Below, one piece after another: positions 1-64,000 of a DNA stretch of 64,000 nt (the stretch's first letter is position 1; every line of letters starts with the position of its first letter). The notes below the pieces were generated by a model. The model saw only the letters and a list, made by a program, of their open reading frames with translations, had not been told where the DNA came from and searched no databases. A program made the position numbers and the translations under genes. Origin of the DNA: Christiangramia echinicola DSM 19838 (lineage in GTDB: Bacteria > Bacteroidota > Bacteroidia > Flavobacteriales > Flavobacteriaceae); the NCBI RefSeq assembly GCF_000423065.1, contig NZ_AUHG01000010.1:868001-932000 (forward strand), in the 5' to 3' direction.

Positions 1-572
1 ACTCCAAAGGAAAGTCCGATGACTAAAGAAATTAATATGATCCAGCGGTTCCCTCTGGGAGTGAACATGTCCCGTTCCCATTTAAGGCCTAAATAGAACA
101 TGACCGACATAAAGCAGGCAGCCATAGCATAAACTTCAGCTTCCACTGCATTGAACCAGAAGCTGTCTGTAAAAGTGAATGCCAGAGAGCCTACTAAAGA
201 GCTTCCTAAAATGGCCATCTTTCTGGCAGGAGATAATTTAGTAACAGGTCCTGCAACTTTTAAAACTAACATGGTAATAGACCAGAACATGAACATAATT
301 GCCACTGCACTGGCAAAACCAGACATAAAATTCACCATCAAAGCGACTTTAGTATTGTCTGGGGCAAATGTGGAGAAAAAAGCTCCCATCATTTGATAGA
401 ATGGCGCTCCGGGAGGGTGACCCACTTCCAGATTTGCTGAGGTAGCAATGTATTCACCGGCATCCCAAAAACTTGCCGTAGGTTCGAGTGTAAGCGTGTA
501 GGTAGTTAAAGCGATAACAAATACCAGCCAACCCAGTATTTTGTTCCACTTACTAAAGTTAAGATCTCTCAT
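1..572 (-). CDS. DUF2723 family multi-pass membrane protein (N-terminal part, runs off window)
   Basis: The minus strand reads open from an ATG at 572 to the window edge, giving about 190 residues that begin MRDLNFSKWNKILGWL. Several hydrophobic segments are visible: residues 10-25, around 85-105, and two further helices. An FWDAGEYIA stretch lies near residue 34 and a GHPPGAPFYQ stretch just after it. These match the DUF2723 family of Bacteroidota, large inner-membrane proteins resembling the glycosyltransferase-C/O-mannosyltransferase fold. The acidic motif after the first helix is where such enzymes place their catalytic acid. Substrate and activity are not established. The C-terminal part lies outside the window. 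Confidence 0.8.
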   Translation of the reverse strand, partial: MRDLNFSKWNKILGWLVFVIALTTYTLTLEPTASFWDAGEYIATSANLEVGHPPGAPFYQMMGAFFSTFAPDNTKVALMVNFMSGFASAVAIMFMFWSITMLVLKVAGPVTKLSPARKMAILGSSLVGSLAFTFTDSFWFNAVEAEVYAMAACFMSVMFYLGLKWERDMFTPRGNRWIILISLVIGLSFG

Positions 573-737
573 AAATATTAGCGTAGTTGTACTAAAGTGG
601 CGAATTTAATAATAAAATGCTGAATGGTTTCAAAACGAAAGAGAAAAGCATTTATTTTGGAAAATACTGAAAATGAACCTGCAACAGGCGGCTGGAAAAT
701 AAAGCTGATTTTTTTCAATAAAATTCATGCAAAAAGT

Positions 738-768
738 TTGTGTAGATTAAACTTTGTTTTAAATTTGC
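738..768 (+). promoter_or_regulatory. Promoter of tRNA-Gln
   Basis: TTTG at 738-741, a 19-base spacer, then TAAATTTG at 761-768. This is an exact match to the flavobacterial TTTG-N19-TANNTTTG promoter. The tRNA begins 17 bases after the -7 element. Confidence 0.8.
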
Positions 769-784
769 ATCCGCATTTAAGCAT

Positions 785-857
785 TGGCCTATGGTGTAAC
801 TGGCAACACGTCTGGTTTTGGTCCAGAAGAGTCTAGGTTCGAGCCCTAGTAGGCCAA
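785..857 (+). tRNA. tRNA-Gln (anticodon TTG)
   Basis: The acceptor arms TGGCCTA (785-791) and TAGGCCA (850-856) pair over seven bases. The anticodon stem TCTGG/CCAGA encloses the loop TTTTGGT, which places TTG at the anticodon and decodes CAA. The T arm contains GGTTCGAGCC. CCA is not encoded. The gene stands alone, with its own promoter upstream and an intrinsic terminator right after it. Confidence 0.93.
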
Positions 858-865
858 CAAGGTGC

Positions 866-896
866 AAAAAGCCTGAACGAAAGTTCAGGCTTTTTT
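866..896 (+). terminator. Intrinsic terminator of tRNA-Gln
   Basis: AGCCTGAAC (870-878), loop GAAA, then GTTCAGGCT (883-891) form a perfect 9-bp stem followed by a T tract. It lies 12 bases after the tRNA. Confidence 0.9.
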
Positions 897-1341
897 AGTT
901 TGTAGTCTGTAGTAAGAGAATGGCGAATATTTTTTTGAGATGCAGAATCAAGTTCAGCATAACATTTTTAAGAGTAGTAAGTTATATATCTGTCTCATTG
1001 CCTCGAAAAGTTTAGGGTTTTCCTTTTTTCCAGATTGTAGAGCTTGAGGGACAGTTGAAGTCATGGATTGATGATACTCTTATATAGAATATCTTCGCGA
1101 ACACAGTTATAAGATCTCAGTAGAAAACCTCAAAAAATCAGCAATTAACAATTTTTTGATCTTAATAAAGGAAGTAAGATTTTAGTATTTTTTACTATTA
1201 TCTACATCACTTAAAACTGTGATTTATTTAAAAAGGGTTAATTCAAAAATTTATAAGTTGCATAAGCACAATTAATTGAATTATATTTGCTCGCCCAAAA
1301 ACCTGATGGTCTTAGATTATTAGCCTTACTTTCTTATTGGA
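897..1341. other. Intergenic region without a recognisable gene
   Basis: About 445 AT-rich bases between the tRNA terminator and the histidine kinase. I see no convincing reading frame and no RNA gene. The only signal I can support is the promoter at 1258-1289 near its right end. Confidence 0.6.
1258..1289 (+). promoter_or_regulatory. Promoter of the histidine kinase/response regulator pair
   Basis: TTG at 1258-1260, 21 bases, then TATATTTG at 1282-1289. This fits the flavobacterial TTG/TANNTTTG consensus and sits 52 bases before the kinase ATG. Confidence 0.65.
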
Positions 1342-3681
1342 ATGACAGAGAAGCTGAATCCTGCAATAAATAAAAAGCCACTCCTAGTGGCTCTTCTTGC
1401 TGCCTTGTTCTTTCTTGCTTTAGGATTATTCATGCTTTGGCAGCGCTACCAGATCCTTCAGGAAACCCGGGATGATGAGATGAAAGGGATCATTGACTTG
1501 GTAGAGCAGAATATAGATCAGTCTTTAAAATACAGTTATTCCGCAGCGCTTTCCCTTGCTCTTCAAATAGATGAAAATGGTGTTATAAATAATTTCGATG
1601 AGGTTGCTAGTCAGCTTGTAGATGGCAATCCCAGTATTGATGGGATCCAAACAGTACCTGGCGGAGTTATAAAGCAGGTATATCCTTATGAGGAAAATAA
1701 GGCAGTTATTAATTACAATATTCTTGAAGACAGTACAAGAAACGAGGAGGCCTATAGGGCTATCGATAATAGGAAAATGTTTTTTGCTGGTCCAATTGAA
1801 TTAAAACAAGGTGGCCTGGCAGTGATAGGAAGGTTGCCTGTGTTTATAAAAAATGAATTCTGGGGTTTTTCTGCGGTTCTAATTAAATTTGAAAACCTGA
1901 TAGATCAATCAGGGATAGAGGATCTTTCAAGCAATAAATTTAAATTTCAATTTTCGAAAAGGGATCCATTGTCCGGGAAAGAAGAATTTTTCCTCTCGAC
2001 AACCAATGATTTCACAAAGTCCTATTCAGGAGAGATCGTTTTTCCAGATGGAGACTGGAAAATTTATATAATTCCCACTGAACCTTATGAGCCTCTTTAT
2101 GCAGTGATTCCAGTAGCTTTTCTAATCTTGATTATGTCTGGAGCTTTAGGTTGGATCATTTTTAATACAATGAAGCAACCAGCGATTCTAGCCGCAAAGG
2201 TGAAGCAGCAGGCGGGCGATCTTGCTAAAAGCGAGCTTCAATTTAGAACTATCTTTAATCAGGCGGCTATAGGAATGGCACGGGTAAATTCTTTAAGTGG
2301 GAAAATACTCGAAACAAATAACAGGTTTCAGGAATTACTGGGGTATACCAATGAAGAATTAATACAAAAAGATCATGTGGCTATAAGTTATCCTGAAGAT
2401 CGGGATGAGAATATAGCTTTAATGGGCAGGCTTCGAAATAATGAAATAAGAGAATACAATCTTAAGAAGCGGCTGGTTAGAAAAGATGGCGAGATCATCT
2501 GGATAAAGCTGAATGTTTCAGCTCTATGGTCCCATGGAGAGAAAGCGAGTTCTCATATTGCACTTGTAGAAGATATATCGGCTAGGGTAAAGGCCCAAAG
2601 GGAGAGAGAAGAGAATGAACGTCGATTCAGGTCTCTGGTGGAGAATTCTAGTGAGGTGATCCTCATAATTGATACGCAGGGTTATGCTAAATATTCTTCC
2701 CCATCTTTAGAGCGCATTACAGGATATAAAGAATTATATGTAGCAGAGAATGAAATATTTTCTTTAATACATCCTGATGATGCATCTAATTTAATTGGTA
2801 AATTCAAGGAGTCTAGAGAAAATCCAGGGGTTCCGTTTAGTGGTATTAAATTGAGGCTGCAAACCAAATGTGTAAATTATATCTGGGTAGATGTTACCAT
2901 TACAAACCTTACTCGAGAGAAAAGTATTGGTGGTTATGTGGTTAACTTCAGGGATATCACGGCGAAACAGGAGGCAGAAATAAATTTATTTAAGTCTTAT
3001 GATTTTGTAATGGAGCAAAATAAAAGACTATTGAATTTCGCTTATATCGTTTCTCATAATTTAAGGTCTCACTCCAGTAACCTGGAATCTATTCTTGAAT
3101 TGTATAAAACTGAAGAATGTGAAGAGGAAAAACAAACTTATATTTCACTTTTAGAAAATGTTTCCAAAAACCTGAATGAATCTTTACATGATCTTAATGA
3201 GGTGGTATCCATAAATAATAATTTAGATATTAACGTGGAAACTATTAAGGTTGCCGAATATCTCGATAAAACGCTGGAAGTATTACAGCTTCAGATCAAA
3301 AAGAAAAAAGCGCAGGTGAATATAGATGTGCCAGAGGAAATGCAAGTGACCTTTAATGCCTCCTATATGGAAAGTGTGCTTTTAAATTTTCTTACAAACG
3401 CATTAAGGTATAGTCATCGAGATCGCAATCCAGTTATCACAGTTACTGGATATATAGATAATCAAAGATGGGTCTTGAAAATTGCAGATAATGGGATTGG
3501 GATAGACTTGAACAAGCATGGCGATAAAGTATTCGGCTTGTATAAAACTTTTACCGAAAGAAAAGATTCTCGTGGGGTAGGTTTGTTCATTACCAAGAAC
3601 CAGATCAATGCTATGGGAGGTAATGTTTTTGTAGATAGTGAACCTGGAATTGGTACCACTTTTAAAGTGATCTTTAAATGA
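1342..3681 (+). CDS. Membrane-bound sensor histidine kinase (CHASE-PAS-PAS-HisKA-HATPase)
   Basis: A 779-residue hybrid-free histidine kinase. Order of parts: a transmembrane helix at about residues 14-33, an extracytoplasmic sensor of CHASE type (about 45-245), a second helix (about 250-273), two PAS domains (about 296-415 and 425-545), a dimerisation/phosphoacceptor helix with the H box SHNLRSH (phosphoacceptor His572), and an ATPase domain with N box NALRYS, IADNGIGI and a GVGLF G box. The stop overlaps the start of the next gene by four bases (ATGA), so the two are translationally coupled. CHASE domains bind small extracellular ligands; the ligand here is unknown. The ATG start is followed by a good membrane anchor. 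Confidence 0.9.
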   Translation: MTEKLNPAINKKPLLVALLAALFFLALGLFMLWQRYQILQETRDDEMKGIIDLVEQNIDQSLKYSYSAALSLALQIDENGVINNFDEVASQLVDGNPSIDGIQTVPGGVIKQVYPYEENKAVINYNILEDSTRNEEAYRAIDNRKMFFAGPIELKQGGLAVIGRLPVFIKNEFWGFSAVLIKFENLIDQSGIEDLSSNKFKFQFSKRDPLSGKEEFFLSTTNDFTKSYSGEIVFPDGDWKIYIIPTEPYEPLYAVIPVAFLILIMSGALGWIIFNTMKQPAILAAKVKQQAGDLAKSELQFRTIFNQAAIGMARVNSLSGKILETNNRFQELLGYTNEELIQKDHVAISYPEDRDENIALMGRLRNNEIREYNLKKRLVRKDGEIIWIKLNVSALWSHGEKASSHIALVEDISARVKAQREREENERRFRSLVENSSEVILIIDTQGYAKYSSPSLERITGYKELYVAENEIFSLIHPDDASNLIGKFKESRENPGVPFSGIKLRLQTKCVNYIWVDVTITNLTREKSIGGYVVNFRDITAKQEAEINLFKSYDFVMEQNKRLLNFAYIVSHNLRSHSSNLESILELYKTEECEEEKQTYISLLENVSKNLNESLHDLNEVVSINNNLDINVETIKVAEYLDKTLEVLQLQIKKKKAQVNIDVPEEMQVTFNASYMESVLLNFLTNALRYSHRDRNPVITVTGYIDNQRWVLKIADNGIGIDLNKHGDKVFGLYKTFTERKDSRGVGLFITKNQINAMGGNVFVDSEPGIGTTFKVIFK

Positions 3682-4064
3682 GGAAAAGTGTCTGGGTAAT
3701 AGATGATGATGAGATCTATCAAATGATCATAAAAAAATTAATTCAAAAATCTGGAGTTTTTGAGGACAGGTATTTTTTCAAAGGTGCGAAGCAGGTAATT
3801 TCTGAACTGGAGAAATCAGAATTTTTAGTTCCTGATGTAATTTTGCTTGATATCAACATGCCTTTGATGGATGGCTGGCAATTCATTGAAAAGTTAAGGA
3901 CAGTTGTTTCAGAGATTCCTGAAAGAACCAAAATTTATATTGTTTCTTCTTCTATTGCTTATTCAGATAAAGAAAGGGCTGAAAAGTTTCCTGAAGTTAC
4001 GGGCTTTTTATCCAAGCCTCTAACGGTAAATATATTAAAAGAAATAGGAGAGTCTGTAAAATGA
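3678..4064 (+). CDS. Single-domain response regulator (CheY-like receiver)
   Basis: A 128-residue receiver domain with no output domain. The acidic pocket is DDD at residues 9-11, the phosphoacceptor is Asp58 in LLDINMP, and the conserved lysine is Lys113 in LSKPL. It begins inside the stop codon of the upstream kinase, so the kinase is its likely partner. Lacking a DNA-binding domain, it presumably acts by protein contact or phosphorelay. Receivers of this kind, paired with PAS kinases, are frequent in Flavobacteriia. Confidence 0.92.
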   Translation: MRKSVWVIDDDEIYQMIIKKLIQKSGVFEDRYFFKGAKQVISELEKSEFLVPDVILLDINMPLMDGWQFIEKLRTVVSEIPERTKIYIVSSSIAYSDKERAEKFPEVTGFLSKPLTVNILKEIGESVK

Positions 4065-4123
4065 AAAAACCCGGTGTAGGGACCAGGCTAAATTGTAGTT
4101 AGTAATTGGTGTATTCTTTATTT

Positions 4124-4453
4124 TTAAGCTGCGGAAATTACGTTATAGTGATTTAAGATCTCCTGATAAAAGAAGATGCTCTTATCATCTTTTTTTAGGC
4201 ATGATTTAAGAAATCTCTCCAGATTCTGACATTCAAAGGTAATACTGGTATATTTCTTTTGACCTACCGGTAGTTTAAGATCAATCGATTGATCTTTGTA
4301 ATTAATATTAACGTGCTTTGCTTCAAAATACTTTTTAACAATTGCACGGTGCATCATCTGGAAATTAGCATTATCTATTTCCTTGTTACTGATACTGTAA
4401 GTGATAAGATTTTTGACTTCGTCAATTATCTCCGGGGTAGTAATTCTATTCAT
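4124..4453 (-). CDS. Hypothetical protein, about 109 residues
   Basis: A small soluble protein beginning MNRITTPEIIDEVKNLI. I recognise no domain. It is rich in lysine and polar residues and ends HYNVISAA. The ATG at 4453 is chosen because an AAAGGA sequence lies a few bases upstream. An in-frame ATG at 4480 would add nine residues. It is convergent with the response regulator gene. The amphipathic N-terminal part and basic centre are compatible with a small regulator, but no function can be assigned. Confidence 0.6.
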   Translation of the reverse strand: MNRITTPEIIDEVKNLITYSISNKEIDNANFQMMHRAIVKKYFEAKHVNINYKDQSIDLKLPVGQKKYTSITFECQNLERFLKSCLKKDDKSIFFYQEILNHYNVISAA

Positions 4454-4587
4454 AGTGTCCTTTTTCATCATTATCAACATGGCTAAATTACTATTAGACA
4501 GTATAAAAGCTGTTAAAAAAAATGTAATACTTTCTGAGTTAATAAACTTTTAACTTCATGGGAAGGCTATTAAGAAGAAATTTAAAT

Positions 4588-5205
4588 TTACAGTTCTATG
4601 GATCTAGGAGAATACATAATGCGCATGCGTTCATCGAGCATGGAAAGGTTGAAATAACTAATTCCTGAGCGTATTATGGAGCCGGAAGCGTTATGAATAT
4701 GTCCAAATAAATGGTATTTCGGCTGGACAATTGGTAAAATTCTCTTCAATTCCTCGCAGCCTAATTTAATTCCGCTGCCAATTTCATCTAAAATTTCAAA
4801 TGGTGGAGTATGAGTAATTAAGATATCTGTATCTACTGGAATTTGTTCCCAATGCTTTCGTATCTGGTTTCCTCTTTCCCTGTTAAAGGCCCAATTATTT
4901 GTGCCAGGTGTCACTGGTGATCCCCAGATTTTTAAATTTTCAATTTCCAGGCCACTATCTATTAATAAATGAATGCCGTCTGGAATTTTCGAAAGATTAT
5001 CTGGCTTTTCAAAATAGAAATCATGATTCCCGGGAACTAGAACCTTGTACTTATGAGGTTGCGAGGAGAACCATTCGAGAAAGTTTTCGGTTTCATTTCT
5101 CGTACCTCCATCTGTGCAATCTCCAGCATGGATGAGAACATCCCCATCTGGAATAGGGATTTCATGATGCAAGTTATGAGTGTCTGCCAGGCAAATAAGC
5201 CTCAT
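4588..5205 (-). CDS. Calcineurin-like metallophosphoesterase
   Basis: A 205-residue protein containing only a metallophosphatase fold. All metal-binding motifs are present: D-x-H (Asp8, His10), GD (Asp29), GNHD (Asn60-Asp62), His132 in THTPP, and GHIH (His169, His171). The short length and absence of a cap or signal peptide place it among the cytosolic YfcE/MPPED-like phosphodiesterases of broad specificity. The physiological substrate cannot be told from sequence. It stands alone on the minus strand. Confidence 0.88.
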   Translation of the reverse strand: MRLICLADTHNLHHEIPIPDGDVLIHAGDCTDGGTRNETENFLEWFSSQPHKYKVLVPGNHDFYFEKPDNLSKIPDGIHLLIDSGLEIENLKIWGSPVTPGTNNWAFNRERGNQIRKHWEQIPVDTDILITHTPPFEILDEIGSGIKLGCEELKRILPIVQPKYHLFGHIHNASGSIIRSGISYFNLSMLDERMRIMYSPRSIEL

Positions 5206-5237
5206 ATTTTTGAGTTAGGATAAACAGCAAAATAAGC

Positions 5238-5270
5238 AAAAAAAAATCCGTTGAAGTCATCAACGGATTT
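5238..5270 (-). terminator. Intrinsic terminator for the small membrane protein gene
   Basis: AAATCCGTTGA (5244-5254) pairs with TCAACGGATTT (5260-5270) around a five-base loop. On the minus strand the stem is followed by a run of T (complement of the A run at 5238-5243). It lies just after the stop of the gene at 5291-5506. Confidence 0.85.
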
Positions 5271-5290
5271 CTATAATATAGTAATGGAAA

Positions 5291-5506
5291 TTATAGCTCT
5301 TTTTCATCGGCTTGTATTTCCATTATAGCTTTATCTGTAGGTAATATTTTATTTATTGTTTTTAGCATACCAAATGCAATGATTGCAGCGGTAACGGCAA
5401 AAAAGATAAATTTGATAAGCAAACTTTCACTTACCAACAAACTGTAAAAACCAAGGAAAACCTCGGTGATTACGAACAAAATCTTTATACCTACTTTTAA
5501 AAACAT
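5291..5506 (-). CDS. Small two-helix membrane protein, function unknown
   Basis: A 71-residue protein starting MFLKVGIKILF with two hydrophobic segments (about residues 5-25 and 30-52) and a charged tail ending QADEKEL. The frame is open upstream to a GTG at 5536. That longer version would read straight through the TATATTTG promoter element at 5525-5532, so the ATG at 5506 is the sensible start. I do not recognise the family. Confidence 0.6.
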   Translation of the reverse strand: MFLKVGIKILFVITEVFLGFYSLLVSESLLIKFIFFAVTAAIIAFGMLKTINKILPTDKAIMEIQADEKEL

Positions 5507-5524
5507 TTCTTTTTTATATCTGTT

Positions 5525-5556
5525 CAAATATAGCACTCAAATACCGGACCGTTCAA
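5525..5556 (-). promoter_or_regulatory. Promoter of the small membrane protein gene
   Basis: On the minus strand, TTG (complement of 5554-5556), 21 bases, then TATATTTG (complement of 5525-5532). The element is about 19 bases from the chosen ATG and decides the start codon. Confidence 0.7.
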
Positions 5557-5582
5557 GTATAAAATCAAGTTTGACATTAATT

Positions 5583-5590
5583 TAACTTTG
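5583..5590 (+). promoter_or_regulatory. Candidate -7 promoter element of the AsmA-like gene
   Basis: TAACTTTG matches TANNTTTG. There is no good -33 element at the right spacing. It lies about 98 bases before the TTG start at 5688, in the divergent intergenic region. Confidence 0.4.
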
Positions 5591-5687
5591 CCAACTTCTG
5601 TCTCACAATCTTTTAAGTTAAAAAATCTTAAAGCGGGCCCGGGATTCCTATCTAATTGTAAATTGGTTTTTTAAAACTCATAATAAT

Positions 5688-7220
5688 TTGAAGAAAACTA
5701 CAAAAATTGCAGTCGGAGCTCTTATTGGAATCGGGGTTTTGGCGATAGCTCTAATTATAGTTAATACTCTGCTTGAAAAAAAGCTCAGGACCGGGATAGA
5801 GGATAATCTAAAGAAGGCACATATTACTTTTGATAAAGTTGATGTGAAATTACTTGATCGTACGGCAGAGGTGATCAATCCATTTGCTAAGATCAGTGGA
5901 AAGACCTTGCGAGTAGATACTATCCAGCTAAATGATATTCAAATTTGGGATTATCTTTTAGATAAGGACATCATTGTTGGTGAACTCGAGATTTCTGGAC
6001 CAGAAGTCAATTTTTATAATTTTAAAAATAAAGCCAAAGACACTTCAAGTGTAGATAAGAAAAAGAAGCAAGGGAAGTTTAAAAATAAGGTCCTGGTAAA
6101 AAAGGTAAATGTACATAATGGTAGTTTTAAGATCTTCGAAAAAGATAGTAGTGCACACCGATTATTCGCAAAGGTCCGGGCCATTAAAATGGAGCAGGTG
6201 CGCATTAATGAAAAAACCTTAAAGGAAACTATTCCTTTTAATTATGAACTAATTCTATTAAATGCTGATAGCCTTTTCTATGATCTGAATGAGCAACAGG
6301 AGCTGTCGCTAGGTGATTTCGAAATAGACAATCATAAAGTAACTATTTCAAACTTCAGGATTATACCCAAATATTCAAAATCTGAACATCAAAAAACTAT
6401 TAGTGTTGAAAAAGACAGGTATGACCTAACAATAGATTCTATTTTCATGCAAAATCTTAACTGGTCGGTTCAGGAAGATTCCCTGAAGATTGAAAATTCT
6501 TTGACGAGAATTGTTAATGCTGATTTTAGGATCTATCGGGACAAGTATCCTCCAGATGACACTAGTATTAAACCTATGTATAGTGAAATGATAAGGAAGA
6601 TACCTTTTCTTATTAATTTTGATAGTATCTCTATTTCTAATTCTTATCTGAAATATGAAGAACGGGTGCATGTAGACCGGGAGCCGGGCGTAGTGGAATT
6701 TTCAAACCTGGATATGCAGATTAAGAATTTCACGAATGTAGGATTAGACCGTAAAGATTTTCCAAAAACGAAAGTGATTTCTAATTCCAGCTTTATGAAT
6801 GGCGCACCGCTACATGTAGACTGGGAGTTTGATGTTAGTGATCGTGCAGATCAATTCCAGATTTCTGGAGATATGGGAAGGCTGGCAGCAGAGCAGATGA
6901 ATAAATTCATGAAAGCAGGCCTGAATATCGAAGCAACTGGTGAAATTCTCAGTATGTATTTTAATTTTTATGGAAATAAAAACAAGGCCCAGGGGGAAAT
7001 GAGGCTGGAATATAAAGATTTTAAGGTTGAAGTCTTACGGAAAGATGGCAATAAGAAAAATAAAGTTATTTCGGCTTTGGCCAATTTAATTGTTCGAAAT
7101 AAAGCGCAGAATAATAAAGCACATTACAAGAATATAAACTTCACCAGGGTTAAGACAAAATCATTCTGGAATTATGTCTGGAATCTATTAAAAAATGGAG
7201 CCTTAAAATCCTTTCTCTAG
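5688..7220 (+). CDS. Membrane-anchored AsmA/DUF748-like protein
   Basis: A 510-residue protein with one N-terminal membrane helix (about residues 6-27), then a long periplasmic part rich in beta strands and without catalytic motifs. The segments with alternating hydrophobic residues (for example near 80-110, where GELEISGPEVNFYNF occurs) resemble AsmA/DUF748 proteins, which are linked to outer-membrane biogenesis and lipid transport. That assignment is by general resemblance only. The start is TTG; I see no in-frame ATG before the membrane helix. Its stop shares the palindrome CTAG with the convergent UspA gene. Confidence 0.65.
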   Translation: MKKTTKIAVGALIGIGVLAIALIIVNTLLEKKLRTGIEDNLKKAHITFDKVDVKLLDRTAEVINPFAKISGKTLRVDTIQLNDIQIWDYLLDKDIIVGELEISGPEVNFYNFKNKAKDTSSVDKKKKQGKFKNKVLVKKVNVHNGSFKIFEKDSSAHRLFAKVRAIKMEQVRINEKTLKETIPFNYELILLNADSLFYDLNEQQELSLGDFEIDNHKVTISNFRIIPKYSKSEHQKTISVEKDRYDLTIDSIFMQNLNWSVQEDSLKIENSLTRIVNADFRIYRDKYPPDDTSIKPMYSEMIRKIPFLINFDSISISNSYLKYEERVHVDREPGVVEFSNLDMQIKNFTNVGLDRKDFPKTKVISNSSFMNGAPLHVDWEFDVSDRADQFQISGDMGRLAAEQMNKFMKAGLNIEATGEILSMYFNFYGNKNKAQGEMRLEYKDFKVEVLRKDGNKKNKVISALANLIVRNKAQNNKAHYKNINFTRVKTKSFWNYVWNLLKNGALKSFL

Positions 7221-8044
7221 ATCTTGAAGGTGACCACAGGTCTATTGGCATGATTTACAATGTCCTCACTAATACTGCCATTAAAAAAATGGGCGAGACC
7301 TTTGCGGCCATGGGTGCCAATTCCTATAAGGCCGGCATTAATTTTCCTTGCAAAGTTCAAAATTCCCTGTTCTACACTTATGTCATTATATATGTGCACT
7401 TTGTAGTTGTTCTTATTTAGATCTCCAATGAAATCTTCCATTCTTTGATAAGCTTCATTACTAGTTACAAAATCATTTGGGGTGTTTACAAAAAGTAAAT
7501 GTAAAGTGGCTCCCAGGGTATTGGCAAAATTAATAGCCTTTCTTAAAGAATCTTTATGTGATATGTTGGCATCGGTTGCGAATATAAAATTGTCTATTTC
7601 AAAATCTGGAATCTCATTCTTAATTACCAGCACAGGTATTTCTGAATGTCGCACTACTTTCTCAGTATTGGACCCTATGAACATTTCCTGGAAGCCACTT
7701 GCACCGTGGGATCCCATTACAATAAGATCACATTTTTTTTCTCTTCCTATTTCCATAATCCCGTCAAAGGCTCGATGAAACTCCACAGTTTCATGAACCT
7801 TTATCCCTTTCAGGTAAGGTTCCTTCAGGATCTTATTGAAGCGTTGATGAGCCAGTTTCATAAAGAATATTGCCTCTGGCATATTCTGCCCTCCGCCCCC
7901 AATGGGGTCTATAAGTTGTAATGGGAGTTCCAGCATATGCAGTAAAAAGATCTCACCATTAAATCTTCTGGCTAATTGTGCGGCCACTTTCAAGGCTTTT
8001 TCAGCCTGGTCGCTGAAATCTGTAGGGACGAGGATATTTTTCAT
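7217..8044 (-). CDS. Universal stress protein with two UspA domains
   Basis: A 275-residue tandem UspA protein. Each half carries the nucleotide-binding signature G-x2-G-x9-G-S: GSHGASG followed by IGS in the first (about residues 131-145), and GTHGRKG followed by NGS in the second (about 242-256). The presence of both motifs suggests the ATP-binding class. Such proteins accumulate in stationary phase or stress. It is a single gene on the minus strand, converging with the AsmA-like gene and overlapping its stop by four bases. Confidence 0.92.
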   Translation of the reverse strand: MKNILVPTDFSDQAEKALKVAAQLARRFNGEIFLLHMLELPLQLIDPIGGGGQNMPEAIFFMKLAHQRFNKILKEPYLKGIKVHETVEFHRAFDGIMEIGREKKCDLIVMGSHGASGFQEMFIGSNTEKVVRHSEIPVLVIKNEIPDFEIDNFIFATDANISHKDSLRKAINFANTLGATLHLLFVNTPNDFVTSNEAYQRMEDFIGDLNKNNYKVHIYNDISVEQGILNFARKINAGLIGIGTHGRKGLAHFFNGSISEDIVNHANRPVVTFKI

Positions 8045-8204
8045 GATTGAATGATAAAGTATTGTAAATGAGTATCATATTAAATTTACAAAGAAAAATT
8101 CATCTGTTCCTTCAAATTTAATTTTTTATGGTTGTAGGTATGGGCTGAATTTTTAGATAATTAGAAGATAAATAAGGAGATAGCTCATTTCATTTAATAT
8201 CACG

Positions 8205-8235
8205 TTTTTATACTTGAAAAATATTGCTATATTTG
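8205..8235 (+). promoter_or_regulatory. Promoter of rimP-nusA-infB
   Basis: TATATTTG at 8228-8235 is a perfect -7 element. TTTT at 8205-8208, 19 bases upstream, is a one-mismatch -33 element. Transcription should begin near 8242, shortly before the leader hairpin. Confidence 0.65.
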
Positions 8236-8262
8236 CAGCGTTGAAACTAAAAAAAGTACAGC

Positions 8263-8287
8263 GAGGGGACAGAAGTCCCCTCTTTTT
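8263..8287 (+). terminator. Terminator-like hairpin (possible attenuator) in the rimP leader
   Basis: GAGGGGAC (8263-8270), loop AGAA, GTCCCCTC (8275-8282), then TTTTT. This perfect 8-bp GC-rich stem with a U tract lies after the rimP promoter and nine bases before the rimP ATG. It cannot terminate an upstream plus-strand gene because there is none. It is therefore best read as an attenuator or protein-binding leader element. Confidence 0.75.
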
Positions 8288-8295
8288 ATAAACAT

Positions 8296-8757
8296 ATGCT
8301 GAAGGAGAAGGTAGAAAAGTTAGCAGAGAAGGTATTCGAAGAAAATAATTCCTTATTTTTAATCAGCCTTGATGTAAACTCCGCCAATCATATTAAAATA
8401 GTGATAGACGGTGATGAAGGGGTTTCGGTAAATGACTGTATCCTGGTTAGCCGCGGAATTGAGCATAACCTGGACAGGGAAGAGGAAGATTTTTCTCTAG
8501 AAGTAACTTCGGCCGGGGTGTCTGAACCTCTATCAATGCCGAGACAATTCAAAAAGAATTTAGGTCGCAGATTGAAGGTGAAGACCGAGAATGATAAATT
8601 CGAAGGTGATCTTTTGTCTGCAGACGAGAAGGAAATAAAGCTTTCATGGAAAGCAAGAGAGCCTAAGCCAGTAGGTAAAGGTAAGGTTACAGTTCAGAAA
8701 GAGGCGGTATTGCCTTATTCTGAGATTGTGGAAGCAAAAGTTAAAATAACATTTTAA
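8296..8757 (+). CDS. rimP: Ribosome maturation factor RimP
   Basis: A 153-residue RimP. The N-terminal domain runs to about residue 75 and contains VSVNDCILVSRGIEHNLD and LEVTSAGVSEPL, the RimP signature. The C-terminal domain has an SH3-like fold. RimP assists 30S subunit assembly. It heads the conserved rimP-nusA-infB operon. The ATG follows directly on the leader hairpin, and no Shine-Dalgarno site is visible. Confidence 0.95.
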   Translation: MLKEKVEKLAEKVFEENNSLFLISLDVNSANHIKIVIDGDEGVSVNDCILVSRGIEHNLDREEEDFSLEVTSAGVSEPLSMPRQFKKNLGRRLKVKTENDKFEGDLLSADEKEIKLSWKAREPKPVGKGKVTVQKEAVLPYSEIVEAKVKITF

Positions 8758-8769
8758 TCACAAATTGAT

Positions 8770-10002
8770 ATGGAAAATATCGCGTTGATTGAGTCATTCT
8801 CAGAGTTTAAAGACGATAAACTTATAGATCGTGTTACGCTGATGGCGATCCTGGAGGATGTTTTTAGAAATGCTTTAAAGAAAAAGTATGGAGAAGACGA
8901 TAATTTTGATATTATTGTAAACCCTGATAAAGGGGATCTTGAGATTTGGAGAAACCGAATCGTTGTAGCAGATGGTGAAGTAGAAGATTCTAACAGGGAA
9001 ATATCTCTTGCTCAGGCTAGAAAGATCGAGCCAGATTTTGAAGTTGGGGAAGATGTTTCAGAAGAAGTGAAGCTTGTAGATCTTGGTAGAAGAGCAATTT
9101 TGGCCTTACGTCAAAACCTTATCTCGAAGATCCACGAGCATGACAATACGAATATTTATAAGCAGTTTAAAGATCTCGAAGGAGAGATTTATACTGCAGA
9201 AGTTCATCATATAAGGCACAGAGCTATTATTCTACTTGATGATGAAGGGAATGAGATTGTGCTTCCTAAAGACCGTCAGATTCCTTCAGATTTTTTCCGT
9301 AAGGGAGAAAATGTAAGGGGAATCATAGAAAGCGTCGAATTAAAAGGTAACAAGCCTACTATCATAATGTCCAGAACCGCTCCCGGTTTCCTTGAGAAGT
9401 TATTCGAACAGGAGATCCCAGAGGTTTTTGATGGTTTAATTACTATCAAGAAAGTGGTGCGTGTTCCAGGTGAAAAAGCGAAAGTAGCGGTAGATTCTTA
9501 CGATGATAGAATCGATCCTGTTGGAGCTTGTGTAGGTATGAAAGGTTCCAGGATTCACAGTATTGTACGTGAATTGGGGAATGAGAATATAGATGTGATC
9601 AATTTCACCAATAATGAGCAGTTATTTATCACCAGAGCATTGAGCCCGGCGAAAATAACTTCCATTAAAATGGATGAAGAAGCTAAAACTGCTGAGGTTA
9701 TGCTGAAGCCGGAAGAAGTTTCTAAAGCAATTGGTAGAGGTGGGCACAATATTAGATTAGCAGGTCAATTGACAGGTTATGAAATAGATGTGTACCGTGA
9801 AGGTGTTGAAGAAGATGTTGAGTTAAAAGAATTTACAGACGAAATTGAAGATTGGGTGATCGCCGAATTTTCTAAAATTGGTCTGGATACAGCGAAAGCT
9901 GTTTTAGAGCAGGATGTAGATGATCTTGTTCGTCGTACAGATCTGGAGGAAGAAACAATTAAAGATGTGATGTCTGTTCTTCGTTCAGAATTTGAAGAAT
10001 AA
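8770..10002 (+). CDS. nusA: Transcription termination/antitermination factor NusA
   Basis: A 410-residue NusA: an N-terminal RNA-polymerase-binding domain (about 1-125), an S1 domain (about 130-200) and two KH domains (about 205-345, with GACVGMKGSRI and the second GRGGHNIRLA). A short helix-hairpin tail follows. It lacks the C-terminal acidic repeats of gammaproteobacteria, which is normal for Bacteroidota. It regulates pausing, termination and antitermination. It lies 12 bases after rimP, and is a plausible effector of the leader hairpin. Confidence 0.96.
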   Translation: MENIALIESFSEFKDDKLIDRVTLMAILEDVFRNALKKKYGEDDNFDIIVNPDKGDLEIWRNRIVVADGEVEDSNREISLAQARKIEPDFEVGEDVSEEVKLVDLGRRAILALRQNLISKIHEHDNTNIYKQFKDLEGEIYTAEVHHIRHRAIILLDDEGNEIVLPKDRQIPSDFFRKGENVRGIIESVELKGNKPTIIMSRTAPGFLEKLFEQEIPEVFDGLITIKKVVRVPGEKAKVAVDSYDDRIDPVGACVGMKGSRIHSIVRELGNENIDVINFTNNEQLFITRALSPAKITSIKMDEEAKTAEVMLKPEEVSKAIGRGGHNIRLAGQLTGYEIDVYREGVEEDVELKEFTDEIEDWVIAEFSKIGLDTAKAVLEQDVDDLVRRTDLEEETIKDVMSVLRSEFEE

Positions 10003-10055
10003 TATATTTTTAGAATACAGAATACATTAAAAGAGGTTAATTTAGAGGGCAATTT

Positions 10056-12839
10056 ATGGCAGAAGCGAAAACAACGCGATTAAATAAAGTTCTACGTGAG
10101 TTCAATATCTCGTTAGACAGGGCTGTGGAATTTCTTAATTCCAAAGGCTACGAGATAGACGCACGTCCAACTACCAAGATCTCGGGAGAAATCTACGAGG
10201 TGCTTTCTGACGAGTTCGAAACCGACAAGAGTAAGAAGAGGGCTTCCAAAGAAGTTGGGGAAGAGAGAAAGAAGGAGAAGGAAGAGCTTCGCAAGGAAAT
10301 AGAGGAGAAACGTAAAGCTGAAGAGGAAGCTGTTTCGTCTAAAGCAAAACTTGAAGGCCTTAAGCCTGTCGGTAAAATAGATTTAGATAATAAATCTGGT
10401 GAAAAGCCGAAGAAAGAAGAGCCAGTCGCCCCTAAAGAAGAAGCTAAAGAAACTCCAGCTGAAGAACCTGTCAAAGAAGCTGAAGAGACTAAGCAACCTG
10501 AAAAGCCTGCAGCAAAAGCTGAAGAGAAAAAAGAGGAAAAGCCTAAAGAAGTAGAGGAGAAGCCTGAGCCTAAGAAAGAGGAGCCGAAGAAGGAAGAGCC
10601 TAAGAAAGAGGAGGCTGCTCCGGCAGCTGATGTTCCTGCTGCTGAAGAGGAGGAGAAGGAAGAGGTTTCCAGTACTATAGAGACTAAGTATACAAAACTT
10701 AGTGGTCCTAACTTCACTGGTAAAAAGATCGATCTATCTCAATTCAAAAAGCCTGTTAAGAAGAAGGATGAGAAAAAGGATGATAAGAAAGATGATAAGG
10801 ATAAGCGTAAAAAACGTCGTCGCCGCATCAGTAAAGATGTAAAAGGTGGAGGCGGTGGACCTCGTGTTAAAGGTACAGGCGCTGGAGCTGGAAGAAAAAG
10901 AAGTAAACCTATTACTAAAGAGGAGCCTACTGAGGAAGAAGTGCAAAAACAAGTGCGTGAAACACTTGAAAAACTTCAAGGGAAATCTTCTAAAGGAAAA
11001 GGAGCGAAATATAGAAGACAAAAACGAGACGAACACAGACAGCGTTCTGCAGACGATCTTGCGCAACAGGAGTCTGATGAAAAGATCCTGAAAGTTACAG
11101 AATTCGTAACTGTAAGTGAGGTAGCAACTATGATGGATGTGCCCGTTACCAAGATTATTTCAGCCTGTATGTCTCTAGGTATGATGGTTACCATGAACCA
11201 GAGACTTGATGCAGAGACTTTAAGTATAGTAGCTGATGAATTTGGGTATGAGGTTGAATTTACAACTGCAGATGTTGAAGAAACAGTTGAAGAGGTAGAA
11301 GAGAATCCTGAAGATCTTGTAACAAGAGCTCCAATTGTAACTGTAATGGGTCACGTTGACCACGGTAAAACATCCCTTCTGGATTATGTTCGTAAAGAGA
11401 ATGTTATCGCAGGTGAGAGTGGTGGGATTACACAGCATATTGGTGCTTACGGGGTGAAACTCGAAGGTGGACAAAAAATAGCATTCCTGGATACACCGGG
11501 TCACGAAGCCTTTACGGCGATGCGTGCTCGTGGTGCTCAGGTGACAGATATCGCGATTATTGTAATTGCTGCAGATGATGATGTGATGCCTCAAACAAAA
11601 GAGGCGATCTCTCACGCACAGGCTGCCGGAGTTCCAATTATTTTCGCAATTAACAAGTCTGATCTTCCAACTGCGAATCCAGAAAAGATTAAAGAAAAAC
11701 TTGCCGCCATGGATCTTCTTGTAGAAGACTGGGGAGGTAAGATTCAATCACATGATATTTCTGCAAAAACAGGTTCTGGAGTGAAAGAATTACTTGAAAA
11801 AGTGCTTCTTGAAGCTGAGATCCTTGAATTGCAGGCAAATCCAAATAAACTTGCCAAGGGTACAGTTGTGGAAGCCTTCCTTGATAAAGGTAGAGGTTAT
11901 GTAGCAACGATACTTGTACAGGCTGGTACACTTAAGGTTGGAGACTATGTACTTGCCGGTAGAAATAGTGGTAAGGTGAAGGCTATGCAAGATGAGCGTG
12001 GTAACGATGTTAAAGAAGCTGGTCCTTCAACCCCTGTTTCGATACTTGGTCTTGATGGTGCGCCACAGGCGGGTGATACCTTTAAGGTGATGGAAGACGA
12101 ACGTGAGGCTAAAGATATTGCTTCAAGACGTACTCAGTTACAACGTGAGCAAAATGTTAGAACTCAACGTCACATCACGCTTGATGAAATTGGAAGACGT
12201 ATTGCACTTGGAGACTTTAAAGAATTGAACATTATTCTTAAAGGTGATGTGGATGGTTCTGTGGAAGCTTTAACAGATAGTTTCCAGAAACTTTCTACTG
12301 AAGAGATCCAGGTGAATATTATACATAAAGGAGTTGGTGCGATCACAGAAAGTGATGTGTTATTGGCTTCTGCTTCTGATGCCGTAATTATTGGATTTAA
12401 CGTTCGTCCTGCTGGAAATGCAAGACAGGTTGCCGATAAAGAAGAAATTGATATCAGAACTTACTCGATCATCTACGATGCGATCAACGATCTTAAAGAT
12501 GCGATGGAAGGTATGCTTTCTCCAGAATTGAAGGAGGAGATTACCGGTACAGCAGAGATCAGAGAGACCTTCAAGATATCCAAGATCGGTACCATTGCAG
12601 GTTGTATGGTTATTTCTGGTACTATTTACAGAAGTGCTGGTATACGACTTATTAGAGATGGTGTGGTTGTGTACACAGGAGAGCTTGCTTCACTTAAACG
12701 TTTTAAAGATGACGTGAAAGAAGTGAAAAAAGGTTACGATTGTGGTATGCAGGTTAAGAACTACAATGATATTAGAGAGGGAGATGTTCTTGAGGCCTTC
12801 AGAGAAGTTGAGGTTAAGAAAACTCTTAAATCTAAATAG
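10056..12839 (+). CDS. infB: Translation initiation factor IF-2
   Basis: A 927-residue IF-2. Residues about 1-50 form the N-terminal IF2 subdomain. Residues about 55-320 are a low-complexity Lys/Glu/Pro-rich region that includes three tandem PKKEE units (10566-10612). The GTPase domain has [17 protein letters not shown] and NKSD, followed by the beta-barrel and IF2 C-terminal domains. It loads initiator tRNA onto the small subunit. It is the last gene of the operon and is followed by a strong terminator. Long minus-strand frames inside the low-complexity region are shadows. Confidence 0.97.
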
Positions 12840-12857
12840 ATTTAAAATTCATATAAT

Positions 12858-12892
12858 AAAAAAGCGACTCAGAAATGAGTCGCTTTTTTTTT
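12858..12892. terminator. Bidirectional terminator between infB and the SPOR gene
   Basis: AAAGCGACTC (12861-12870), loop AGAAAT, GAGTCGCTTT (12877-12886) form a perfect stem. A run of A precedes it and a run of T follows, so it can serve both convergent transcripts. Confidence 0.9.
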
Positions 12893-12907
12893 GATATATA
12901 TTTTAAA

Positions 12908-13297
12908 TTATTTTCTCTGTGGCTTCGGAATAAATGCTGCCGGGAAATTTTCTTTTATCTTTAGCAAAGCTCTATCTGCTTCCAGGCGATTTCTAAAGTT
13001 TCCTATCCATACTTTATAGTTTGGAGCCTCATAAGTGATCTGTGAGCTATATGAGTAAAGGTTTCTGTATTTCTGAATAACTTCATTGGCTTCGCCGTTA
13101 TCACCATAAAATAACTGAATCACGTAGCGATCACCAATTTTATTGTTCTCATTCAACTCGGTTTTCACTTCCATTAATTTATCTATCTTCTTGTTTTGTT
13201 GAATGTTCACGTTCCCTTGTTGGGCGCTCATTTCCTGGTTAAAAATAAACAGAAAAGCAGTGAAAGCTAAAAGAAGCAGGGATTTCGGTTTTCTCAT
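12908..13297 (-). CDS. Secreted SPOR-domain protein
   Basis: A 129-residue protein with a signal peptide (MRKPKSLLLLAFTAFLFIF, cut near the AQQ of MSAQQ) and a C-terminal SPOR domain (about residues 55-125, with RYVIQLFYG and YKVWIGNF). SPOR domains bind denuded peptidoglycan glycans at sites of division or remodelling. The ATG at 13297 is chosen. An upstream TTG at 13318 lies inside the promoter element and would spoil the signal peptide. Confidence 0.85.
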   Translation of the reverse strand: MRKPKSLLLLAFTAFLFIFNQEMSAQQGNVNIQQNKKIDKLMEVKTELNENNKIGDRYVIQLFYGDNGEANEVIQKYRNLYSYSSQITYEAPNYKVWIGNFRNRLEADRALLKIKENFPAAFIPKPQRK

Positions 13298-13315
13298 AGT
13301 ATTTTGGCTTTTTGA

Positions 13316-13323
13316 CAAATGTA
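13316..13323 (-). promoter_or_regulatory. -7 promoter element of the SPOR gene
   Basis: The minus strand reads TACATTTG, matching TANNTTTG, 18 bases upstream of the chosen ATG. The -33 region is not convincing. Confidence 0.55.
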
Positions 13324-13421
13324 AAATTAAATAACTTAAACAGGTTGTAATTTATTATTTAGAACTAATATAAATTAACCATTAACACTTATGTAACATT
13401 CCTAAAATCGTCTATAAGTAT

Positions 13422-13429
13422 TACTTTTG
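13422..13429 (+). promoter_or_regulatory. -7 promoter element of the act-cox operon
   Basis: TACTTTTG matches TANNTTTG and lies 95 bases before actA. The -33 element is poor, which may indicate activator dependence. Confidence 0.5.
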
Positions 13430-13440
13430 TGCCTGAATTT

Positions 13441-13494
13441 AAAGGTACCTTTTTAGGTTTTTAGCCCTAAAATACTGAGTGTAAAAACCGTACC
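13441..13494 (+). promoter_or_regulatory. Structured leader of the act-cox operon
   Basis: The leader starts with the palindrome AAAGGTACCTTT (13441-13452). GGTAC (13444-13448) can pair with GTACC (13490-13494), and GGTTTTTA (13456-13463) with TAAAAACC (13482-13489). Alternatively TTTTAGG (13451-13457) can pair with CCTAAAA (13466-13472), which excludes the longer fold. No U tract follows. Confidence 0.35.
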
Positions 13495-13523
13495 AAAGTT
13501 TAGACGTTAATCGAACTTATAAT

Positions 13524-14882
13524 ATGAAAAAGGTGATTTTCCGCCATTCAACTTCGCGACAACTACTATTAAGCGTAGCATTTTTATTTACATTCACCCT
13601 ATCCGGGTTTTCGCAAGCTCAGGCGGCGCAAGACACGACTGCCCAGGCTGAAGCGGGACAGGAGACTGCAGCTGCAGATGCTGGTGGTTCAGGTCTAGGG
13701 GATCCTGCTGCGGGTAAAGAATTGTTTAATTCTCTATGTGCTTCATGTCATAAGCCATATTCAAACTCTATTGGTCCTGCTCTTAATGGTGTGACAGATA
13801 GACGTGACATGGAATGGATCCATGAATGGGTGAAGAATTCTGCTGCTTTAATCGCTAGTGGTGATTCTGAGGCAAATGAGGTTTATAATGAATGGGGGCA
13901 AACAGCTATGCCTGCATTTCCGCAACTAAGTAATGGGGATATAGATAATATTCTGGCTTATGTGGAACAGCCTAAGCCAGAACCACAAGCTGCGGCTGGT
14001 GGGGCTGCTGGAGAGGCTGGTGCTGCAGGAGGATCTGGAGGAGTTTCTACAGATGTGATCCTGGGGATCCTCGTTTTTGTATTAGCGATACTTCTGGTGG
14101 TTTTGTTTTTAGTTAATAAAACGCTTAGAAACTTTGCTGATGCCTCTGGAATTGTGATTCCTGAAAAACCAAAGAGAAAGCCAATCTATAAAGCATTTGT
14201 TGAGAATCAATTCCTTGTACTGGTAAGTTCGATATTTGTGCTTTTAGCCGTGGGGTATTTCGCTTATGGCTGGATGATGCAGGTAGGTGTAGATAAAGGG
14301 TATCAGCCAATACAGCCGATACACTATTCTCACAGAATCCATGCCGGTGATAACCAGATCGAGTGTAAGTACTGTCACTCTTCTGCTAGAACGTCTAAGC
14401 ATTCAGGAATTCCATCGCTTAACGTTTGTATGAATTGTCATAAATCTATTTCTGAAGTTGCTCCTGAAACTGCTACTGAAGAATATTCAAAAGAATTTTA
14501 CGATAAAGAGATCGCGAAGTTATATGATGCAGCCGGATGGGATCCTGCTTCCAGAACATATTCTGGTGAGGAGAAGCCTGTGAAATGGGTTCGTATTCAT
14601 AATCTTCCAGATTTCGCCTACTTTAACCACTCTCAACACGTAACAGTTGCTGGGATCGAATGTCAGAAATGTCATGGTCCAATCGAAGAGATGGAGATCG
14701 TATATCAAAATGCTCCTTTAACTATGGGATGGTGTATTAACTGTCACCGTGAAACCAATATCAGGATCGAGGGGAATGAGTATTACGAAAAGATCCACGA
14801 GGAGTTATCGAAAAAATATGGTGTAGAAGAGCTTACTGCTGCTCAGATGGGCGGATTGGAATGTGGTAAGTGTCACTATTAA
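13524..14882 (+). CDS. actA: Alternative complex III multihaem cytochrome c subunit ActA, with an extra N-terminal cytochrome domain
   Basis: A 452-residue protein with six CXXCH haem c sites. After a signal peptide, a mono-haem cytochrome domain carries CASCH (from Cys72). An Ala/Gly-rich linker and two membrane helices (about 177-197 and 228-250) follow. The last part has five sites (CKYCH, CMNCH, CQKCH, CINCH, CGKCH), the ActA pentahaem module. ActA carries electrons inside the menaquinol:cytochrome c oxidoreductase. It is the first gene of an eight-gene respiratory operon. The haem count and order follow directly from the sequence. Confidence 0.93.
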   Translation: MKKVIFRHSTSRQLLLSVAFLFTFTLSGFSQAQAAQDTTAQAEAGQETAAADAGGSGLGDPAAGKELFNSLCASCHKPYSNSIGPALNGVTDRRDMEWIHEWVKNSAALIASGDSEANEVYNEWGQTAMPAFPQLSNGDIDNILAYVEQPKPEPQAAAGGAAGEAGAAGGSGGVSTDVILGILVFVLAILLVVLFLVNKTLRNFADASGIVIPEKPKRKPIYKAFVENQFLVLVSSIFVLLAVGYFAYGWMMQVGVDKGYQPIQPIHYSHRIHAGDNQIECKYCHSSARTSKHSGIPSLNVCMNCHKSISEVAPETATEEYSKEFYDKEIAKLYDAAGWDPASRTYSGEEKPVKWVRIHNLPDFAYFNHSQHVTVAGIECQKCHGPIEEMEIVYQNAPLTMGWCINCHRETNIRIEGNEYYEKIHEELSKKYGVEELTAAQMGGLECGKCHY

Positions 14883-14930
14883 AATCCTGGAATTCAGGTA
14901 TAATTTAAGAAGCTAATATCTAGATATAAT

Positions 14931-17900
14931 ATGTCATCAAACAAGAAATACTGGAAAAGTGTTGAAGAGCTAAATGAAAACAGCTCTGTTGTTGAGACGC
15001 TCCAACAGAAGGAATTCGCTGAGGAAATCCCTGTAGAGGACTTTCTTGGGGATAAAGAAAATCTTGGAGATTCTAAAACTTCAAGAAGAGATTTCCTTAA
15101 GTATGTTGGATTCAGTACAGCAGCGGCATCACTGGCTGCCTGCGAGGGCCCGGTGGTAAAATCTATTCCTTATGTGGTACAACCTGAAAGGATTGTTCCT
15201 GGAATCGCGAATTATTACGCGTCTACGATTGCTGATGGTTTCGACTTCGCTAGCGTTTTAGTAAAAACTCGTGAGGGTAGACCAATCAAGATCGAGAATA
15301 ATGATCTTTCGAAGTTTAAAGGCGGTGCTAATGCTCGTGTTCATGCTTCGGTACTTTCATTGTATGATACAAAAAGGGTGAAACGCCCAATGATTGAAGG
15401 TAGAAATGTTTCCTGGGAGGAGTTTGACCGTGAGGTTGGAACTGCCCTAGAGAATGCAAGTGGAGAAATTGTTCTTTTAACGCAAACATTTGCCAGTCCT
15501 TCAACTTCAAAACTTATTCAGGAGTTTTCTTCTAAATATGGAAATGTTCGTCACGTAGTGTATGATACAGTTTCAGAAGATGCTGCTTTAAATGCATTCC
15601 AGTCAAAATATGGAAGACGTGCATTGCCTAACTATGACTTCTCGAAAGTTAAGACCGTAGTTGGTGTAGGTGCAGATTTTCTTGCAGACTGGCAGGGTGG
15701 TGGATATGATGCTGCCTTTGCAAAAACAAGAATTCCTGAAAATGGCGATATGTCTCGTCATATTCAGTTTGAGTCTAATATGTCTCTTACAGGAGCAAAC
15801 GCAGATAAACGTGTTCCTTTAAAGCCTTCTCAGCAAAAAGCTGTGATGTCGGCATTAAGAGGTTATGTAGCTGGTGGTTCTTCTACTAGTGATCTTCCTG
15901 CAAGTGTTGACGATGCGGTGGTAAAAGCTGCAAGACAACTAAGGCAGGCCGGTAGTGGTGCTGTGGTTGTTTGTGGAATTCCAGATGATGAGGCTCAATC
16001 TTGGGCATTAGAGATCAACGAGGCTCTTGGTAGCCGAGTGATGGATACTTCAAATGCTAGAGTTATCCGTCAGGGTAATGCCGGGGAAGTTGCTCAGTTG
16101 GTTGAAGATATGAATAATGGTAGTGTTGGTGCTCTGTTGATCGCTGGTCTAAACCCAGTTCATACACTTCCAAACGGTAAGGAATTCGCAGAAGGTCTTA
16201 AGCAGGTTGAAACTGTAGTGGATTTCGCTACAAGAACCGATGAGACTTCAAAATTAAGTAAATACGTAGCTGCTACTCCACATTATTTGGAGAGCTGGGG
16301 AGATATTCAGTTTTCTGAAAAGTCTTTCAGTTTAATGCAACCTACAATAAGACCATTGTTTGATACTAGACAATTTCAGGATACACTTTTAAGATGGTCT
16401 GATAACAATTCTTCTTATTACGAATATATTAAAGAGACCTGGTCTGGTGGATTAGGTGACAGAAACTGGAGCGAGGTACTTCATGATGGAGTATTTGAAG
16501 CTTCTTCTCCTGTTGCGCTGCCGGCTTCAGCAAATTCTGGTTCTTCTTCAGTTTCATTCAATATGGACGAAATGGAAGGTGAAGGATTTGAATTGACTCT
16601 TTACACAAATACTGCGATCGGTGACGGTCAGCAGGCTAATAACCCATGGTTGCAGGAATTGCCAGATCCTCTTTCAAGAGCGAGTTGGGATAACTATGTA
16701 ACTGTTTCTAAGGCTGATGCTGAAGAACTTGGGTTGGAAAATGAAAATGTTGCTAATGGAGGTCTTAACGGAAGTTATGTAAACCTTAGCGTTGGTGATA
16801 CTGTAGTTCAGAATGTGCCGGTTTATATCATGCCTGGTCAGGCGAAAGGATCTGTTGGTCTTGCGCTTGGTTATGGTAGAAAAGCGGGAATTCAGGAAGA
16901 AATGCAAACTGGGGTTAATGCTTATCCTTTGTATAAGAACTTTAGTTCAGTACAAAAAGTAAAAATTGAGAAAGCTGCGGGAGTGCATGAATTTGCATGT
17001 GTTCAGCTGCATAATACCTTAATGGGTAGAGGTGATATTATCAAGGAAACCAGCCTTGAAATATTTAATACTAAAGATGCTCATGTTTGGAATCACGTTC
17101 CTGAAGTTTCTTTAGATCACCAGGAAACTCCGGTTACTTCTCCAGATGTTGATATCTGGGAAAGTTTTGACAGATCTACCGGTCCTCATTTCAACTTGAG
17201 TATAGACTTAAATGCCTGTACAGGTTGTGGTGCATGTGTGATCGCCTGTCACTCTGAAAATAACGTTCCTGTTGTTGGTAGAGAAGAAGTAAGGAAATCC
17301 AGAGATATGCACTGGTTGCGTATAGATCGTTATTTCTCTTCTGAAGACACTTTTACGAACGATCTTGAGAAAAAAGAAAATATTGGTGGCCTGGGTAGTT
17401 CACTTTCTGAATTCGGAGAGCTTGAGCAACCAGCTGATAATCCTCAGGTTGTATTCCAGCCAGTAATGTGTCAGCACTGTAACCATGCTCCTTGTGAGAC
17501 TGTTTGTCCTGTAGCGGCAACTTCACATGGTAGACAGGGTCAAAACCAAATGATCTATAATAGATGTGTTGGTACAAGATATTGTGCAAACAACTGTCCT
17601 TATAAAGTTCGTCGTTTCAACTGGTTCAACTATGCACAGAACGATGAATTTGATTACCACATGAACAATGACCTTGGTAGAATGGTGCTTAACCCAGATG
17701 TTACAGTACGTTCAAGAGGGGTTATGGAAAAATGTTCTATGTGTATTCAGAAAACTCAAAAGACGATACTTGATGCCAAGCGTGAAGGTAGAACGATCGA
17801 AGATGGTGAATTCCAGACCGCTTGTTCCGCAGCTTGTGATAAAGGAGCTATGGTCTTTGGAGATGTGAATAACGAGGACTCAAAAATTCTTGAAAAGAAA

Positions 17901-17993
17901 AATGATGACAGGATGTATCATCTGCTTGAGTATGTAGGTACAAAACCAAATGTGATGTACCAGACAAAAGTTAGAAATACAACCGAAGCTTAA
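14931..17993 (+). CDS. actB: Alternative complex III iron-sulfur subunit ActB
   Basis: A 1020-residue protein. A twin-arginine motif (SRRDF, Arg52-Arg53) precedes a hydrophobic stretch ending LAAC, with Cys71 as a likely lipidated cysteine. The large middle part resembles the molybdopterin oxidoreductase fold but is not expected to bind the cofactor. The C-terminal third is a ferredoxin-like module with four cysteine clusters (CTGCGACVIAC, CQHCNHAPCETVC, CVGTRYCANNC, CSMC...CSAAC), expected to hold three [4Fe-4S] and one [3Fe-4S] centre. It passes electrons from quinol to the haems of ActA and ActE. Exported folded by Tat. Confidence 0.94.
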   Translation: MSSNKKYWKSVEELNENSSVVETLQQKEFAEEIPVEDFLGDKENLGDSKTSRRDFLKYVGFSTAAASLAACEGPVVKSIPYVVQPERIVPGIANYYASTIADGFDFASVLVKTREGRPIKIENNDLSKFKGGANARVHASVLSLYDTKRVKRPMIEGRNVSWEEFDREVGTALENASGEIVLLTQTFASPSTSKLIQEFSSKYGNVRHVVYDTVSEDAALNAFQSKYGRRALPNYDFSKVKTVVGVGADFLADWQGGGYDAAFAKTRIPENGDMSRHIQFESNMSLTGANADKRVPLKPSQQKAVMSALRGYVAGGSSTSDLPASVDDAVVKAARQLRQAGSGAVVVCGIPDDEAQSWALEINEALGSRVMDTSNARVIRQGNAGEVAQLVEDMNNGSVGALLIAGLNPVHTLPNGKEFAEGLKQVETVVDFATRTDETSKLSKYVAATPHYLESWGDIQFSEKSFSLMQPTIRPLFDTRQFQDTLLRWSDNNSSYYEYIKETWSGGLGDRNWSEVLHDGVFEASSPVALPASANSGSSSVSFNMDEMEGEGFELTLYTNTAIGDGQQANNPWLQELPDPLSRASWDNYVTVSKADAEELGLENENVANGGLNGSYVNLSVGDTVVQNVPVYIMPGQAKGSVGLALGYGRKAGIQEEMQTGVNAYPLYKNFSSVQKVKIEKAAGVHEFACVQLHNTLMGRGDIIKETSLEIFNTKDAHVWNHVPEVSLDHQETPVTSPDVDIWESFDRSTGPHFNLSIDLNACTGCGACVIACHSENNVPVVGREEVRKSRDMHWLRIDRYFSSEDTFTNDLEKKENIGGLGSSLSEFGELEQPADNPQVVFQPVMCQHCNHAPCETVCPVAATSHGRQGQNQMIYNRCVGTRYCANNCPYKVRRFNWFNYAQNDEFDYHMNNDLGRMVLNPDVTVRSRGVMEKCSMCIQKTQKTILDAKREGRTIEDGEFQTACSAACDKGAMVFGDVNNEDSKILEKKNDDRMYHLLEYVGTKPNVMYQTKVRNTTEA

Positions 17994-18028
17994 TATAACG
18001 AATAACTAAGAATCAATCAGATAAGGAT

Positions 18029-19843
18029 ATGTCTCATTACGAAGCACCTATACGAAAGCCTCTAGTTACCGGGAACAAAAGCTATCACGATGTGACTGTT
18101 GATGTTGCTGCTCCGGTTGAAGGAAGGGCTAATAAAACCTGGTGGATAGTTTTTGCTATCTCACTTGTTGCCTTTCTTTGGGGTGTTGGATGTATAGTTT
18201 ACACAATTTCTACAGGTATAGGTACCTGGGGATTAAATAAAACAGTAGGTTGGGCCTGGGATATTACCAACTTCGTATGGTGGGTAGGTATTGGTCACGC
18301 CGGTACCCTTATTTCTGCCGTATTACTTTTATTCCGCCAGAAGTGGAGAATGGCAATTAACAGGTCTGCAGAGGCTATGACCATTTTCTCTGTAATGCAG
18401 GCGGGTCTTTTCCCATTAATTCACATGGGGCGTCCATGGCTGGCATATTGGGTACTTCCAATTCCTAACCAGTTTGGATCTCTTTGGGTGAACTTTAACT
18501 CACCGCTTCTTTGGGATGTATTTGCGATCTCTACGTATCTTTCTGTTTCCCTTGTTTTCTGGTGGACAGGATTACTTCCAGATTTCGCGATGATTCGTGA
18601 TAGAGCAATTACGCCTTTTACAAAAAGAGTTTACGGAATATTATCATTTGGATGGAGTGGACGTGCTAAAGACTGGCAGCGTTTTGAAGAAGTATCTCTG
18701 GTTCTTGCAGGTCTAGCAACACCACTTGTACTTTCTGTACACACCATCGTATCTTTTGACTTCGCAACTTCGGTAATACCGGGATGGCATACCACCATTT
18801 TCCCTCCTTACTTCGTTGCGGGTGCGATCTTCTCTGGATTTGCCATGGTTAACACCCTGCTTATCATTATGAGAAAGGTTTCTAACCTTGAAGATTATAT
18901 TACTATTCAGCATATAGAATTGATGAACATTGTGATCATGATCACAGGTTCTATTGTTGGTACTGCATATATTACCGAGTTGGTTATCGCCTGGTACTCG
19001 GGAGTGGAATACGAACAGTATGCATTCCTTAACAGGGCTACCGGACCTTACTGGTGGGCATACTGGAGTATGATGACCTGTAACGTGTTCTCACCACAGT
19101 TCATGTGGTTCAAGAAACTACGTACAAGTATCATGTTCTCTTTCTTTATATCGATCGTTGTAAACATCGGGATGTGGTTTGAGCGTTTTGTAATTATCGT
19201 GACTTCACTTCACCGTGATTACCTTCCATCTTCATGGACGATGTTCTCGCCAACATTTGTAGATATTGGAATCTTCATTGGTACTATTGGATTCTTCTTT
19301 GTATTATTCCTTCTTTACGCACGTTCGTTCCCGGTGATCGCACAGGCTGAGGTGAAAACTATATTGAAGGCTTCCGGAGATAAGTATAAAAAATTAAGAG
19401 CTGAGCATGGTGATGATGCACTTCATTATGATCCTCAGGCAGTAGGTAGAGATCCTAAGATGAATGACGAAACCGGTATTCATAATAAGATTGAAGATAC
19501 TGAGCATACTACGAAAAATGAATCAGATCATGATCATGAGGATACTGTGAACGCAGACGGTATGGTTGTTTCAGAAGTGATGAAAGACCGTATTGATGAA
19601 ATGCTTGGTAGAATTGGAACTTACGATCCAGCTAAGCAGGATGCAGATGATCTTACGAAACTTAAGAATGTTGGACCATTATTACAGCAGCATTTGCACC
19701 AGGTTGGAATTTACCTTTTTGACCAGGTAAGTAAGTTGACAGAACAGGATTTTGAATTGCTTGATGAAGTGATCGAGAATTTCCCTATCGAAGCGAATAG
19801 AGAAGGATGGGTTGCTCAGGCTAACAAACTAAAAAATAAATAA
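18029..19843 (+). CDS. actC: Alternative complex III quinol-binding membrane subunit ActC, with a helix-hairpin-helix tail
   Basis: A 604-residue NrfD/PsrC-type membrane protein with about ten helices over residues 35-440, containing the quinol site of the complex. After the last helix there is a polar, His/Asp-rich linker (about 460-540). A compact C-terminal domain of about 65 residues follows (19646-19840), starting DDLTKLKNVGPLLQQHL. It resembles helix-hairpin-helix modules found at the ends of other Bacteroidota proteins. The tail should be cytoplasmic and is not needed for quinol oxidation in the core family. ActF is the paralogue further down the operon. Confidence 0.93.
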   Translation: MSHYEAPIRKPLVTGNKSYHDVTVDVAAPVEGRANKTWWIVFAISLVAFLWGVGCIVYTISTGIGTWGLNKTVGWAWDITNFVWWVGIGHAGTLISAVLLLFRQKWRMAINRSAEAMTIFSVMQAGLFPLIHMGRPWLAYWVLPIPNQFGSLWVNFNSPLLWDVFAISTYLSVSLVFWWTGLLPDFAMIRDRAITPFTKRVYGILSFGWSGRAKDWQRFEEVSLVLAGLATPLVLSVHTIVSFDFATSVIPGWHTTIFPPYFVAGAIFSGFAMVNTLLIIMRKVSNLEDYITIQHIELMNIVIMITGSIVGTAYITELVIAWYSGVEYEQYAFLNRATGPYWWAYWSMMTCNVFSPQFMWFKKLRTSIMFSFFISIVVNIGMWFERFVIIVTSLHRDYLPSSWTMFSPTFVDIGIFIGTIGFFFVLFLLYARSFPVIAQAEVKTILKASGDKYKKLRAEHGDDALHYDPQAVGRDPKMNDETGIHNKIEDTEHTTKNESDHDHEDTVNADGMVVSEVMKDRIDEMLGRIGTYDPAKQDADDLTKLKNVGPLLQQHLHQVGIYLFDQVSKLTEQDFELLDEVIENFPIEANREGWVAQANKLKNK

Positions 19844-19848
19844 TCAGG

Positions 19849-20370
19849 ATGGCATCTAAAGTATTACACGCTATTTACCGAGATGACGATCTGCTTTTAC
19901 AAGCTGTAAAGCAGATTCGTGAAGCACGCTATCATATTGGTGAGATTTATTGTCCATTCCCGGTTCACGGACTAGATAAGGCAATGGGGCTTGCTCCAAC
20001 CAGATTGGCCATCACTTCATTTATGTATGGTTTAGTTGGTCTATGTGTAGCAGTTGCAATGATGAATTTTATCATGATCGAAGACTGGCCACAGGATATT
20101 GGTGGTAAACCAAGTTTCAGTTTCATCCAGAACATGCCGGCATTTGTGCCTATTATGTTCGAATTAACTGTATTCTTTGCAGCTCACCTTATGGTAATTA
20201 CTTTTTATATGAGAAGTAGATTATGGCCATTCAAAAAAGCTGAAAATCCAGATGTAAGAACTACAGATGATGTTTTTCTTATGGAGGTAGATGCTGCCAA
20301 TCATAATATAGATGACCTAACGGACTTTTTATATAAGACCGGAGCATCTGAAATTAAATTAATAGAATAA
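19849..20370 (+). CDS. actD: Alternative complex III membrane subunit ActD (DUF3341)
   Basis: A 173-residue protein of the DUF3341 family. A soluble N-terminal part (HAIYRDDDLLLQAVKQIREA) is followed by two membrane helices (about 57-80 and 103-122) and a short C-terminal domain. ActD is a structural membrane subunit of the complex. It starts five bases after actC ends. Confidence 0.93.
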   Translation: MASKVLHAIYRDDDLLLQAVKQIREARYHIGEIYCPFPVHGLDKAMGLAPTRLAITSFMYGLVGLCVAVAMMNFIMIEDWPQDIGGKPSFSFIQNMPAFVPIMFELTVFFAAHLMVITFYMRSRLWPFKKAENPDVRTTDDVFLMEVDAANHNIDDLTDFLYKTGASEIKLIE

Positions 20371-20381
20371 TAATAGTGATA

Positions 20382-21083
20382 ATGAGAAGTTTATTCCATA
20401 AAACTATAGGATTTTGTTTGCTTGGCTTTGCAGTTGTATCCTGTCAGGACAAGGAAGATCCAAACTATCAGTACATGCCAGATATGTACGAATCTGTAGG
20501 TTACGAAACTTATGGTGAGTACGAGGTGTTCGAAAAAGGTCAGGAAGCTAAATTACCTGTAGAAGGTTCTATTCCGCGAGGATGGATGCCTTATGATTAT
20601 GAAAATAATGCACAGGGATATGAGGCAGCAAAAACTAATTTGAGCAATCCACTTCCTTATACCCAGGATAACCTGGCTGAAGGAAAATCACTTTATACTA
20701 TTTATTGTGCAGTTTGTCACGGAGATAAAGGTGATGGAAAGGGAATTTTGGTTGAAAGAGAAAAGATTCTTGGTATTCCATCTTATGATGATGCCGGTCG
20801 TGCAATTACAGAGGGTAGTACTTATCACGTAATGTATTACGGGATCAATAACATGGGTTCTTATGCTGCTCAAACTTCAATTAAAGAACGTTGGCAGATA
20901 GATCACTATGTGATGAGCCTTAAAGATAAGTTGGAAGGAAAGCCGGAAAGAGCTTACGAAGAAGAGACTGATGAACAGACTCAACTTCTTCCTTCAAGAG
21001 CCGATGCCAATATCTATGAAGATGCGGGTGATGTAGAAGATGAGCAGGCTACCGAGAACAACCAAACCGAAACTCAAGAATAA
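20382..21083 (+). CDS. actE: Alternative complex III mono-haem cytochrome c lipoprotein ActE
   Basis: A 233-residue lipoprotein starting MRSLFHKTIGF, with the lipobox VVSC before a charged segment. One haem c site, CAVCH, lies near residue 109. The acidic, Gln-rich tail ends NNQTETQE. ActE takes electrons from the iron-sulfur/haem wire to the oxidase. The ATG at 20382 gives a clean lipoprotein signal; an in-frame GTG six bases upstream is less likely. Confidence 0.92.
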   Translation: MRSLFHKTIGFCLLGFAVVSCQDKEDPNYQYMPDMYESVGYETYGEYEVFEKGQEAKLPVEGSIPRGWMPYDYENNAQGYEAAKTNLSNPLPYTQDNLAEGKSLYTIYCAVCHGDKGDGKGILVEREKILGIPSYDDAGRAITEGSTYHVMYYGINNMGSYAAQTSIKERWQIDHYVMSLKDKLEGKPERAYEEETDEQTQLLPSRADANIYEDAGDVEDEQATENNQTETQE

Positions 21084-21101
21084 AGATTTAGATCTATCGA
21101 T

Positions 21102-22493
21102 ATGTATACGCTATCCAGTAAATTAAAATTAACAGCATTCATATTTATGATTGTTGGCGCAATAGGTCTCATGTATGGATTCATCGCTGCACCGGAAACC
21201 GTAGAGGATGTCAAGGAAATGATGGCTTCTCATGGTGAACATGGAGAAGAACATGCTGGCGAAGAAACCGAAAAAGTGAATGTAGAGCAACTTCCTGGAG
21301 GGAACAATGCTGAAATGCATTCAGAATCATCTGCCACTGCAGATCATGGTGCCGAAGCTGGTCATGGAGAAGAAGCTTCTCATGACGATGAGCACTATGA
21401 GCATATTCTGCACCAGTTACAGAATAAGCCATGGGCTGCACTTTATGTTGCTGCTTTCTTTTTCTTTATGATTTCACTTGGAGTACTTGCTTTTTACGCA
21501 ATACAATATGCTGCTCAGGCAGGATGGTCTCCAGTACTTTTTAGAGTTATGGAAGCAATTACCGCATACTTATTGCCAGGAGGTATTATAGTATTTGTAT
21601 TATTAGTGCTTTCAGGACTTCATATGAACCATTTATTCGTCTGGATGGATCCTGAAGTAGTTGCACATGATGAAATTATTCAGAATAAGACAGCTTATTT
21701 AAATGTGCCTTTCTTCCTTATTAGAGCGGCTATTTATCTGGGTGGTTGGATATTCTTCAGACATCTGCTTAGAAAGAATTCTATCAAGATGGATGATGCG
21801 ACCGATAATAGAATTTTCAAAAAGAACTTTAAGCTTTCTGCAGGATTCCTGGTATTCTTTATCGTGACTGAATCTATGATGTCATGGGATTGGATAATGA
21901 GTTTAGATCCGCACTGGTTTAGTACATTATTTGGATGGTTCGTGTTTGCCAGCTTATTTGTTTCTGGTATTACAACAATTGCCATTATCAGTATATACCT
22001 TAAGTCAAGAGGATATCTTGAATTCGTGAATGACAGTCATATTCATGACCTTGCTAAGTTCATGTTCGGGATCAGTATTTTCTGGACCTACCTTTGGTTC
22101 TCACAGTTCATGCTTATCTGGTATTCAAATATCCCTGAAGAGGTAGTATACTTTATCCAGAGAATGGAAGATTATCAATTACCATTCTTCGGAATGTTGA
22201 TCACAAACTTCCTTTTCCCGGTATTACTATTAATGAATAGTGATTATAAGAGAGTGAACTGGTTTGTTATTATGACTGGTATTGTGATCTTATGTGGTCA
22301 TTACCTTAACGTTTACGTGATGGTGATGCCTGCAACTGTTGGAGAGTCATGGTTTATTGGAATTCCTGAAATTAGTGCCATGTTATTGTTTGGAGGCTTG
22401 TTTACCTTTGTTGTATTCAATTCGCTAACTAAGGCGCCGTTATTGGTTAAAGGGAATCCTTTTATCAAGGAAAGTAAGCATTACCATTATTAA
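21102..22493 (+). CDS. actF: Alternative complex III membrane subunit ActF
   Basis: A 463-residue polytopic protein with about ten helices, homologous to ActC. A first helix (about 8-28) is followed by a periplasmic His/Glu-rich insertion (residues about 30-105, many HGE/HDD units) that is unusual in composition. ActF forms the second half of the membrane module and is proposed to help couple quinol oxidation to charge movement. The insertion could bind metal, but that is only a suggestion from composition. Confidence 0.92.
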   Translation: MYTLSSKLKLTAFIFMIVGAIGLMYGFIAAPETVEDVKEMMASHGEHGEEHAGEETEKVNVEQLPGGNNAEMHSESSATADHGAEAGHGEEASHDDEHYEHILHQLQNKPWAALYVAAFFFFMISLGVLAFYAIQYAAQAGWSPVLFRVMEAITAYLLPGGIIVFVLLVLSGLHMNHLFVWMDPEVVAHDEIIQNKTAYLNVPFFLIRAAIYLGGWIFFRHLLRKNSIKMDDATDNRIFKKNFKLSAGFLVFFIVTESMMSWDWIMSLDPHWFSTLFGWFVFASLFVSGITTIAIISIYLKSRGYLEFVNDSHIHDLAKFMFGISIFWTYLWFSQFMLIWYSNIPEEVVYFIQRMEDYQLPFFGMLITNFLFPVLLLMNSDYKRVNWFVIMTGIVILCGHYLNVYVMVMPATVGESWFIGIPEISAMLLFGGLFTFVVFNSLTKAPLLVKGNPFIKESKHYHY

Positions 22494-22526
22494 TAAAGAT
22501 TGATTGTTTAAAGAAGAACTTATAAA

Positions 22527-23726
22527 ATGACCGTATTTTTAGTAATCATAGTACTAGCACTTCTGGCCGTTACAGGTTGGCAGATCTCTAAGATATTTCA
22601 GTTATCTAAGAGACCCGATGCCGATACTTCCCAGGTTGCAAATGATAAGGATAATCACCTGCATGGGATATTGATGTTGGCGTTCGTGATTTTCCTTTAT
22701 GTAATTACCGTTTACTGTTTCTGGGAGTATGGTAGATTCTATTTGCCTGAAGCAGCTTCTGAACATGGAGGGGAATATGATACTTTAATGTTCATCTCTA
22801 TTGGGTTGATCATGTTCGTACAGATCATCACCCAGGGATTATTACACTACTTCGCTTATAAATACAAAGGGAAGAAAACTCAAAAAGCATTATTCTATGC
22901 AGATAATGACAAGTTAGAGTTTATCTGGACCATTATTCCGGTAATTACCCTTGCAGGTCTGATTATCTACGGATTATTCACCTGGAGTGACATTATGAAT
23001 GTTAACGAAGATGAAGACCCTATGGTTATTGAACTTTATGCATACCAGTTCGACTGGAGAGCTAGATACTCTGGTGAAGACAATACTTTAGGTAAGGCGA
23101 ATGTTCGTTTTATTGAAGGTGTTAACCAGTTAGGTGTAGATGAATCTGATTCATACGGTAAAGATGATAAGATCGTAACCGAATTACATTTACCTGTCGG
23201 TCAGCCGGTACTATTTAAATTCCGTTCTCAGGATGTATTACATTCCGCTTATTTCCCATTCTTTAGAGCACAAATGAATGTTGTGCCTGGGATGATCACT
23301 CAATTTGGATTCACTCCAACTATCACTACTGAAGAGATGAGAGAAAGTGAGTACATGGTAGATAAAGTGAAGAGTGTGAATGAAGAGAGAAACGAAAAAA
23401 ATGAAGAATTGAGAGCTCAGGGAGAACCAACCCTTGATTCTTATGAATTCGACTATTTCTTACTTTGTAATAAGATATGTGGGCAGGCCCATTATAATAT
23501 GCAAATGAAGATCATAGTTGAGTCTGAAGAAGATTTCAATGCATGGTTAGAGGAGCAGCCTACTTTTGGCAGCACAATGGAAGAGAGTAGTGAAAATGTT
23601 GATAGACCTGAAGATACCGCTGGAGTTGGCACTCCTGAAAATATGGAAGGTAACGATGATGCAGAAGGAGAAAACGATACTGAAAATTCTTCTCAGGAAG
23701 TTGATGCAGTAGCAGTAGTAGAATAG
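22527..23726 (+). CDS. coxB: Cytochrome c oxidase subunit II
   Basis: A 399-residue subunit II with several N-terminal hydrophobic segments, more than the usual two, and a cupredoxin domain carrying the CuA site. The ligand motif is CNKICGQAHYNM (Cys314, Cys318, His322, Met325), with the partner histidine in DVLHSAYFP. There is no fused cytochrome c domain, in keeping with delivery of electrons by ActA/ActE. The last 50 residues are an acidic, low-complexity tail. It lies in the act operon between actF and cox1. Confidence 0.94.
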   Translation: MTVFLVIIVLALLAVTGWQISKIFQLSKRPDADTSQVANDKDNHLHGILMLAFVIFLYVITVYCFWEYGRFYLPEAASEHGGEYDTLMFISIGLIMFVQIITQGLLHYFAYKYKGKKTQKALFYADNDKLEFIWTIIPVITLAGLIIYGLFTWSDIMNVNEDEDPMVIELYAYQFDWRARYSGEDNTLGKANVRFIEGVNQLGVDESDSYGKDDKIVTELHLPVGQPVLFKFRSQDVLHSAYFPFFRAQMNVVPGMITQFGFTPTITTEEMRESEYMVDKVKSVNEERNEKNEELRAQGEPTLDSYEFDYFLLCNKICGQAHYNMQMKIIVESEEDFNAWLEEQPTFGSTMEESSENVDRPEDTAGVGTPENMEGNDDAEGENDTENSSQEVDAVAVVE

Positions 23727-23764
23727 TTAGATAAAGAACAATTTTAAGAAAAAGCATTAGAGAT

Positions 23765-25588
23765 ATGTCAGCAATTGCAACAGCACCGGCACACGATCAC
23801 CACGACGATCACGGACATCATCATAAAGAAACTTTTATAACGAAGTATATCTTTAGCCAGGATCATAAGATGATTGCCAAGCAATATCTTATTACCGGGT
23901 TAATTATGGGAGTTATTGGTATCGCTATGTCGATCCTATTCCGTATCCAGCTAGCCTGGCCAGAACAATCTTTCTGGGTTTTTGAAGCATTATTAGGTGA
24001 CAGATGGGCTCCAGACGGAGTAATGTCTCCAAGTATTTACCTTGCTTTGGTTACTATCCACGGTACCATCATGGTATTCTTTGTACTTACTGCTGGTTTA
24101 AGTGGTACGTTCTCAAACTTATTAATTCCGTTGCAAATTGGTGCACGTGATATGGCATCGGGATTCCTGAACATGGTTTCTTACTGGTTGTTTTTCTTAT
24201 CCAGTGTAATCATGCTTGCATCTCTATTCGTTGAGTCTGGACCTGCAATGGCCGGTTGGACGATCTATCCACCATTAAGTGCTTTACCAGAAGCTATTAG
24301 TGGTTCTGGAACAGGGATGACCCTTTGGTTAGTTTCAATGGCGATCTTTATTGCATCTTCATTATTAGGATCACTTAACTACATCGTTACTGTGATCAAC
24401 CTAAGAACAGAAGGGATGTCTATGACAAGACTTCCACTAACTATCTGGGCATTCTTTGTAACTGCTATAATTGGGGTTGTATCGTTCCCGGTACTACTTT
24501 CTGCAGCGCTGTTACTTATCATGGACCGTAGTTTTGGTACTTCATTCTTCCTTAGTGATATCTTTATCAAGGGAGAAGTATTAAGTCACCAGGGAGGTTC
24601 CCCTGTATTATTCGAACATTTATTCTGGTTCCTTGGTCACCCTGAGGTATATATTGTACTTCTACCAGCCCTTGGTATCACTTCAGAAATTATTGCTACT
24701 AACTCACGTAAGCCAATTTTTGGGTACCGTGCGATGGTTGCATCTATATTAGCGATCGCTTTCCTTTCAACAATTGTTTGGGGTCACCATATGTTTATCT
24801 CCGGTATGAACCCATTCCTTGGATCGGTATTTACCTTTACAACATTATTGATTGCGATACCTTCAGCGGTAAAAGCATTTAACTATATCACTACCTTATG
24901 GAAAGGTAATTTACAGATGAACCCGGGAATGTTATTCTCCATCGGTCTTGTATCTACTTTTATTACTGGTGGTCTTACAGGAATTATCCTTGGGGATTCT
25001 ACTTTAGATATTAACGTTCACGATACTTACTTTGTAGTAGCTCACTTCCACCTGGTAATGGGTATCTCTGCACTTTATGGATTATTTGCCGGTGTTTACC
25101 ATTGGTTCCCTAAGATGTTTGGTAGAATGATGAATAAGAATCTTGGTTACATCCACTTCTGGGTAACGGCGGTTGGTGCTTACGGAGTTTTCTTCCCAAT
25201 GCACTTTATTGGTATCGCCGGACTTCCAAGACGTTATTATACAAATACTAACTTCCCGTATTTTGATGATTATGCAGATGTGAATGTGATTATCACGGTT
25301 GCTGCAATTATCACGGCATTGATTCAGTTAGTATTCCTTTATAACTTCTTTGGTTCTATTTTCTTCGGAAAGAAAGCTGTTCAGAATCCATGGAAATCAA
25401 ATACTCTGGAATGGACTACTCCAGTAGAGCATGTCCACGGAAACTGGCCAGGTAAGATACCTTCTGTATATCGTTGGCCATATGATTATTCTAAGACCGG
25501 TGAAGATGGAGAGTATGTGATCAAAGGACAGGATTTTGTAACTCAAACCACACCTTTACAAGAAGGAGAAGAGGAGCTTAATCATTAA
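23765..25588 (+). CDS. coxA: Cytochrome c oxidase subunit I
   Basis: A 607-residue haem-copper oxidase subunit I with twelve membrane helices. Helix VI has GHPEVY, including the glutamate that marks A1-type oxidases, and the CuB and haem ligands WGHHMF and HDTYFVVAHFHLVMG are intact. The N-terminus is His-rich. It reduces oxygen to water and pumps protons. It is the last gene of the act-cox operon and is followed by a strong terminator. Subunits III and IV are encoded about 20 kb away (46-48 kb). Confidence 0.96.
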   Translation: MSAIATAPAHDHHDDHGHHHKETFITKYIFSQDHKMIAKQYLITGLIMGVIGIAMSILFRIQLAWPEQSFWVFEALLGDRWAPDGVMSPSIYLALVTIHGTIMVFFVLTAGLSGTFSNLLIPLQIGARDMASGFLNMVSYWLFFLSSVIMLASLFVESGPAMAGWTIYPPLSALPEAISGSGTGMTLWLVSMAIFIASSLLGSLNYIVTVINLRTEGMSMTRLPLTIWAFFVTAIIGVVSFPVLLSAALLLIMDRSFGTSFFLSDIFIKGEVLSHQGGSPVLFEHLFWFLGHPEVYIVLLPALGITSEIIATNSRKPIFGYRAMVASILAIAFLSTIVWGHHMFISGMNPFLGSVFTFTTLLIAIPSAVKAFNYITTLWKGNLQMNPGMLFSIGLVSTFITGGLTGIILGDSTLDINVHDTYFVVAHFHLVMGISALYGLFAGVYHWFPKMFGRMMNKNLGYIHFWVTAVGAYGVFFPMHFIGIAGLPRRYYTNTNFPYFDDYADVNVIITVAAIITALIQLVFLYNFFGSIFFGKKAVQNPWKSNTLEWTTPVEHVHGNWPGKIPSVYRWPYDYSKTGEDGEYVIKGQDFVTQTTPLQEGEEELNH

Positions 25589-25614
25589 GCAAGACCTTAA
25601 CATAAAAGATTTTC

Positions 25615-25647
25615 AAAAGCCTTTTCCCAATCGGAAGAGGCTTTTTT
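25615..25647 (+). terminator. Intrinsic terminator of the act-cox operon
   Basis: A 13-bp stem (25615-25627 with 25633-25645, one G-U pair) around the loop CAATC, followed by T residues. The ruvB -7 element begins four bases after it. Confidence 0.88.
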
Positions 25648-25650
25648 AAT

Positions 25651-25658
25651 TATCTTTG
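25651..25658 (+). promoter_or_regulatory. -7 promoter element of ruvB
   Basis: TATCTTTG matches TANNTTTG and lies 63 bases before ruvB. The position of the -33 element falls within the terminator stem. Confidence 0.5.
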
Positions 25659-25721
25659 AAAGTGAATTTTTACGGAGATCTCACCCTTTATTTCTTATAT
25701 TAATCCGGATAACAGAATTTT

Positions 25722-26747
25722 ATGATGAACGAAAACCTCGATGCCAGCGGAGAAAACTTTTCTCCGGAAGAATTTGACATAGAAAGAGCTTTAAGACCGC
25801 TTAGTTTTGATGATTTTGCGGGTCAGGAGCAAGTGTTGGAAAACCTTCAGATATTCGTTCAGGCAGCTAATTTACGAGGAGAGGCCTTAGATCATACATT
25901 GTTTCATGGTCCTCCTGGATTGGGTAAGACTACTCTGGCTCATATCCTGGCCAATGAGTTGAATGTAGGGATTAAGATAACCTCCGGTCCCGTTTTGGAT
26001 AAGCCCGGAGATCTCGCGGGATTACTTACAAATCTCGATGAAAGGGATATTCTTTTTATAGATGAGATTCACAGGTTAAGCCCTATAGTTGAAGAATATC
26101 TGTATTCGGCTATGGAGGATTATAGAATTGATATAATGATTGAGACCGGCCCGAATGCCAGAACCGTTCAAATCAATTTAAATCCATTTACACTTATCGG
26201 GGCTACCACAAGGTCTGGATTGCTTACAGCCCCCATGCGAGCGAGATTTGGTATCTCCAGTAGGCTACAATATTACACTACAGAGTTACTTTCCGGTATC
26301 GTGGAACGTAGTTCAGAAATTTTAAAAGTTCCAATCTCTCAAGATGCCGCTATAGAAATTGCCGGTAGAAGTAGAGGGACTCCTAGAATTGCCAATGCTT
26401 TACTGCGTAGAGTTAGAGATTTTGCTCAAATTAAGGGGAATGGAAAGATCGATATCGAAATTGCGAAATTTGGTCTTAAGGCTTTGAATGTTGATGCTCA
26501 TGGGCTGGATGAGATGGATAATAAGATCCTGGCTACAATAATAGATAAATTTAAAGGAGGTCCTGTTGGGATTACTACTCTGGCTACGGCAGTAAGTGAA
26601 AGCGCAGAAACTATTGAAGAGGTTTATGAGCCTTTTTTAATTCAGCAGGGATTTATTTACAGAACTCCACGAGGAAGGGAAGTTACCGAACATGCTTACA
26701 GGCATCTTGGCCGAACTAAAGGAAGCACACAAGGCGGATTGTTTTAG
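25722..26747 (+). CDS. ruvB: Holliday junction branch migration ATPase RuvB
   Basis: A 341-residue RuvB, the usual family length. Walker [10 protein letters not shown], Walker B LFIDEIHR, sensor 1 GATTRSG and the arginine-rich C-terminal winged helix ([14 protein letters not shown]) are all present. It drives branch migration with RuvA, which is encoded separately at 32897. An ATG three bases in is an equally possible start. Confidence 0.96.
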
Positions 26748-26994
26748 CTATCGACGTTTTTGTTTAAAAGAAGGCCTATTGAATTAAGTTTCTAACAGGA
26801 ATTAAATGATGGCGGTCATATATCTTGAAAAGCAAATCAATGGATGGTGGGGAAAAAAATGGGCTAAATGCAGGTGATTTTGATAGATTGCAAATTTTAT
26901 CGGAATGTCGAAACCCAACTAACTTAGATTATTGGCCAGATGAACTTAATTAATAATACTTCAACTGCACTCAGCACGATCAAACCATCAGATT

Positions 26995-28332
26995 TTGAAT
27001 AAAAAAGATAAAAAAATACCCGAAGTATCACTTTTAAAGTTTCTAAAACACTCTGCCAATATCTTAAAAAATCCGCTACCGTTTCATCATAACAATTTTG
27101 AAGAAAAAGGAGATACTTTCAGATTGAATATTGGTTTCAATAAATCAGTGATCTTTTCAAGAGATGCCGGTCTTGTGGAATATGTACTACAAAAAAACCA
27201 GAAGAATTATGTGAAATCTGAGATCCAGACCAGAGACCTGGTTAAGTACGTAGGTGAAGGATTGCTAACTTCAGAAGGTGAGCACTGGAAAAGACAGCGA
27301 AAATTAATTCAGCCTGCCTTCCATAAAAAGCAACTGGCTAATTTAATGGACGCTATCAAACAGGCAATTCTTCAGGAATATGAAAAGATTACTACAGAAG
27401 AAGAGATCGATATTTTTCCTATCTACAATGACCTTGCTTTTCAAACCGTAGTAAAGTCTCTCTTCAGCAGCGCCGCAAATCAGGAGGAGATCAACAGGTT
27501 GCAATATATTACAGAGGAGACGCAGAAAATGCTGGTTAAAGAACTTAGGCAGCCTTATTTAGGTTGGTGGTTCAAAGCTAGTGGTAAGATCGATGGATAT
27601 CTAAAGCTTACTGCTGAAGCAAGAAATATCTTAAAGAAGATGGTGCAGGAGCGTCGGGATTCAAAGGAGCGTTGCGATGATCTTCTGGATATGCTGCTGG
27701 AGGCAAAGTATGAAGACGGGAATTTCATGGACGAGGAGCAGCTTATTGATGAGATATTGATATTATTCACTGCAGGACATGAAACTACTTCTAATTCTCT
27801 CACTTTTACTGCTCAATTACTGGCTTTAAATCCGGAATGGCAGGAAAAGATCTATGCAGAAACGCTGAAATTAAAAAAGCAGACCGATGATTTAATGAGT
27901 TTTGTTACTCAGGCTCAGATCACGCAACAGGTTATAGAGGAATCCATGCGGTTATACCCGCCGGCATATTTTATAGACCGTGTAAACCTTGAAGCAGATG
28001 AATTTAATGGTTTGCATTTTGAGGCTGGCTCTAATTTATTATTCTCGCTGCACGAAGTACATCGTCATCCCGATCTATGGGACGATCCTGATGATTTTAA
28101 GCCTCAAAGGTTTGCAGAAGGTGGGAGGAAATATTCCTCACAATATTTTCCATTCGGGGCAGGACCAAGGAAGTGTATAGGGAATAATTTCGCCATGTTC
28201 GAGATGATCATTGCAGTCACCGAATTAGTAAATAGGTATAAGATCATTGCTGTAAATGAAGAAATTGATATTAAACCGCTAATTACTTTAAAGCCAAAGA
28301 ACGCGATCTTAAGATTTGAAAAGAGGATCTAA
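26995..28332 (+). CDS. Cytochrome P450
   Basis: A 445-residue soluble P450 with the I-helix motif AGHETT, the ExxR pair in EESMRLYPP, and the haem-binding loop [13 protein letters not shown], with Cys394 as thiolate ligand. The N-terminus has no membrane anchor. The substrate is unknown; similar marine flavobacterial P450s hydroxylate fatty acids or terpenoid compounds. Redox partners are not encoded nearby. The start is TTG at 26995 with no alternative ATG close by. The stop overlaps the queG start by one base (TAATG), suggesting coupled translation. Confidence 0.88.
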
Positions 28333-29258
28333 TGCTTCAGAACCAATCAAAATATTCAGAATTAATAAAAGCCAAAGCCAAACGCCTTGGGTTTCTCTCT
28401 TGTGGAATTTCTAAAGCTGAATTTCTTGAGGAAGAGGCGCCGAGATTGGAGAACTGGTTAGAGCAGAATATGAATGGAGAAATGCGCTATATGGAAAATT
28501 ATTTCGATAAGCGCCTTGATCCTACTAAACTGGTGCCTGGTTCTAAAAGTGTGATCTCGTTATTGCTGAATTATTATCCTCACGAGCTTCAAAATGAAGA
28601 TTCTTATAAGATTAGTAAATATGCCTACGGTCGCGATTATCATTTTGTGATCAAGGATAAATTAAAGCAGCTTCTTTCAACGCTGCAGGATGAAATTGGA
28701 GATTTTCATGGTAGGGCTTTCGTAGATTCAGCACCTGTGTTAGATAAGGCCTGGGCGGCTAAAAGCGGACTTGGCTGGATTGGGAAACATTCTAATTTAC
28801 TATCCAAGCAAACCGGTTCCTTTTATTTTATTGCTGAACTTATTGTAGATCTTGATCTGGAGTATGATACTCCGGTTACAGATCACTGCGGTAGTTGTAC
28901 GGCTTGCATTGATGCCTGTCCAACCAACGCTATAGTTGAGCCTTATAAAGTTGACGGGAGTAAATGTATTTCCTATTTCACTATTGAACTGAAGGATGAA
29001 CTGCCATCTTCATATAAGAACCAATTCGATGATTGGATGTTTGGTTGCGATGTCTGCCAGGATGTTTGCCCATGGAACCGTTTTTCAAAACCACATAATG
29101 AGCCGCTCTTCAATCCGCATCCCGATCTTTTAGAAAATGATAAAAAGGATTGGGAGGAGATCACCCGGGAAACATTCAATGAAATTTTTAGAAAATCGGC
29201 GGTTAAAAGAACAAAATTCGAAGGTCTTAAAAGGAATATCGATTTTTTGAATAAATAA
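28332..29258 (+). CDS. queG: Epoxyqueuosine reductase QueG
   Basis: A 308-residue cobalamin-dependent iron-sulfur enzyme that performs the last step of queuosine synthesis in tRNA. The catalytic region [18 protein letters not shown] is present. Two [4Fe-4S] clusters are indicated by [12 protein letters not shown] (from Cys186) with a later CISYF cysteine, and CDVCQDVCP. The length is that of the short form, without the HEAT-repeat tail. It is translationally coupled to the P450, although the two have no known common pathway. Confidence 0.94.
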
Positions 29259-29315
29259 AATTTTGAGGTTCTGTAATAAACTTAATTTTCTGTCACTAAA
29301 CAGATAAAAGAAGGT

Positions 29316-29810
29316 TTGAGTAAAGATTTCTATAAACAGTTTATTTTGCCATACGCCGGTATCATTGTAAAAATTTGCCGGGCCTATACAGATTCAGAAG
29401 AAGACTTTCAGGATTATTATCAGGAAACCTGCCTTCAGTTGTGGAAAAGCAGAAATAATTTCAAAGGCAACTCGAAATGGTCTACCTGGGTTTATCGAAT
29501 TTCCTTAAATGTTTCGCTCTCATTATTAAGAAAGGATAAAAAGATAAATAAAAACAGCAATGAACTGCCCGAAATTTCAGGTGATCTGCATTCAGAAGAA
29601 AATCCTTTTAACAGTGAATCTCTCAAACTACTTTATTCAGCAATAAAAAAACTTTCAGAAGCAGATAGAGCAATAATTCTATTATATCTGGAAGAGAATT
29701 CATACCGGGAGATTGCGGAAATAACCGGACTATCTTCAAATAATATAGGGGTAAAGATTACGCGAATTAAAAAGAAACTAAAAGAATTACTTGATGGAAA
29801 GATCTATTGA
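29316..29810 (+). CDS. ECF-type RNA polymerase sigma factor
   Basis: A 164-residue sigma-70 family protein. Region 2 (DYYQETCLQLWKSRNNF, then STWVYRISLNVSLSLLRKDKK) and region 4 (LSEADRAIILLYLEENSYREIAEITGLS) are clear. The start is TTG. The gene overlaps the next one by 17 bases, an arrangement typical of sigma and anti-sigma pairs. The regulon is unknown. Confidence 0.9.
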   Translation: MSKDFYKQFILPYAGIIVKICRAYTDSEEDFQDYYQETCLQLWKSRNNFKGNSKWSTWVYRISLNVSLSLLRKDKKINKNSNELPEISGDLHSEENPFNSESLKLLYSAIKKLSEADRAIILLYLEENSYREIAEITGLSSNNIGVKITRIKKKLKELLDGKIY

Positions 29811-30405
29811 AAATATATGGAAAGAAGGATTTGAATCTGATGATAATATCCAGATTCCGGTTGTACAGGATTTATACCGTAAAAAGCCTAAACTAATCAT
29901 AGAAAGGATCAAATCGTCTTCAAGGATAGATAATATTAGCCTTGTACCAATGGCCGTAATTTTAGCAGGGGTATTTATATTCATGGAAAAACCTGTGCTC
30001 GGCATCTATGTTGGAATCTTAATTCTACTCCTTTTCTTACTGAATAGAAGAAAGCTAAAACAGCTTGAAGACTTGAAGTTAAGTGCCAACACCTACCTTT
30101 ATTTGACAAATTACTACTCTAAGATAAAAGGGCTTCAGAAATATTATACGATCCTTCTGGGAATAGGATTGCCGGTTCTAATATTGCCAGGATATTATCT
30201 TTATTTCAGGGAGACTTTAGTACTGTCAACCTTTGATGGAATGATGCTACAATATCAAATCCTAGTTGTCACAATATTATCCATAGTTTTATCTGCAATA
30301 GGGGTATTAAGTTATAGAATTAGTACGCATTTGATTTATTCTAAATTGCTTACCAGACTTGAGGAGATTATTAAGGATATGGAAGAGCTTATGAAAGCTA
30401 ATTGA
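29794..30405 (+). CDS. Membrane protein partner of the ECF sigma factor (putative anti-sigma)
   Basis: A 203-residue protein with a short cytoplasmic N-terminus (MERSIENIWKEGF), four hydrophobic segments (about 48-64, 68-85, 115-135, 145-170) and a charged C-terminus. I recognise no zinc-binding anti-sigma motif. Its role as a regulator of the upstream sigma factor is inferred from the 17-base overlap and from the frequent occurrence of such pairs in Bacteroidota. The ATG at 29794 is chosen over the preceding TTG. Confidence 0.65.
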   Translation: MERSIENIWKEGFESDDNIQIPVVQDLYRKKPKLIIERIKSSSRIDNISLVPMAVILAGVFIFMEKPVLGIYVGILILLLFLLNRRKLKQLEDLKLSANTYLYLTNYYSKIKGLQKYYTILLGIGLPVLILPGYYLYFRETLVLSTFDGMMLQYQILVVTILSIVLSAIGVLSYRISTHLIYSKLLTRLEEIIKDMEELMKAN

Positions 30406-30487
30406 AAAATAACCGGGAGTTAATTTTTGTTCCAAATTCAGTTTGAAAGTATTCTATTTTTATATACTTCAAAAAATTAAAGCTTAC

Positions 30488-30495
30488 TACCTTTG
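30488..30495 (+). promoter_or_regulatory. -7 promoter element of maeB
   Basis: TACCTTTG matches TANNTTTG, 24 bases before the ATG at 30519. No clear -33 element. Confidence 0.5.
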
Positions 30496-30518
30496 CTAGG
30501 CAGCCAAAAAATAGAATT

Positions 30519-32807
30519 ATGAGTAATACTTCCAGAAAGAGAAGAGAAGCATTGGTTTATCATGCAAAACCAAAGCCAGGAAAAATTGAAGTTGTGCCTA
30601 CAAAGAAATATGCAACCCAGAGAGATCTTTCTCTTGCATATTCACCCGGTGTAGCCGAGCCATGTCTGGAAATAGAAAAAGATAAGGAAAACGCTTATAA
30701 ATATACTACCAAAGGAAACCTCGTTGCAGTTATTTCTAATGGTACAGCTGTTTTAGGACTTGGAGATATTGGTCCTGAAGCGTCTAAACCTGTAATGGAA
30801 GGGAAAGGCCTTTTATTTAAAATCTTTGCCGATATCGATGTTTTTGATATTGAAGTAGATACTAAAGATGTAGATAAATTCATTGAAACGGTAAAGAATA
30901 TTGCACCAACCTTTGGTGGAATTAACCTTGAAGACATTAAGGCTCCTGAAGCTTTCGAAATCGAAAGACGATTAAAAGAAGAACTGGATATTCCGGTGAT
31001 GCATGATGATCAGCATGGTACCGCGATCATTTCTGCTGCGGCACTCTTAAATGCAGTAGAACTAGCTAAAAAGAAAATTGAAAAAGTAAAGATCGTGATC
31101 AGCGGTGCGGGAGCTGCAGCAGTTTCATGTACTAAATTATATAAAGCATTCGGAGCCAAGGCTGAAAATATCGTAATGCTGGATAGTAAAGGAGTGATTA
31201 GAAAAGATAGAGTTAATCTTTCTGAGGAAAAAGCTGAATTTGCTACCGCTAGAAAAATTGACACCCTGGATGAGGCCATGAAAAATGCTGATGTATTTGT
31301 TGGTCTTTCCATAGCAAATATAGTATCTCCAGAAATGCTGAAAAGCATGGCCAAAAGACCTATCGTTTTTGCTATGGCGAATCCAAATCCAGAGATTGAT
31401 TATCAACTGGCTATGGATACCAGGAAAGATATTATAATGGCAACTGGCCGTAGTGATCATCCTAACCAGGTTAATAACGTGCTTGGTTTTCCATTCATTT
31501 TCCGTGGAGCTCTAGATGTTAGGGCCACCAAGATCAATGAGGAAATGAAAAAGGCTGCCGTAAAGGCACTGGCCGAACTTGCAAAAGAAGCAGTACCGGA
31601 GCAGGTGAATATCGCTTATGGTGAAACGCGTCTTAATTTTGGTCCAGATTATATTATCCCAAAACCTTTCGATCCAAGACTGATCGCGAAAGTACCGCCC
31701 GCTGTCGCTAAAGCAGCCATGGAAAGCGGAGTAGCAAGGCAGGGTATCCAGGATTGGGATAAATATGAAGAGGAGCTTCTGGAAAGAATGGGTAATGAAA
31801 ATAAGATCACCCGTTTATTAATAAACAGAGCGAAAACAAATCCTAAGCGAATTGTATTTGCTGAAGCAGATCATTTAGATGTGCTGAAAGCAGCTCAAAT
31901 TGTAAGAGATGAAGGGATTGGATTTCCTATTCTTCTTGGTCGAAGAGAAGTGATCAAGGAATTGATGGCTGAAATTGATTTTGAAGAAGAAGATGTAGCT
32001 ATAATCGATCCTAAATCGGACGAGGAAGAAGAGCATAGAAAGAATTATGCCAATAAATATTGGGAGACCAGACATAGGAATGGAGTTACCAAGTATGACG
32101 CTGAAAAGCTGATGCGTGAACGTAACTATTTTGCAGCTATGATGGTGAACGAAGGTGATGCCGATGCTTTACTTTCAGGTTATTCTCGTGCTTATCCTAC
32201 AGTGGTAAAACCAATGCTGGAATTAATCGGGATGGCGAAAGGGGTTTCTAGGGTTGCAGCAACCAATGTGATGAATACTTCTAGAGGTCCTATTTTTATT
32301 AGTGATACCTCTATTAATATAGATCCGCCTGCAAAAGATCTGGCAAAGATCGCCCAGATGACTGCACGTACCGTTCAGCTTTTTGGTATGGAACCGGTGA
32401 TTGCAATGATCTCTTATGCAAACTTTGGATCGTCTAAAGACCCAAGAGCTAAGAAGGTAAAAGATGCAGTTTCATATCTACATAGATTTCATCCAGAGTT
32501 GAGCGTAGATGGAGAATTGCAAACAGATTTTGCTTTGAATCGTGAAATGTTACAAAGTAAATTCCCTTTTTCTAAGCTTGCAGGGAAGAAAGTGAATACC
32601 TTAATTTATCCAGATCTGGACTCCGCAAATAGTACGTATAAGCTCATAAAAGAACTTAATAATGTAGATTCTATCGGGCCTATTATGATGGGAATGAATA
32701 AGCCTGTACATATTTTACAGCTGGGAGCCAGTGTAGAGGAGATGGTGAATATGTCTGCAGTTGCAGTAGTAGATGCTCAGGAAAAAGAGAAAAGACTCAA
32801 AAAATAA
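30519..32807 (+). CDS. maeB: NADP-dependent malic enzyme with phosphotransacetylase-like domain
   Basis: A 762-residue MaeB-type protein. The N-terminal 430 residues are the malic enzyme (SLAYSPGVAEPC, NGTAVLGLGDIGP, MHDDQHGTAI, NAD(P)-binding ISGAGAAAVSC). The C-terminal 330 residues resemble phosphate acetyltransferase and are thought to be regulatory, binding acetyl-CoA. The enzyme turns malate into pyruvate, CO2 and NADPH in the cytoplasm. It is a single gene with its own promoter and terminator. Confidence 0.95.
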   Translation: MSNTSRKRREALVYHAKPKPGKIEVVPTKKYATQRDLSLAYSPGVAEPCLEIEKDKENAYKYTTKGNLVAVISNGTAVLGLGDIGPEASKPVMEGKGLLFKIFADIDVFDIEVDTKDVDKFIETVKNIAPTFGGINLEDIKAPEAFEIERRLKEELDIPVMHDDQHGTAIISAAALLNAVELAKKKIEKVKIVISGAGAAAVSCTKLYKAFGAKAENIVMLDSKGVIRKDRVNLSEEKAEFATARKIDTLDEAMKNADVFVGLSIANIVSPEMLKSMAKRPIVFAMANPNPEIDYQLAMDTRKDIIMATGRSDHPNQVNNVLGFPFIFRGALDVRATKINEEMKKAAVKALAELAKEAVPEQVNIAYGETRLNFGPDYIIPKPFDPRLIAKVPPAVAKAAMESGVARQGIQDWDKYEEELLERMGNENKITRLLINRAKTNPKRIVFAEADHLDVLKAAQIVRDEGIGFPILLGRREVIKELMAEIDFEEEDVAIIDPKSDEEEEHRKNYANKYWETRHRNGVTKYDAEKLMRERNYFAAMMVNEGDADALLSGYSRAYPTVVKPMLELIGMAKGVSRVAATNVMNTSRGPIFISDTSINIDPPAKDLAKIAQMTARTVQLFGMEPVIAMISYANFGSSKDPRAKKVKDAVSYLHRFHPELSVDGELQTDFALNREMLQSKFPFSKLAGKKVNTLIYPDLDSANSTYKLIKELNNVDSIGPIMMGMNKPVHILQLGASVEEMVNMSAVAVVDAQEKEKRLKK

Positions 32808-32827
32808 TTTTAAATACTCTCAAATTA

Positions 32828-32854
32828 AAAGGCAGAAACTCAATTTCTGCCTTT
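32828..32854 (+). terminator. Intrinsic terminator of maeB
   Basis: AAAGGCAGAAA, loop CTCAA, TTTCTGCCTTT: an 11-bp stem at 32828-32854. The T tract is short and followed by GG. The ruvA promoter element begins 13 bases later. Confidence 0.75.
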
Positions 32855-32874
32855 GGTTTATTTTACTACATTTG
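32844..32874 (+). promoter_or_regulatory. Promoter of ruvA-sprA
   Basis: TACATTTG (32867-32874) is a consensus -7 element. TTTC (32844-32847), 19 bases upstream, is a one-mismatch -33 element that lies within the maeB terminator. Confidence 0.55.
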
Positions 32875-32896
32875 AGTGTGAACCCAATAATTTTTC

Positions 32897-33478
32897 ATGA
32901 TTCATCATTTAAAGGGCCAATTAATTGAAAAAAATCCAACCTATGTTGTTATAGAATGCAATGGGATTGGATACGAAGTAAATATTTCTCTACATACATT
33001 TTCGCTGATTCCAGATTCTGAGGCGGTAAGTTTATATACCTATCTCCAGGTAAAGGAAGATTCTCATACCTTATATGGCTTCATCGAGAAATCTGAAAGG
33101 GAAATATTCAAATTATTAATATCTGTTTCAGGTGTTGGAACCAGCACAGCCAGGGTGATGTTGTCGTCGCTTCTGCCTAACGAAGTTATAGATGCTATAG
33201 CTACAGGAGATGTACCAACTATTCAAAGTGTGAAAGGAATAGGAGCTAAAACTGCGCAGCGCGTGATTTTAGATCTTAAAGATAAAGTTTTAAAAGTACT
33301 TGGAGATGATGAAGTTTTCGTCTCTAAGAACAATACTAACAAGGAAGAAGCGTTATCAGCTTTAGAGATCTTAGGTTATAACAGGCGTCAGGCCAGTAAA
33401 GTTGTAGAGAAGATCCTTAAGGAAGATCCCGAATCCACAGTCGAATCTATTATAAAACTGGCTCTAAAAAAGCTGTAA
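32897..33478 (+). CDS. ruvA: Holliday junction DNA-binding protein RuvA
   Basis: A 193-residue RuvA with the N-terminal OB fold (MIHHLKGQLIEKNPTYVVIE), tandem helix-hairpin-helix region (GVGTSTARVML and GIGAKTAQRVILDLKDK) and the C-terminal RuvB-binding domain (NKEEALSALEILGY). It binds four-way junctions and recruits RuvB. The sprA start lies five bases after its stop, so the two are probably co-transcribed. Confidence 0.96.
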   Translation: MIHHLKGQLIEKNPTYVVIECNGIGYEVNISLHTFSLIPDSEAVSLYTYLQVKEDSHTLYGFIEKSEREIFKLLISVSGVGTSTARVMLSSLLPNEVIDAIATGDVPTIQSVKGIGAKTAQRVILDLKDKVLKVLGDDEVFVSKNNTNKEEALSALEILGYNRRQASKVVEKILKEDPESTVESIIKLALKKL

Positions 33479-33483
33479 GTAAG

Positions 33484-36400
33484 TTGAGGAACAATTACTC
33501 AAAATTGTATTCACCAGTATACCTAAGTTTTCTTTTATTACTGGTATTTTCAGTGGACTCTGTGGCTCAGGAAACGCCCCAGGATACCACCGCTACTGGT
33601 TATGTGCTAGGTGATATTAGTCTTCCAGATCCAGATAGCATCGTTGCAAAGTATGAATATGACCCTATCCTTAACCGTTACTTCTATAAGGAAAATCTAG
33701 GGGAGATCAATCTGGGATTACCACTTGTCTTAACGCCTCAGGAGTTTGAAGAACTGATACTTCAGCAGGAAATGCGTAATTATTTCAAACTCAAAAATGA
33801 TGCGCTTTCCGGGAGAAAAGAGGGTTCTGAGGAAATCCAGAAAGACCTGCTGCCAGATTTTTATGTGAATAGCAATTTCTTTGAAACCATATTTGGTGGT
33901 TCAGAGATCAATATTGTGCCACAGGGATCTGTTGAACTGGACCTGGGACTTCTTTATACTAAACAGGATAATCCGGCATTTTCACCCAGGAATAGACGAA
34001 ATTTTTCTTTTGATTTTGATCAGCGTATAAGTCTGAGTTTACTTGGGCAGGTAGGTGAACGGCTCCAGATCACCGCGAATTACGATACTGAATCTACTTT
34101 TGATTTTCAGAATCAGTTGAAGCTGGAATACACTCCTAATGAGGATGATATCGTTCAAAAAATTGAGGTGGGTAATGTGAACATGCCGCTTAATAACTCA
34201 TTGATCCAGGGTGCGCAGAGCCTGTTTGGTTTTAAAACTCAGTTACAATTTGGTAAAACAAGAATTACCGGGGTGTTTTCTGAACAGAAATCAGAAAGAC
34301 GAACCGTAAATGTTGAAGGCGGTGCTACCGTTGAAGATTTTGAAAAATTTGCTTTGGATTATGATCAGGATCGTCACTTTTTCCTGGCGCATTATTTTAG
34401 AGATACCTATGACGAAGCATTGGAGAATTACCCCTTCATTAATACCAATATTCAAATAAAGAGAATTCAGGTTTGGGTAACCAACCGTACCAATAACATT
34501 CAGAATATACAGGATACCCGGAATATTGTAGCGATACAGGATCTTGGGGAAACAAACATTCCCGGAAATATAGGATTGGATAATATTCCAGGAGGTTTTT
34601 TCAATCAGCCGGCGGGAGCTTTTCCAGATAACCCTAATAACGATTTTAACCCATTCGGGATTACCGGTCCCGGTGAAACAGTTTTAACTCCTGCTATTCG
34701 TGATATTGCAACCGTAGATCAGGGGTTTGGGAGCGTAACGGTTTCTGAAGGAACAGATTATGCCAAGCTAGAAAACGCCAGGCAATTAAAACCTAATGAA
34801 TATACCGTTAATACCCAGCTGGGGTATATTTCCCTCAACCAGAGATTGAGCAATGATGAGGTTCTTGGGGTAGCATTTCAATATACCATAAACGGGGAAG
34901 TATATCAGGTTGGAGAATTTGCCAATGATGGGGTGAATGCGACCAATGATGCTCCAGATCAAACACCAGATACCGGTACCAACCCGAGAGCCAGCCAGAA
35001 CCTGGTGGTGAAAATGCTGAAAAGCACGATCATTAATGTGAATGAACCTATCTGGGACCTGATGATGAAAAATATCTACAGCCTTGGCGCTTATCAATTA
35101 GAACGTCAGGATTTCAGGATGAACATTCTTTATACAGATCCTCAACCTCTCAATTATATTAGACCGGTAGAAGGTACGAGCCTGCCAGATGATGTGACGG
35201 AAACGCCATTATTAAGAGTGTTTAATTTAGATAAACTGAACGTTAATAATGACCCAATTAATGACGGTGATGGGTTCTTTGATTATGTTCCTCAGATCAC
35301 TATAGATCCACAAAACGGAAATATAATATTTACTACGGTCGAGCCTTTTGGTAGCCACTTATTCGAAAAACTTGATGCAACTCCTAATAGCGGGACTGAA
35401 GATTATACCATTCCTGAAACATGGAATGAGAATCAGCAGCGATATGTTTTCAGGGCGATGTATAGAACTACAAAAACCCAGGCAGAACAGGAGGAAGCAG
35501 ATAAGAACAAGTTCCAGTTAAAAGGTAGATACAAATCTGCTGAAGTGGAGGGGATACCGATTGGTTTTAATCTTCCTCCAGGATCGGTTACGGTTACGGC
35601 TGGAGGTAGAATACTCCAGGAAGGGGTGGATTACGTGGTAAATTATGAATTGGGTAGAGTCCAGATCCTGGATGAAGCACTTTTAGCTTCAGATATTCCT
35701 ATCCAGGTAAATACTGAAAACAATGCCCTGTTTGGTCAGCAAACAAAACGTTTTACGGGGATGAACGTAGAGCATCAGTTCAATGAGAATTTCCTTATTG
35801 GTGGTACTTTTATCAACCTTAAAGAACGCCCGCTTACACAAAAGGCGAATTATGGATATGAGCCTATAAATAACACCATTCTTGGAGTTAACTTCAATTA
35901 TAGCACTGAAGTGCCGTTTCTTACCAGGCTTGTAAATAAATTACCGAATATAGATACAGATGTGATTTCTAATGTGTCGGTTCGTGGTGAATTTGCATAT
36001 TTAGTCCCTGGTAGCCCGGCTTCTGATAATTTTGATGGAAAAGCAACTACTTACATTGATGATTTTGAAGCAGCACAAACGGCCATAGATATTAATAATC
36101 CGCTGAGCTGGGAACTTTCAAGTGTCCCTATTGGTTTTGGAGGTGAACTGGGTAACGGAGATCTAGGTGTGGGATATAAAAGGGCGAAAATGTCCTGGTA
36201 TACTATAGATCCTATTTTCTATAGCAACAACCGTCCAAATGGGATTAGTGATTCAGATATTTCTACCTATGCTGCCAGAAGAGTGGCTTTAAGCGAGCTC
36301 TTCCCTAATATAGATGTGGTGCAGGGCCAGTCCCAGGTAGTTTATACCATGGATGTATCTTATGATCCTTCAGAAAGGGGGCCATACAATTATAATCCTG

Positions 36401-39400
36401 CAGCTTCAGGAGGAAATAATTTACCGAATCCTGCCGGTAACTTTGGAGGGATCATGAGGTCTATAAATACTACCAATTTTGAACAGTCCAATGTAGAGTA
36501 CATTCAATTCTGGGTAATGGATCCTTATATCTATCCTGAAAATTCAGGAAATTCCGCAGGAACTATCAATTTTAACCTTGGTAATATATCTGAAGACGTT
36601 TTAAAGGATGGTAGAAAGCAATATGAGAATGGTCTTCCAGAAGGTGAAGGCGAGGCCAATACTATAAATACAGCTTTTGGTTCTGTACCCGCCGATAATT
36701 CACTGGTATATGCTTTTGATACAGATGATGCTGCAAGAACTCTACAGGATGCGGGTTATGACGGACTTCAGGATGCGGATGAATCTGTTAAATTTCCGAA
36801 TTTTGCCGGTCTGCCAGATCCATCTGCAGATAATTATGAATATTTCCTGAACACAGAGGGTAGTATTATTCAGCGATACCAAAACTATAACGGAACCCAG
36901 GGTAACTCCCCAACAGAGGTGACCGATACGAATCGTGGTAACTCGACTTTACCAACTGCGGAAGATATCAACCGCGATAATACGATGAACACCATCAACA
37001 GTTATTTTGAATATGAAATTCCTTTTTTCCAGGGGATGAATATTGATAATAACCAGTATATAACCGATGTAAAAGAACTTACCACCACACTTCGTAATGG
37101 GCAGGAATTACCGGTGAGATGGTTACAATTTAAAATTCCAATTTTCGAACCTACAGAAGCAGTAGGAGGAATTGCAGATTTCAGATCCATAAGATTTATT
37201 AGAATGTTCCTTACAGATTTCCAGGATCCAACAGTTTTAAGATTTGGAACCATGGACCTGGTAAGAGGAGATTATAGAAGATACAACCAAAGCTTATTTG
37301 AAGATCAGGGTCAGATAGAAAACCCAAATACTCTATTTGAAGTTAACGCGGTGAATATTGAGGAAAATGAGAATCGTGAACCTATTCCTTATGTGCTTCC
37401 CCCGGGAGTGGAAAGAGAAGAGTTATATCAAAGTAACTCAAATATCAGGCAAAATGAACAGTCTTTATCATTAAGTGTTTGTGATCTTGAACCACAGGAT
37501 GCCAGGGCAGTGTATAAGAATTTTCAGATAGATATGCGCCAGTATAAGAATCTGGAGATGTTCCTACATGCTGAATCGGTTGTAAATCAGCCACCTCTAA
37601 AAGATGGGCAGTTAGTAGCATTTGTTAGAATGGGAACAGATTTTAGTGATAACTTTTATCAGATAGAGATCCCGCTTTCTGCTACGTTATTTGGCGCGAC
37701 AACACCTGAAGAGATCTGGCCGGAAGTGAACAGATTGAATTTAGAATTAGAATTGCTTCAACAAATAAAGACCGCAGTACTGGGCGATCCTGGTTTAAAT
37801 TCTACAGAGTTGAATTTCTTTACCGAAGAACTCCAGCAAATAGATGCCGAAGCTCCATATGATATGGGTAGATTAAGGCTGGGAGTTAAAGGTAATCCTA
37901 GTTTTGGTAATGTAAGGCTATTGATGGTTGGGGTGAAGAATGGTACTCGTGTAGATGGAGTTACAGATCTTTGTGGTGAAGTGTGGTTTAATGAATTAAG
38001 ACTATCAGATCTTAAGAATGAAGGCGGATGGGCCGGTGTTGTTAGTATGGATAGTAACCTGGCAGATTTCGCTAATATTTCAGCTACCGGTAGGCGTAGT
38101 ACCGTTGGTTTTGGAAGTATTGAACAGGGTCCTAATGCACGTAGCAGGGAAGACCTGCAGCAATATGATGTAGTGACCAATGTAAATATGGGTCAGCTAT
38201 TGCCAAAGAAATGGGGTGTAAAGGTACCGGTTAATTATAGCAGGGGAGAAGAACTAATTACTCCAAAATACGACCAGGAATTCCTGGATGTTGAGCTGGA
38301 TACAAGATTGAATAATATTGAAGATCCTGAGGAGAGGGATAGAGTTGAAAAGCAGTCTCAATCTTACACAAAAAGGCAAAGTATAAATGTGATAGGCCTT
38401 AGAAAAGAAAGAGTTGGCGAAAAAACTCCTATGCCTTATGATATTGAGAATTTTGCATTTTCAACTTCCTATAATCAGGTAGATCATCGTGATTTCGAGA
38501 TCGAAGAAAGTTTAGATCAAAGTGTAAGGGTAGGAGGGACCTATGAATTCAATTTCCCTGAAAAAAATATAGAACCTTTAAAGAATATTGCTGTCCTTGA
38601 TAGTAGCGATTATTTTGCGATCTTCAGAGATTTTAATATCAATTACCTTCCCTCAAATATCAATGCGAGTTCCAATATCTTCAGGCAGTATAATGAACAA
38701 AAATTCAGATCGTTGGATCTTAGTGAAGGCGATATAGGAATACCAACCCTTTATCAACGAAACTATCTTTTTGACTGGCAATACGGGGTGAACTATAACC
38801 TAACCAGATCGCTAAGTTTTTCTTTTAATGCCAGCAACAACAGGATCATTAGAAATTATATAGATGATGAAGGTTTTGCCGATAACAGTATAGGTTTATG
38901 GGATAATTTCTTTAATGTTGGAGATCCAAACCTGCACTACCAAACTTTACAGGTTAATTACCAGTTACCATTAAGTAAGATTCCCGTACTTCGATTTATA
39001 AATGCTACCTATTCTTATACAGGAGACTTCCAGTGGCAACGAGGTTCAAGGATTTTCCAGCAACTTGAAGGGATCCCTGATATTGGAAATAGCGTTCAGA
39101 ATTCTAATTCGCACCAGATTAATGCGAGCCTCAATATGCAGGATCTGTATAATTATGTAGGCCTGGTAGAGAAGAAAGCAGCAAGTGGAGCGAAGAGTAT
39201 ACAGGAAAGAAGCCGTGGGGTGCCAACTCTGGGACCTCCAGATGAAGATCAGGATGAAGAAGCAGATCAACCAAGACCAAAGACCAACAAAGGCTATAAT
39301 ACTTTTGTAAATGTGGTTACAGGGCTTAAAACCTTGCAGGTAAATTACAGAAATAGTCGTGGTATATTCCTTCCGGGATATACTGAAAGTATTGGATTTA

Positions 39401-40638
39401 TGGGAACTTTCAGGCCAACGGCTGGCTTTACTTTTGGGTCCCAGAACGATATTAGATATATGGCGGCGGAAAGAGGCTGGTTAACCTTATTTCAAAATTT
39501 CAACCAGCAATATACCGCCCTTAAGAATGAACAATTAGATTATCAGGCTGGGCTTGATTTACTTCCAGATCTTACTATTGAACTTACCGGTAGAAAGAAT
39601 TTTTCAGAGAATTATTCAGAAAACTATAAGGTAGATCCGAATACTTTGGAGTATCAGTCGTTGACTCCATATACCTACGGGAATTTCAATATTTCAACTA
39701 TTCTTATAAAAACGGCTTTTAATAATTCTACTGAAGCGAGTTCGCAAACTTTCGAAACATTTAGAGAAAACAGGATAGAAGTTGCACGTAGATTGGCTTC
39801 AGAAAGAGGTCTTGATCCTGCAGATGTTGATGAGGAAGGTTATCCTCGAGGAATAGGGAAAAGTAATCAGGCGGTATTATTGCCTGCTTTCATTGCTGCG
39901 TACTCCGGGAAGGATGCCGGGGATGTGAAATTAGGAGCTTTCAGGAATTTTCCGCTTCCTAACTGGAATTTGAAATATACCGGTTTAATGAGGCTTGAAT
40001 GGTTTAGAGATAAGTTTAGAAGATTTTCATTAAATCATGGATATCGTTCAGATTATACGCTTAACCAGTTCCAGACGAATCTCGATTACAACCCCGCAAA
40101 TCCAGAAGAATTAAACCAGGCCGGAGATTTTAAAAATCCGGTACTTTACTCGAACCTTGTATTAACAGAGCTTTTTACGCCGCTGGTCAGGATAGATTTT
40201 GAAACTAAAGGAAGTATTCAGATCCTCGCTGAAATGCAAAAAGATCGATCCCTTGCTTTTAGTTTTGATAATAACCTTTTAACCGAATATAGTGGTAATG
40301 AGTATACCCTGGGGACTGGATATAGAATTAAAGATCTTAAAATTGCAACTGCTTTAGGAGGAAGAAGAAGAGTGCTGAGTAGCGACCTTAATTTTAGAGC
40401 AGATGTATCTTATAGAAAGAACCGCACAATCGTAAGGTATCTCGACCTTGCCAATGCCCAGACAATTTCTGGTCAGGATATATGGTCTATTAATTTCAAG
40501 GCAGATTATGCGTTTACCAGGAATTTAACTGCCAGGTTCTATTATGATCATACGTTCTCAGAATATGCAGTTTCAACAGCCTTTCCGCAAACTACGATTA
40601 GATCTGGTTTTACCCTCATATATAATTTCGGAAATTAA
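33484..40638 (+). CDS. sprA: Cell surface protein SprA (type IX secretion translocon)
   Basis: A 2384-residue outer-membrane protein with an N-terminal signal peptide (hydrophobic core residues about 14-26, cut before QETPQDT). The rest is rich in beta strands, aromatic residues and NNP/DN turns, in keeping with the very large beta-barrel known for SprA. It ends in FTLIYNFGN, a typical barrel terminus. SprA forms the outer-membrane channel of the type IX secretion system and is required for gliding in Flavobacterium johnsoniae. The start is TTG at 33484; no ATG is available before the signal peptide. Confidence 0.95.
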   Translation: MRNNYSKLYSPVYLSFLLLLVFSVDSVAQETPQDTTATGYVLGDISLPDPDSIVAKYEYDPILNRYFYKENLGEINLGLPLVLTPQEFEELILQQEMRNYFKLKNDALSGRKEGSEEIQKDLLPDFYVNSNFFETIFGGSEINIVPQGSVELDLGLLYTKQDNPAFSPRNRRNFSFDFDQRISLSLLGQVGERLQITANYDTESTFDFQNQLKLEYTPNEDDIVQKIEVGNVNMPLNNSLIQGAQSLFGFKTQLQFGKTRITGVFSEQKSERRTVNVEGGATVEDFEKFALDYDQDRHFFLAHYFRDTYDEALENYPFINTNIQIKRIQVWVTNRTNNIQNIQDTRNIVAIQDLGETNIPGNIGLDNIPGGFFNQPAGAFPDNPNNDFNPFGITGPGETVLTPAIRDIATVDQGFGSVTVSEGTDYAKLENARQLKPNEYTVNTQLGYISLNQRLSNDEVLGVAFQYTINGEVYQVGEFANDGVNATNDAPDQTPDTGTNPRASQNLVVKMLKSTIINVNEPIWDLMMKNIYSLGAYQLERQDFRMNILYTDPQPLNYIRPVEGTSLPDDVTETPLLRVFNLDKLNVNNDPINDGDGFFDYVPQITIDPQNGNIIFTTVEPFGSHLFEKLDATPNSGTEDYTIPETWNENQQRYVFRAMYRTTKTQAEQEEADKNKFQLKGRYKSAEVEGIPIGFNLPPGSVTVTAGGRILQEGVDYVVNYELGRVQILDEALLASDIPIQVNTENNALFGQQTKRFTGMNVEHQFNENFLIGGTFINLKERPLTQKANYGYEPINNTILGVNFNYSTEVPFLTRLVNKLPNIDTDVISNVSVRGEFAYLVPGSPASDNFDGKATTYIDDFEAAQTAIDINNPLSWELSSVPIGFGGELGNGDLGVGYKRAKMSWYTIDPIFYSNNRPNGISDSDISTYAARRVALSELFPNIDVVQGQSQVVYTMDVSYDPSERGPYNYNPAASGGNNLPNPAGNFGGIMRSINTTNFEQSNVEYIQFWVMDPYIYPENSGNSAGTINFNLGNISEDVLKDGRKQYENGLPEGEGEANTINTAFGSVPADNSLVYAFDTDDAARTLQDAGYDGLQDADESVKFPNFAGLPDPSADNYEYFLNTEGSIIQRYQNYNGTQGNSPTEVTDTNRGNSTLPTAEDINRDNTMNTINSYFEYEIPFFQGMNIDNNQYITDVKELTTTLRNGQELPVRWLQFKIPIFEPTEAVGGIADFRSIRFIRMFLTDFQDPTVLRFGTMDLVRGDYRRYNQSLFEDQGQIENPNTLFEVNAVNIEENENREPIPYVLPPGVEREELYQSNSNIRQNEQSLSLSVCDLEPQDARAVYKNFQIDMRQYKNLEMFLHAESVVNQPPLKDGQLVAFVRMGTDFSDNFYQIEIPLSATLFGATTPEEIWPEVNRLNLELELLQQIKTAVLGDPGLNSTELNFFTEELQQIDAEAPYDMGRLRLGVKGNPSFGNVRLLMVGVKNGTRVDGVTDLCGEVWFNELRLSDLKNEGGWAGVVSMDSNLADFANISATGRRSTVGFGSIEQGPNARSREDLQQYDVVTNVNMGQLLPKKWGVKVPVNYSRGEELITPKYDQEFLDVELDTRLNNIEDPEERDRVEKQSQSYTKRQSINVIGLRKERVGEKTPMPYDIENFAFSTSYNQVDHRDFEIEESLDQSVRVGGTYEFNFPEKNIEPLKNIAVLDSSDYFAIFRDFNINYLPSNINASSNIFRQYNEQKFRSLDLSEGDIGIPTLYQRNYLFDWQYGVNYNLTRSLSFSFNASNNRIIRNYIDDEGFADNSIGLWDNFFNVGDPNLHYQTLQVNYQLPLSKIPVLRFINATYSYTGDFQWQRGSRIFQQLEGIPDIGNSVQNSNSHQINASLNMQDLYNYVGLVEKKAASGAKSIQERSRGVPTLGPPDEDQDEEADQPRPKTNKGYNTFVNVVTGLKTLQVNYRNSRGIFLPGYTESIGFMGTFRPTAGFTFGSQNDIRYMAAERGWLTLFQNFNQQYTALKNEQLDYQAGLDLLPDLTIELTGRKNFSENYSENYKVDPNTLEYQSLTPYTYGNFNISTILIKTAFNNSTEASSQTFETFRENRIEVARRLASERGLDPADVDEEGYPRGIGKSNQAVLLPAFIAAYSGKDAGDVKLGAFRNFPLPNWNLKYTGLMRLEWFRDKFRRFSLNHGYRSDYTLNQFQTNLDYNPANPEELNQAGDFKNPVLYSNLVLTELFTPLVRIDFETKGSIQILAEMQKDRSLAFSFDNNLLTEYSGNEYTLGTGYRIKDLKIATALGGRRRVLSSDLNFRADVSYRKNRTIVRYLDLANAQTISGQDIWSINFKADYAFTRNLTARFYYDHTFSEYAVSTAFPQTTIRSGFTLIYNFGN

Positions 40639-40648
40639 CGAAGCCTTA

Positions 40649-40679
40649 TTTGAACAATTCGGCTAAAAAACTAACTTTG
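40649..40679 (+). promoter_or_regulatory. Promoter of gcvH
   Basis: TTTG (40649-40652), 19 bases, TAACTTTG (40672-40679): an exact match to the flavobacterial consensus, 20 bases before the ATG. It allows the downstream genes to be expressed independently of sprA. Confidence 0.8.
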
Positions 40680-40699
40680 CGGTCTTATAAAACAATACT

Positions 40700-41080
40700 A
40701 TGAATATTCCACAAGAATTAAAGTACACTAAAGACCACGAGTGGGTTAAAATAGAAGGCGACACCGCAACCATTGGAGTTACAGATTTTGCCCAGGGCGA
40801 GCTTGGGGATATCGTATATGTTGAGGTTGAAACTCTTGATGAAACTCTTGAAAAAGAGGAAGTTTTTGGAACAGTAGAAGCCGTTAAGACAGTTTCAGAT
40901 CTTTTTATGCCTCTTTCTGGTGAGATCATTGAATTTAATGATAGCCTTGAGGATGAGCCAGAGAAAGTGAATGAAGATCCTTACGGTGAAGGATGGATGA
41001 TAAAAATTAAGCTGACAGATACTTCAGAAGTTGAAGATCTATTATCTGCAGATGAATATAAGGAAGTAGTTGGTAGCTAG
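40700..41080 (+). CDS. gcvH: Glycine cleavage system H protein
   Basis: A 126-residue lipoyl carrier. The lipoylation site is Lys63 in [11 protein letters not shown], and the fold signature [12 protein letters not shown] is at the N-terminus. It shuttles the aminomethyl group between the P, T and L proteins, none of which are encoded here. It overlaps the next gene by 11 bases. Confidence 0.96.
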
Positions 41081-41468
41081 AATATTATTGCTTTTTGCAC
41101 TGATCTATACCAGTGCCATTACTTATTTCTCTTTAATAGTAATGGATTTCAAGGTTAGCGTTGGTGGATTTGATCCCACAGACAAAATGCTCCATGCCGG
41201 AGCATATTTGTTTTTAGCAGTATTGTGGAAATTATACTTTCTATTTAAACACTCTGATTTTGAGCGATATACCTCCAATTTACTATGGGTGGCATTCGCT
41301 TCTTTTCTATTTGGTATGTTAATTGAGGTTTTGCAGGGAACCCTAACCAGTTACAGGACACCCGATTGGTGGGATGTTCTGGCAAATTCTACTGGTGTAG
41401 TACTTGCTGTTTTCTTTTTTATGGTCATGGCGCCGACGGTAAAAAAGCTGAAACAGAAAGTTGCCTAG
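41070..41468 (+). CDS. VanZ-like small membrane protein
   Basis: A 132-residue protein with four hydrophobic segments (about 2-24, 35-55, 68-88, 102-122). [16 protein letters not shown] and [29 protein letters not shown] match the VanZ-like family, with the conserved D-x2-NxxG pattern. Function is unknown for this group. The start is TTG inside the end of gcvH (11-base overlap), so translation is coupled. Confidence 0.82.
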
Positions 41469-41499
41469 CTAAATTATAACCTTTATTAACTAAACTATT

Positions 41500-42219
41500 A
41501 TGAAACCTAAGAAAAATCCGAAGGCTGACCTTCGTCGGAGATGGGTCCTCTTTCTTCAAATCGGACTCATACTTGTACTATTTTTAACTCTTCAGGCTTT
41601 CCAGTGGAAAACCTATGATACAAAATCTGCAGAAACAGATATTATTAGTATGAATGAAATGACCGAGGAGGTTCCCCCGGTAACTATCGTTCCACAGAAA
41701 ACACCTCCACCACCTCCAAAGATTATAACCGATATTATTGATGAGGTGCCAGATGACAAAGATATTATTGAAGATCCAGTTGTTCCTACCGATCTCGATC
41801 TTAAGGATATTCCAGAGCCAGACGAAATAGAGGAACCTGAAGATCCGGAAGAACCTGTAGATATTCCAATAGATTTCATAGAAGAAGTGCCGATATTTCC
41901 CGGTTGCGAAAGTTTGAGCAAGAACGCCGAACGGAAAAAATGCATGAGTGATAAGATCAGTAATTTCGTAAATAGGGAATTTAATACAGATTTAGGGGCA
42001 GAGCTTGGCCTCACTGGTACGAATCTTGTGACAGTAATGTTTATAGTGAATGAGAAAGGTCTTGTCGAAGAAATCCAGACAAGAGCTCCGCATCCAGAAC
42101 TGGAAAAGGAGGCCCGCAGAGTGATAGGAAAATTACCAGAAATGAAGCCGGGACGTCAACAGGGAAAACCAGTTCCTGTTTCCTATATTATACCTATAAG
42201 GTTTAAAGTTCAGGAGTGA
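41500..42219 (+). CDS. Energy transducer TonB family protein (first paralogue)
   Basis: A 239-residue TonB-like protein. A short cytoplasmic start (MKPKKNPKADLRRRW) is followed by a membrane helix (about 15-34), a Pro-rich stretch (TPPPPPK) and a Pro/Glu/Asp-rich spacer to about residue 125. The C-terminal TonB domain has the paired motifs PIFPGCE and KKCMSDKI and ends in PIRFKVQE. The two cysteines probably form a disulfide in the periplasm. No exbB/exbD is nearby. It is followed by a close paralogue. Confidence 0.88.
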   Translation: MKPKKNPKADLRRRWVLFLQIGLILVLFLTLQAFQWKTYDTKSAETDIISMNEMTEEVPPVTIVPQKTPPPPPKIITDIIDEVPDDKDIIEDPVVPTDLDLKDIPEPDEIEEPEDPEEPVDIPIDFIEEVPIFPGCESLSKNAERKKCMSDKISNFVNREFNTDLGAELGLTGTNLVTVMFIVNEKGLVEEIQTRAPHPELEKEARRVIGKLPEMKPGRQQGKPVPVSYIIPIRFKVQE

Positions 42220-42274
42220 TAATGAGTAGTTTATAAAAATACCGTAGTTTTAATTACTTATTATCCCAGATAAA

Positions 42275-42305
42275 TTTAGTTTTTTAGAAAAAATCTTTAT
42301 TTTAG
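42275..42305 (+). promoter_or_regulatory. Weak candidate promoter of the second tonB
   Basis: TTTA (42275-42278), 19 bases, TATTTTAG (42298-42305): one mismatch in each element, but ideal spacing. Confidence 0.35.
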
Positions 42306-42329
42306 CAACCCTTAACAATATAACGCATT

Positions 42330-43052
42330 ATGGAACCTAAGAAAAATCCGAAGGCTAATTTGAACAGAAACAGAACTTTGTTTCTTCAACTTGGTCTTGT
42401 AGTAGTTCTATTTATAACCTGGAGGGCGATTGAGTGGAAAACTTATGACCCTGATAATATAGATATAGGACAGGTAAATATGGACGCACTTGATGAAGAG
42501 GATGTGCCAATTACTGAAATGCAGAATACGCCACCTCCACCTCCACCACCGCCACCGGCACCGGAAATTATCGAGGTTGTGGAAGATGAGGAAGAAGTTG
42601 AAGAAGACGAAATTCAGTCTACAGAAACTAATCTTGATGAGATCGTAGAAGTGGAAGAAGTTGTTGAGGCTCCGGTAGAGGAGGAAGTTGAAGATGTTCC
42701 GTTTGCGGTTATTGAAGATGTGCCAATTTTTCCAGGATGTGAAAATTTAGGTAACAACGATCAGCGTAAAAAGTGTATGAGTGAAAAGATCTCTAAGTAT
42801 GTGAACAAAGAGTTTGATACAGATCTTGGAGCTGAGCTTGGACTAAGCGGTATCAACCGTGTGATCGTTCAGTTTAGAATTGATGAAAAAGGTAATATTG
42901 GTCAGGTAAGAGCTCGTGCTCCACACCCAAGACTTGAGCAGGAAGCTGCAAGAGTGATCAACAGTCTGCCTAAAATGAAACCAGGTAAACAACGTGGTAA
43001 GCCAGTAGGGGTTATGTATTCTCTTCCTATTGCATTTAAAGTTCAGGACTAA
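42330..43052 (+). CDS. Energy transducer TonB family protein (second paralogue)
   Basis: A 240-residue TonB-like protein, clearly a duplicate of the preceding gene. The first 20 bases or so of coding sequence are almost identical (PKKNPKA). The membrane helix, proline run (TPPPPPPPPPAPE), acidic Glu/Val-rich spacer and C-terminal domain with PIFPGCE and KKCMSEKI occur in the same order. It likely couples the inner-membrane proton gradient to an outer-membrane partner. A strong terminator follows it. Confidence 0.88.
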   Translation: MEPKKNPKANLNRNRTLFLQLGLVVVLFITWRAIEWKTYDPDNIDIGQVNMDALDEEDVPITEMQNTPPPPPPPPPAPEIIEVVEDEEEVEEDEIQSTETNLDEIVEVEEVVEAPVEEEVEDVPFAVIEDVPIFPGCENLGNNDQRKKCMSEKISKYVNKEFDTDLGAELGLSGINRVIVQFRIDEKGNIGQVRARAPHPRLEQEAARVINSLPKMKPGKQRGKPVGVMYSLPIAFKVQD

Positions 43053-43074
43053 GAAATTACTTTCGAAGATATTT

Positions 43075-43102
43075 AATCCCGGCCATTCGCCGGGATTTTT
43101 TA
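43075..43102 (+). terminator. Intrinsic terminator after the second tonB
   Basis: AATCCCGGC (43075-43083), loop CATTC, GCCGGGATT (43089-43097), then T residues. A perfect 9-bp stem. Confidence 0.9.
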
Positions 43103-43168
43103 TTTTATGTAAATTCACTTTTATAAAAACTGTATATTACACCCATAAACCATAGGCCCCTTTAGCGT

Positions 43169-45283
43169 ATGAAGTATATTTTACTTCTTCCAATTTTATT
43201 TTTAAGTTTTCAGATCACCGCGCAGGATACTAATCTTTCTTCTGAAGTTTATCCTGAATTTCCCGAATGTGAGAATGTAGATTTTCAGAACCAGCAACAA
43301 TGCTTTAATCAAACTCTCGTTACTTATGTCACTTCTAATTTCCAGGTTCCTGATGTTGTAAAGGAAGAAAATTATAAAGGTCAGCTAACCATAATTTTTG
43401 AAGTAGATGAAGAAGGAAAATTCCAGTTGATCTATCTGGATGCTGCGTATGAAGAATTAAAGGATGAAACCAAAAGGGTGTTTGAGTCACTTCCAGGCAT
43501 TAAACCAGCCAGATATAATGGGCGTTCGGTGCATATGCAGTTTAAAATGCCGCTAAGGATACCGCTTCAGAATAACGCTGCGATACAGCCAATTCCAGAG
43601 GAAGATGAGATTGCTTTAAAGGTTGAGGATTCAAAGCCTTCTAAGGATGAAAACATTTTATCTGAATATGAAAATATAAAATCTAACGAAATTACCAGTC
43701 CCAGATATAATAGTGAGATTAATATCCCATTATCGCATGAGGTTTATAGCAGGTTTGATGCAGAATTCAATCAGATTGGTACAAATACGCATTCAGCTTC
43801 AAAACCTTTATTATTCAGTGAAGTGAATAGGTATTATGACTTTGAAGCGCACAGAGATGAAATGCTACAGGATCGTTCAACTTATGCGGGTAGAAAACTT
43901 TGGAATGAACATTTGGTTAGATTCCAGACAGATAAATACTGGTTTACTTTAGATCCAGGTTTTGACCTGCAGATAGGGAAAGACTTTGAACAAACTTCTC
44001 ATGATTTCACTTATAATAATGGGAGGCAGTTTATAGTTCAGGGTGGTCTGGGTAAAAAATTTAATTTCTACTCTGTAGTATATGAAACTCAGGGAAGATT
44101 TGCTGAATATTATAATAGGTTCGCTGAATCTATAAAACCTGCCGGTGGCGATCCTGCTATAATTCCGGGGCGCGGAGTAGCTAAAACCTTTATGGACGAC
44201 GGTTATGATTATCCTGTAGCTGAAGGATATTTGTCATTTACTCCTGCCGAATTTATTAATATCCAGTTTGGTCATGGTAAAAATTTTATCGGTGATGGAT
44301 ATAGATCATTATTGTTAAGTGACAATGCCTCTCCTTATCCATATTTAAAACTGAATACCAATTTCTGGAAAATTAAATATACCAACACCTGGATGTCCTT
44401 GCGAGACGTTCGGCCCCAGGTTGTAAATAGTGGGTCTTACAGAACAAAGTATATAGCTAATCACTATTTGAGTCTTAATGTGACCAAAAGACTGAATTTA
44501 GGATTTTTTGAATCTGTGATGTGGGAGAATGATAATGACCGTGGTTTTGATATTAATTATCTGAATCCGGTTATTTTTTACCGGGCCATAGAATTCGCAA
44601 CCGGGGCAGATGGAGGTAATGCAATTATAGGACTAACCGGAAAATATAAATTTTCGAACCAGATGTATGCCTATGGTCAGTGGCTGATAGATGAGTTTTC
44701 TTCGGTAGATGTTTTTGGCGGAGAAGGGAGTTGGAAGAATAAACTGGGATTCCAGGCGGGGTTAAAATATTTTGATGCTTTTAAAGTAGATAATCTCTAT
44801 TTGCAAGCTGAATATAACCAGGTAAGGCCATATACTTTTTCTCATAATTCAATAACACTAAATTACGGTCATAACAATCAATCTATGTCGCACCTGTGGG
44901 GAGCGAATTTTAGAGAATTTATAGCTATCGCCAGATATAAAAAAGATAGGATGTATGGCTCTGCAAAACTGATATTTGGAGAAAGAGGCTTCGATTTTTC
45001 TGAAACAGGAGAATATTACGGTCAGGATATTTATAGAAATGAAGAAGATCGTCCATTTGATACCGGAGTGCAGATTGGGCAGGGAAATACCACGAATTCC
45101 TTTTATTCGGAATTTGAAGCCGGGTATATTGTGAATCCAACTACTAATCTAAAGCTTTTTGCCAGCTTTATTTATCGCGATTTTAATCCGCAAACTAAAA
45201 CCCTGACAAACTTTGAAAATTCAACTACATGGATCAATTTTGGTCTAAGAACAGATATCTTTAACTGGTACTTTGATTATTAA
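43169..45283 (+). CDS. remB: RemB-like gliding motility outer-membrane protein with an N-terminal TonB-C-like domain
   Basis: A 704-residue exported protein with a signal peptide ending ITAQ. Residues about 28-135 resemble the C-terminal domain of the two preceding TonB proteins: EFPECE, then QQCFNQ, LPGIKPARYNG, and MPLRIPLQ at the end. After a charged linker, residues about 185-704 are a beta-rich barrel-like region (FGHGKNFIGDGYRSLLLSD, and a final FGLRTDIFNWYFDY). The barrel part and the location a few genes after sprA match the RemB protein described for Flavobacterium johnsoniae gliding. The name rests on recall and context, not on a search. Confidence 0.72.
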   Translation: MKYILLLPILFLSFQITAQDTNLSSEVYPEFPECENVDFQNQQQCFNQTLVTYVTSNFQVPDVVKEENYKGQLTIIFEVDEEGKFQLIYLDAAYEELKDETKRVFESLPGIKPARYNGRSVHMQFKMPLRIPLQNNAAIQPIPEEDEIALKVEDSKPSKDENILSEYENIKSNEITSPRYNSEINIPLSHEVYSRFDAEFNQIGTNTHSASKPLLFSEVNRYYDFEAHRDEMLQDRSTYAGRKLWNEHLVRFQTDKYWFTLDPGFDLQIGKDFEQTSHDFTYNNGRQFIVQGGLGKKFNFYSVVYETQGRFAEYYNRFAESIKPAGGDPAIIPGRGVAKTFMDDGYDYPVAEGYLSFTPAEFINIQFGHGKNFIGDGYRSLLLSDNASPYPYLKLNTNFWKIKYTNTWMSLRDVRPQVVNSGSYRTKYIANHYLSLNVTKRLNLGFFESVMWENDNDRGFDINYLNPVIFYRAIEFATGADGGNAIIGLTGKYKFSNQMYAYGQWLIDEFSSVDVFGGEGSWKNKLGFQAGLKYFDAFKVDNLYLQAEYNQVRPYTFSHNSITLNYGHNNQSMSHLWGANFREFIAIARYKKDRMYGSAKLIFGERGFDFSETGEYYGQDIYRNEEDRPFDTGVQIGQGNTTNSFYSEFEAGYIVNPTTNLKLFASFIYRDFNPQTKTLTNFENSTTWINFGLRTDIFNWYFDY

Positions 45284-45319
45284 TGATTTTCACCTCTGAA
45301 AATTAACACATTGCCGTCC

Positions 45320-45349
45320 TTGTTAAAACCCAATTAAGAAGTATCTTTG
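45320..45349 (+). promoter_or_regulatory. Promoter of the cyoE oxidase-assembly cluster
   Basis: TTG (45320-45322), 19 bases, TATCTTTG (45342-45349). It lies 22 bases before the TTG start. The palindrome AAAAAAGCTTTTTT (45360-45373) separates it from the start codon. Confidence 0.8.
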
Positions 45350-45371
45350 CGCCAGTTAAAAAAAAGCTTTT

Positions 45372-46274
45372 TTGAGCAACACTCGCGTACATACTTCCAG
45401 CGCTTCAATACTGTCAGATTTTAAGGAAATTACCAAGATGAGGTTGGCTATAAGTGTCGTCTTTTCCTCTGTTGCAGGTTATTTTCTAGGGGCAGATAAT
45501 ATAGACTTTGTCGTTGTTACGTTGCTGGCTATTGGGGGTTACCTTATGGTTGGAGCTTCTAATGCCTATAATCAGATCATCGAGAAGAATCTTGATGCGT
45601 TGATGGATAGGACAAAGAACCGTCCTCTTCCAGCGGGTAGAATGACGAATACAGTTGCCTTTACTATCGCGAGTATTTTTACGGTATTAGGGCTAATAGT
45701 ATTGTATGTTATTAACCCTAAAACGGCAATGTTCGGGGCTATTAGCATATTCCTGTATGTAAGTATATATACTCCTTTAAAAACCAAAACTCCATTATCG
45801 GTATTCGTGGGAGCGTTTCCTGGGGCCATTCCTTTTATGTTAGGATGGGTTGCTGCTACTGGAAGTTTCAGTATAGAACCGGGTACTTTATTTATGATAC
45901 AGTTCTTCTGGCAATTCCCGCATTTCTGGGCAATAGGCTGGTGGTTATTCGACGATTATAAAAAAGGTGGATTCTTTATGTTGCCTACGGGTAAACGCGA
46001 TAAAGGAACTGCGATACAAGTGATCTTGTACACCTGCTGGACGATAATTATCTCGCTTGTGCCTGTATTTGGTGTGACCGGGAAGCTTTTCCTAACACCT
46101 GTTTCAGGGGTGCTTATTTTACTGCTCGGGCTCGGGATGCTTTACTACGCGATTAGACTTTATAAGGAAAAGACAGCAGAGGCTGCTAAAAAATTAATGT
46201 TTGCCAGTGTATCTTATATCACACTTTTGCAAATAATATATGTATTAGATAAATTTATTAGACAATGGATTTAA
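45372..46274 (+). CDS. cyoE: Protohaem IX farnesyltransferase (haem O synthase)
   Basis: A 300-residue UbiA-family prenyltransferase with nine hydrophobic segments. The first Asp-rich motif is NAYNQIIEKNLDALMDRTKNRPLPAGR and the second is the WWLFDDYKKGGF loop. It converts haem B to haem O, the precursor of haem A for the aa3 oxidase. It begins with TTG at 45372 (SNTRVHTSSAS follows) and its stop overlaps the next gene by 10 bases. Confidence 0.94.
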   Translation: MSNTRVHTSSASILSDFKEITKMRLAISVVFSSVAGYFLGADNIDFVVVTLLAIGGYLMVGASNAYNQIIEKNLDALMDRTKNRPLPAGRMTNTVAFTIASIFTVLGLIVLYVINPKTAMFGAISIFLYVSIYTPLKTKTPLSVFVGAFPGAIPFMLGWVAATGSFSIEPGTLFMIQFFWQFPHFWAIGWWLFDDYKKGGFFMLPTGKRDKGTAIQVILYTCWTIIISLVPVFGVTGKLFLTPVSGVLILLLGLGMLYYAIRLYKEKTAEAAKKLMFASVSYITLLQIIYVLDKFIRQWI

Positions 46275-46846
46275 CTCAGGGATCTGACGAAAAGAAACAC
46301 GGCCGGGCAAAGAAGATGATGCTTTGGTTTGGGATAGTAAGTATGACGATGACCTTCGCCGGGCTTACCAGTGCTTATGTGGTGAGTAAGAACAGGCCAG
46401 ACTGGCTGATTGATTTTGAATTGCCTATCGCTTTTTTATGGAGTACCATCGTGATCATTGCCAGTAGCATTACTCTTTATTTGAGTAAGAAAATGATACT
46501 TGCTGGTAATAGGAAAAATGCCAGTGCCTTTTTGATAGGAACATTGATCCTGGCCATTCTCTTTATCGTTTTTCAATTCTACGGTTTTAGCGATATATTA
46601 AGTCAGGGGTATTGGTTTACCGGGGCAGAAAGTACGGTGACTACATCCTTTATCTATATCCTTGTATGTGTGCACTTAGCCCACTTATTCGCAGGTATCA
46701 TAGTATTATTGGTTCTAATTTATAACCATTTTAAACAACGCTATAAGGCAGGGCAAATGCTTGGCTTTGAGCTTGGTGAGACATTCTGGCACTTCGTTGA
46801 TGTGCTTTGGATATTTTTGATTTTGTTTTTCTATTTCTATAGATAA
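46265..46846 (+). CDS. Cytochrome c oxidase subunit III family protein (short)
   Basis: A 193-residue polytopic protein with five hydrophobic segments. It matches the haem-copper oxidase subunit III family: the C-terminus ETFWHFVDVLWIFLILFFYF and the VHLAHLFAGI helix are typical. It overlaps cyoE by 10 bases and is followed by a larger subunit III paralogue. Confidence 0.88.
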   Translation: MDLTQGSDEKKHGRAKKMMLWFGIVSMTMTFAGLTSAYVVSKNRPDWLIDFELPIAFLWSTIVIIASSITLYLSKKMILAGNRKNASAFLIGTLILAILFIVFQFYGFSDILSQGYWFTGAESTVTTSFIYILVCVHLAHLFAGIIVLLVLIYNHFKQRYKAGQMLGFELGETFWHFVDVLWIFLILFFYFYR

Positions 46847-46856
46847 TAAAAATACG

Positions 46857-46864
46857 TATTTTTG
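46857..46864 (+). promoter_or_regulatory. Candidate internal -7 element before the long subunit III gene
   Basis: TATTTTTG matches TANNTTTG, 28 bases before the ATG. No -33 element at the right distance. It may give extra transcription inside the cluster. Confidence 0.35.
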
Positions 46865-46891
46865 CGCATCCTTTAACATTAAAATACTTCT

Positions 46892-47872
46892 ATGGAGGCT
46901 ACTGTCGTTAGAACAGGCACAGAAGGAAAAACCTGGGGTGGTGGTAATGAACCACTAAAAGCAAGTTACGGAAAAATGATGATGTGGTTTTTCATCCTTT
47001 CCGATGCTTTAACATTTTCAGGATTCCTTGCCGCTTATGGTTTTTCAAGATTTAAATTCATCGATTCATGGCCAATCGCAGATGAAGTGTTCAATCACTT
47101 TCCGTTTTTGCATGGTGTAGATGCGCCAATGTACTATGTGGCGTTGATGACTTTTATTCTTATTTTCTCTTCTGTAACTATGGTACTTGCGGTAGACGCT
47201 GGTCATCATATGAAGAAAGGAAAAGTTACAATTTATATGTTCCTTACCATAATTGGTGGTGCTATTTTCGTAGGGTCTCAGGCCTGGGAGTGGAAAAACT
47301 TCATTAGCGGAGAGTACGGAGCGGTAACAACAAACGGAGGTAATATACTTCAGTTTGTGGACAGTGATGGTGAGCGTGTAGCTCTGTCAGATATTGCTGT
47401 TCCAATTGCTGGAGATAGAGTTGAGCATGAAAGTAATACCGGTATTTGGTTTGATGCTGGCGAGGATCTTCCAACTTATAGTCTTGATGAGATAAAAGCT
47501 GGATTCATTCAAAATGAAGGGCTGCTTATTAGAACTCAGAAACTAACTGAAGACGGGAAAAAGACAATTCTTTCTAGAGAAGAATCTTTGATGAAACTTA
47601 ATAATGATGCGAATGGAACTGTAGAAGGCGCGAACCTTACTCATAATGAATATGGGGCTCCATTGTTCGCAGATTTCTTCTTCTTTATTACAGGATTTCA
47701 CGGGTTCCACGTACTTTCAGGAGTTATCATTAATATTATCATCTTCTTTAACGTGATCATAGGTACTTATGACCGACGTGGAAGTTACGAGATGGTAGAG
47801 AAAGTTGGACTTTACTGGCACTTTGTAGACCTTGTATGGGTATTTGTATTTACATTCTTTTACCTGGTTTAA
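46892..47872 (+). CDS. Cytochrome c oxidase subunit III
   Basis: A 326-residue subunit III. It differs from the short paralogue by a soluble insertion of about 110 residues (about 145-255, GGNILQFVD to NEYGAP) between membrane helices. The C-terminus GLYWHFVDLVWVFVFTFFYLV is diagnostic. The insertion should face one side of the membrane and might contact ActA-F or Cox2, which is only an inference. Confidence 0.92.
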   Translation: MEATVVRTGTEGKTWGGGNEPLKASYGKMMMWFFILSDALTFSGFLAAYGFSRFKFIDSWPIADEVFNHFPFLHGVDAPMYYVALMTFILIFSSVTMVLAVDAGHHMKKGKVTIYMFLTIIGGAIFVGSQAWEWKNFISGEYGAVTTNGGNILQFVDSDGERVALSDIAVPIAGDRVEHESNTGIWFDAGEDLPTYSLDEIKAGFIQNEGLLIRTQKLTEDGKKTILSREESLMKLNNDANGTVEGANLTHNEYGAPLFADFFFFITGFHGFHVLSGVIINIIIFFNVIIGTYDRRGSYEMVEKVGLYWHFVDLVWVFVFTFFYLV

Positions 47873-47890
47873 TACGGAAATAAAATTATT

Positions 47891-48253
47891 ATGGCTCACG
47901 ATACTACACATTCTAACGGATCGGCAACCAGAAGGATCTGGATAGTTTTTGCAATACTCTCAGTAGTAACAATTGTAGAGGTTATTCTAGGGATCATAAA
48001 ACCTGTATTCCTAACAGATACATTTCTTCTTGGAATGAGGTTGCTTAACTGGATCTTTATTATACTTACTATTTATAAGGCTTATTATATTGCCTGGGCA
48101 TTTATGCACCTTGAGCATGAAACAAAAGGCCTGAGACGTGCAATTGTATGGACAGCGATCTTCCTGATATCTTATTTGATATTTATTCTCTTAACTGAAG
48201 GTGGCTACATTTACGATGTATATAAAAACGGGCATACGGCCTGGGACTTCTAA
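47891..48253 (+). CDS. Cytochrome c oxidase subunit IV (prokaryotic type)
   Basis: A 120-residue protein with three hydrophobic segments and the conserved YIAWAFMHLEHE motif of prokaryotic COX4. It is a small stabilising subunit of the oxidase. It starts 18 bases after subunit III and is followed by a terminator. Confidence 0.9.
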   Translation: MAHDTTHSNGSATRRIWIVFAILSVVTIVEVILGIIKPVFLTDTFLLGMRLLNWIFIILTIYKAYYIAWAFMHLEHETKGLRRAIVWTAIFLISYLIFILLTEGGYIYDVYKNGHTAWDF

Positions 48254-48272
48254 GAAAAGTTAAAAGCATTAG

Positions 48273-48300
48273 AAAAGACGGTTTTATTAAACCGTCTTTT
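48273..48300 (+). terminator. Intrinsic terminator after oxidase subunit IV
   Basis: AAAAGACGGTTT (48273-48284), loop TATT, AAACCGTCTTTT (48289-48300): a perfect 12-bp stem. The next base starts a -7 promoter element. Confidence 0.88.
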
Positions 48301-48308
48301 TATTTTTG
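48301..48308 (+). promoter_or_regulatory. -7 promoter element directly after the terminator
   Basis: TATTTTTG matches TANNTTTG and lies 30 bases before the ATG at 48339. The -33 region falls inside the terminator stem. Confidence 0.45.
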
Positions 48309-48338
48309 TAGCCCTTTGTAAAACTGGTATTTCTGCTT

Positions 48339-48983
48339 ATGAAAAAGTTTCTGGTACTAGGTATTCTATTTGCCCTGCCTATAACTGCATATTTGTTTTT
48401 TGCCTCTGGAAAGAACAATTTTGCCAAATTACCTGTTCTTACTGAAAATGTGCAGGACATAACTTCTTTTGAATCCAATTCCGGCGATCCTATAAGTTTT
48501 AAAGAGCATATTAGTATCGTAGCCTTTTTCGGTTCAGATCTTGAAAATATTAAGGGTAATACCTTCAATCTTGATAAAAAGATCCTGGAGAAATATTACG
48601 ATTTTGATGATTTTCAGTTTGTCATTATTCTGCCTGAAGAAACTAAAGAGGAAACCAGTGCTTTTGTAGAGGAATTTAAAAAGATCAGCGAATCTTCTAA
48701 ATGGAAGATAGCGTATTCAACCCGTGAAAATATTCAGGAAGTATTCAATTCATTTGAAACCCCACATGCATTAGATACAGATGATCATACCCCATACGTC
48801 TTCATTGTAGATAAAGATGCAAATCTTCGAGGTAGAGATGATGATGAGGATCATGGAAAGTTATTTGGATACGACTCCAGAGACGTAGCCGAGCTAAATA
48901 ATAAAATGAACGATGATGTAAAGGTTATTCTAGCTGAATATCGTCTTGCTTTGAAAAGGAATAATCCTGAAACAAAGAAATAA
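48339..48983 (+). CDS. Membrane-anchored, cysteine-free Sco/thioredoxin-like protein
   Basis: A 214-residue protein with an N-terminal membrane anchor (about 3-21) and a periplasmic domain. Its layout follows the thioredoxin fold of Sco proteins: a strand ISIVAFFGSDLEN where Sco has its CxxxC loop, then FQFVIILP and TPYVFIVDKDANLRGR. It contains no cysteine at all, so it cannot carry out thiol chemistry or bind copper the way Sco does. It lies six bases before a normal Sco gene. It may be a structural partner. The Sco relation is my reading of the pattern. Confidence 0.6.
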   Translation: MKKFLVLGILFALPITAYLFFASGKNNFAKLPVLTENVQDITSFESNSGDPISFKEHISIVAFFGSDLENIKGNTFNLDKKILEKYYDFDDFQFVIILPEETKEETSAFVEEFKKISESSKWKIAYSTRENIQEVFNSFETPHALDTDDHTPYVFIVDKDANLRGRDDDEDHGKLFGYDSRDVAELNNKMNDDVKVILAEYRLALKRNNPETKK

Positions 48984-48988
48984 TTAAA

Positions 48989-49723
48989 ATGAAAAATTAT
49001 TCATACGTAGGTATCTCACTTGTTATTCTAATCTTCGGAATAATATTTATACCAAAGATCATAGATCGTATCAATGATGACGAGGTAGTATCTTCAGACA
49101 GATTAAATCAACCGCGACTTAAGAATACGAAGAATACCGGAGAGGCATTGTCTTATATTGTCCTGGATGGTGAAAAGAAGAGAGCTCCAGAATTTGAATT
49201 TATAAACCAGAACGGCGATACCATCTCCAATGAGGATTATAAAGGTAAGGTGTATCTGGTAGAATTTTTCTTTACTACCTGTCCAACTATCTGCCCGATC
49301 ATGAATAAGAACCTGGTTGAAATTCAAGATGTGTTCAAGGGACAGGATGATTTCGGAATTGCCTCCTTTTCTATAGATCCTGCTCATGATACACCAGAAG
49401 TCTTAGCTGAATATGCTCAGAATTATGGTATTGATAGCGCTAACTGGAATTTAATGACCGGAGATAGAAGCGATATATATAAACTGGCAAACGAGGGATT
49501 TGGTCTGTATGCTGGTGAAGATGCCGATGCTGCAGGTGGTTTTGCTCATCAGGGTATGTTCGCTCTAGTAGATCAGGAAGGATTTATAAGATCCAGAAAG
49601 GATCAGTTTGGAAATCCACTTATCTATTATCGTGGTTCAGTTGAAAGGAATAAAAGTGTAGCTCGTGGAGAAGAGGAGCCGCAAATAGATATATTAATAG
49701 AGGATATAAATAAACTACTTTGA
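48989..49723 (+). CDS. Sco1/SenC/PrrC family copper chaperone
   Basis: A 244-residue protein with an N-terminal anchor (about 5-22) and a Sco thioredoxin fold. The copper-binding residues are intact: Cys98 and Cys102 in FTTCPTICPI and His187 in FAHQGMF. It delivers copper to or reduces the CuA site of subunit II. Its stop overlaps the next start by four bases. Confidence 0.93.
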   Translation: MKNYSYVGISLVILIFGIIFIPKIIDRINDDEVVSSDRLNQPRLKNTKNTGEALSYIVLDGEKKRAPEFEFINQNGDTISNEDYKGKVYLVEFFFTTCPTICPIMNKNLVEIQDVFKGQDDFGIASFSIDPAHDTPEVLAEYAQNYGIDSANWNLMTGDRSDIYKLANEGFGLYAGEDADAAGGFAHQGMFALVDQEGFIRSRKDQFGNPLIYYRGSVERNKSVARGEEEPQIDILIEDINKLL

Positions 49724-50259
49724 AAACAACTCTAAAAAGTAAAGATAAAGTAGCAGTGCCTGTAATCATTGCTCTTTCAATTGCAGTGCCAGTGATCGTT
49801 CTTGTTCTAATGTTATTGCCAGAGCGCTTTAATATACTTGGGGTTGAAGCAATAACCTTCCCGCTTTTCCATGGGATCCTTAATTTTCTTACTGCGCTGT
49901 TATTGATCATTGGTTATTTCTTTATGAATGCCGAAAAATATATTGAGCATAGAAATACAATGATTGCAGCCTTTGGATTATCAGTTGTATTTCTGGTTAG
50001 TTATGTTCTATCCAAAATAAGTAATGAGCCTGTGCCTTATGGTGGAGAAGGAGTGCTTAGGTATATTTATTTCTTTATTCTTATTACTCATATTGTCCTT
50101 TCTGGAATTATAGTTCCTCTTGTGCTTTTTACTATGTATAGAGGCCTAAGTGGCGAGTATAAGAAGCATTCTAAAATTGCCAAATGGACCTTTCCTATTT
50201 GGTTGTACGTTGCAATCACCGGAGTGTTGGTGTTTTTATTTATGATGCCATATTATTAA
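49720..50259 (+). CDS. DUF420 membrane protein (CtaM-like oxidase assembly factor)
   Basis: A 179-residue protein with five hydrophobic segments and conserved histidines (FHGILNF, YIEHRNTM, THIVLSG, YKKHSKIAKWTFPIW). This matches DUF420, which includes CtaM, a factor needed for haem A-containing oxidases in Firmicutes. The context agrees. The start is TTG and overlaps the Sco stop. Confidence 0.87.
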   Translation: MKTTLKSKDKVAVPVIIALSIAVPVIVLVLMLLPERFNILGVEAITFPLFHGILNFLTALLLIIGYFFMNAEKYIEHRNTMIAAFGLSVVFLVSYVLSKISNEPVPYGGEGVLRYIYFFILITHIVLSGIIVPLVLFTMYRGLSGEYKKHSKIAKWTFPIWLYVAITGVLVFLFMMPYY

Positions 50260-50298
50260 AATTGATCGTAAATTATTAATTTTGAATTGATTATTAGA

Positions 50299-50544
50299 AT
50301 GAAAATGGAGATGAAGAATTTGAAATTCACAGGATTATTACTTTTAATTTTATTATTACTCCCTGAAATGGCGCAATCTCAATGTGCTATGTGTAGGGCT
50401 GTTTTAGAAAGTGAAGCAAATCAAAGTACCGCAAAAGGTATTAATGATGGTATTCTTTATCTCATGATTTTCCCCTATTTATTAATTGGAGGAGTAGGCT
50501 ATTTTATTTACAGATCTAGAAAAAACAAATCAAAATCGGTATAG
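50299..50544 (+). CDS. Small exported CxxC membrane protein
   Basis: An 81-residue protein: signal peptide (core LLLLILLLL), then QCAMCRAVLESEANQ right after the cleavage site, a short linker, and a C-terminal membrane helix (ILYLMIFPYLLIGGVGYFIY) with a basic tail. The CxxC at the start of the mature chain and the position at the end of an oxidase assembly cluster suggest a role in copper or thiol handling, which is an inference. ATG 50299, 50305 and 50311 are all possible starts. Confidence 0.65.
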   Translation: MKMEMKNLKFTGLLLLILLLLPEMAQSQCAMCRAVLESEANQSTAKGINDGILYLMIFPYLLIGGVGYFIYRSRKNKSKSV

Positions 50545-50590
50545 AAATGTACCTTTTTTGTGAAGTTAATGTAAAGAAATTGTGGTTTTT

Positions 50591-50628
50591 GTCTTAAGAC
50601 TGTAACATTTCTTTTTTTCTGCAGTCTT
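50591..50628. repeat. Inverted repeats upstream of the exporter operon
   Basis: GTCTTAAGAC (50591-50600) is a perfect 10-base palindrome. Its right half is repeated in inverse as CAGTCTT (50622-50628), pairing with AAGACTG (50596-50602) across a T-rich spacer. This could be an operator or a weak hairpin in the region before the ATPase gene at 50669. Confidence 0.4.
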
Positions 50629-50668
50629 ATTAAATAGGAGTCATTATCCTGTTTAATAACCATCAATC

Positions 50669-51370
50669 ATGATTGAAATTTCAAATCTTCACAAATCCTA
50701 TAAAATGGGTGCTAATAAATTGCACGTATTAAAAGGGATCAATTTAAATGTCGCAGAAGGCGAATTACTTTCTATTATGGGATCTTCGGGTTCCGGAAAA
50801 TCAACACTCTTAAATATTCTTGGCATGCTCGATGAGGCAGATGAGGGATCCTATGTTCTCGATGGAGTGCCAATTAAAAATCTTAACGAAAAGATTGCTG
50901 CGAAGTATCGTAATAAATTTCTCGGATTCATTTTTCAGTCATTTAACCTTATAGGTTATAAAACAGCACTGGATAATGTGGCTTTACCACTGTACTATCA
51001 GGGACATTCCCGGGGAGAAAGAATGGACAGGGCTATGAGTTATCTGGAGAAAGTTGGACTTGCAGATTGGGCCGGCCATTTACCTAATGAGCTTTCTGGG
51101 GGACAAAAGCAAAGGGTGGCGATTGCGAGAGCTTTAGCTAGTGATCCAAAAGTCCTTCTAGCCGATGAACCAACTGGAGCGCTGGATACAAAAACTTCTT
51201 ATGAAGTAATGGATCTTATACAGGAAATTAACGATGAAGGTCGTACCATTTTAGTGGTGACCCACGAACACGATATTGCCCAGATGACGAAAAGGATCGT
51301 TAATCTAAAGGATGGTCTTATTATAGAGGATACCGTAGTTTCACAGGTTAGAGCTTTAGAAAATGTTTGA
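50669..51370 (+). CDS. MacB-type ABC transporter ATP-binding protein
   Basis: A 233-residue ATPase with Walker A GSSGSGKST (residues 38-46), Q loop FQSFNL, signature LSGGQKQR, Walker B VLLADEP and the switch histidine in VVTHEH. The sequence belongs to the LolD/MacB/FtsE group that works with permeases of the FtsX type. It overlaps the first permease by eight bases. It energises the exporter encoded by the next five genes. Confidence 0.94.
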   Translation: MIEISNLHKSYKMGANKLHVLKGINLNVAEGELLSIMGSSGSGKSTLLNILGMLDEADEGSYVLDGVPIKNLNEKIAAKYRNKFLGFIFQSFNLIGYKTALDNVALPLYYQGHSRGERMDRAMSYLEKVGLADWAGHLPNELSGGQKQRVAIARALASDPKVLLADEPTGALDTKTSYEVMDLIQEINDEGRTILVVTHEHDIAQMTKRIVNLKDGLIIEDTVVSQVRALENV

Positions 51371-52607
51371 TCTGGATAGATGGGAAGAGATCTTTGAAAC
51401 CATTCGTAAAAATAAGTTACGTACGTTTTTAACTGGTCTTTCAGTAGCATCGGGAATATTTATTCTTGTTATTCTTCTCGGAATTGGAGAAGGAATGAGA
51501 AATGGCATTGCTCGAGAATTTGAACAGGATGCTTCCAATTTAATTTTTGTATTTCCGGGAGTTACTTCAAAAGAATATAAAGGTCTCAATCCAGGTAGGC
51601 GTATCCAAATGAAAAATGAGGATTATAACCAGATCTTGCGACTTTATGGCGATAGGCTGGATAAAACAGCTTCGCTTTATCAGAATTGGGGGCAGGTGCT
51701 AAACTATGGTAAGGAATCTGGTTCCTATGCCGTGCATGGTTCTTTCCCGGCTTATCAGGAGTTAGAAAATATGAGCCTTACCGCAGGCAGGTTTATTGAT
51801 ATTAATGATCTCAATAATTCTGAAAAAACCATGGTTATTGGTAACCGTGTAAAGCTCGATCTTTTTAAAGACGAGGATCCTATTGGTAAAATGGTACAGG
51901 TTTCCGGGGTTAACTTCAAAGTAGTTGGGGTTTTTACAGATCCTGGAGGGGAAAGAGATGAAACACGTGCAGTAGTTCCTATTACCACAGCACAAAGAGC
52001 ATTTGGAGGAGCCAATAATATTGAAAGATTATATCTAACCCTGAAACCGGAAGAAAGTTTTGATGCGGCGGTTGCAGCATCAACTCAGTTTTCTACAGAA
52101 TTGGAAGCCTTTTTAAAAGAACGGCATACCGTAGCTCCAGATGATAATAGTGCAATCCATATTAATAATTATCTGGAAAACGCGAAAAGGTTCTTCACGC
52201 TAATGGATATGATGAGACTCTTTTTCTGGGGAGTTGGTATATGTACTATCATAGCCGGGGTTGTTGGGGTAAGTAATATTATGCTGATCATAGTTAAGGA
52301 AAGGACCCGGGAAATAGGAATACGAAAAGCACTGGGAGCTCAGCCACTTTCAATTATTGGGATGATACTTCATGAATCTATCTTCGTTACTGCAATTGCA
52401 GGTTTCCTTGGATTGATATTTAGCCTAACCCTTCTGGAATTTGTAGGTCCGGCTATAGAAACTCAATATATATATAATCCCACCGTGAACTTTACTGTAG
52501 CCATAAATACAGTCGTAATTCTTGTTTTTGCCGGAGCCTTAGCAGGATTTTTTCCAGCCTGGCGGGCGGCAAGGATCAAACCAATAATAGCTTTAAGAGA
52601 CGAATAA
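51363..52607 (+). CDS. MacB-type ABC transporter permease (first)
   Basis: A 414-residue permease with an N-terminal helix (about 20-42), a large periplasmic MacB core domain and three C-terminal helices in an FtsX domain (VGVSNIMLIIVKERTREIGIRKALGA). Unlike E. coli MacB it has no fused ATPase. It is homologous to the next gene, so the transporter is probably a heterodimer. Confidence 0.93.
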   Translation: MFDLDRWEEIFETIRKNKLRTFLTGLSVASGIFILVILLGIGEGMRNGIAREFEQDASNLIFVFPGVTSKEYKGLNPGRRIQMKNEDYNQILRLYGDRLDKTASLYQNWGQVLNYGKESGSYAVHGSFPAYQELENMSLTAGRFIDINDLNNSEKTMVIGNRVKLDLFKDEDPIGKMVQVSGVNFKVVGVFTDPGGERDETRAVVPITTAQRAFGGANNIERLYLTLKPEESFDAAVAASTQFSTELEAFLKERHTVAPDDNSAIHINNYLENAKRFFTLMDMMRLFFWGVGICTIIAGVVGVSNIMLIIVKERTREIGIRKALGAQPLSIIGMILHESIFVTAIAGFLGLIFSLTLLEFVGPAIETQYIYNPTVNFTVAINTVVILVFAGALAGFFPAWRAARIKPIIALRDE

Positions 52608-52608
52608 T

Positions 52609-53871
52609 ATGTTTAGTAGAGATCGTTGGAGTGAAATAATAGAGGCCTTGACCGCGAATTGGTTTAGAACCGTTCTTACTGCCTTTGGAGTTTTATGGGG
52701 AATATTTATCCTGGTAATACTTCTTGCTGCAGGAAAAGGCTTAGAAAACGGTGTGAAGCAGGGGTTTAGTGGTATAGCTACCAACACAATGTTCATGTGG
52801 ACCCAGGTTGCTTCCAAACCTTATAAAGGTATGCCCAAAGGACGTAGATATAGTTTCGAAATAGAAGATGTGGCGGCAATAAAGGACCAGGTGCCTGGGT
52901 TAAGGTTTGTTTCTCCAAGAAATCAATTAGATGGATTTGGTGGAGCAAATAATGTGGTAAGAGGATTAAATACCGGAGCTTTCAATGTTTATGGAGATTA
53001 TCCTGAGATCATTCAACAGGAACCCATGAATATTACATCGGGAAGATTTTTAAATTATTCAGATATCAATGAGAAGAGAAAGGTTGCTATCATTGGGGAA
53101 GGTGTAAAGTCTACTCTATATGATAAAGGAGAAGATCCTTTGGGAACTTACATAAAGATTAGTGGAGTGAACTTTATGGTGATTGGTACCTATAAGAAAA
53201 AGAGTCAGGGCGGTGATCCTGAGAGAGGGCAGAAGGAAATTTATGTCCCGTTTACAGCTTTCTCCCAGGCGTTCAACCGCGGGAATAAAGTTGGATGGAT
53301 GGCAATAACTGCCTATGATGGCAACTCTATAACCAACCTTAAAAATGATATAATAGATCTTATTAAAAATAGACACACCATACATCCTGACGATGATCGT
53401 GCTGTTGGAAATTTTGATCTTTACCAGGAATACAGCAAAGTAAACGGACTTTTTGTAGCCCTTAAGGCTGTTGCTTATTTCGTAGGTGTACTTGTCTTGC
53501 TTTCTGGTATCATCGGGATTAGCAATATTATGCTGATCGTAGTAAAAGAACGAACCAATGAGATTGGAGTTCGTCGTGCCCTTGGTGCAACACCATGGTC
53601 TATACGTGGCCAGATTCTAATGGAATCTATCTTTTTAACTATTGTCTCCGGTATGGCAGGTATTATCCTGGCCACGGGAGTAATATGGCTGGTGAATTTA
53701 CAACTTGGCCAGATGGATACTTCAGAAATGATGTTCCTTAATCCTTCTGTAAACCTGGGAGTGGTCATGGTCGCTTTATCCATTTTAATAATATCCGGTC
53801 TTTTAGCCGGCTTAATTCCGGCGCAACAGGCAATTAGAGTTAAGCCTGTAGATGCCTTAAGAACTGAATAA
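52609..53871 (+). CDS. MacB-type ABC transporter permease (second)
   Basis: A 420-residue permease with the same layout as the preceding gene (IGISNIMLIVVKERTNEIGVRRALGA in its FtsX domain). It starts one base after the first permease stops. Together they form the membrane part of a tripartite efflux pump or lipoprotein/peptide exporter; the substrate is not evident. Confidence 0.93.
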   Translation: MFSRDRWSEIIEALTANWFRTVLTAFGVLWGIFILVILLAAGKGLENGVKQGFSGIATNTMFMWTQVASKPYKGMPKGRRYSFEIEDVAAIKDQVPGLRFVSPRNQLDGFGGANNVVRGLNTGAFNVYGDYPEIIQQEPMNITSGRFLNYSDINEKRKVAIIGEGVKSTLYDKGEDPLGTYIKISGVNFMVIGTYKKKSQGGDPERGQKEIYVPFTAFSQAFNRGNKVGWMAITAYDGNSITNLKNDIIDLIKNRHTIHPDDDRAVGNFDLYQEYSKVNGLFVALKAVAYFVGVLVLLSGIIGISNIMLIVVKERTNEIGVRRALGATPWSIRGQILMESIFLTIVSGMAGIILATGVIWLVNLQLGQMDTSEMMFLNPSVNLGVVMVALSILIISGLLAGLIPAQQAIRVKPVDALRTE

Positions 53872-53898
53872 TACTTTAAACACTAATACAATCAAGGA

Positions 53899-55017
53899 AT
53901 GAAAAAATTTGTAACCATCGGAATTCTAGTATTCATAGCCGTGACCTTCGTTGGCGCTTTATACTATCTCTATCAAAAAAATCAGGAGGACCCTGTAGTT
54001 TATGCAACAGAGGAGCCCACAGAGCAAACCATTATAAAGAAAACTGTAGCTACTGGAAAAATAGTTCCAAAAGAAGAGGTTCTCATCAAACCGAATATTT
54101 CTGGAATTATTGACGAAATATATATCGAGGCTGGAGACCGTATTGAAGCTGGAGATCTTATCGCAAAGATCAGGGTGATCCCGAATGTATCTTCATTGCA
54201 AAGTGCTAAAGATGCTGTTGCTACTGCGAAGATCAATCTTGATAATGAGAGAAAACAATTTGAAAGGCAAAAAGGTCTTTATGATAAAGGGGTGATCTCT
54301 GCTAATGATTTTGATGCTGCGGAAGTTAGTTTCAAAAGATCTGAACAGAATTATAAATCTGCCCAACAAAATTATGAAATCGTTAGAACTGGTACTACAA
54401 GTGGAATTGGTAGTGCAGCGAATACGTTGATACGTTCTACGGTAGAAGGTATGGTATTAGATGTTCCCGTAAAAGCCGGAAATCAGGTTATTGAAAGTAA
54501 CAATTTTAATGACGGTACCACAATCGCAACTCTGGCAGATGTGAACGAGATGATCTTCGAAGGAAAGGTAGACGAAAGTGAAGTTGGAAAAATTAAAGAA
54601 GACCTCCCTTTAGAAGTAACAGTAGGAGCTATAGAAAATAAATCTTTTGATGCAGTTCTTGATTATATAGCACCTAAAGGAGTTGAAGATAATGGAGCGA
54701 TTCAATTCGAAATTAAAGGAACCCTAGATAAAGCCGATACTACTTTTATTAGAGCTGGGCTTAGTGCCAATGCATCAATTATTCTAGCCCGTGCAGATAG
54801 CGTACTTGCAATTAAGGAAGCCCTGGTTCAGTTTGATCCTGAAACTAAGGAGCCATTCGTGGAAATTATGATTGGAGATCAGGAATTTAAGAAGCAGGAT
54901 GTAGAACTTGGCGTTAGTGATGGTATTAATGTGGAGGTGCTAAGTGGCGTGAAAAAAGGAGACAAGATCAAGGTTTGGAACCAGATTAAACCTGCACTGA
55001 ATCTTGCTCAAAACTAG
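53899..55017 (+). CDS. Periplasmic adaptor (HlyD/MacA family), first
   Basis: A 372-residue adaptor with an N-terminal anchor (about 5-24), a lipoyl/biotinyl-like half motif (VLIKPNISGIIDEIYIEAGD), a coiled-coil hairpin (about 95-160) and a beta-barrel domain. It bridges the permeases and the outer-membrane channel. The C-terminus is LKPALNLAQN-like and overlaps no other functional start, because the true tolC start is at 55079. Confidence 0.92.
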   Translation: MKKFVTIGILVFIAVTFVGALYYLYQKNQEDPVVYATEEPTEQTIIKKTVATGKIVPKEEVLIKPNISGIIDEIYIEAGDRIEAGDLIAKIRVIPNVSSLQSAKDAVATAKINLDNERKQFERQKGLYDKGVISANDFDAAEVSFKRSEQNYKSAQQNYEIVRTGTTSGIGSAANTLIRSTVEGMVLDVPVKAGNQVIESNNFNDGTTIATLADVNEMIFEGKVDESEVGKIKEDLPLEVTVGAIENKSFDAVLDYIAPKGVEDNGAIQFEIKGTLDKADTTFIRAGLSANASIILARADSVLAIKEALVQFDPETKEPFVEIMIGDQEFKKQDVELGVSDGINVEVLSGVKKGDKIKVWNQIKPALNLAQN

Positions 55018-55078
55018 AATTTTTATTCCGATTGTAACAACCTACACATTTTACAGACATATCATACAGAATATTATT

Positions 55079-56515
55079 ATGAAGAATTATAGTTTACTAG
55101 CCATGCTATTGCTTTTTTCCAGCCTGCTTACAGCACAGCAAAAGGAATGGACCCTGGAAGAATGCGTTAATTATGCATTAGAAAATAATATCCAGGTAAA
55201 ACAAACCATGCTGGATGTTGAACTTTCAGAAATCGAAAAACGCGATGCACTTGGGAATTTTATTCCAAATATTAATGCTCAGGCTTCGAATGCATGGAAT
55301 ACTGGTTTAACCCAGAACGTGACCACCGGAATTCTGCAAAATCAAACGACGAGGAACTTTTCAGCTGGGGTTAGTGCAGGTTTAACATTATTTGACGGAT
55401 TAAGAAACTTCAAACAATTACAAAGAGCTAAACTTTCCAGAATTGCCAGTGATTATTCTCTGGATAAAATGAAAGATGATATTGCCCTTTTCGTGGCAGA
55501 TTCGTATTTGCAGGTTCTTTTCAATAAACAAAATTTAGCGGTTCTTAAATCACAAAACCAGGTAACACAAGAGCAGTTGGGAAGAACTCAGGAACTTGTG
55601 GATGCTGGAGTTTTACCGGAAGGTGACCTTCTCGAGATCCGGGCGACCATGGCAGATGAAAAACAAAGAATGATCCTGGCAGAAAATCAGATCCAGATCT
55701 CTCTGATAAACCTGGCTCAACTTTTAGGGATAAGAGACTATCAAAATTTCAATATAGTTGAAAGAGATTATGATATTTTTGGAAATGAAATTCTCGACAA
55801 TACGGTTTATGACGTAATAAATACAGCTAAAGAGGAAAGATCTGAAATTAAGATTGCAGAAGCAAATAAGGATCTGGCAGAAATGGATGTAGACCTGGCT
55901 AAAGCAGCATATCTACCAACCTTGAATGCTTTCTTCAACTATAACACAAGAGAAAGCGGACAGGCTAGAATCACCGGAGGTGTATTGGACCCAGATCAGC
56001 CTACAAGGCAGATTGGGGTAGTGCAGTCTAGTAATGAAATTGTTGTGGCACCAAATACGATACCTACACTTGGAAGTCCCTTGCCGTTCATGGAGCAACT
56101 TTACCGAAATGATGGTATTAGTTACGGATTTCAGTTGAATGTTCCTATCCTCAATGGTTTTGCAACCAGAAACCAGGTAAAAAGAAATGAAGTAAATGTG
56201 AAACGTGCAGAATTTCAGTTAGAGCAGGCAGAGCTGGATCTTGAAGCAAATGTTTACCAGGCTTATACAGATGCTAATGGTGCATTTGAAGCTTATGAAG
56301 CGGCATTAGTAGCTTCAGAAGCACAAAAGAGAGCTTTTGAATATGCTACAGAGCGATATGATGTGGGATTAACTAATGCTTTCGATTTTAGCCAGGCAAA
56401 AATTAGATACGAAAACACACAAATAGAGGCTTTAAGAGCCAAATACGATTATATTTTCAAACTGAAAGTAGTTGAACTATATTTTGGAATTCCGGTTAGG
56501 GATTTAAAATTTTAA
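55079..56515 (+). CDS. TolC-family outer-membrane efflux protein
   Basis: A 478-residue TolC-like protein. The ATG at 55079 gives a signal peptide (MKNYSLLAMLLLFSSLLTAQQ), followed by EWTLEECVNYALENN, the usual start of the mature protein. Two internal repeats of long helices (about 150-250 and 350-460) form the periplasmic tunnel. The frame is open 25 codons further upstream, but that extension would destroy the signal peptide. Confidence 0.93.
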   Translation: MKNYSLLAMLLLFSSLLTAQQKEWTLEECVNYALENNIQVKQTMLDVELSEIEKRDALGNFIPNINAQASNAWNTGLTQNVTTGILQNQTTRNFSAGVSAGLTLFDGLRNFKQLQRAKLSRIASDYSLDKMKDDIALFVADSYLQVLFNKQNLAVLKSQNQVTQEQLGRTQELVDAGVLPEGDLLEIRATMADEKQRMILAENQIQISLINLAQLLGIRDYQNFNIVERDYDIFGNEILDNTVYDVINTAKEERSEIKIAEANKDLAEMDVDLAKAAYLPTLNAFFNYNTRESGQARITGGVLDPDQPTRQIGVVQSSNEIVVAPNTIPTLGSPLPFMEQLYRNDGISYGFQLNVPILNGFATRNQVKRNEVNVKRAEFQLEQAELDLEANVYQAYTDANGAFEAYEAALVASEAQKRAFEYATERYDVGLTNAFDFSQAKIRYENTQIEALRAKYDYIFKLKVVELYFGIPVRDLKF

Positions 56516-56519
56516 TTAA

Positions 56520-57800
56520 ATGAATAAAAAGACACTTTTCATCATTCTTGGGGTTGTAATAACCTTGATTGTATTATTGGTAATAGGTAAAAAAGCCGGT
56601 TGGTTTGGTAGCTCTGCAAATATTAAAGAAGTAGAGATCACTAAGGTGGAACCAATAAATATTACTGAAACTGTATCCGCTACTGGAAAGATACAGCCCG
56701 AAGTTGAAGTGAAATTATCTTCTGAAGTTTCCGGGGAAATTATTGAATTGCCGGTAGTAGAAGGCCAGACAGTTACAAAAGGTGATCTTTTGGTTAGGAT
56801 CAACCCGGATATTTATCAGTCTAGCGTACAAAGAGCCAGAGCAAGTTATCAGAATTCAAAAGCGAATTTTGCTCAAACTCAGGCAAATCTTAAGCAGGCA
56901 GAAGCAGATTATAATAGGAATAAAACATTGTTTGAGAAAGGAGTTATTTCTAAAGCAGAATGGGATGGTATCGTGTCTAATTATGAAATGGCCGAAGCCA
57001 ATAAAGAATCGGCTTATTATGGGATGCAGAGTAGCTCGGCAACCGTGACCGAAGCTCAGGATAACCTGGGGCGTACCAATATTTATGCGCCTATGACCGG
57101 AACTATCTCTAAACTCGATGCCGAGTTAGGAGAGAGAGTTGTTGGGACTCAGCAAATGGCTGGTACAGAAATCCTACGGGTTGCCAATCTTGATAATATG
57201 GAAGTTGAGGTTGATGTAAATGAAAATGATATAGTAAAAGTTTCGGTAGGCGACTCTACAATTGTTGAGGTTGATGCTTATCTAGGAAAAGAGTTCAAAG
57301 GTGTTGTGACCGAGATCTCTAATACCGCAGATAATACTTTAACTACAGACCAGGTTACTAACTTTAAAGTAAAAGTTCGAATACTAAAAGGATCTTATGC
57401 AGACCTAATAGAAGGAAAGCCAGAGAACTATTCTCCATTTAGACCGGGAATGACTGCAACTGTAGATATTATTACAAATAAAAGAATAGATGTTATTGGA
57501 GTGCCAATAAGTTCTATAGTTATTAAAAATGATACTACGGCAACAAAAAAATCATTTGTAGTAAAGAAGGATAACGAAGAGGAAGAAAAATTTGAGTGCG
57601 TATTTGTAAATGATGGCGGAAAAGCTAAACTTCGCGTTGTGAAAACCGGTATCCAGGATGATTCTCATATTGAGATCATTAATGGTCTTAAAGATGGGGA
57701 TGTGGTTATCACCGGGCCTTATAGCACTGTTACCAAAAACTTAGATTCAGGTGACGAGATAGAGGTGAAGGAAGAAGGAGTAGAGAAAGAAACCGAATAA
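56520..57800 (+). CDS. Periplasmic adaptor (HlyD/MacA family), second
   Basis: A 426-residue adaptor with an N-terminal helix (about 5-22), a lipoyl-like half motif (VKLSSEVSGEIIELPVVEGQ), a coiled-coil hairpin (about 95-165) and a barrel domain, with a Lys/Glu-rich insert near residue 345 and an acidic tail. It differs from the first adaptor. Two adaptors flanking one TolC gene is less usual than a single one. Confidence 0.92.
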   Translation: MNKKTLFIILGVVITLIVLLVIGKKAGWFGSSANIKEVEITKVEPINITETVSATGKIQPEVEVKLSSEVSGEIIELPVVEGQTVTKGDLLVRINPDIYQSSVQRARASYQNSKANFAQTQANLKQAEADYNRNKTLFEKGVISKAEWDGIVSNYEMAEANKESAYYGMQSSSATVTEAQDNLGRTNIYAPMTGTISKLDAELGERVVGTQQMAGTEILRVANLDNMEVEVDVNENDIVKVSVGDSTIVEVDAYLGKEFKGVVTEISNTADNTLTTDQVTNFKVKVRILKGSYADLIEGKPENYSPFRPGMTATVDIITNKRIDVIGVPISSIVIKNDTTATKKSFVVKKDNEEEEKFECVFVNDGGKAKLRVVKTGIQDDSHIEIINGLKDGDVVITGPYSTVTKNLDSGDEIEVKEEGVEKETE

Positions 57801-57811
57801 ATTTAAGCAAT

Positions 57812-58471
57812 TTGGCACTAATTTTATGTCTTGAAACGGCTACAACGAACTGTTCTGTTGGAATAGCAAGAGACGGCAAGCTTTTAACTTTGAAAGAAGA
57901 TAACAGTAAGAATTACTCTCATGCTGAAAAACTTCATGTTTTTATAAATGAGGCTTTATCTGAAGCTGGTATTTCTGCAGAGGATCTTGACGCTATTGCG
58001 GTGAGTAAAGGTCCCGGGTCTTATACGGGATTAAGAATAGGAGTATCTTCGGCTAAAGGACTTTGTTATTCCCTGGACATTCCTTTGATCTCAGTGCCAA
58101 CATTAGATCTTCTGGCGCATAAATTAAAAGGTGAGCAGGGAATTTTTGTTTCAATGTTAGATGCCCGAAGAATGGAAGTTTATTCGGCTATATATGATGC
58201 CAAATTTAACCAGTTGAGAGATACCGAGGCGCAGATCCTGGAGGAAACATCTTTTACGCCATATTTAGAAAGTTCTACAGTGCATTTTATAGGGAACGGC
58301 GTGGCCAAATTTGAGGCTATTTGCAACCATCCTAATGCTGTTTTTCATAAAGAACAATATCCTTCAGCAAAAGAAATGGCAGAAATTGCAGAATTAAAGC
58401 ATCAAAAAAGCGACACCGAGGATGTCGCTTATTTTGAGCCTTATTATTTAAAGGATTTTATTGCCGGTTAG
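57812..58471 (+). CDS. tsaB: tRNA threonylcarbamoyladenosine biosynthesis protein TsaB
   Basis: A 219-residue TsaB of the ASKHA fold. The motifs LCLETATTNCSVGIA, GPGSYTGLRIGVSSAKGLCY and SMLDARRMEVY are those of the family. It partners TsaD and TsaE in t6A modification of ANN-decoding tRNAs. The start is TTG. It follows the exporter operon by 11 bases. Its 3' end contains the terminator hairpin for the convergent mscS gene. Confidence 0.93.
   Translation: MALILCLETATTNCSVGIARDGKLLTLKEDNSKNYSHAEKLHVFINEALSEAGISAEDLDAIAVSKGPGSYTGLRIGVSSAKGLCYSLDIPLISVPTLDLLAHKLKGEQGIFVSMLDARRMEVYSAIYDAKFNQLRDTEAQILEETSFTPYLESSTVHFIGNGVAKFEAICNHPNAVFHKEQYPSAKEMAEIAELKHQKSDTEDVAYFEPYYLKDFIAG
58404..58430 (-). 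terminator. Intrinsic terminator of mscS located inside tsaB
   Basis: AAGCGACA (58408-58415) pairs with TGTCGCTT (58423-58430). On the minus strand the stem is followed by T residues (complement of the A run at 58404-58409). It lies 44 bases after the mscS stop and within the tsaB coding region. Confidence 0.8.
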
Positions 58472-58473
58472 AT

Positions 58474-59337
58474 CTATTCAGATCTCTTTTCCCGAACAGT
58501 CCCTTTCATTTTAGTTTGATCATAGAGATAAACATCTCTTTGAGGATAAGGAATGGTCATTCCAGCTTCTTCCAGTCTTATTTTACCTTCTTCGATCATA
58601 TACCAGTGCAGATCCCAGAATACAGGTAATTCAGCAAAATACCTTACAGAGAAATTCACCGAGCTATCTCCAAGTTCAGAGACGATAACTTGAGGTGCCG
58701 GGTCTTTAAGAACATTTTCCTGTTCCATAACCATATTGGTAAGAACCTCTTTAGCTTTCTTAATATCATCATCATAAGAAATACCGAAAGTTAAATTTTC
58801 TCTACGTGTTCCGTTATGACTGTAATTAATTACGTTGTCATTGCTTAACTGGCCATTAGGAACTACTGCTCTTTGATTGCCAAAAGTGTCTATTTTGGTA
58901 TAAAAAAGTGAGATCTCTACTACAGAACCAGAAACTCCCTGAGCTTCTATCCAATCGCCCACTTTAAATGGTTTAAGTACAATTATTAATACTCCACCCG
59001 CAAGGTTGGCTAAAGAACCCTGTAGGGCAAGACCAATTGCTAAACCAGCTGCACCGACTGCGGCTACCAGAGAAGCACTTTCAACACCTAATTGCGTGAT
59101 CACGAGTACAAATAAGAGGATCTTAAGGCCCCAGCTAGCGGCATTTAATGTGAATTTTTCCAGGGTAGGATCATAATCTTTTCTATCAAATAGTTTTCTT
59201 AAGTACCCAACGATAATTTTGATGACCCAAAGACCTACAAGTAATAGAACTAAAGCTCCAATTAATGTGGGTAAGTAATCAATAAATTTAGCGGCGTACT
59301 CTTTGGCGATATCGCCCCAGTCATTTAACTTTTCCAT
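58474..59337 (-). CDS. Small-conductance mechanosensitive channel (MscS family)
   Basis: A 287-residue MscS channel: three membrane helices (about 20-45, 65-85, 90-115), the third being the Gly/Ala-rich pore helix (VAAVGAAGLAIGLALQGSLANLAGG), then the cytoplasmic beta/alpha domains (FKVGDWIEAQGVSGSV). It relieves osmotic pressure. It is convergent with tsaB with two bases between the stops. Confidence 0.94.
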   Translation of the reverse strand: MEKLNDWGDIAKEYAAKFIDYLPTLIGALVLLLVGLWVIKIIVGYLRKLFDRKDYDPTLEKFTLNAASWGLKILLFVLVITQLGVESASLVAAVGAAGLAIGLALQGSLANLAGGVLIIVLKPFKVGDWIEAQGVSGSVVEISLFYTKIDTFGNQRAVVPNGQLSNDNVINYSHNGTRRENLTFGISYDDDIKKAKEVLTNMVMEQENVLKDPAPQVIVSELGDSSVNFSVRYFAELPVFWDLHWYMIEEGKIRLEEAGMTIPYPQRDVYLYDQTKMKGTVREKRSE

Positions 59338-59403
59338 ATTTAATTTTAGTTGTTATTTGATCTAATTGTAAAAAAATAGAGTTTATTTCCTCTTTAATTT
59401 ATG

Positions 59404-61452
59404 TTAAACTTGCTTTATTAGCTGAATAGCCTCCTCTGTAGTTCCTGCCGGAAGCTGACACGAACCATCCTGGCAAATATAAATGAGATCTTTGCCTTGT
59501 ACTAACCGGTCTCTTAGCAATGCTAATTCAGAGTATGAATTTGTACCTGCGAGAACCGTATTAGGTAAAAATTGTTTTTGAAAAAATCCAGCAGATTTTT
59601 TATAATTTTCTCCTGTTATAGCGATTTCAAAAAATGGAAAGCTGAAGTTCATTAGCAACTCTAACCAGTTGGAATATGATTGAGGGTATTCAGGGACCTT
59701 CTGTAAGATGGTTTTAAGCATTTTCTCTGAACCGCTAATGTGATCTCTGTTTGCCGTGAATTTTCCGATTCTAAAAAGATTCCTGGCCATTGCCGAATTT
59801 GAAGCCGGGATCACATTGTCGCTAATCTCGATAGTTTTGGTTATAAGCGGTCGATCCTTGGCTGAGGTAAAAAAGTACATTTTAGAATCTGGATCGAAAA
59901 AGTCTGCATTCGTTATATCTACCAGTTCTTCTGCCTTTTTAAGATATGTAAGGTCGAATGTCGCCTCGTAAAGATTTAAAAAAGCTTCTATAGTAAAAGC
60001 GTAGTCTTCGAGATATCCATTTATGGTGCTTTTACCATTTTTATAGCTATGATATAATCGCCCTGATTCCTGAATTTGATGTTTTATAATAAAATCTGCA
60101 TTCTTTTTAGCTATTTCAAGGTAATCTGCAGTGCCTAAAGCTTTGTAAGCATCAATATAACCACTTATCATCATGGCATTCCATGAAGTTAAGGATTTGT
60201 CGTCTAATCCGGGTTTGATTCGTTTTGCTCGTTCAACTCTGAGTTTTTCGTGGCAATCGTGGATGCGCTCTTTTAATTCAACCAGAGGAATACCCAATTC
60301 ATCGGCTATGGTTTCAGGTTTTTTTGTTCTTATTAAAACATAATTCTGACCTTCCCATTTGCCATATTTATTGATATTATAATATGCCGAGAATAGCAGA
60401 AAATCATCTTTTAGTATAGCTTTCAGTTCCTCCTTAGTCCATATATAGTAAACCCCTTCTTCCTTTAAGCCATTGCTATTTTCACTGTCGGCATCCAAAG
60501 CTGAATAAAAAGCCCCTGATGCATCGGTCATTTCCTTTTCAATATAATTAAGCGTTTGTTTTACAACTTCCTTATACCATCCATCCTGGGTAATTTTGTA
60601 AGCTTTAGAATAGAGCTGAACCAATTGCGCATTGTCGTAGAGCATTTTTTCAAAATGCGGGACATGCCAATTTTCATCTACAGAATATCTTGAGAATCCG
60701 CCTTCTATTGGATCAAAAACTCCTCCCCATGAAATTTTATTCAAAGTAAGTATACAGTGATCCATTAATTCTTTATCAGAATTTTGAAAAGCATAGCGCA
60801 TTAAAAATTCAAAATTATTTGGCATCATGAATTTTGGAGCTCTTTGATAACCTCCATTTGTTGAATCGAATGAGCGTTTCCACTTTTCTATGATCGGTAA
60901 AAAATAATCCTTATGGAAGTCATTTCCATCGTTATCAGGTTCAATAATCTGGATCTGTTTTAGTCCATTTTCAAGCTTTTCAGCATATTCCACAAGTTTT
61001 TCTGGTTGTGTTTCGTATAGATGAGCAATTTGTTTCAAAGCATCTGCCCATTGTTCTTTTCTGAAATAGGTGCCTCCCCAAACCGGCCTGCCGTCTGGAA
61101 GGGCAACAACGTTCATGGGCCATCCACCCATACCTGTCATTACCTGCACAGCATTCATGTATACATGATCTATATCTGGCCTTTCTTCCCTGTCTACTTT
61201 AATGTTGATGTAATTAGAATTCATTAAATCGGCTACACCTTCATCTTCAAAACTTTCATGCTCCATAACATGACACCAGTGACATGCAGAATATCCTACA
61301 CTAATCAACAGTAACTTATTTTTATTCTGTGCCTCTTTAAGCGCCCTGTCGTTCCAGGGTTTCCAGTTTACCGGGTTATGAGCATGCTGAAGCAAATAAG
61401 GACTGCTTTCATGGATTAATTCATTAGTATGTTCAGTAGAGTTACCTGTCAT
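59404..61452 (-). CDS. YyaL/SSP411-type thioredoxin-domain protein
   Basis: A 682-residue protein with an N-terminal thioredoxin-like domain (DUF255) carrying [15 protein letters not shown] (Cys57, Cys60), followed by a six-hairpin glycosidase-like alpha/alpha barrel of the AGE epimerase type. Length and domain order match the family. Its reaction is not known. There is no signal peptide, so it is cytoplasmic. It is followed by mscS after 66 bases. Confidence 0.92.
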
Positions 61453-61533
61453 ATTTCAATTTAAAACTTAAAGGTATTGAGGAGAGAGGCTAAATGCTAA
61501 CCGAAAACCCTAAATTTAATATAATATGGACAC

Positions 61534-61545
61534 GGAGTAAACTCC
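61534..61545. repeat. 12-base inverted repeat in the divergent intergenic region
   Basis: GGAGT-AA-ACTCC sits between the divergent YyaL-like and phosphate transporter genes. It could be an operator site; no regulator is known. Confidence 0.3.
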
Positions 61546-61634
61546 ATTTTATATTTTTAAACTTTTAATAACTTTAGAATTCAATCATTTAGAGATAAAA
61601 GCAACATTTTTGCTGGTTGAAAATAGATCTATTT

Positions 61635-63905
61635 ATGGAAGATATTTACCTCGTAATGCTGGTGGCATTATTTGCTCTTGCTATTACAGATTTAGTTGTT
61701 GGGGTTAGTAATGACGCTATCAACTTTCTAAATTCTGCTATCGGTTCTAAAGCAGTTTCCATGAGAACTATTATGATAGTTGCCAGTATTGGTGTTGCGG
61801 TGGGTGCTATCTTCTCAAGTGGTCTAATGGAAGTTGCTCGTAAGGGTATTTTTATGCCCGGAGAGTTTTATTTTGAAGAGATCATGATCATTTTTATGGC
61901 CGTGATGATTACCGATGTACTATTGCTCGACTTTTTTAATTCCCTGGGTCTGCCAACATCCACTACAGTTTCTATCGTTTTTGAGTTACTTGGAGCGGCT
62001 GTATGTATGGCGGTTATTAAAATATATACTCAGGAAGATGGTGATATTGCAGCTTTGACCGATTATATAAATACCGCCAAAGCCACTGAAATTATTATAG
62101 GGATACTAATGGCAGTAGTGATCGCCTTCATTGTTGGTGCCTTAGTACAATATATTTCCCGTTTGGTGTTTTCATTTCAGTTTGAGAAAAAGATAAAATA
62201 TGTAGGTGCCGTATTTGGAGGTCTTTCGCTAACGGCCATCCTATATTTCATTCTTATAAAAGGGATGAAAAGCGTCCCTTATATTTCTCAGGAGACCATG
62301 GATTATGTAAATAATCATACCATTATCATCGTTCTATCAGGTCTTGTTTTGTTTACCGGGATATCTCAGTTCTTAATGAGTGTTTTGAAGATTAATATAC
62401 TTAGAACGATCATCATCATTGGTACTTTCGCATTAGCCCTTGCATTTGCCGGGAACGATCTCGTAAATTTTATAGGGGTTCCCATCGCGGCCTGGCAATC
62501 TTTTGAGCTATGGCAAACAGCTTATAATGCTACCGGAGTTGTTCCTTCAGGATTTTCTATGACCGGTCTATCGGGGAGTGTTCCTACTCCAGAGATCCTT
62601 TTAATAGGGGCGGGAGCGGTAATGGTTATGACTCTTTGGTTGTCCAGTAAAGCCAGGTCTGTAGTAGATACAGGGATCAATTTATCCAGACAGGGTGATG
62701 CTGTAGAAAGATTTGACCCTAATTGGCTTTCTCGAGGTATTGTAAGGTATTCGGTGCTTTTCGGAAATGCAATAACTACAGTGCTTCCGCAGGATATGAG
62801 ATCAAGGATCGAAAATAAATTTGATAAACCTTCCAGTCATGCGCGTAGTAAAAGATTTGATGCTCCAGCATTCGATATGGTTAGAGCGTCTGTGAACCTG
62901 GTCGTGGCCAGTGTACTTATTTCTATTGGTACAAACATGAAATTACCGCTATCAACTACTTATGTTACTTTTATGGTTGCAATGGGTACATCGCTGGCAG
63001 ACAGGGCATGGGATAGAGAAAGCGCGGTTTATAGAGTAGCCGGAGTTCTGAATGTTATAGGGGGGTGGTTTGTAACAGCAATCGTCGCATTTACGGCTGC
63101 AGCTTTATTTGCTTCTATCATATATTTTGGAGGGACCATTGCTCTTGCGATTCTTATTATTGTAGCCCTGGTTTTAGTAGTAAGAAGCGGAATAATTCAT
63201 TCCAGAAAAGCCAAGGATGAAAAAAATAAAAAGAAGTTCAATAAGAGTGATATCATCACTATCAATGAAATTACTTCTGAAACTTCAGAAAATATCTCTA
63301 ATGTTATTGGGGGTATCAATAAAATGTACTCCAAAACGGTAGATCAATTAGGCTATTATGACCTTAGTAAATTAAAGAAGAATTATAAAAAGATAGAAAA
63401 GCTGGAATCTGAGGTTGACGAATTAAAGGATAATATATTCTATTTTATCAAATCTCTGGATGAAAATTCAGTAGAGGCGAGTAAATTTTATATTCTTACC
63501 CTTGATTATCTGCAGGATATGGTTCAGTCTATTAGTTTTATAACCAGGAATAGTTATAACCACGTTCATAACAATCACAAGAATCTAAAATTCAATCAAA
63601 TTAGAGACCTTAAAAAGGTAGATGATAAAATGCAGATCTTATTTGATGAGATCACTTATACCTTCGATAATCATGAATTCGGAAATATTGATAATCTTCT
63701 GAATGAAAAGCAGGACCTTCTGGATTATGTGAGTGATTTGATCCAGAAACAGATCCAGAGGATCCGAACCTCAGAATCGAGCCCTAAGAATACAAAACTT
63801 TATTTCGGGATATTGCTAGAAACAAAAGATCTCATTGGTTCTACCATGAGTTTGCTACAGTTATTCCAGGAGTTCTATAATGAAGCCAGAGCTACAGCAT
63901 ATTAA
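61635..63905 (+). CDS. PiT-family inorganic phosphate transporter with C-terminal PhoU-like domain
   Basis: A 756-residue transporter. Both PiT repeats are present: VVGVSNDAINFLNSAIG near the start and AFAGNDLVNFIGVPIAAW in the second half, with SLGLPTSTTVSIV and KLPLSTTYVTFMVAMG as the paired signature loops. About twelve membrane helices are followed from about residue 540 by a cytoplasmic helical PhoU-like domain (INKMYSKTVDQLGYYDLSKLKK). The ATG at 61635 is preferred to an in-frame TTG six codons upstream. Confidence 0.93.
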   Translation: MEDIYLVMLVALFALAITDLVVGVSNDAINFLNSAIGSKAVSMRTIMIVASIGVAVGAIFSSGLMEVARKGIFMPGEFYFEEIMIIFMAVMITDVLLLDFFNSLGLPTSTTVSIVFELLGAAVCMAVIKIYTQEDGDIAALTDYINTAKATEIIIGILMAVVIAFIVGALVQYISRLVFSFQFEKKIKYVGAVFGGLSLTAILYFILIKGMKSVPYISQETMDYVNNHTIIIVLSGLVLFTGISQFLMSVLKINILRTIIIIGTFALALAFAGNDLVNFIGVPIAAWQSFELWQTAYNATGVVPSGFSMTGLSGSVPTPEILLIGAGAVMVMTLWLSSKARSVVDTGINLSRQGDAVERFDPNWLSRGIVRYSVLFGNAITTVLPQDMRSRIENKFDKPSSHARSKRFDAPAFDMVRASVNLVVASVLISIGTNMKLPLSTTYVTFMVAMGTSLADRAWDRESAVYRVAGVLNVIGGWFVTAIVAFTAAALFASIIYFGGTIALAILIIVALVLVVRSGIIHSRKAKDEKNKKKFNKSDIITINEITSETSENISNVIGGINKMYSKTVDQLGYYDLSKLKKNYKKIEKLESEVDELKDNIFYFIKSLDENSVEASKFYILTLDYLQDMVQSISFITRNSYNHVHNNHKNLKFNQIRDLKKVDDKMQILFDEITYTFDNHEFGNIDNLLNEKQDLLDYVSDLIQKQIQRIRTSESSPKNTKLYFGILLETKDLIGSTMSLLQLFQEFYNEARATAY

Positions 63906-63910
63906 AAAAG

Positions 63911-63939
63911 AAAAATCCCTTTTTATCAAAGGGATTTTT
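63911..63939. terminator. Intrinsic terminator after the phosphate transporter
   Basis: AAAAATCCCTTT (63911-63922), loop TTATC, AAAGGGATTTTT (63928-63939). A and T runs on both sides allow use by both convergent transcripts. Confidence 0.88.
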
Positions 63940-63960
63940 ATATTCAAATAGTCTGTTTTT

Positions 63961-64000
63961 TTAGCCGTTGATAGCCTCTACGTATTCTACTTTACCTCTT
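63961..64000 (-). CDS. C-terminal end of an unidentified gene (partial)
   Basis: The minus strand reads a short open stretch ending in KVEYVEAING and a TAA stop (complement of 63961-63963). It lies just after a bidirectional terminator, which supports a real gene end. Thirteen residues are too few to name the family. Confidence 0.5.
   Translation of the reverse strand, partial: RGKVEYVEAING

Follow-up and report, generated by a model that had tools for sequence, protein, structure and literature searches.

A TonB C-terminal-type domain ahead of a predicted Wzi-type outer-membrane barrel in RemB of the Flavobacteriaceae

Introduction

The 64,000-nucleotide stretch of the Christiangramia echinicola DSM 19838 genome analysed here (hereafter, the window) carries two tonB genes followed by a gene for a putative outer-membrane protein that seems to share their C-terminal domain, which raises the question of what such a domain does behind a signal peptide and ahead of a barrel. 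All three open reading frames lie where a preliminary description of the locus had placed them, on the + strand (Table 1). RemB, the name assigned below to the third protein, appears in the tables of PMC4891872 as an adhesin-like protein and as cargo of type IX secretion. A literature search by titles and abstract openings found no paper dealing with how RemB folds or describing a TonB-type domain in it.

Table 1. Features of the tonB-remB locus, in positions of the window
Feature	Coordinates	Strand	Size and basis
TonB1, inner-membrane TonB paralogue with C-terminal TonB_C-type domain	41500..42219	+	239 aa; ORF, TonB_C 39.3 bits
TonB2, second TonB paralogue	42330..43052	+	240 aa; ORF, TonB_C 41.5 bits
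Terminator-like hairpin with a T-run after it, in the tonB2-remB gap	43075..43097	+	sequence rule
RemB-position gene: signal peptide, TonB-C-type domain, linker, predicted Wzi-type plug and barrel	43169..45283	+	704 aa; ORF, model, structural match, position
RemB signal peptide, residues 1-19, ending ..TAQ, no lipobox cysteine	43169..43225	+	read from sequence
RemB predicted TonB-C-type periplasmic domain, residues 27-136	43247..43576	+	alignments to TonBs, fold model
RemB Cys34, first invariant cysteine	43268..43270	+	31/31 domain-bearing rows of alignment A1
RemB Cys45, second invariant cysteine (putative disulfide)	43301..43303	+	31/31 domain-bearing rows of A1
RemB variable linker, residues 137-181	43577..43711	+	residues 146-162 pLDDT <50; dN/dS ~0.5
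RemB residues 182-704, predicted N-terminal helices and 18-stranded outer-membrane barrel, both of Wzi type	43712..45280	+	model, structural match

Results

The third gene is RemB, as assigned from its position four to five genes after sprA. In the window it is the fifth gene after sprA, and in Table 6 of PMC4891872 the F. johnsoniae RemB (Fjoh_1657) stands four locus numbers after SprA (Fjoh_1653), a spacing that fits the order sprA-gcvH-vanZ-deoC-remB found in many named Flavobacterium loci. The Gramella echinicola tags of the same table, 04685 for sprA and 04710 for remB in steps of five, also fit the order in the window. The named loci, the 80 best out of 582, are skewed to Flavobacterium; the F. 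johnsoniae RemB sequence is absent from these 80, and other Flavobacterium orthologues are present.

The proposal of one domain common to the three consecutive genes is borne out by alignment. TonB1, in which a membrane segment and a proline-rich linker are visible, is 52% identical to TonB2, and both align to RemB: TonB2 over residues 26-135 of RemB (28% identity, 113 columns, E 6e-10) and TonB1 over residues 73-134 (35% identity, 62 columns, E 3e-10). The closing motif, previously given as P-h-h-Q, is corrected here to P-h-x-h-x-h-Q (PIRFKVQ / PLRIPLQ). The match to the Pfam TonB_C profile (PF03544) that had been anticipated was only partly obtained. The window copy alone is sub-threshold, with 14.9 bits for the whole protein and 18.4 bits for the first 157 residues against a cut-off of 24.6, whereas RemB exceeds the cut-off in four of the eight domain-bearing genomes surveyed (G277, 35.2; G086, 31.8; G159, 25.9; G281, 24.8 bits); in the other four, the window's own included, TonB_C is not listed for RemB at E <= 0.001. 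In our RemB alignment (A1) the domain is carried by 31 of 51 members, and 27/51 match TonB_C at E <= 1. RemB itself is not a TonB protein in the sense of an N-terminal inner-membrane anchor, a proline-rich linker and the domain at the C-terminus, given that its translation reads as a signal peptide, whose last residue (Q19) is invariant in A1, with the domain on the N-terminal side.

According to the structure predictions, residues ~27-136 of RemB almost certainly fold as a TonB C-terminal-type domain. Modelled alone (AF2 pLDDT 92.9, pTM 0.84), the domain had as top Foldseek match 6i97_D, from a FoxA complex with a C-terminal piece of TonB (E 7.3e-4), and it gave a VIA Z of 8.6 (rmsd 2.2 A over 87 residues); by title, VIA rows 1-23 are all C-terminal domains of TonB, the TonB homologue FusB or TolA. 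Sequence comparison with the PDB was uninformative: the domain profile yielded only weak TonB matches (E 0.68 and 0.77), with unrelated chains placed above them, sequence searches reached at best E 0.22 with RemB and 0.075 with TonB2, and the search with A1 returned nothing useful.

The whole-protein model (pLDDT 89.0, pTM 0.74) agrees with the earlier placement of the domain after the signal peptide and ahead of an outer-membrane barrel, and it contains 18 strands of at least 8 residues, counted by hand from DSSP. Its first Foldseek match is Wzi (2ynk, E 6.5e-13), and VIA superposes model residues 182-696 on the same structure (Z 26.5, 3.2 A, 374 residues), the next best match of the barrel being AlgE (Z 18.5). 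By itself, the window barrel matches no Pfam family at E <= 0.01. It aligns to a distant homologue (L068) with 28% identity over 522 columns (E 3e-41), and this homologue scores 53.5 bits against Caps_assemb_Wzi (PF14052; cut-off 30.1); among the 10 distant barrels scanned with this profile, 3 exceed the cut-off, 2 fall below it and 5 have no match. A direct profile-profile test detected no convincing link between A1 and ten ordinary Wzi proteins of flavobacteria (A4; hhalign probability 14.8%). From the predicted fold and this transitive homology we conclude that RemB is very probably a Wzi-type barrel, a relationship absent from the preliminary description. No Plug or TonB-dependent receptor domain was matched in RemB by Pfam at E <= 1. 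Models of type IX C-terminal sorting domains exist in NCBIfam and Pfam, and none was matched in RemB (NCBIfam, E <= 0.1; Pfam, E <= 1, with TonB_C as the sole match). The window protein resembles an outer-membrane barrel and lacks any match to a sorting domain, unlike the cargo tabulated as RemB.

Whether RemB orthologues always carry the domain has a different answer inside and outside the family. It is present in 98 of the 99 RemB-bearing genera of Flavobacteriaceae and absent from all 26 barrels read outside them. A local accident, which a general lack of the domain in orthologues had been expected to indicate, is therefore ruled out within the Flavobacteriaceae, and such near-universal sharing suggests a docking arm instead. 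In 50/149 genera of the family no RemB match was found at E <= 1e-40, although GldB is present in 146/149, which argues that RemB is not a core part of the gliding machinery; being nearly universal, this gliding marker was useless as a correlate of RemB. Outside the family, 10 of 11 loci from the same taxonomic order have, as upstream neighbour of the barrel, a member of a polysaccharide-synthesis/glycosyltransferase BLAST group, as assigned from the scanned member of each group. Unusual cases were kept in the counts: the Flavobacteriaceae genome G450, whose barrel lies away from sprA and is without the domain; G442, whose gene is split over two contig pieces; and L180, where the domain is in a 545-residue frame.

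The two parts of RemB evolve at different rates. Across 23 genomes mean identity is 65% for the domain and 85% for the barrel, and median dN/dS is 0.134 and 0.020, respectively, values that come from few pairs (16/253 for the domain, 8/253 for the barrel) because synonymous sites are near saturation. A lectin exposed to variable sugars would not be expected to evolve as slowly as this barrel, which could instead have a conserved protein partner. The domain tree was built from 89 of 209 domain stretches, after removal of frames truncated at the end of a locus, of duplicates and of copies at least 72% alike. It contains a clade of 35 rows, mostly TonBs of the family (support 100/99), with RemB outside, so that a recent duplication of the adjacent tonB looks unlikely as the source of the domain, in a tree with few columns and long branches. 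The RemB domains require two changes in this tree, not one; a single RemB-domain clade occurs in 44% of 200 bootstrap trees and is not rejected by the AU test (p 0.341).

Discussion

The best explanation of these results, to which we assign a probability of about 0.5, is that RemB is a barrel anchoring polysaccharide and that its domain serves as a passive dock in the periplasm, a reading that starts from the architecture documented above and adds a presumed partner. Comparison of the genomes shows that a TonB C-terminal-type domain was placed between the signal peptide and the periplasmic helical plug of RemB in an ancestor of most Flavobacteriaceae. In the model a flexible linker of ~45 residues suspends it in the periplasm and, as it has no membrane anchor, ExbB/ExbD would not be expected to drive it directly. 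Its most likely mode of action is passive, like that of the TonB C-terminal domain on a TonB box, with its edge strand pairing with one from a partner protein, or else it may touch peptidoglycan; in either way it would dock a barrel that holds surface polysaccharide to something on the periplasmic side. The putative role of RemB in holding surface polysaccharide is rather probable, and strand-type docking is a more tentative proposal.

Peptidoglycan binding is known for TonB C-terminal domains, and the domain of RemB could be an anchor fixing the Wzi-type barrel to the cell wall, since it should be periplasmic and without a membrane anchor. However, in no case did the tested features of sequence and fold favour peptidoglycan over peptide binding, and we consider such an anchor rather unlikely. 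For ExbD, peptidoglycan binding is described in PMC11658791. The same source describes the signalling domain of FpvA as forming a sheet with the TonB-box strand; this domain covers the TonB box of FpvA itself, and by analogy RemB might compete with TonB for the TonB box of a TonB-dependent transporter nearby. The nearest solved structure, a TonB domain from a receptor complex, is in keeping with this, but none of the genes of the conserved locus was recognised as encoding a transporter, and competition of this kind is unlikely.

In the preliminary description the RemB domain was proposed perhaps to pair or swap with those of the adjacent TonBs across the periplasm. In such an arrangement, force derived from the pmf would reach the barrel. 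The adjacency of three genes on one strand of the window and the homology of their domains made this attractive, and yet three observations on the locus count against it. First, of the 34 loci with tonB directly upstream, 32 have a terminator-like hairpin in the gap before remB, when mononucleotide shuffles give an expectation of 0.0; 23 of the 34 loci belong to the genus of the window, and the hairpin rule was fixed after earlier scans of the gaps had been inspected, a first fold-based examination having given an untidy result. Second, among the 74 named loci in which sprA and gcvH lie upstream, 64 lack a tonB ahead of remB and still retain the domain, although these are mostly Flavobacterium and may represent few loss events. 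Third, tonB is still at the site in 10 of 11 genomes without remB, examined as a selection from 50. The neighbouring TonBs are not required partners of the RemB domain; since TonBs encoded elsewhere in the genome could still pair with it, the pairing is lowered in standing to quite unlikely. Consensus promoter scans at the locus gave matches at chance level. As to single loci, also retained in the counts, L032 and L033 have no terminator under the hairpin rule, and L257 (G361) has neither gcvH nor tonB beside sprA.

RemB might also accept force, a very unlikely reading in which its TonB-type arm would grip an energised partner or some component of the gliding or type IX machinery that moves in the periplasm; if true, motion powered by the pmf would be transmitted through the Wzi-type barrel to the polysaccharide on the cell's own surface. 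That the domain survives as a relic without any function today, as its sub-threshold window copy and its greater variability relative to the barrel might suggest, is hardly credible given its retention in nearly all RemB-bearing genera of the family, its two cysteines kept in every domain-bearing row of A1 and its low dN/dS.

Passive docking by a polysaccharide-holding RemB is best appreciated next to the closest known systems. Wzi, the lectin of the E. coli group 1 capsule, is an 18-stranded barrel after periplasmic N-terminal helices, according to PMC3791409, and RemB resembles it in its modelled 18 strands and N-terminal helical plug, Wzi being by far its best structural match. In the same account of Wzi, the first ordered residue comes directly after the signal peptide and the helices precede strand 1, whereas RemB has an additional TonB-C-type domain and linker behind its signal peptide. 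That domain resembles the C-terminal domain of TonB (PF03544) in fold and in homology to the neighbouring TonBs, but TonB is anchored in the inner membrane, and RemB would carry the domain near the N-terminus of an outer-membrane protein. A periplasmic domain ahead of an outer-membrane barrel is also found in FpvA and FecA, whose N-terminal signalling domain contacts the TonB box according to PMC11658791; their barrels, however, are TonB-dependent transporters, and RemB has no Plug or receptor match in Pfam. Seen as a Wzi-type barrel that bears a TonB-type arm, RemB would no longer be an adhesin-like protein but a factor for surface polysaccharide, equipped with a domain for docking in the periplasm; if true, this would link gliding motility to polysaccharide retention and would place the gripping domain of TonB in use on the outer-membrane side of the periplasm. 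The TonB_C module also occurs outside plain transducers, on flavobacterial M56/BlaR1, VIT-vWA and small secreted proteins. Among those scanned (L073, L258, L259, L260 and L262) no barrel family was matched, although L073 has a short Plug match.

RemB as a Wzi-type barrel with a TonB-C-type domain

Upstream of the two tonB paralogues and remB lie the genes for VanZ, GcvH and SprA/Sov (NCBIfam TIGR04189, 2811 bits), and the genes downstream, named from their sequence, would be cyoE and cytochrome-oxidase genes.

Features of the tonB-remB region of the window
Feature	Position	Strand	Basis
TonB paralogue 1 (TonB1)	41500-42219	+	ORF
TonB paralogue 2 (TonB2)	42330-43052	+	ORF
Strong terminator-like hairpin between tonB2 and remB	43075-43097		
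RemB, 704 residues	43169-45283	+	ORF

The preliminary description had proposed that these three genes share one TonB-C-like domain, and BLASTP bears this out, since residues 26-135 of RemB align with TonB2 (28%, E 6e-10) and residues 73-134 with TonB1 (35%, E 3e-10). Against the Pfam TonB_C family, the window's RemB scored 14.9 bits as a whole protein and 18.4 bits as its N-terminus, below the cut-off of 24.6, and among eight genomes with a domain-bearing RemB, four exceeded the cut-off and four had no domain listed. When residues 22-140 were modelled alone (pLDDT 92.9, pTM 0.84), the nearest solved structures were TonB C-terminal domains, the top one from a FoxA complex (Foldseek E 7.3e-4; VIA Z 8.6, with 87 residues superposed at 2.2 A), and VIA rows 1-23 were all, judging by their titles, TonB, FusB or TolA domains. 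Conservation of the domain is seen in its two cysteines, which are kept in all 31 domain-bearing rows of an alignment of 51 RemB and related barrel sequences and probably form a disulfide. Across the window's genus (23 genomes), the domain averaged 65% identity, the linker 42% and the barrel 85%, with median dN/dS of 0.134, 0.507 and 0.020, respectively (from the 16, 49 and 8 of 253 pairs with dS < 1.5).

The model of the whole protein (pLDDT 89.0, pTM 0.74; low confidence in linker stretch 146-162) has 18 strands of at least eight residues by manual count, and of solved structures it matches Wzi best (2ynk; Foldseek E 6.5e-13; VIA Z 26.5 over 374 residues, next entry 18.5). Wzi, a lectin for the K30 capsule, is reported to form a barrel of 18 strands, with a bundle of periplasmic helices ahead of the first (PMC3791409). 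In sequence, the window's barrel is linked to a distant barrel, L068 (28% over 522 columns, E 3e-41), that scores 53.5 bits against the Pfam Wzi family, over its cut-off of 30.1. Of ten such distant barrels scanned against this family, two others also exceeded the cut-off (36.1 and 30.3), two fell below it (28.1 and 19.2) and five had no match. Despite these links, we call the RemB barrel Wzi-type rather than Wzi, because it has no Pfam match of its own at E <= 0.01 and because, set against ten ordinary Wzi proteins of flavobacteria, the 51-sequence alignment reached an hhalign probability of 14.8%. Models and homology together show a predicted architecture of TonB-C-type domain, linker and Wzi-type barrel. 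An ordinary Wzi-family gene, separate from remB, is also present in the window's genome (contig 2, 31.2 bits).

In Table 6 of PMC4891872, RemB is Fjoh_1657 and sprA Fjoh_1653, the Gramella echinicola tags 04685 and 04710 fit the gene order of the window, and RemB is listed as adhesin-like and as type IX cargo; the window's RemB matched no sorting domain in Pfam and NCBIfam scans. RemB and SprA are also named together beside a genomic island (PMC5714932). The parts of the open-access literature consulted contain no description of the combined barrel and TonB-type domain, which may be in print elsewhere.

Distribution and origin of the domain

That RemB orthologues carry the domain as a rule holds within Flavobacteriaceae. 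In a survey of 149 genomes, one per genus, RemB was present in 99 (E <= 1e-40); in 97 of them the domain is covered by one match, and in another (G442) the match is in two pieces, one beginning at residue 33. The exception, G450, has a match beginning at residue 176, without the domain, which is possibly an ancestral state or a loss; this barrel lies on contig 12, about 23 kb from sprA and outside the sprA locus. Among the best 80 of 582 named loci, all 80 encode the domain; the reading frame exceeds 600 residues in 79 and has 545 in L180. A flavobacterial RemB locus lies on two public MAG contigs labelled Bifidobacterium breve and Sphingobacterium thalpophilum, and these names look wrong.

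In a closer genome set, 31 of 36 family members match RemB from residue 1-9 to the end and five have no match; 12 of 23 genomes of other families match only from residue 177-243 onward. The domain was found in none of the barrels read from 26 genomes outside the family (L055-L060, L064-L072, L090-L100), and the 20 outside rows of the alignment have a gap at its position, bar three stray residues in L098; other outside matches were assessed by frame length alone. Its presence in the family and absence from the outside barrels read point, on sequence comparison, to a gain near the base of Flavobacteriaceae, at a site flanked by the signal peptide and the plug.

Family loci usually have the sprA-gcvH-vanZ-(tonB) block ahead of remB and cyoE after it; some have deoC or a hexapeptide transferase ahead of remB, and for some no cyoE was found on the downstream side. 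Eleven loci come from genomes of the same taxonomic order but outside the family. In ten of them (L090-L099), the barrel's immediate upstream neighbour belongs to one of three BLAST groups (single-linkage, so that labels are rough), represented among their scanned members by Polysacc_synt_2, glycosyltransferase 4 or glycosyltransferase 1; the corresponding gene of the eleventh (L100) encodes a hexapeptide transferase. Wzy, flippase, epimerase and sulfotransferase genes also occur near these barrels, and in L092, L096 and L099 the barrel stands directly ahead of cyoE and oxidase genes, as in the window. At class or phylum level (L061-L069), a glycosyltransferase 2-grouped gene is next upstream in two of nine loci, the two in which this neighbour was identified.

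Relation to the adjacent TonB proteins

It had also been suggested that RemB might pair or swap domains with the adjacent TonBs, and three lines of evidence argue against an obligate pair. First, 32 of 34 tonB-remB loci have a terminator-like hairpin after tonB (0.0 expected from mononucleotide shuffles); 23 of these loci are from the window's genus, and the hairpin is present in 9 of the 11 outside it. Separate transcription of remB is supported on these sequences. The stem of the window's hairpin varies among relatives with pairing preserved. Second, sprA and gcvH lie upstream in 74 of the best 80 of 582 named loci, and in 64 of these no tonB was found ahead of remB (59 have deoC), with the domain retained throughout; these loci are mostly Flavobacterium, and few losses may account for them. 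Third, 10 of 11 chosen remB-less genomes retain tonB after vanZ, followed by cyoE directly in six and beyond one opposite-strand ORF in four. It is possible that RemB pairs with another TonB of the same genome.

By analogy with the orientation of Wzi, the domain's location on the periplasmic side is supported. Having no membrane anchor, it should not be energised itself. By strand addition, the C-terminal domain of TonB incorporates a receptor's TonB-box strand, and in FpvA the signalling domain makes a sheet with the protein's own TonB-box strand (PMC11658791). By this analogy we favour passive docking, in which the domain would link the barrel, as a holder of polysaccharide, to a partner in the periplasm or outer membrane.

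TonB-C-type domains in other proteins

In genomes G281 and G029 (L258-L260), TonB_C lies inside a 1087-residue VIT/vWA protein and in two other large proteins, where it is the sole Pfam family at E <= 0.01, which indicates that the module is reused in Flavobacteriaceae. Other large proteins carry tandem TonB-C-type domains, two in L073 and L074 and three in L078; that of L073 is an M56 peptidase, also with a short TonB-receptor Plug match, whose upstream neighbour is a penicillinase-repressor gene. Four loci encode small proteins, in frames of 127-165 residues, in which a single TonB-C-type domain and the start segment make up nearly the whole chain; they come in tandem pairs in L075, L077 and L079, and in L076 the neighbour is thymidylate synthase.
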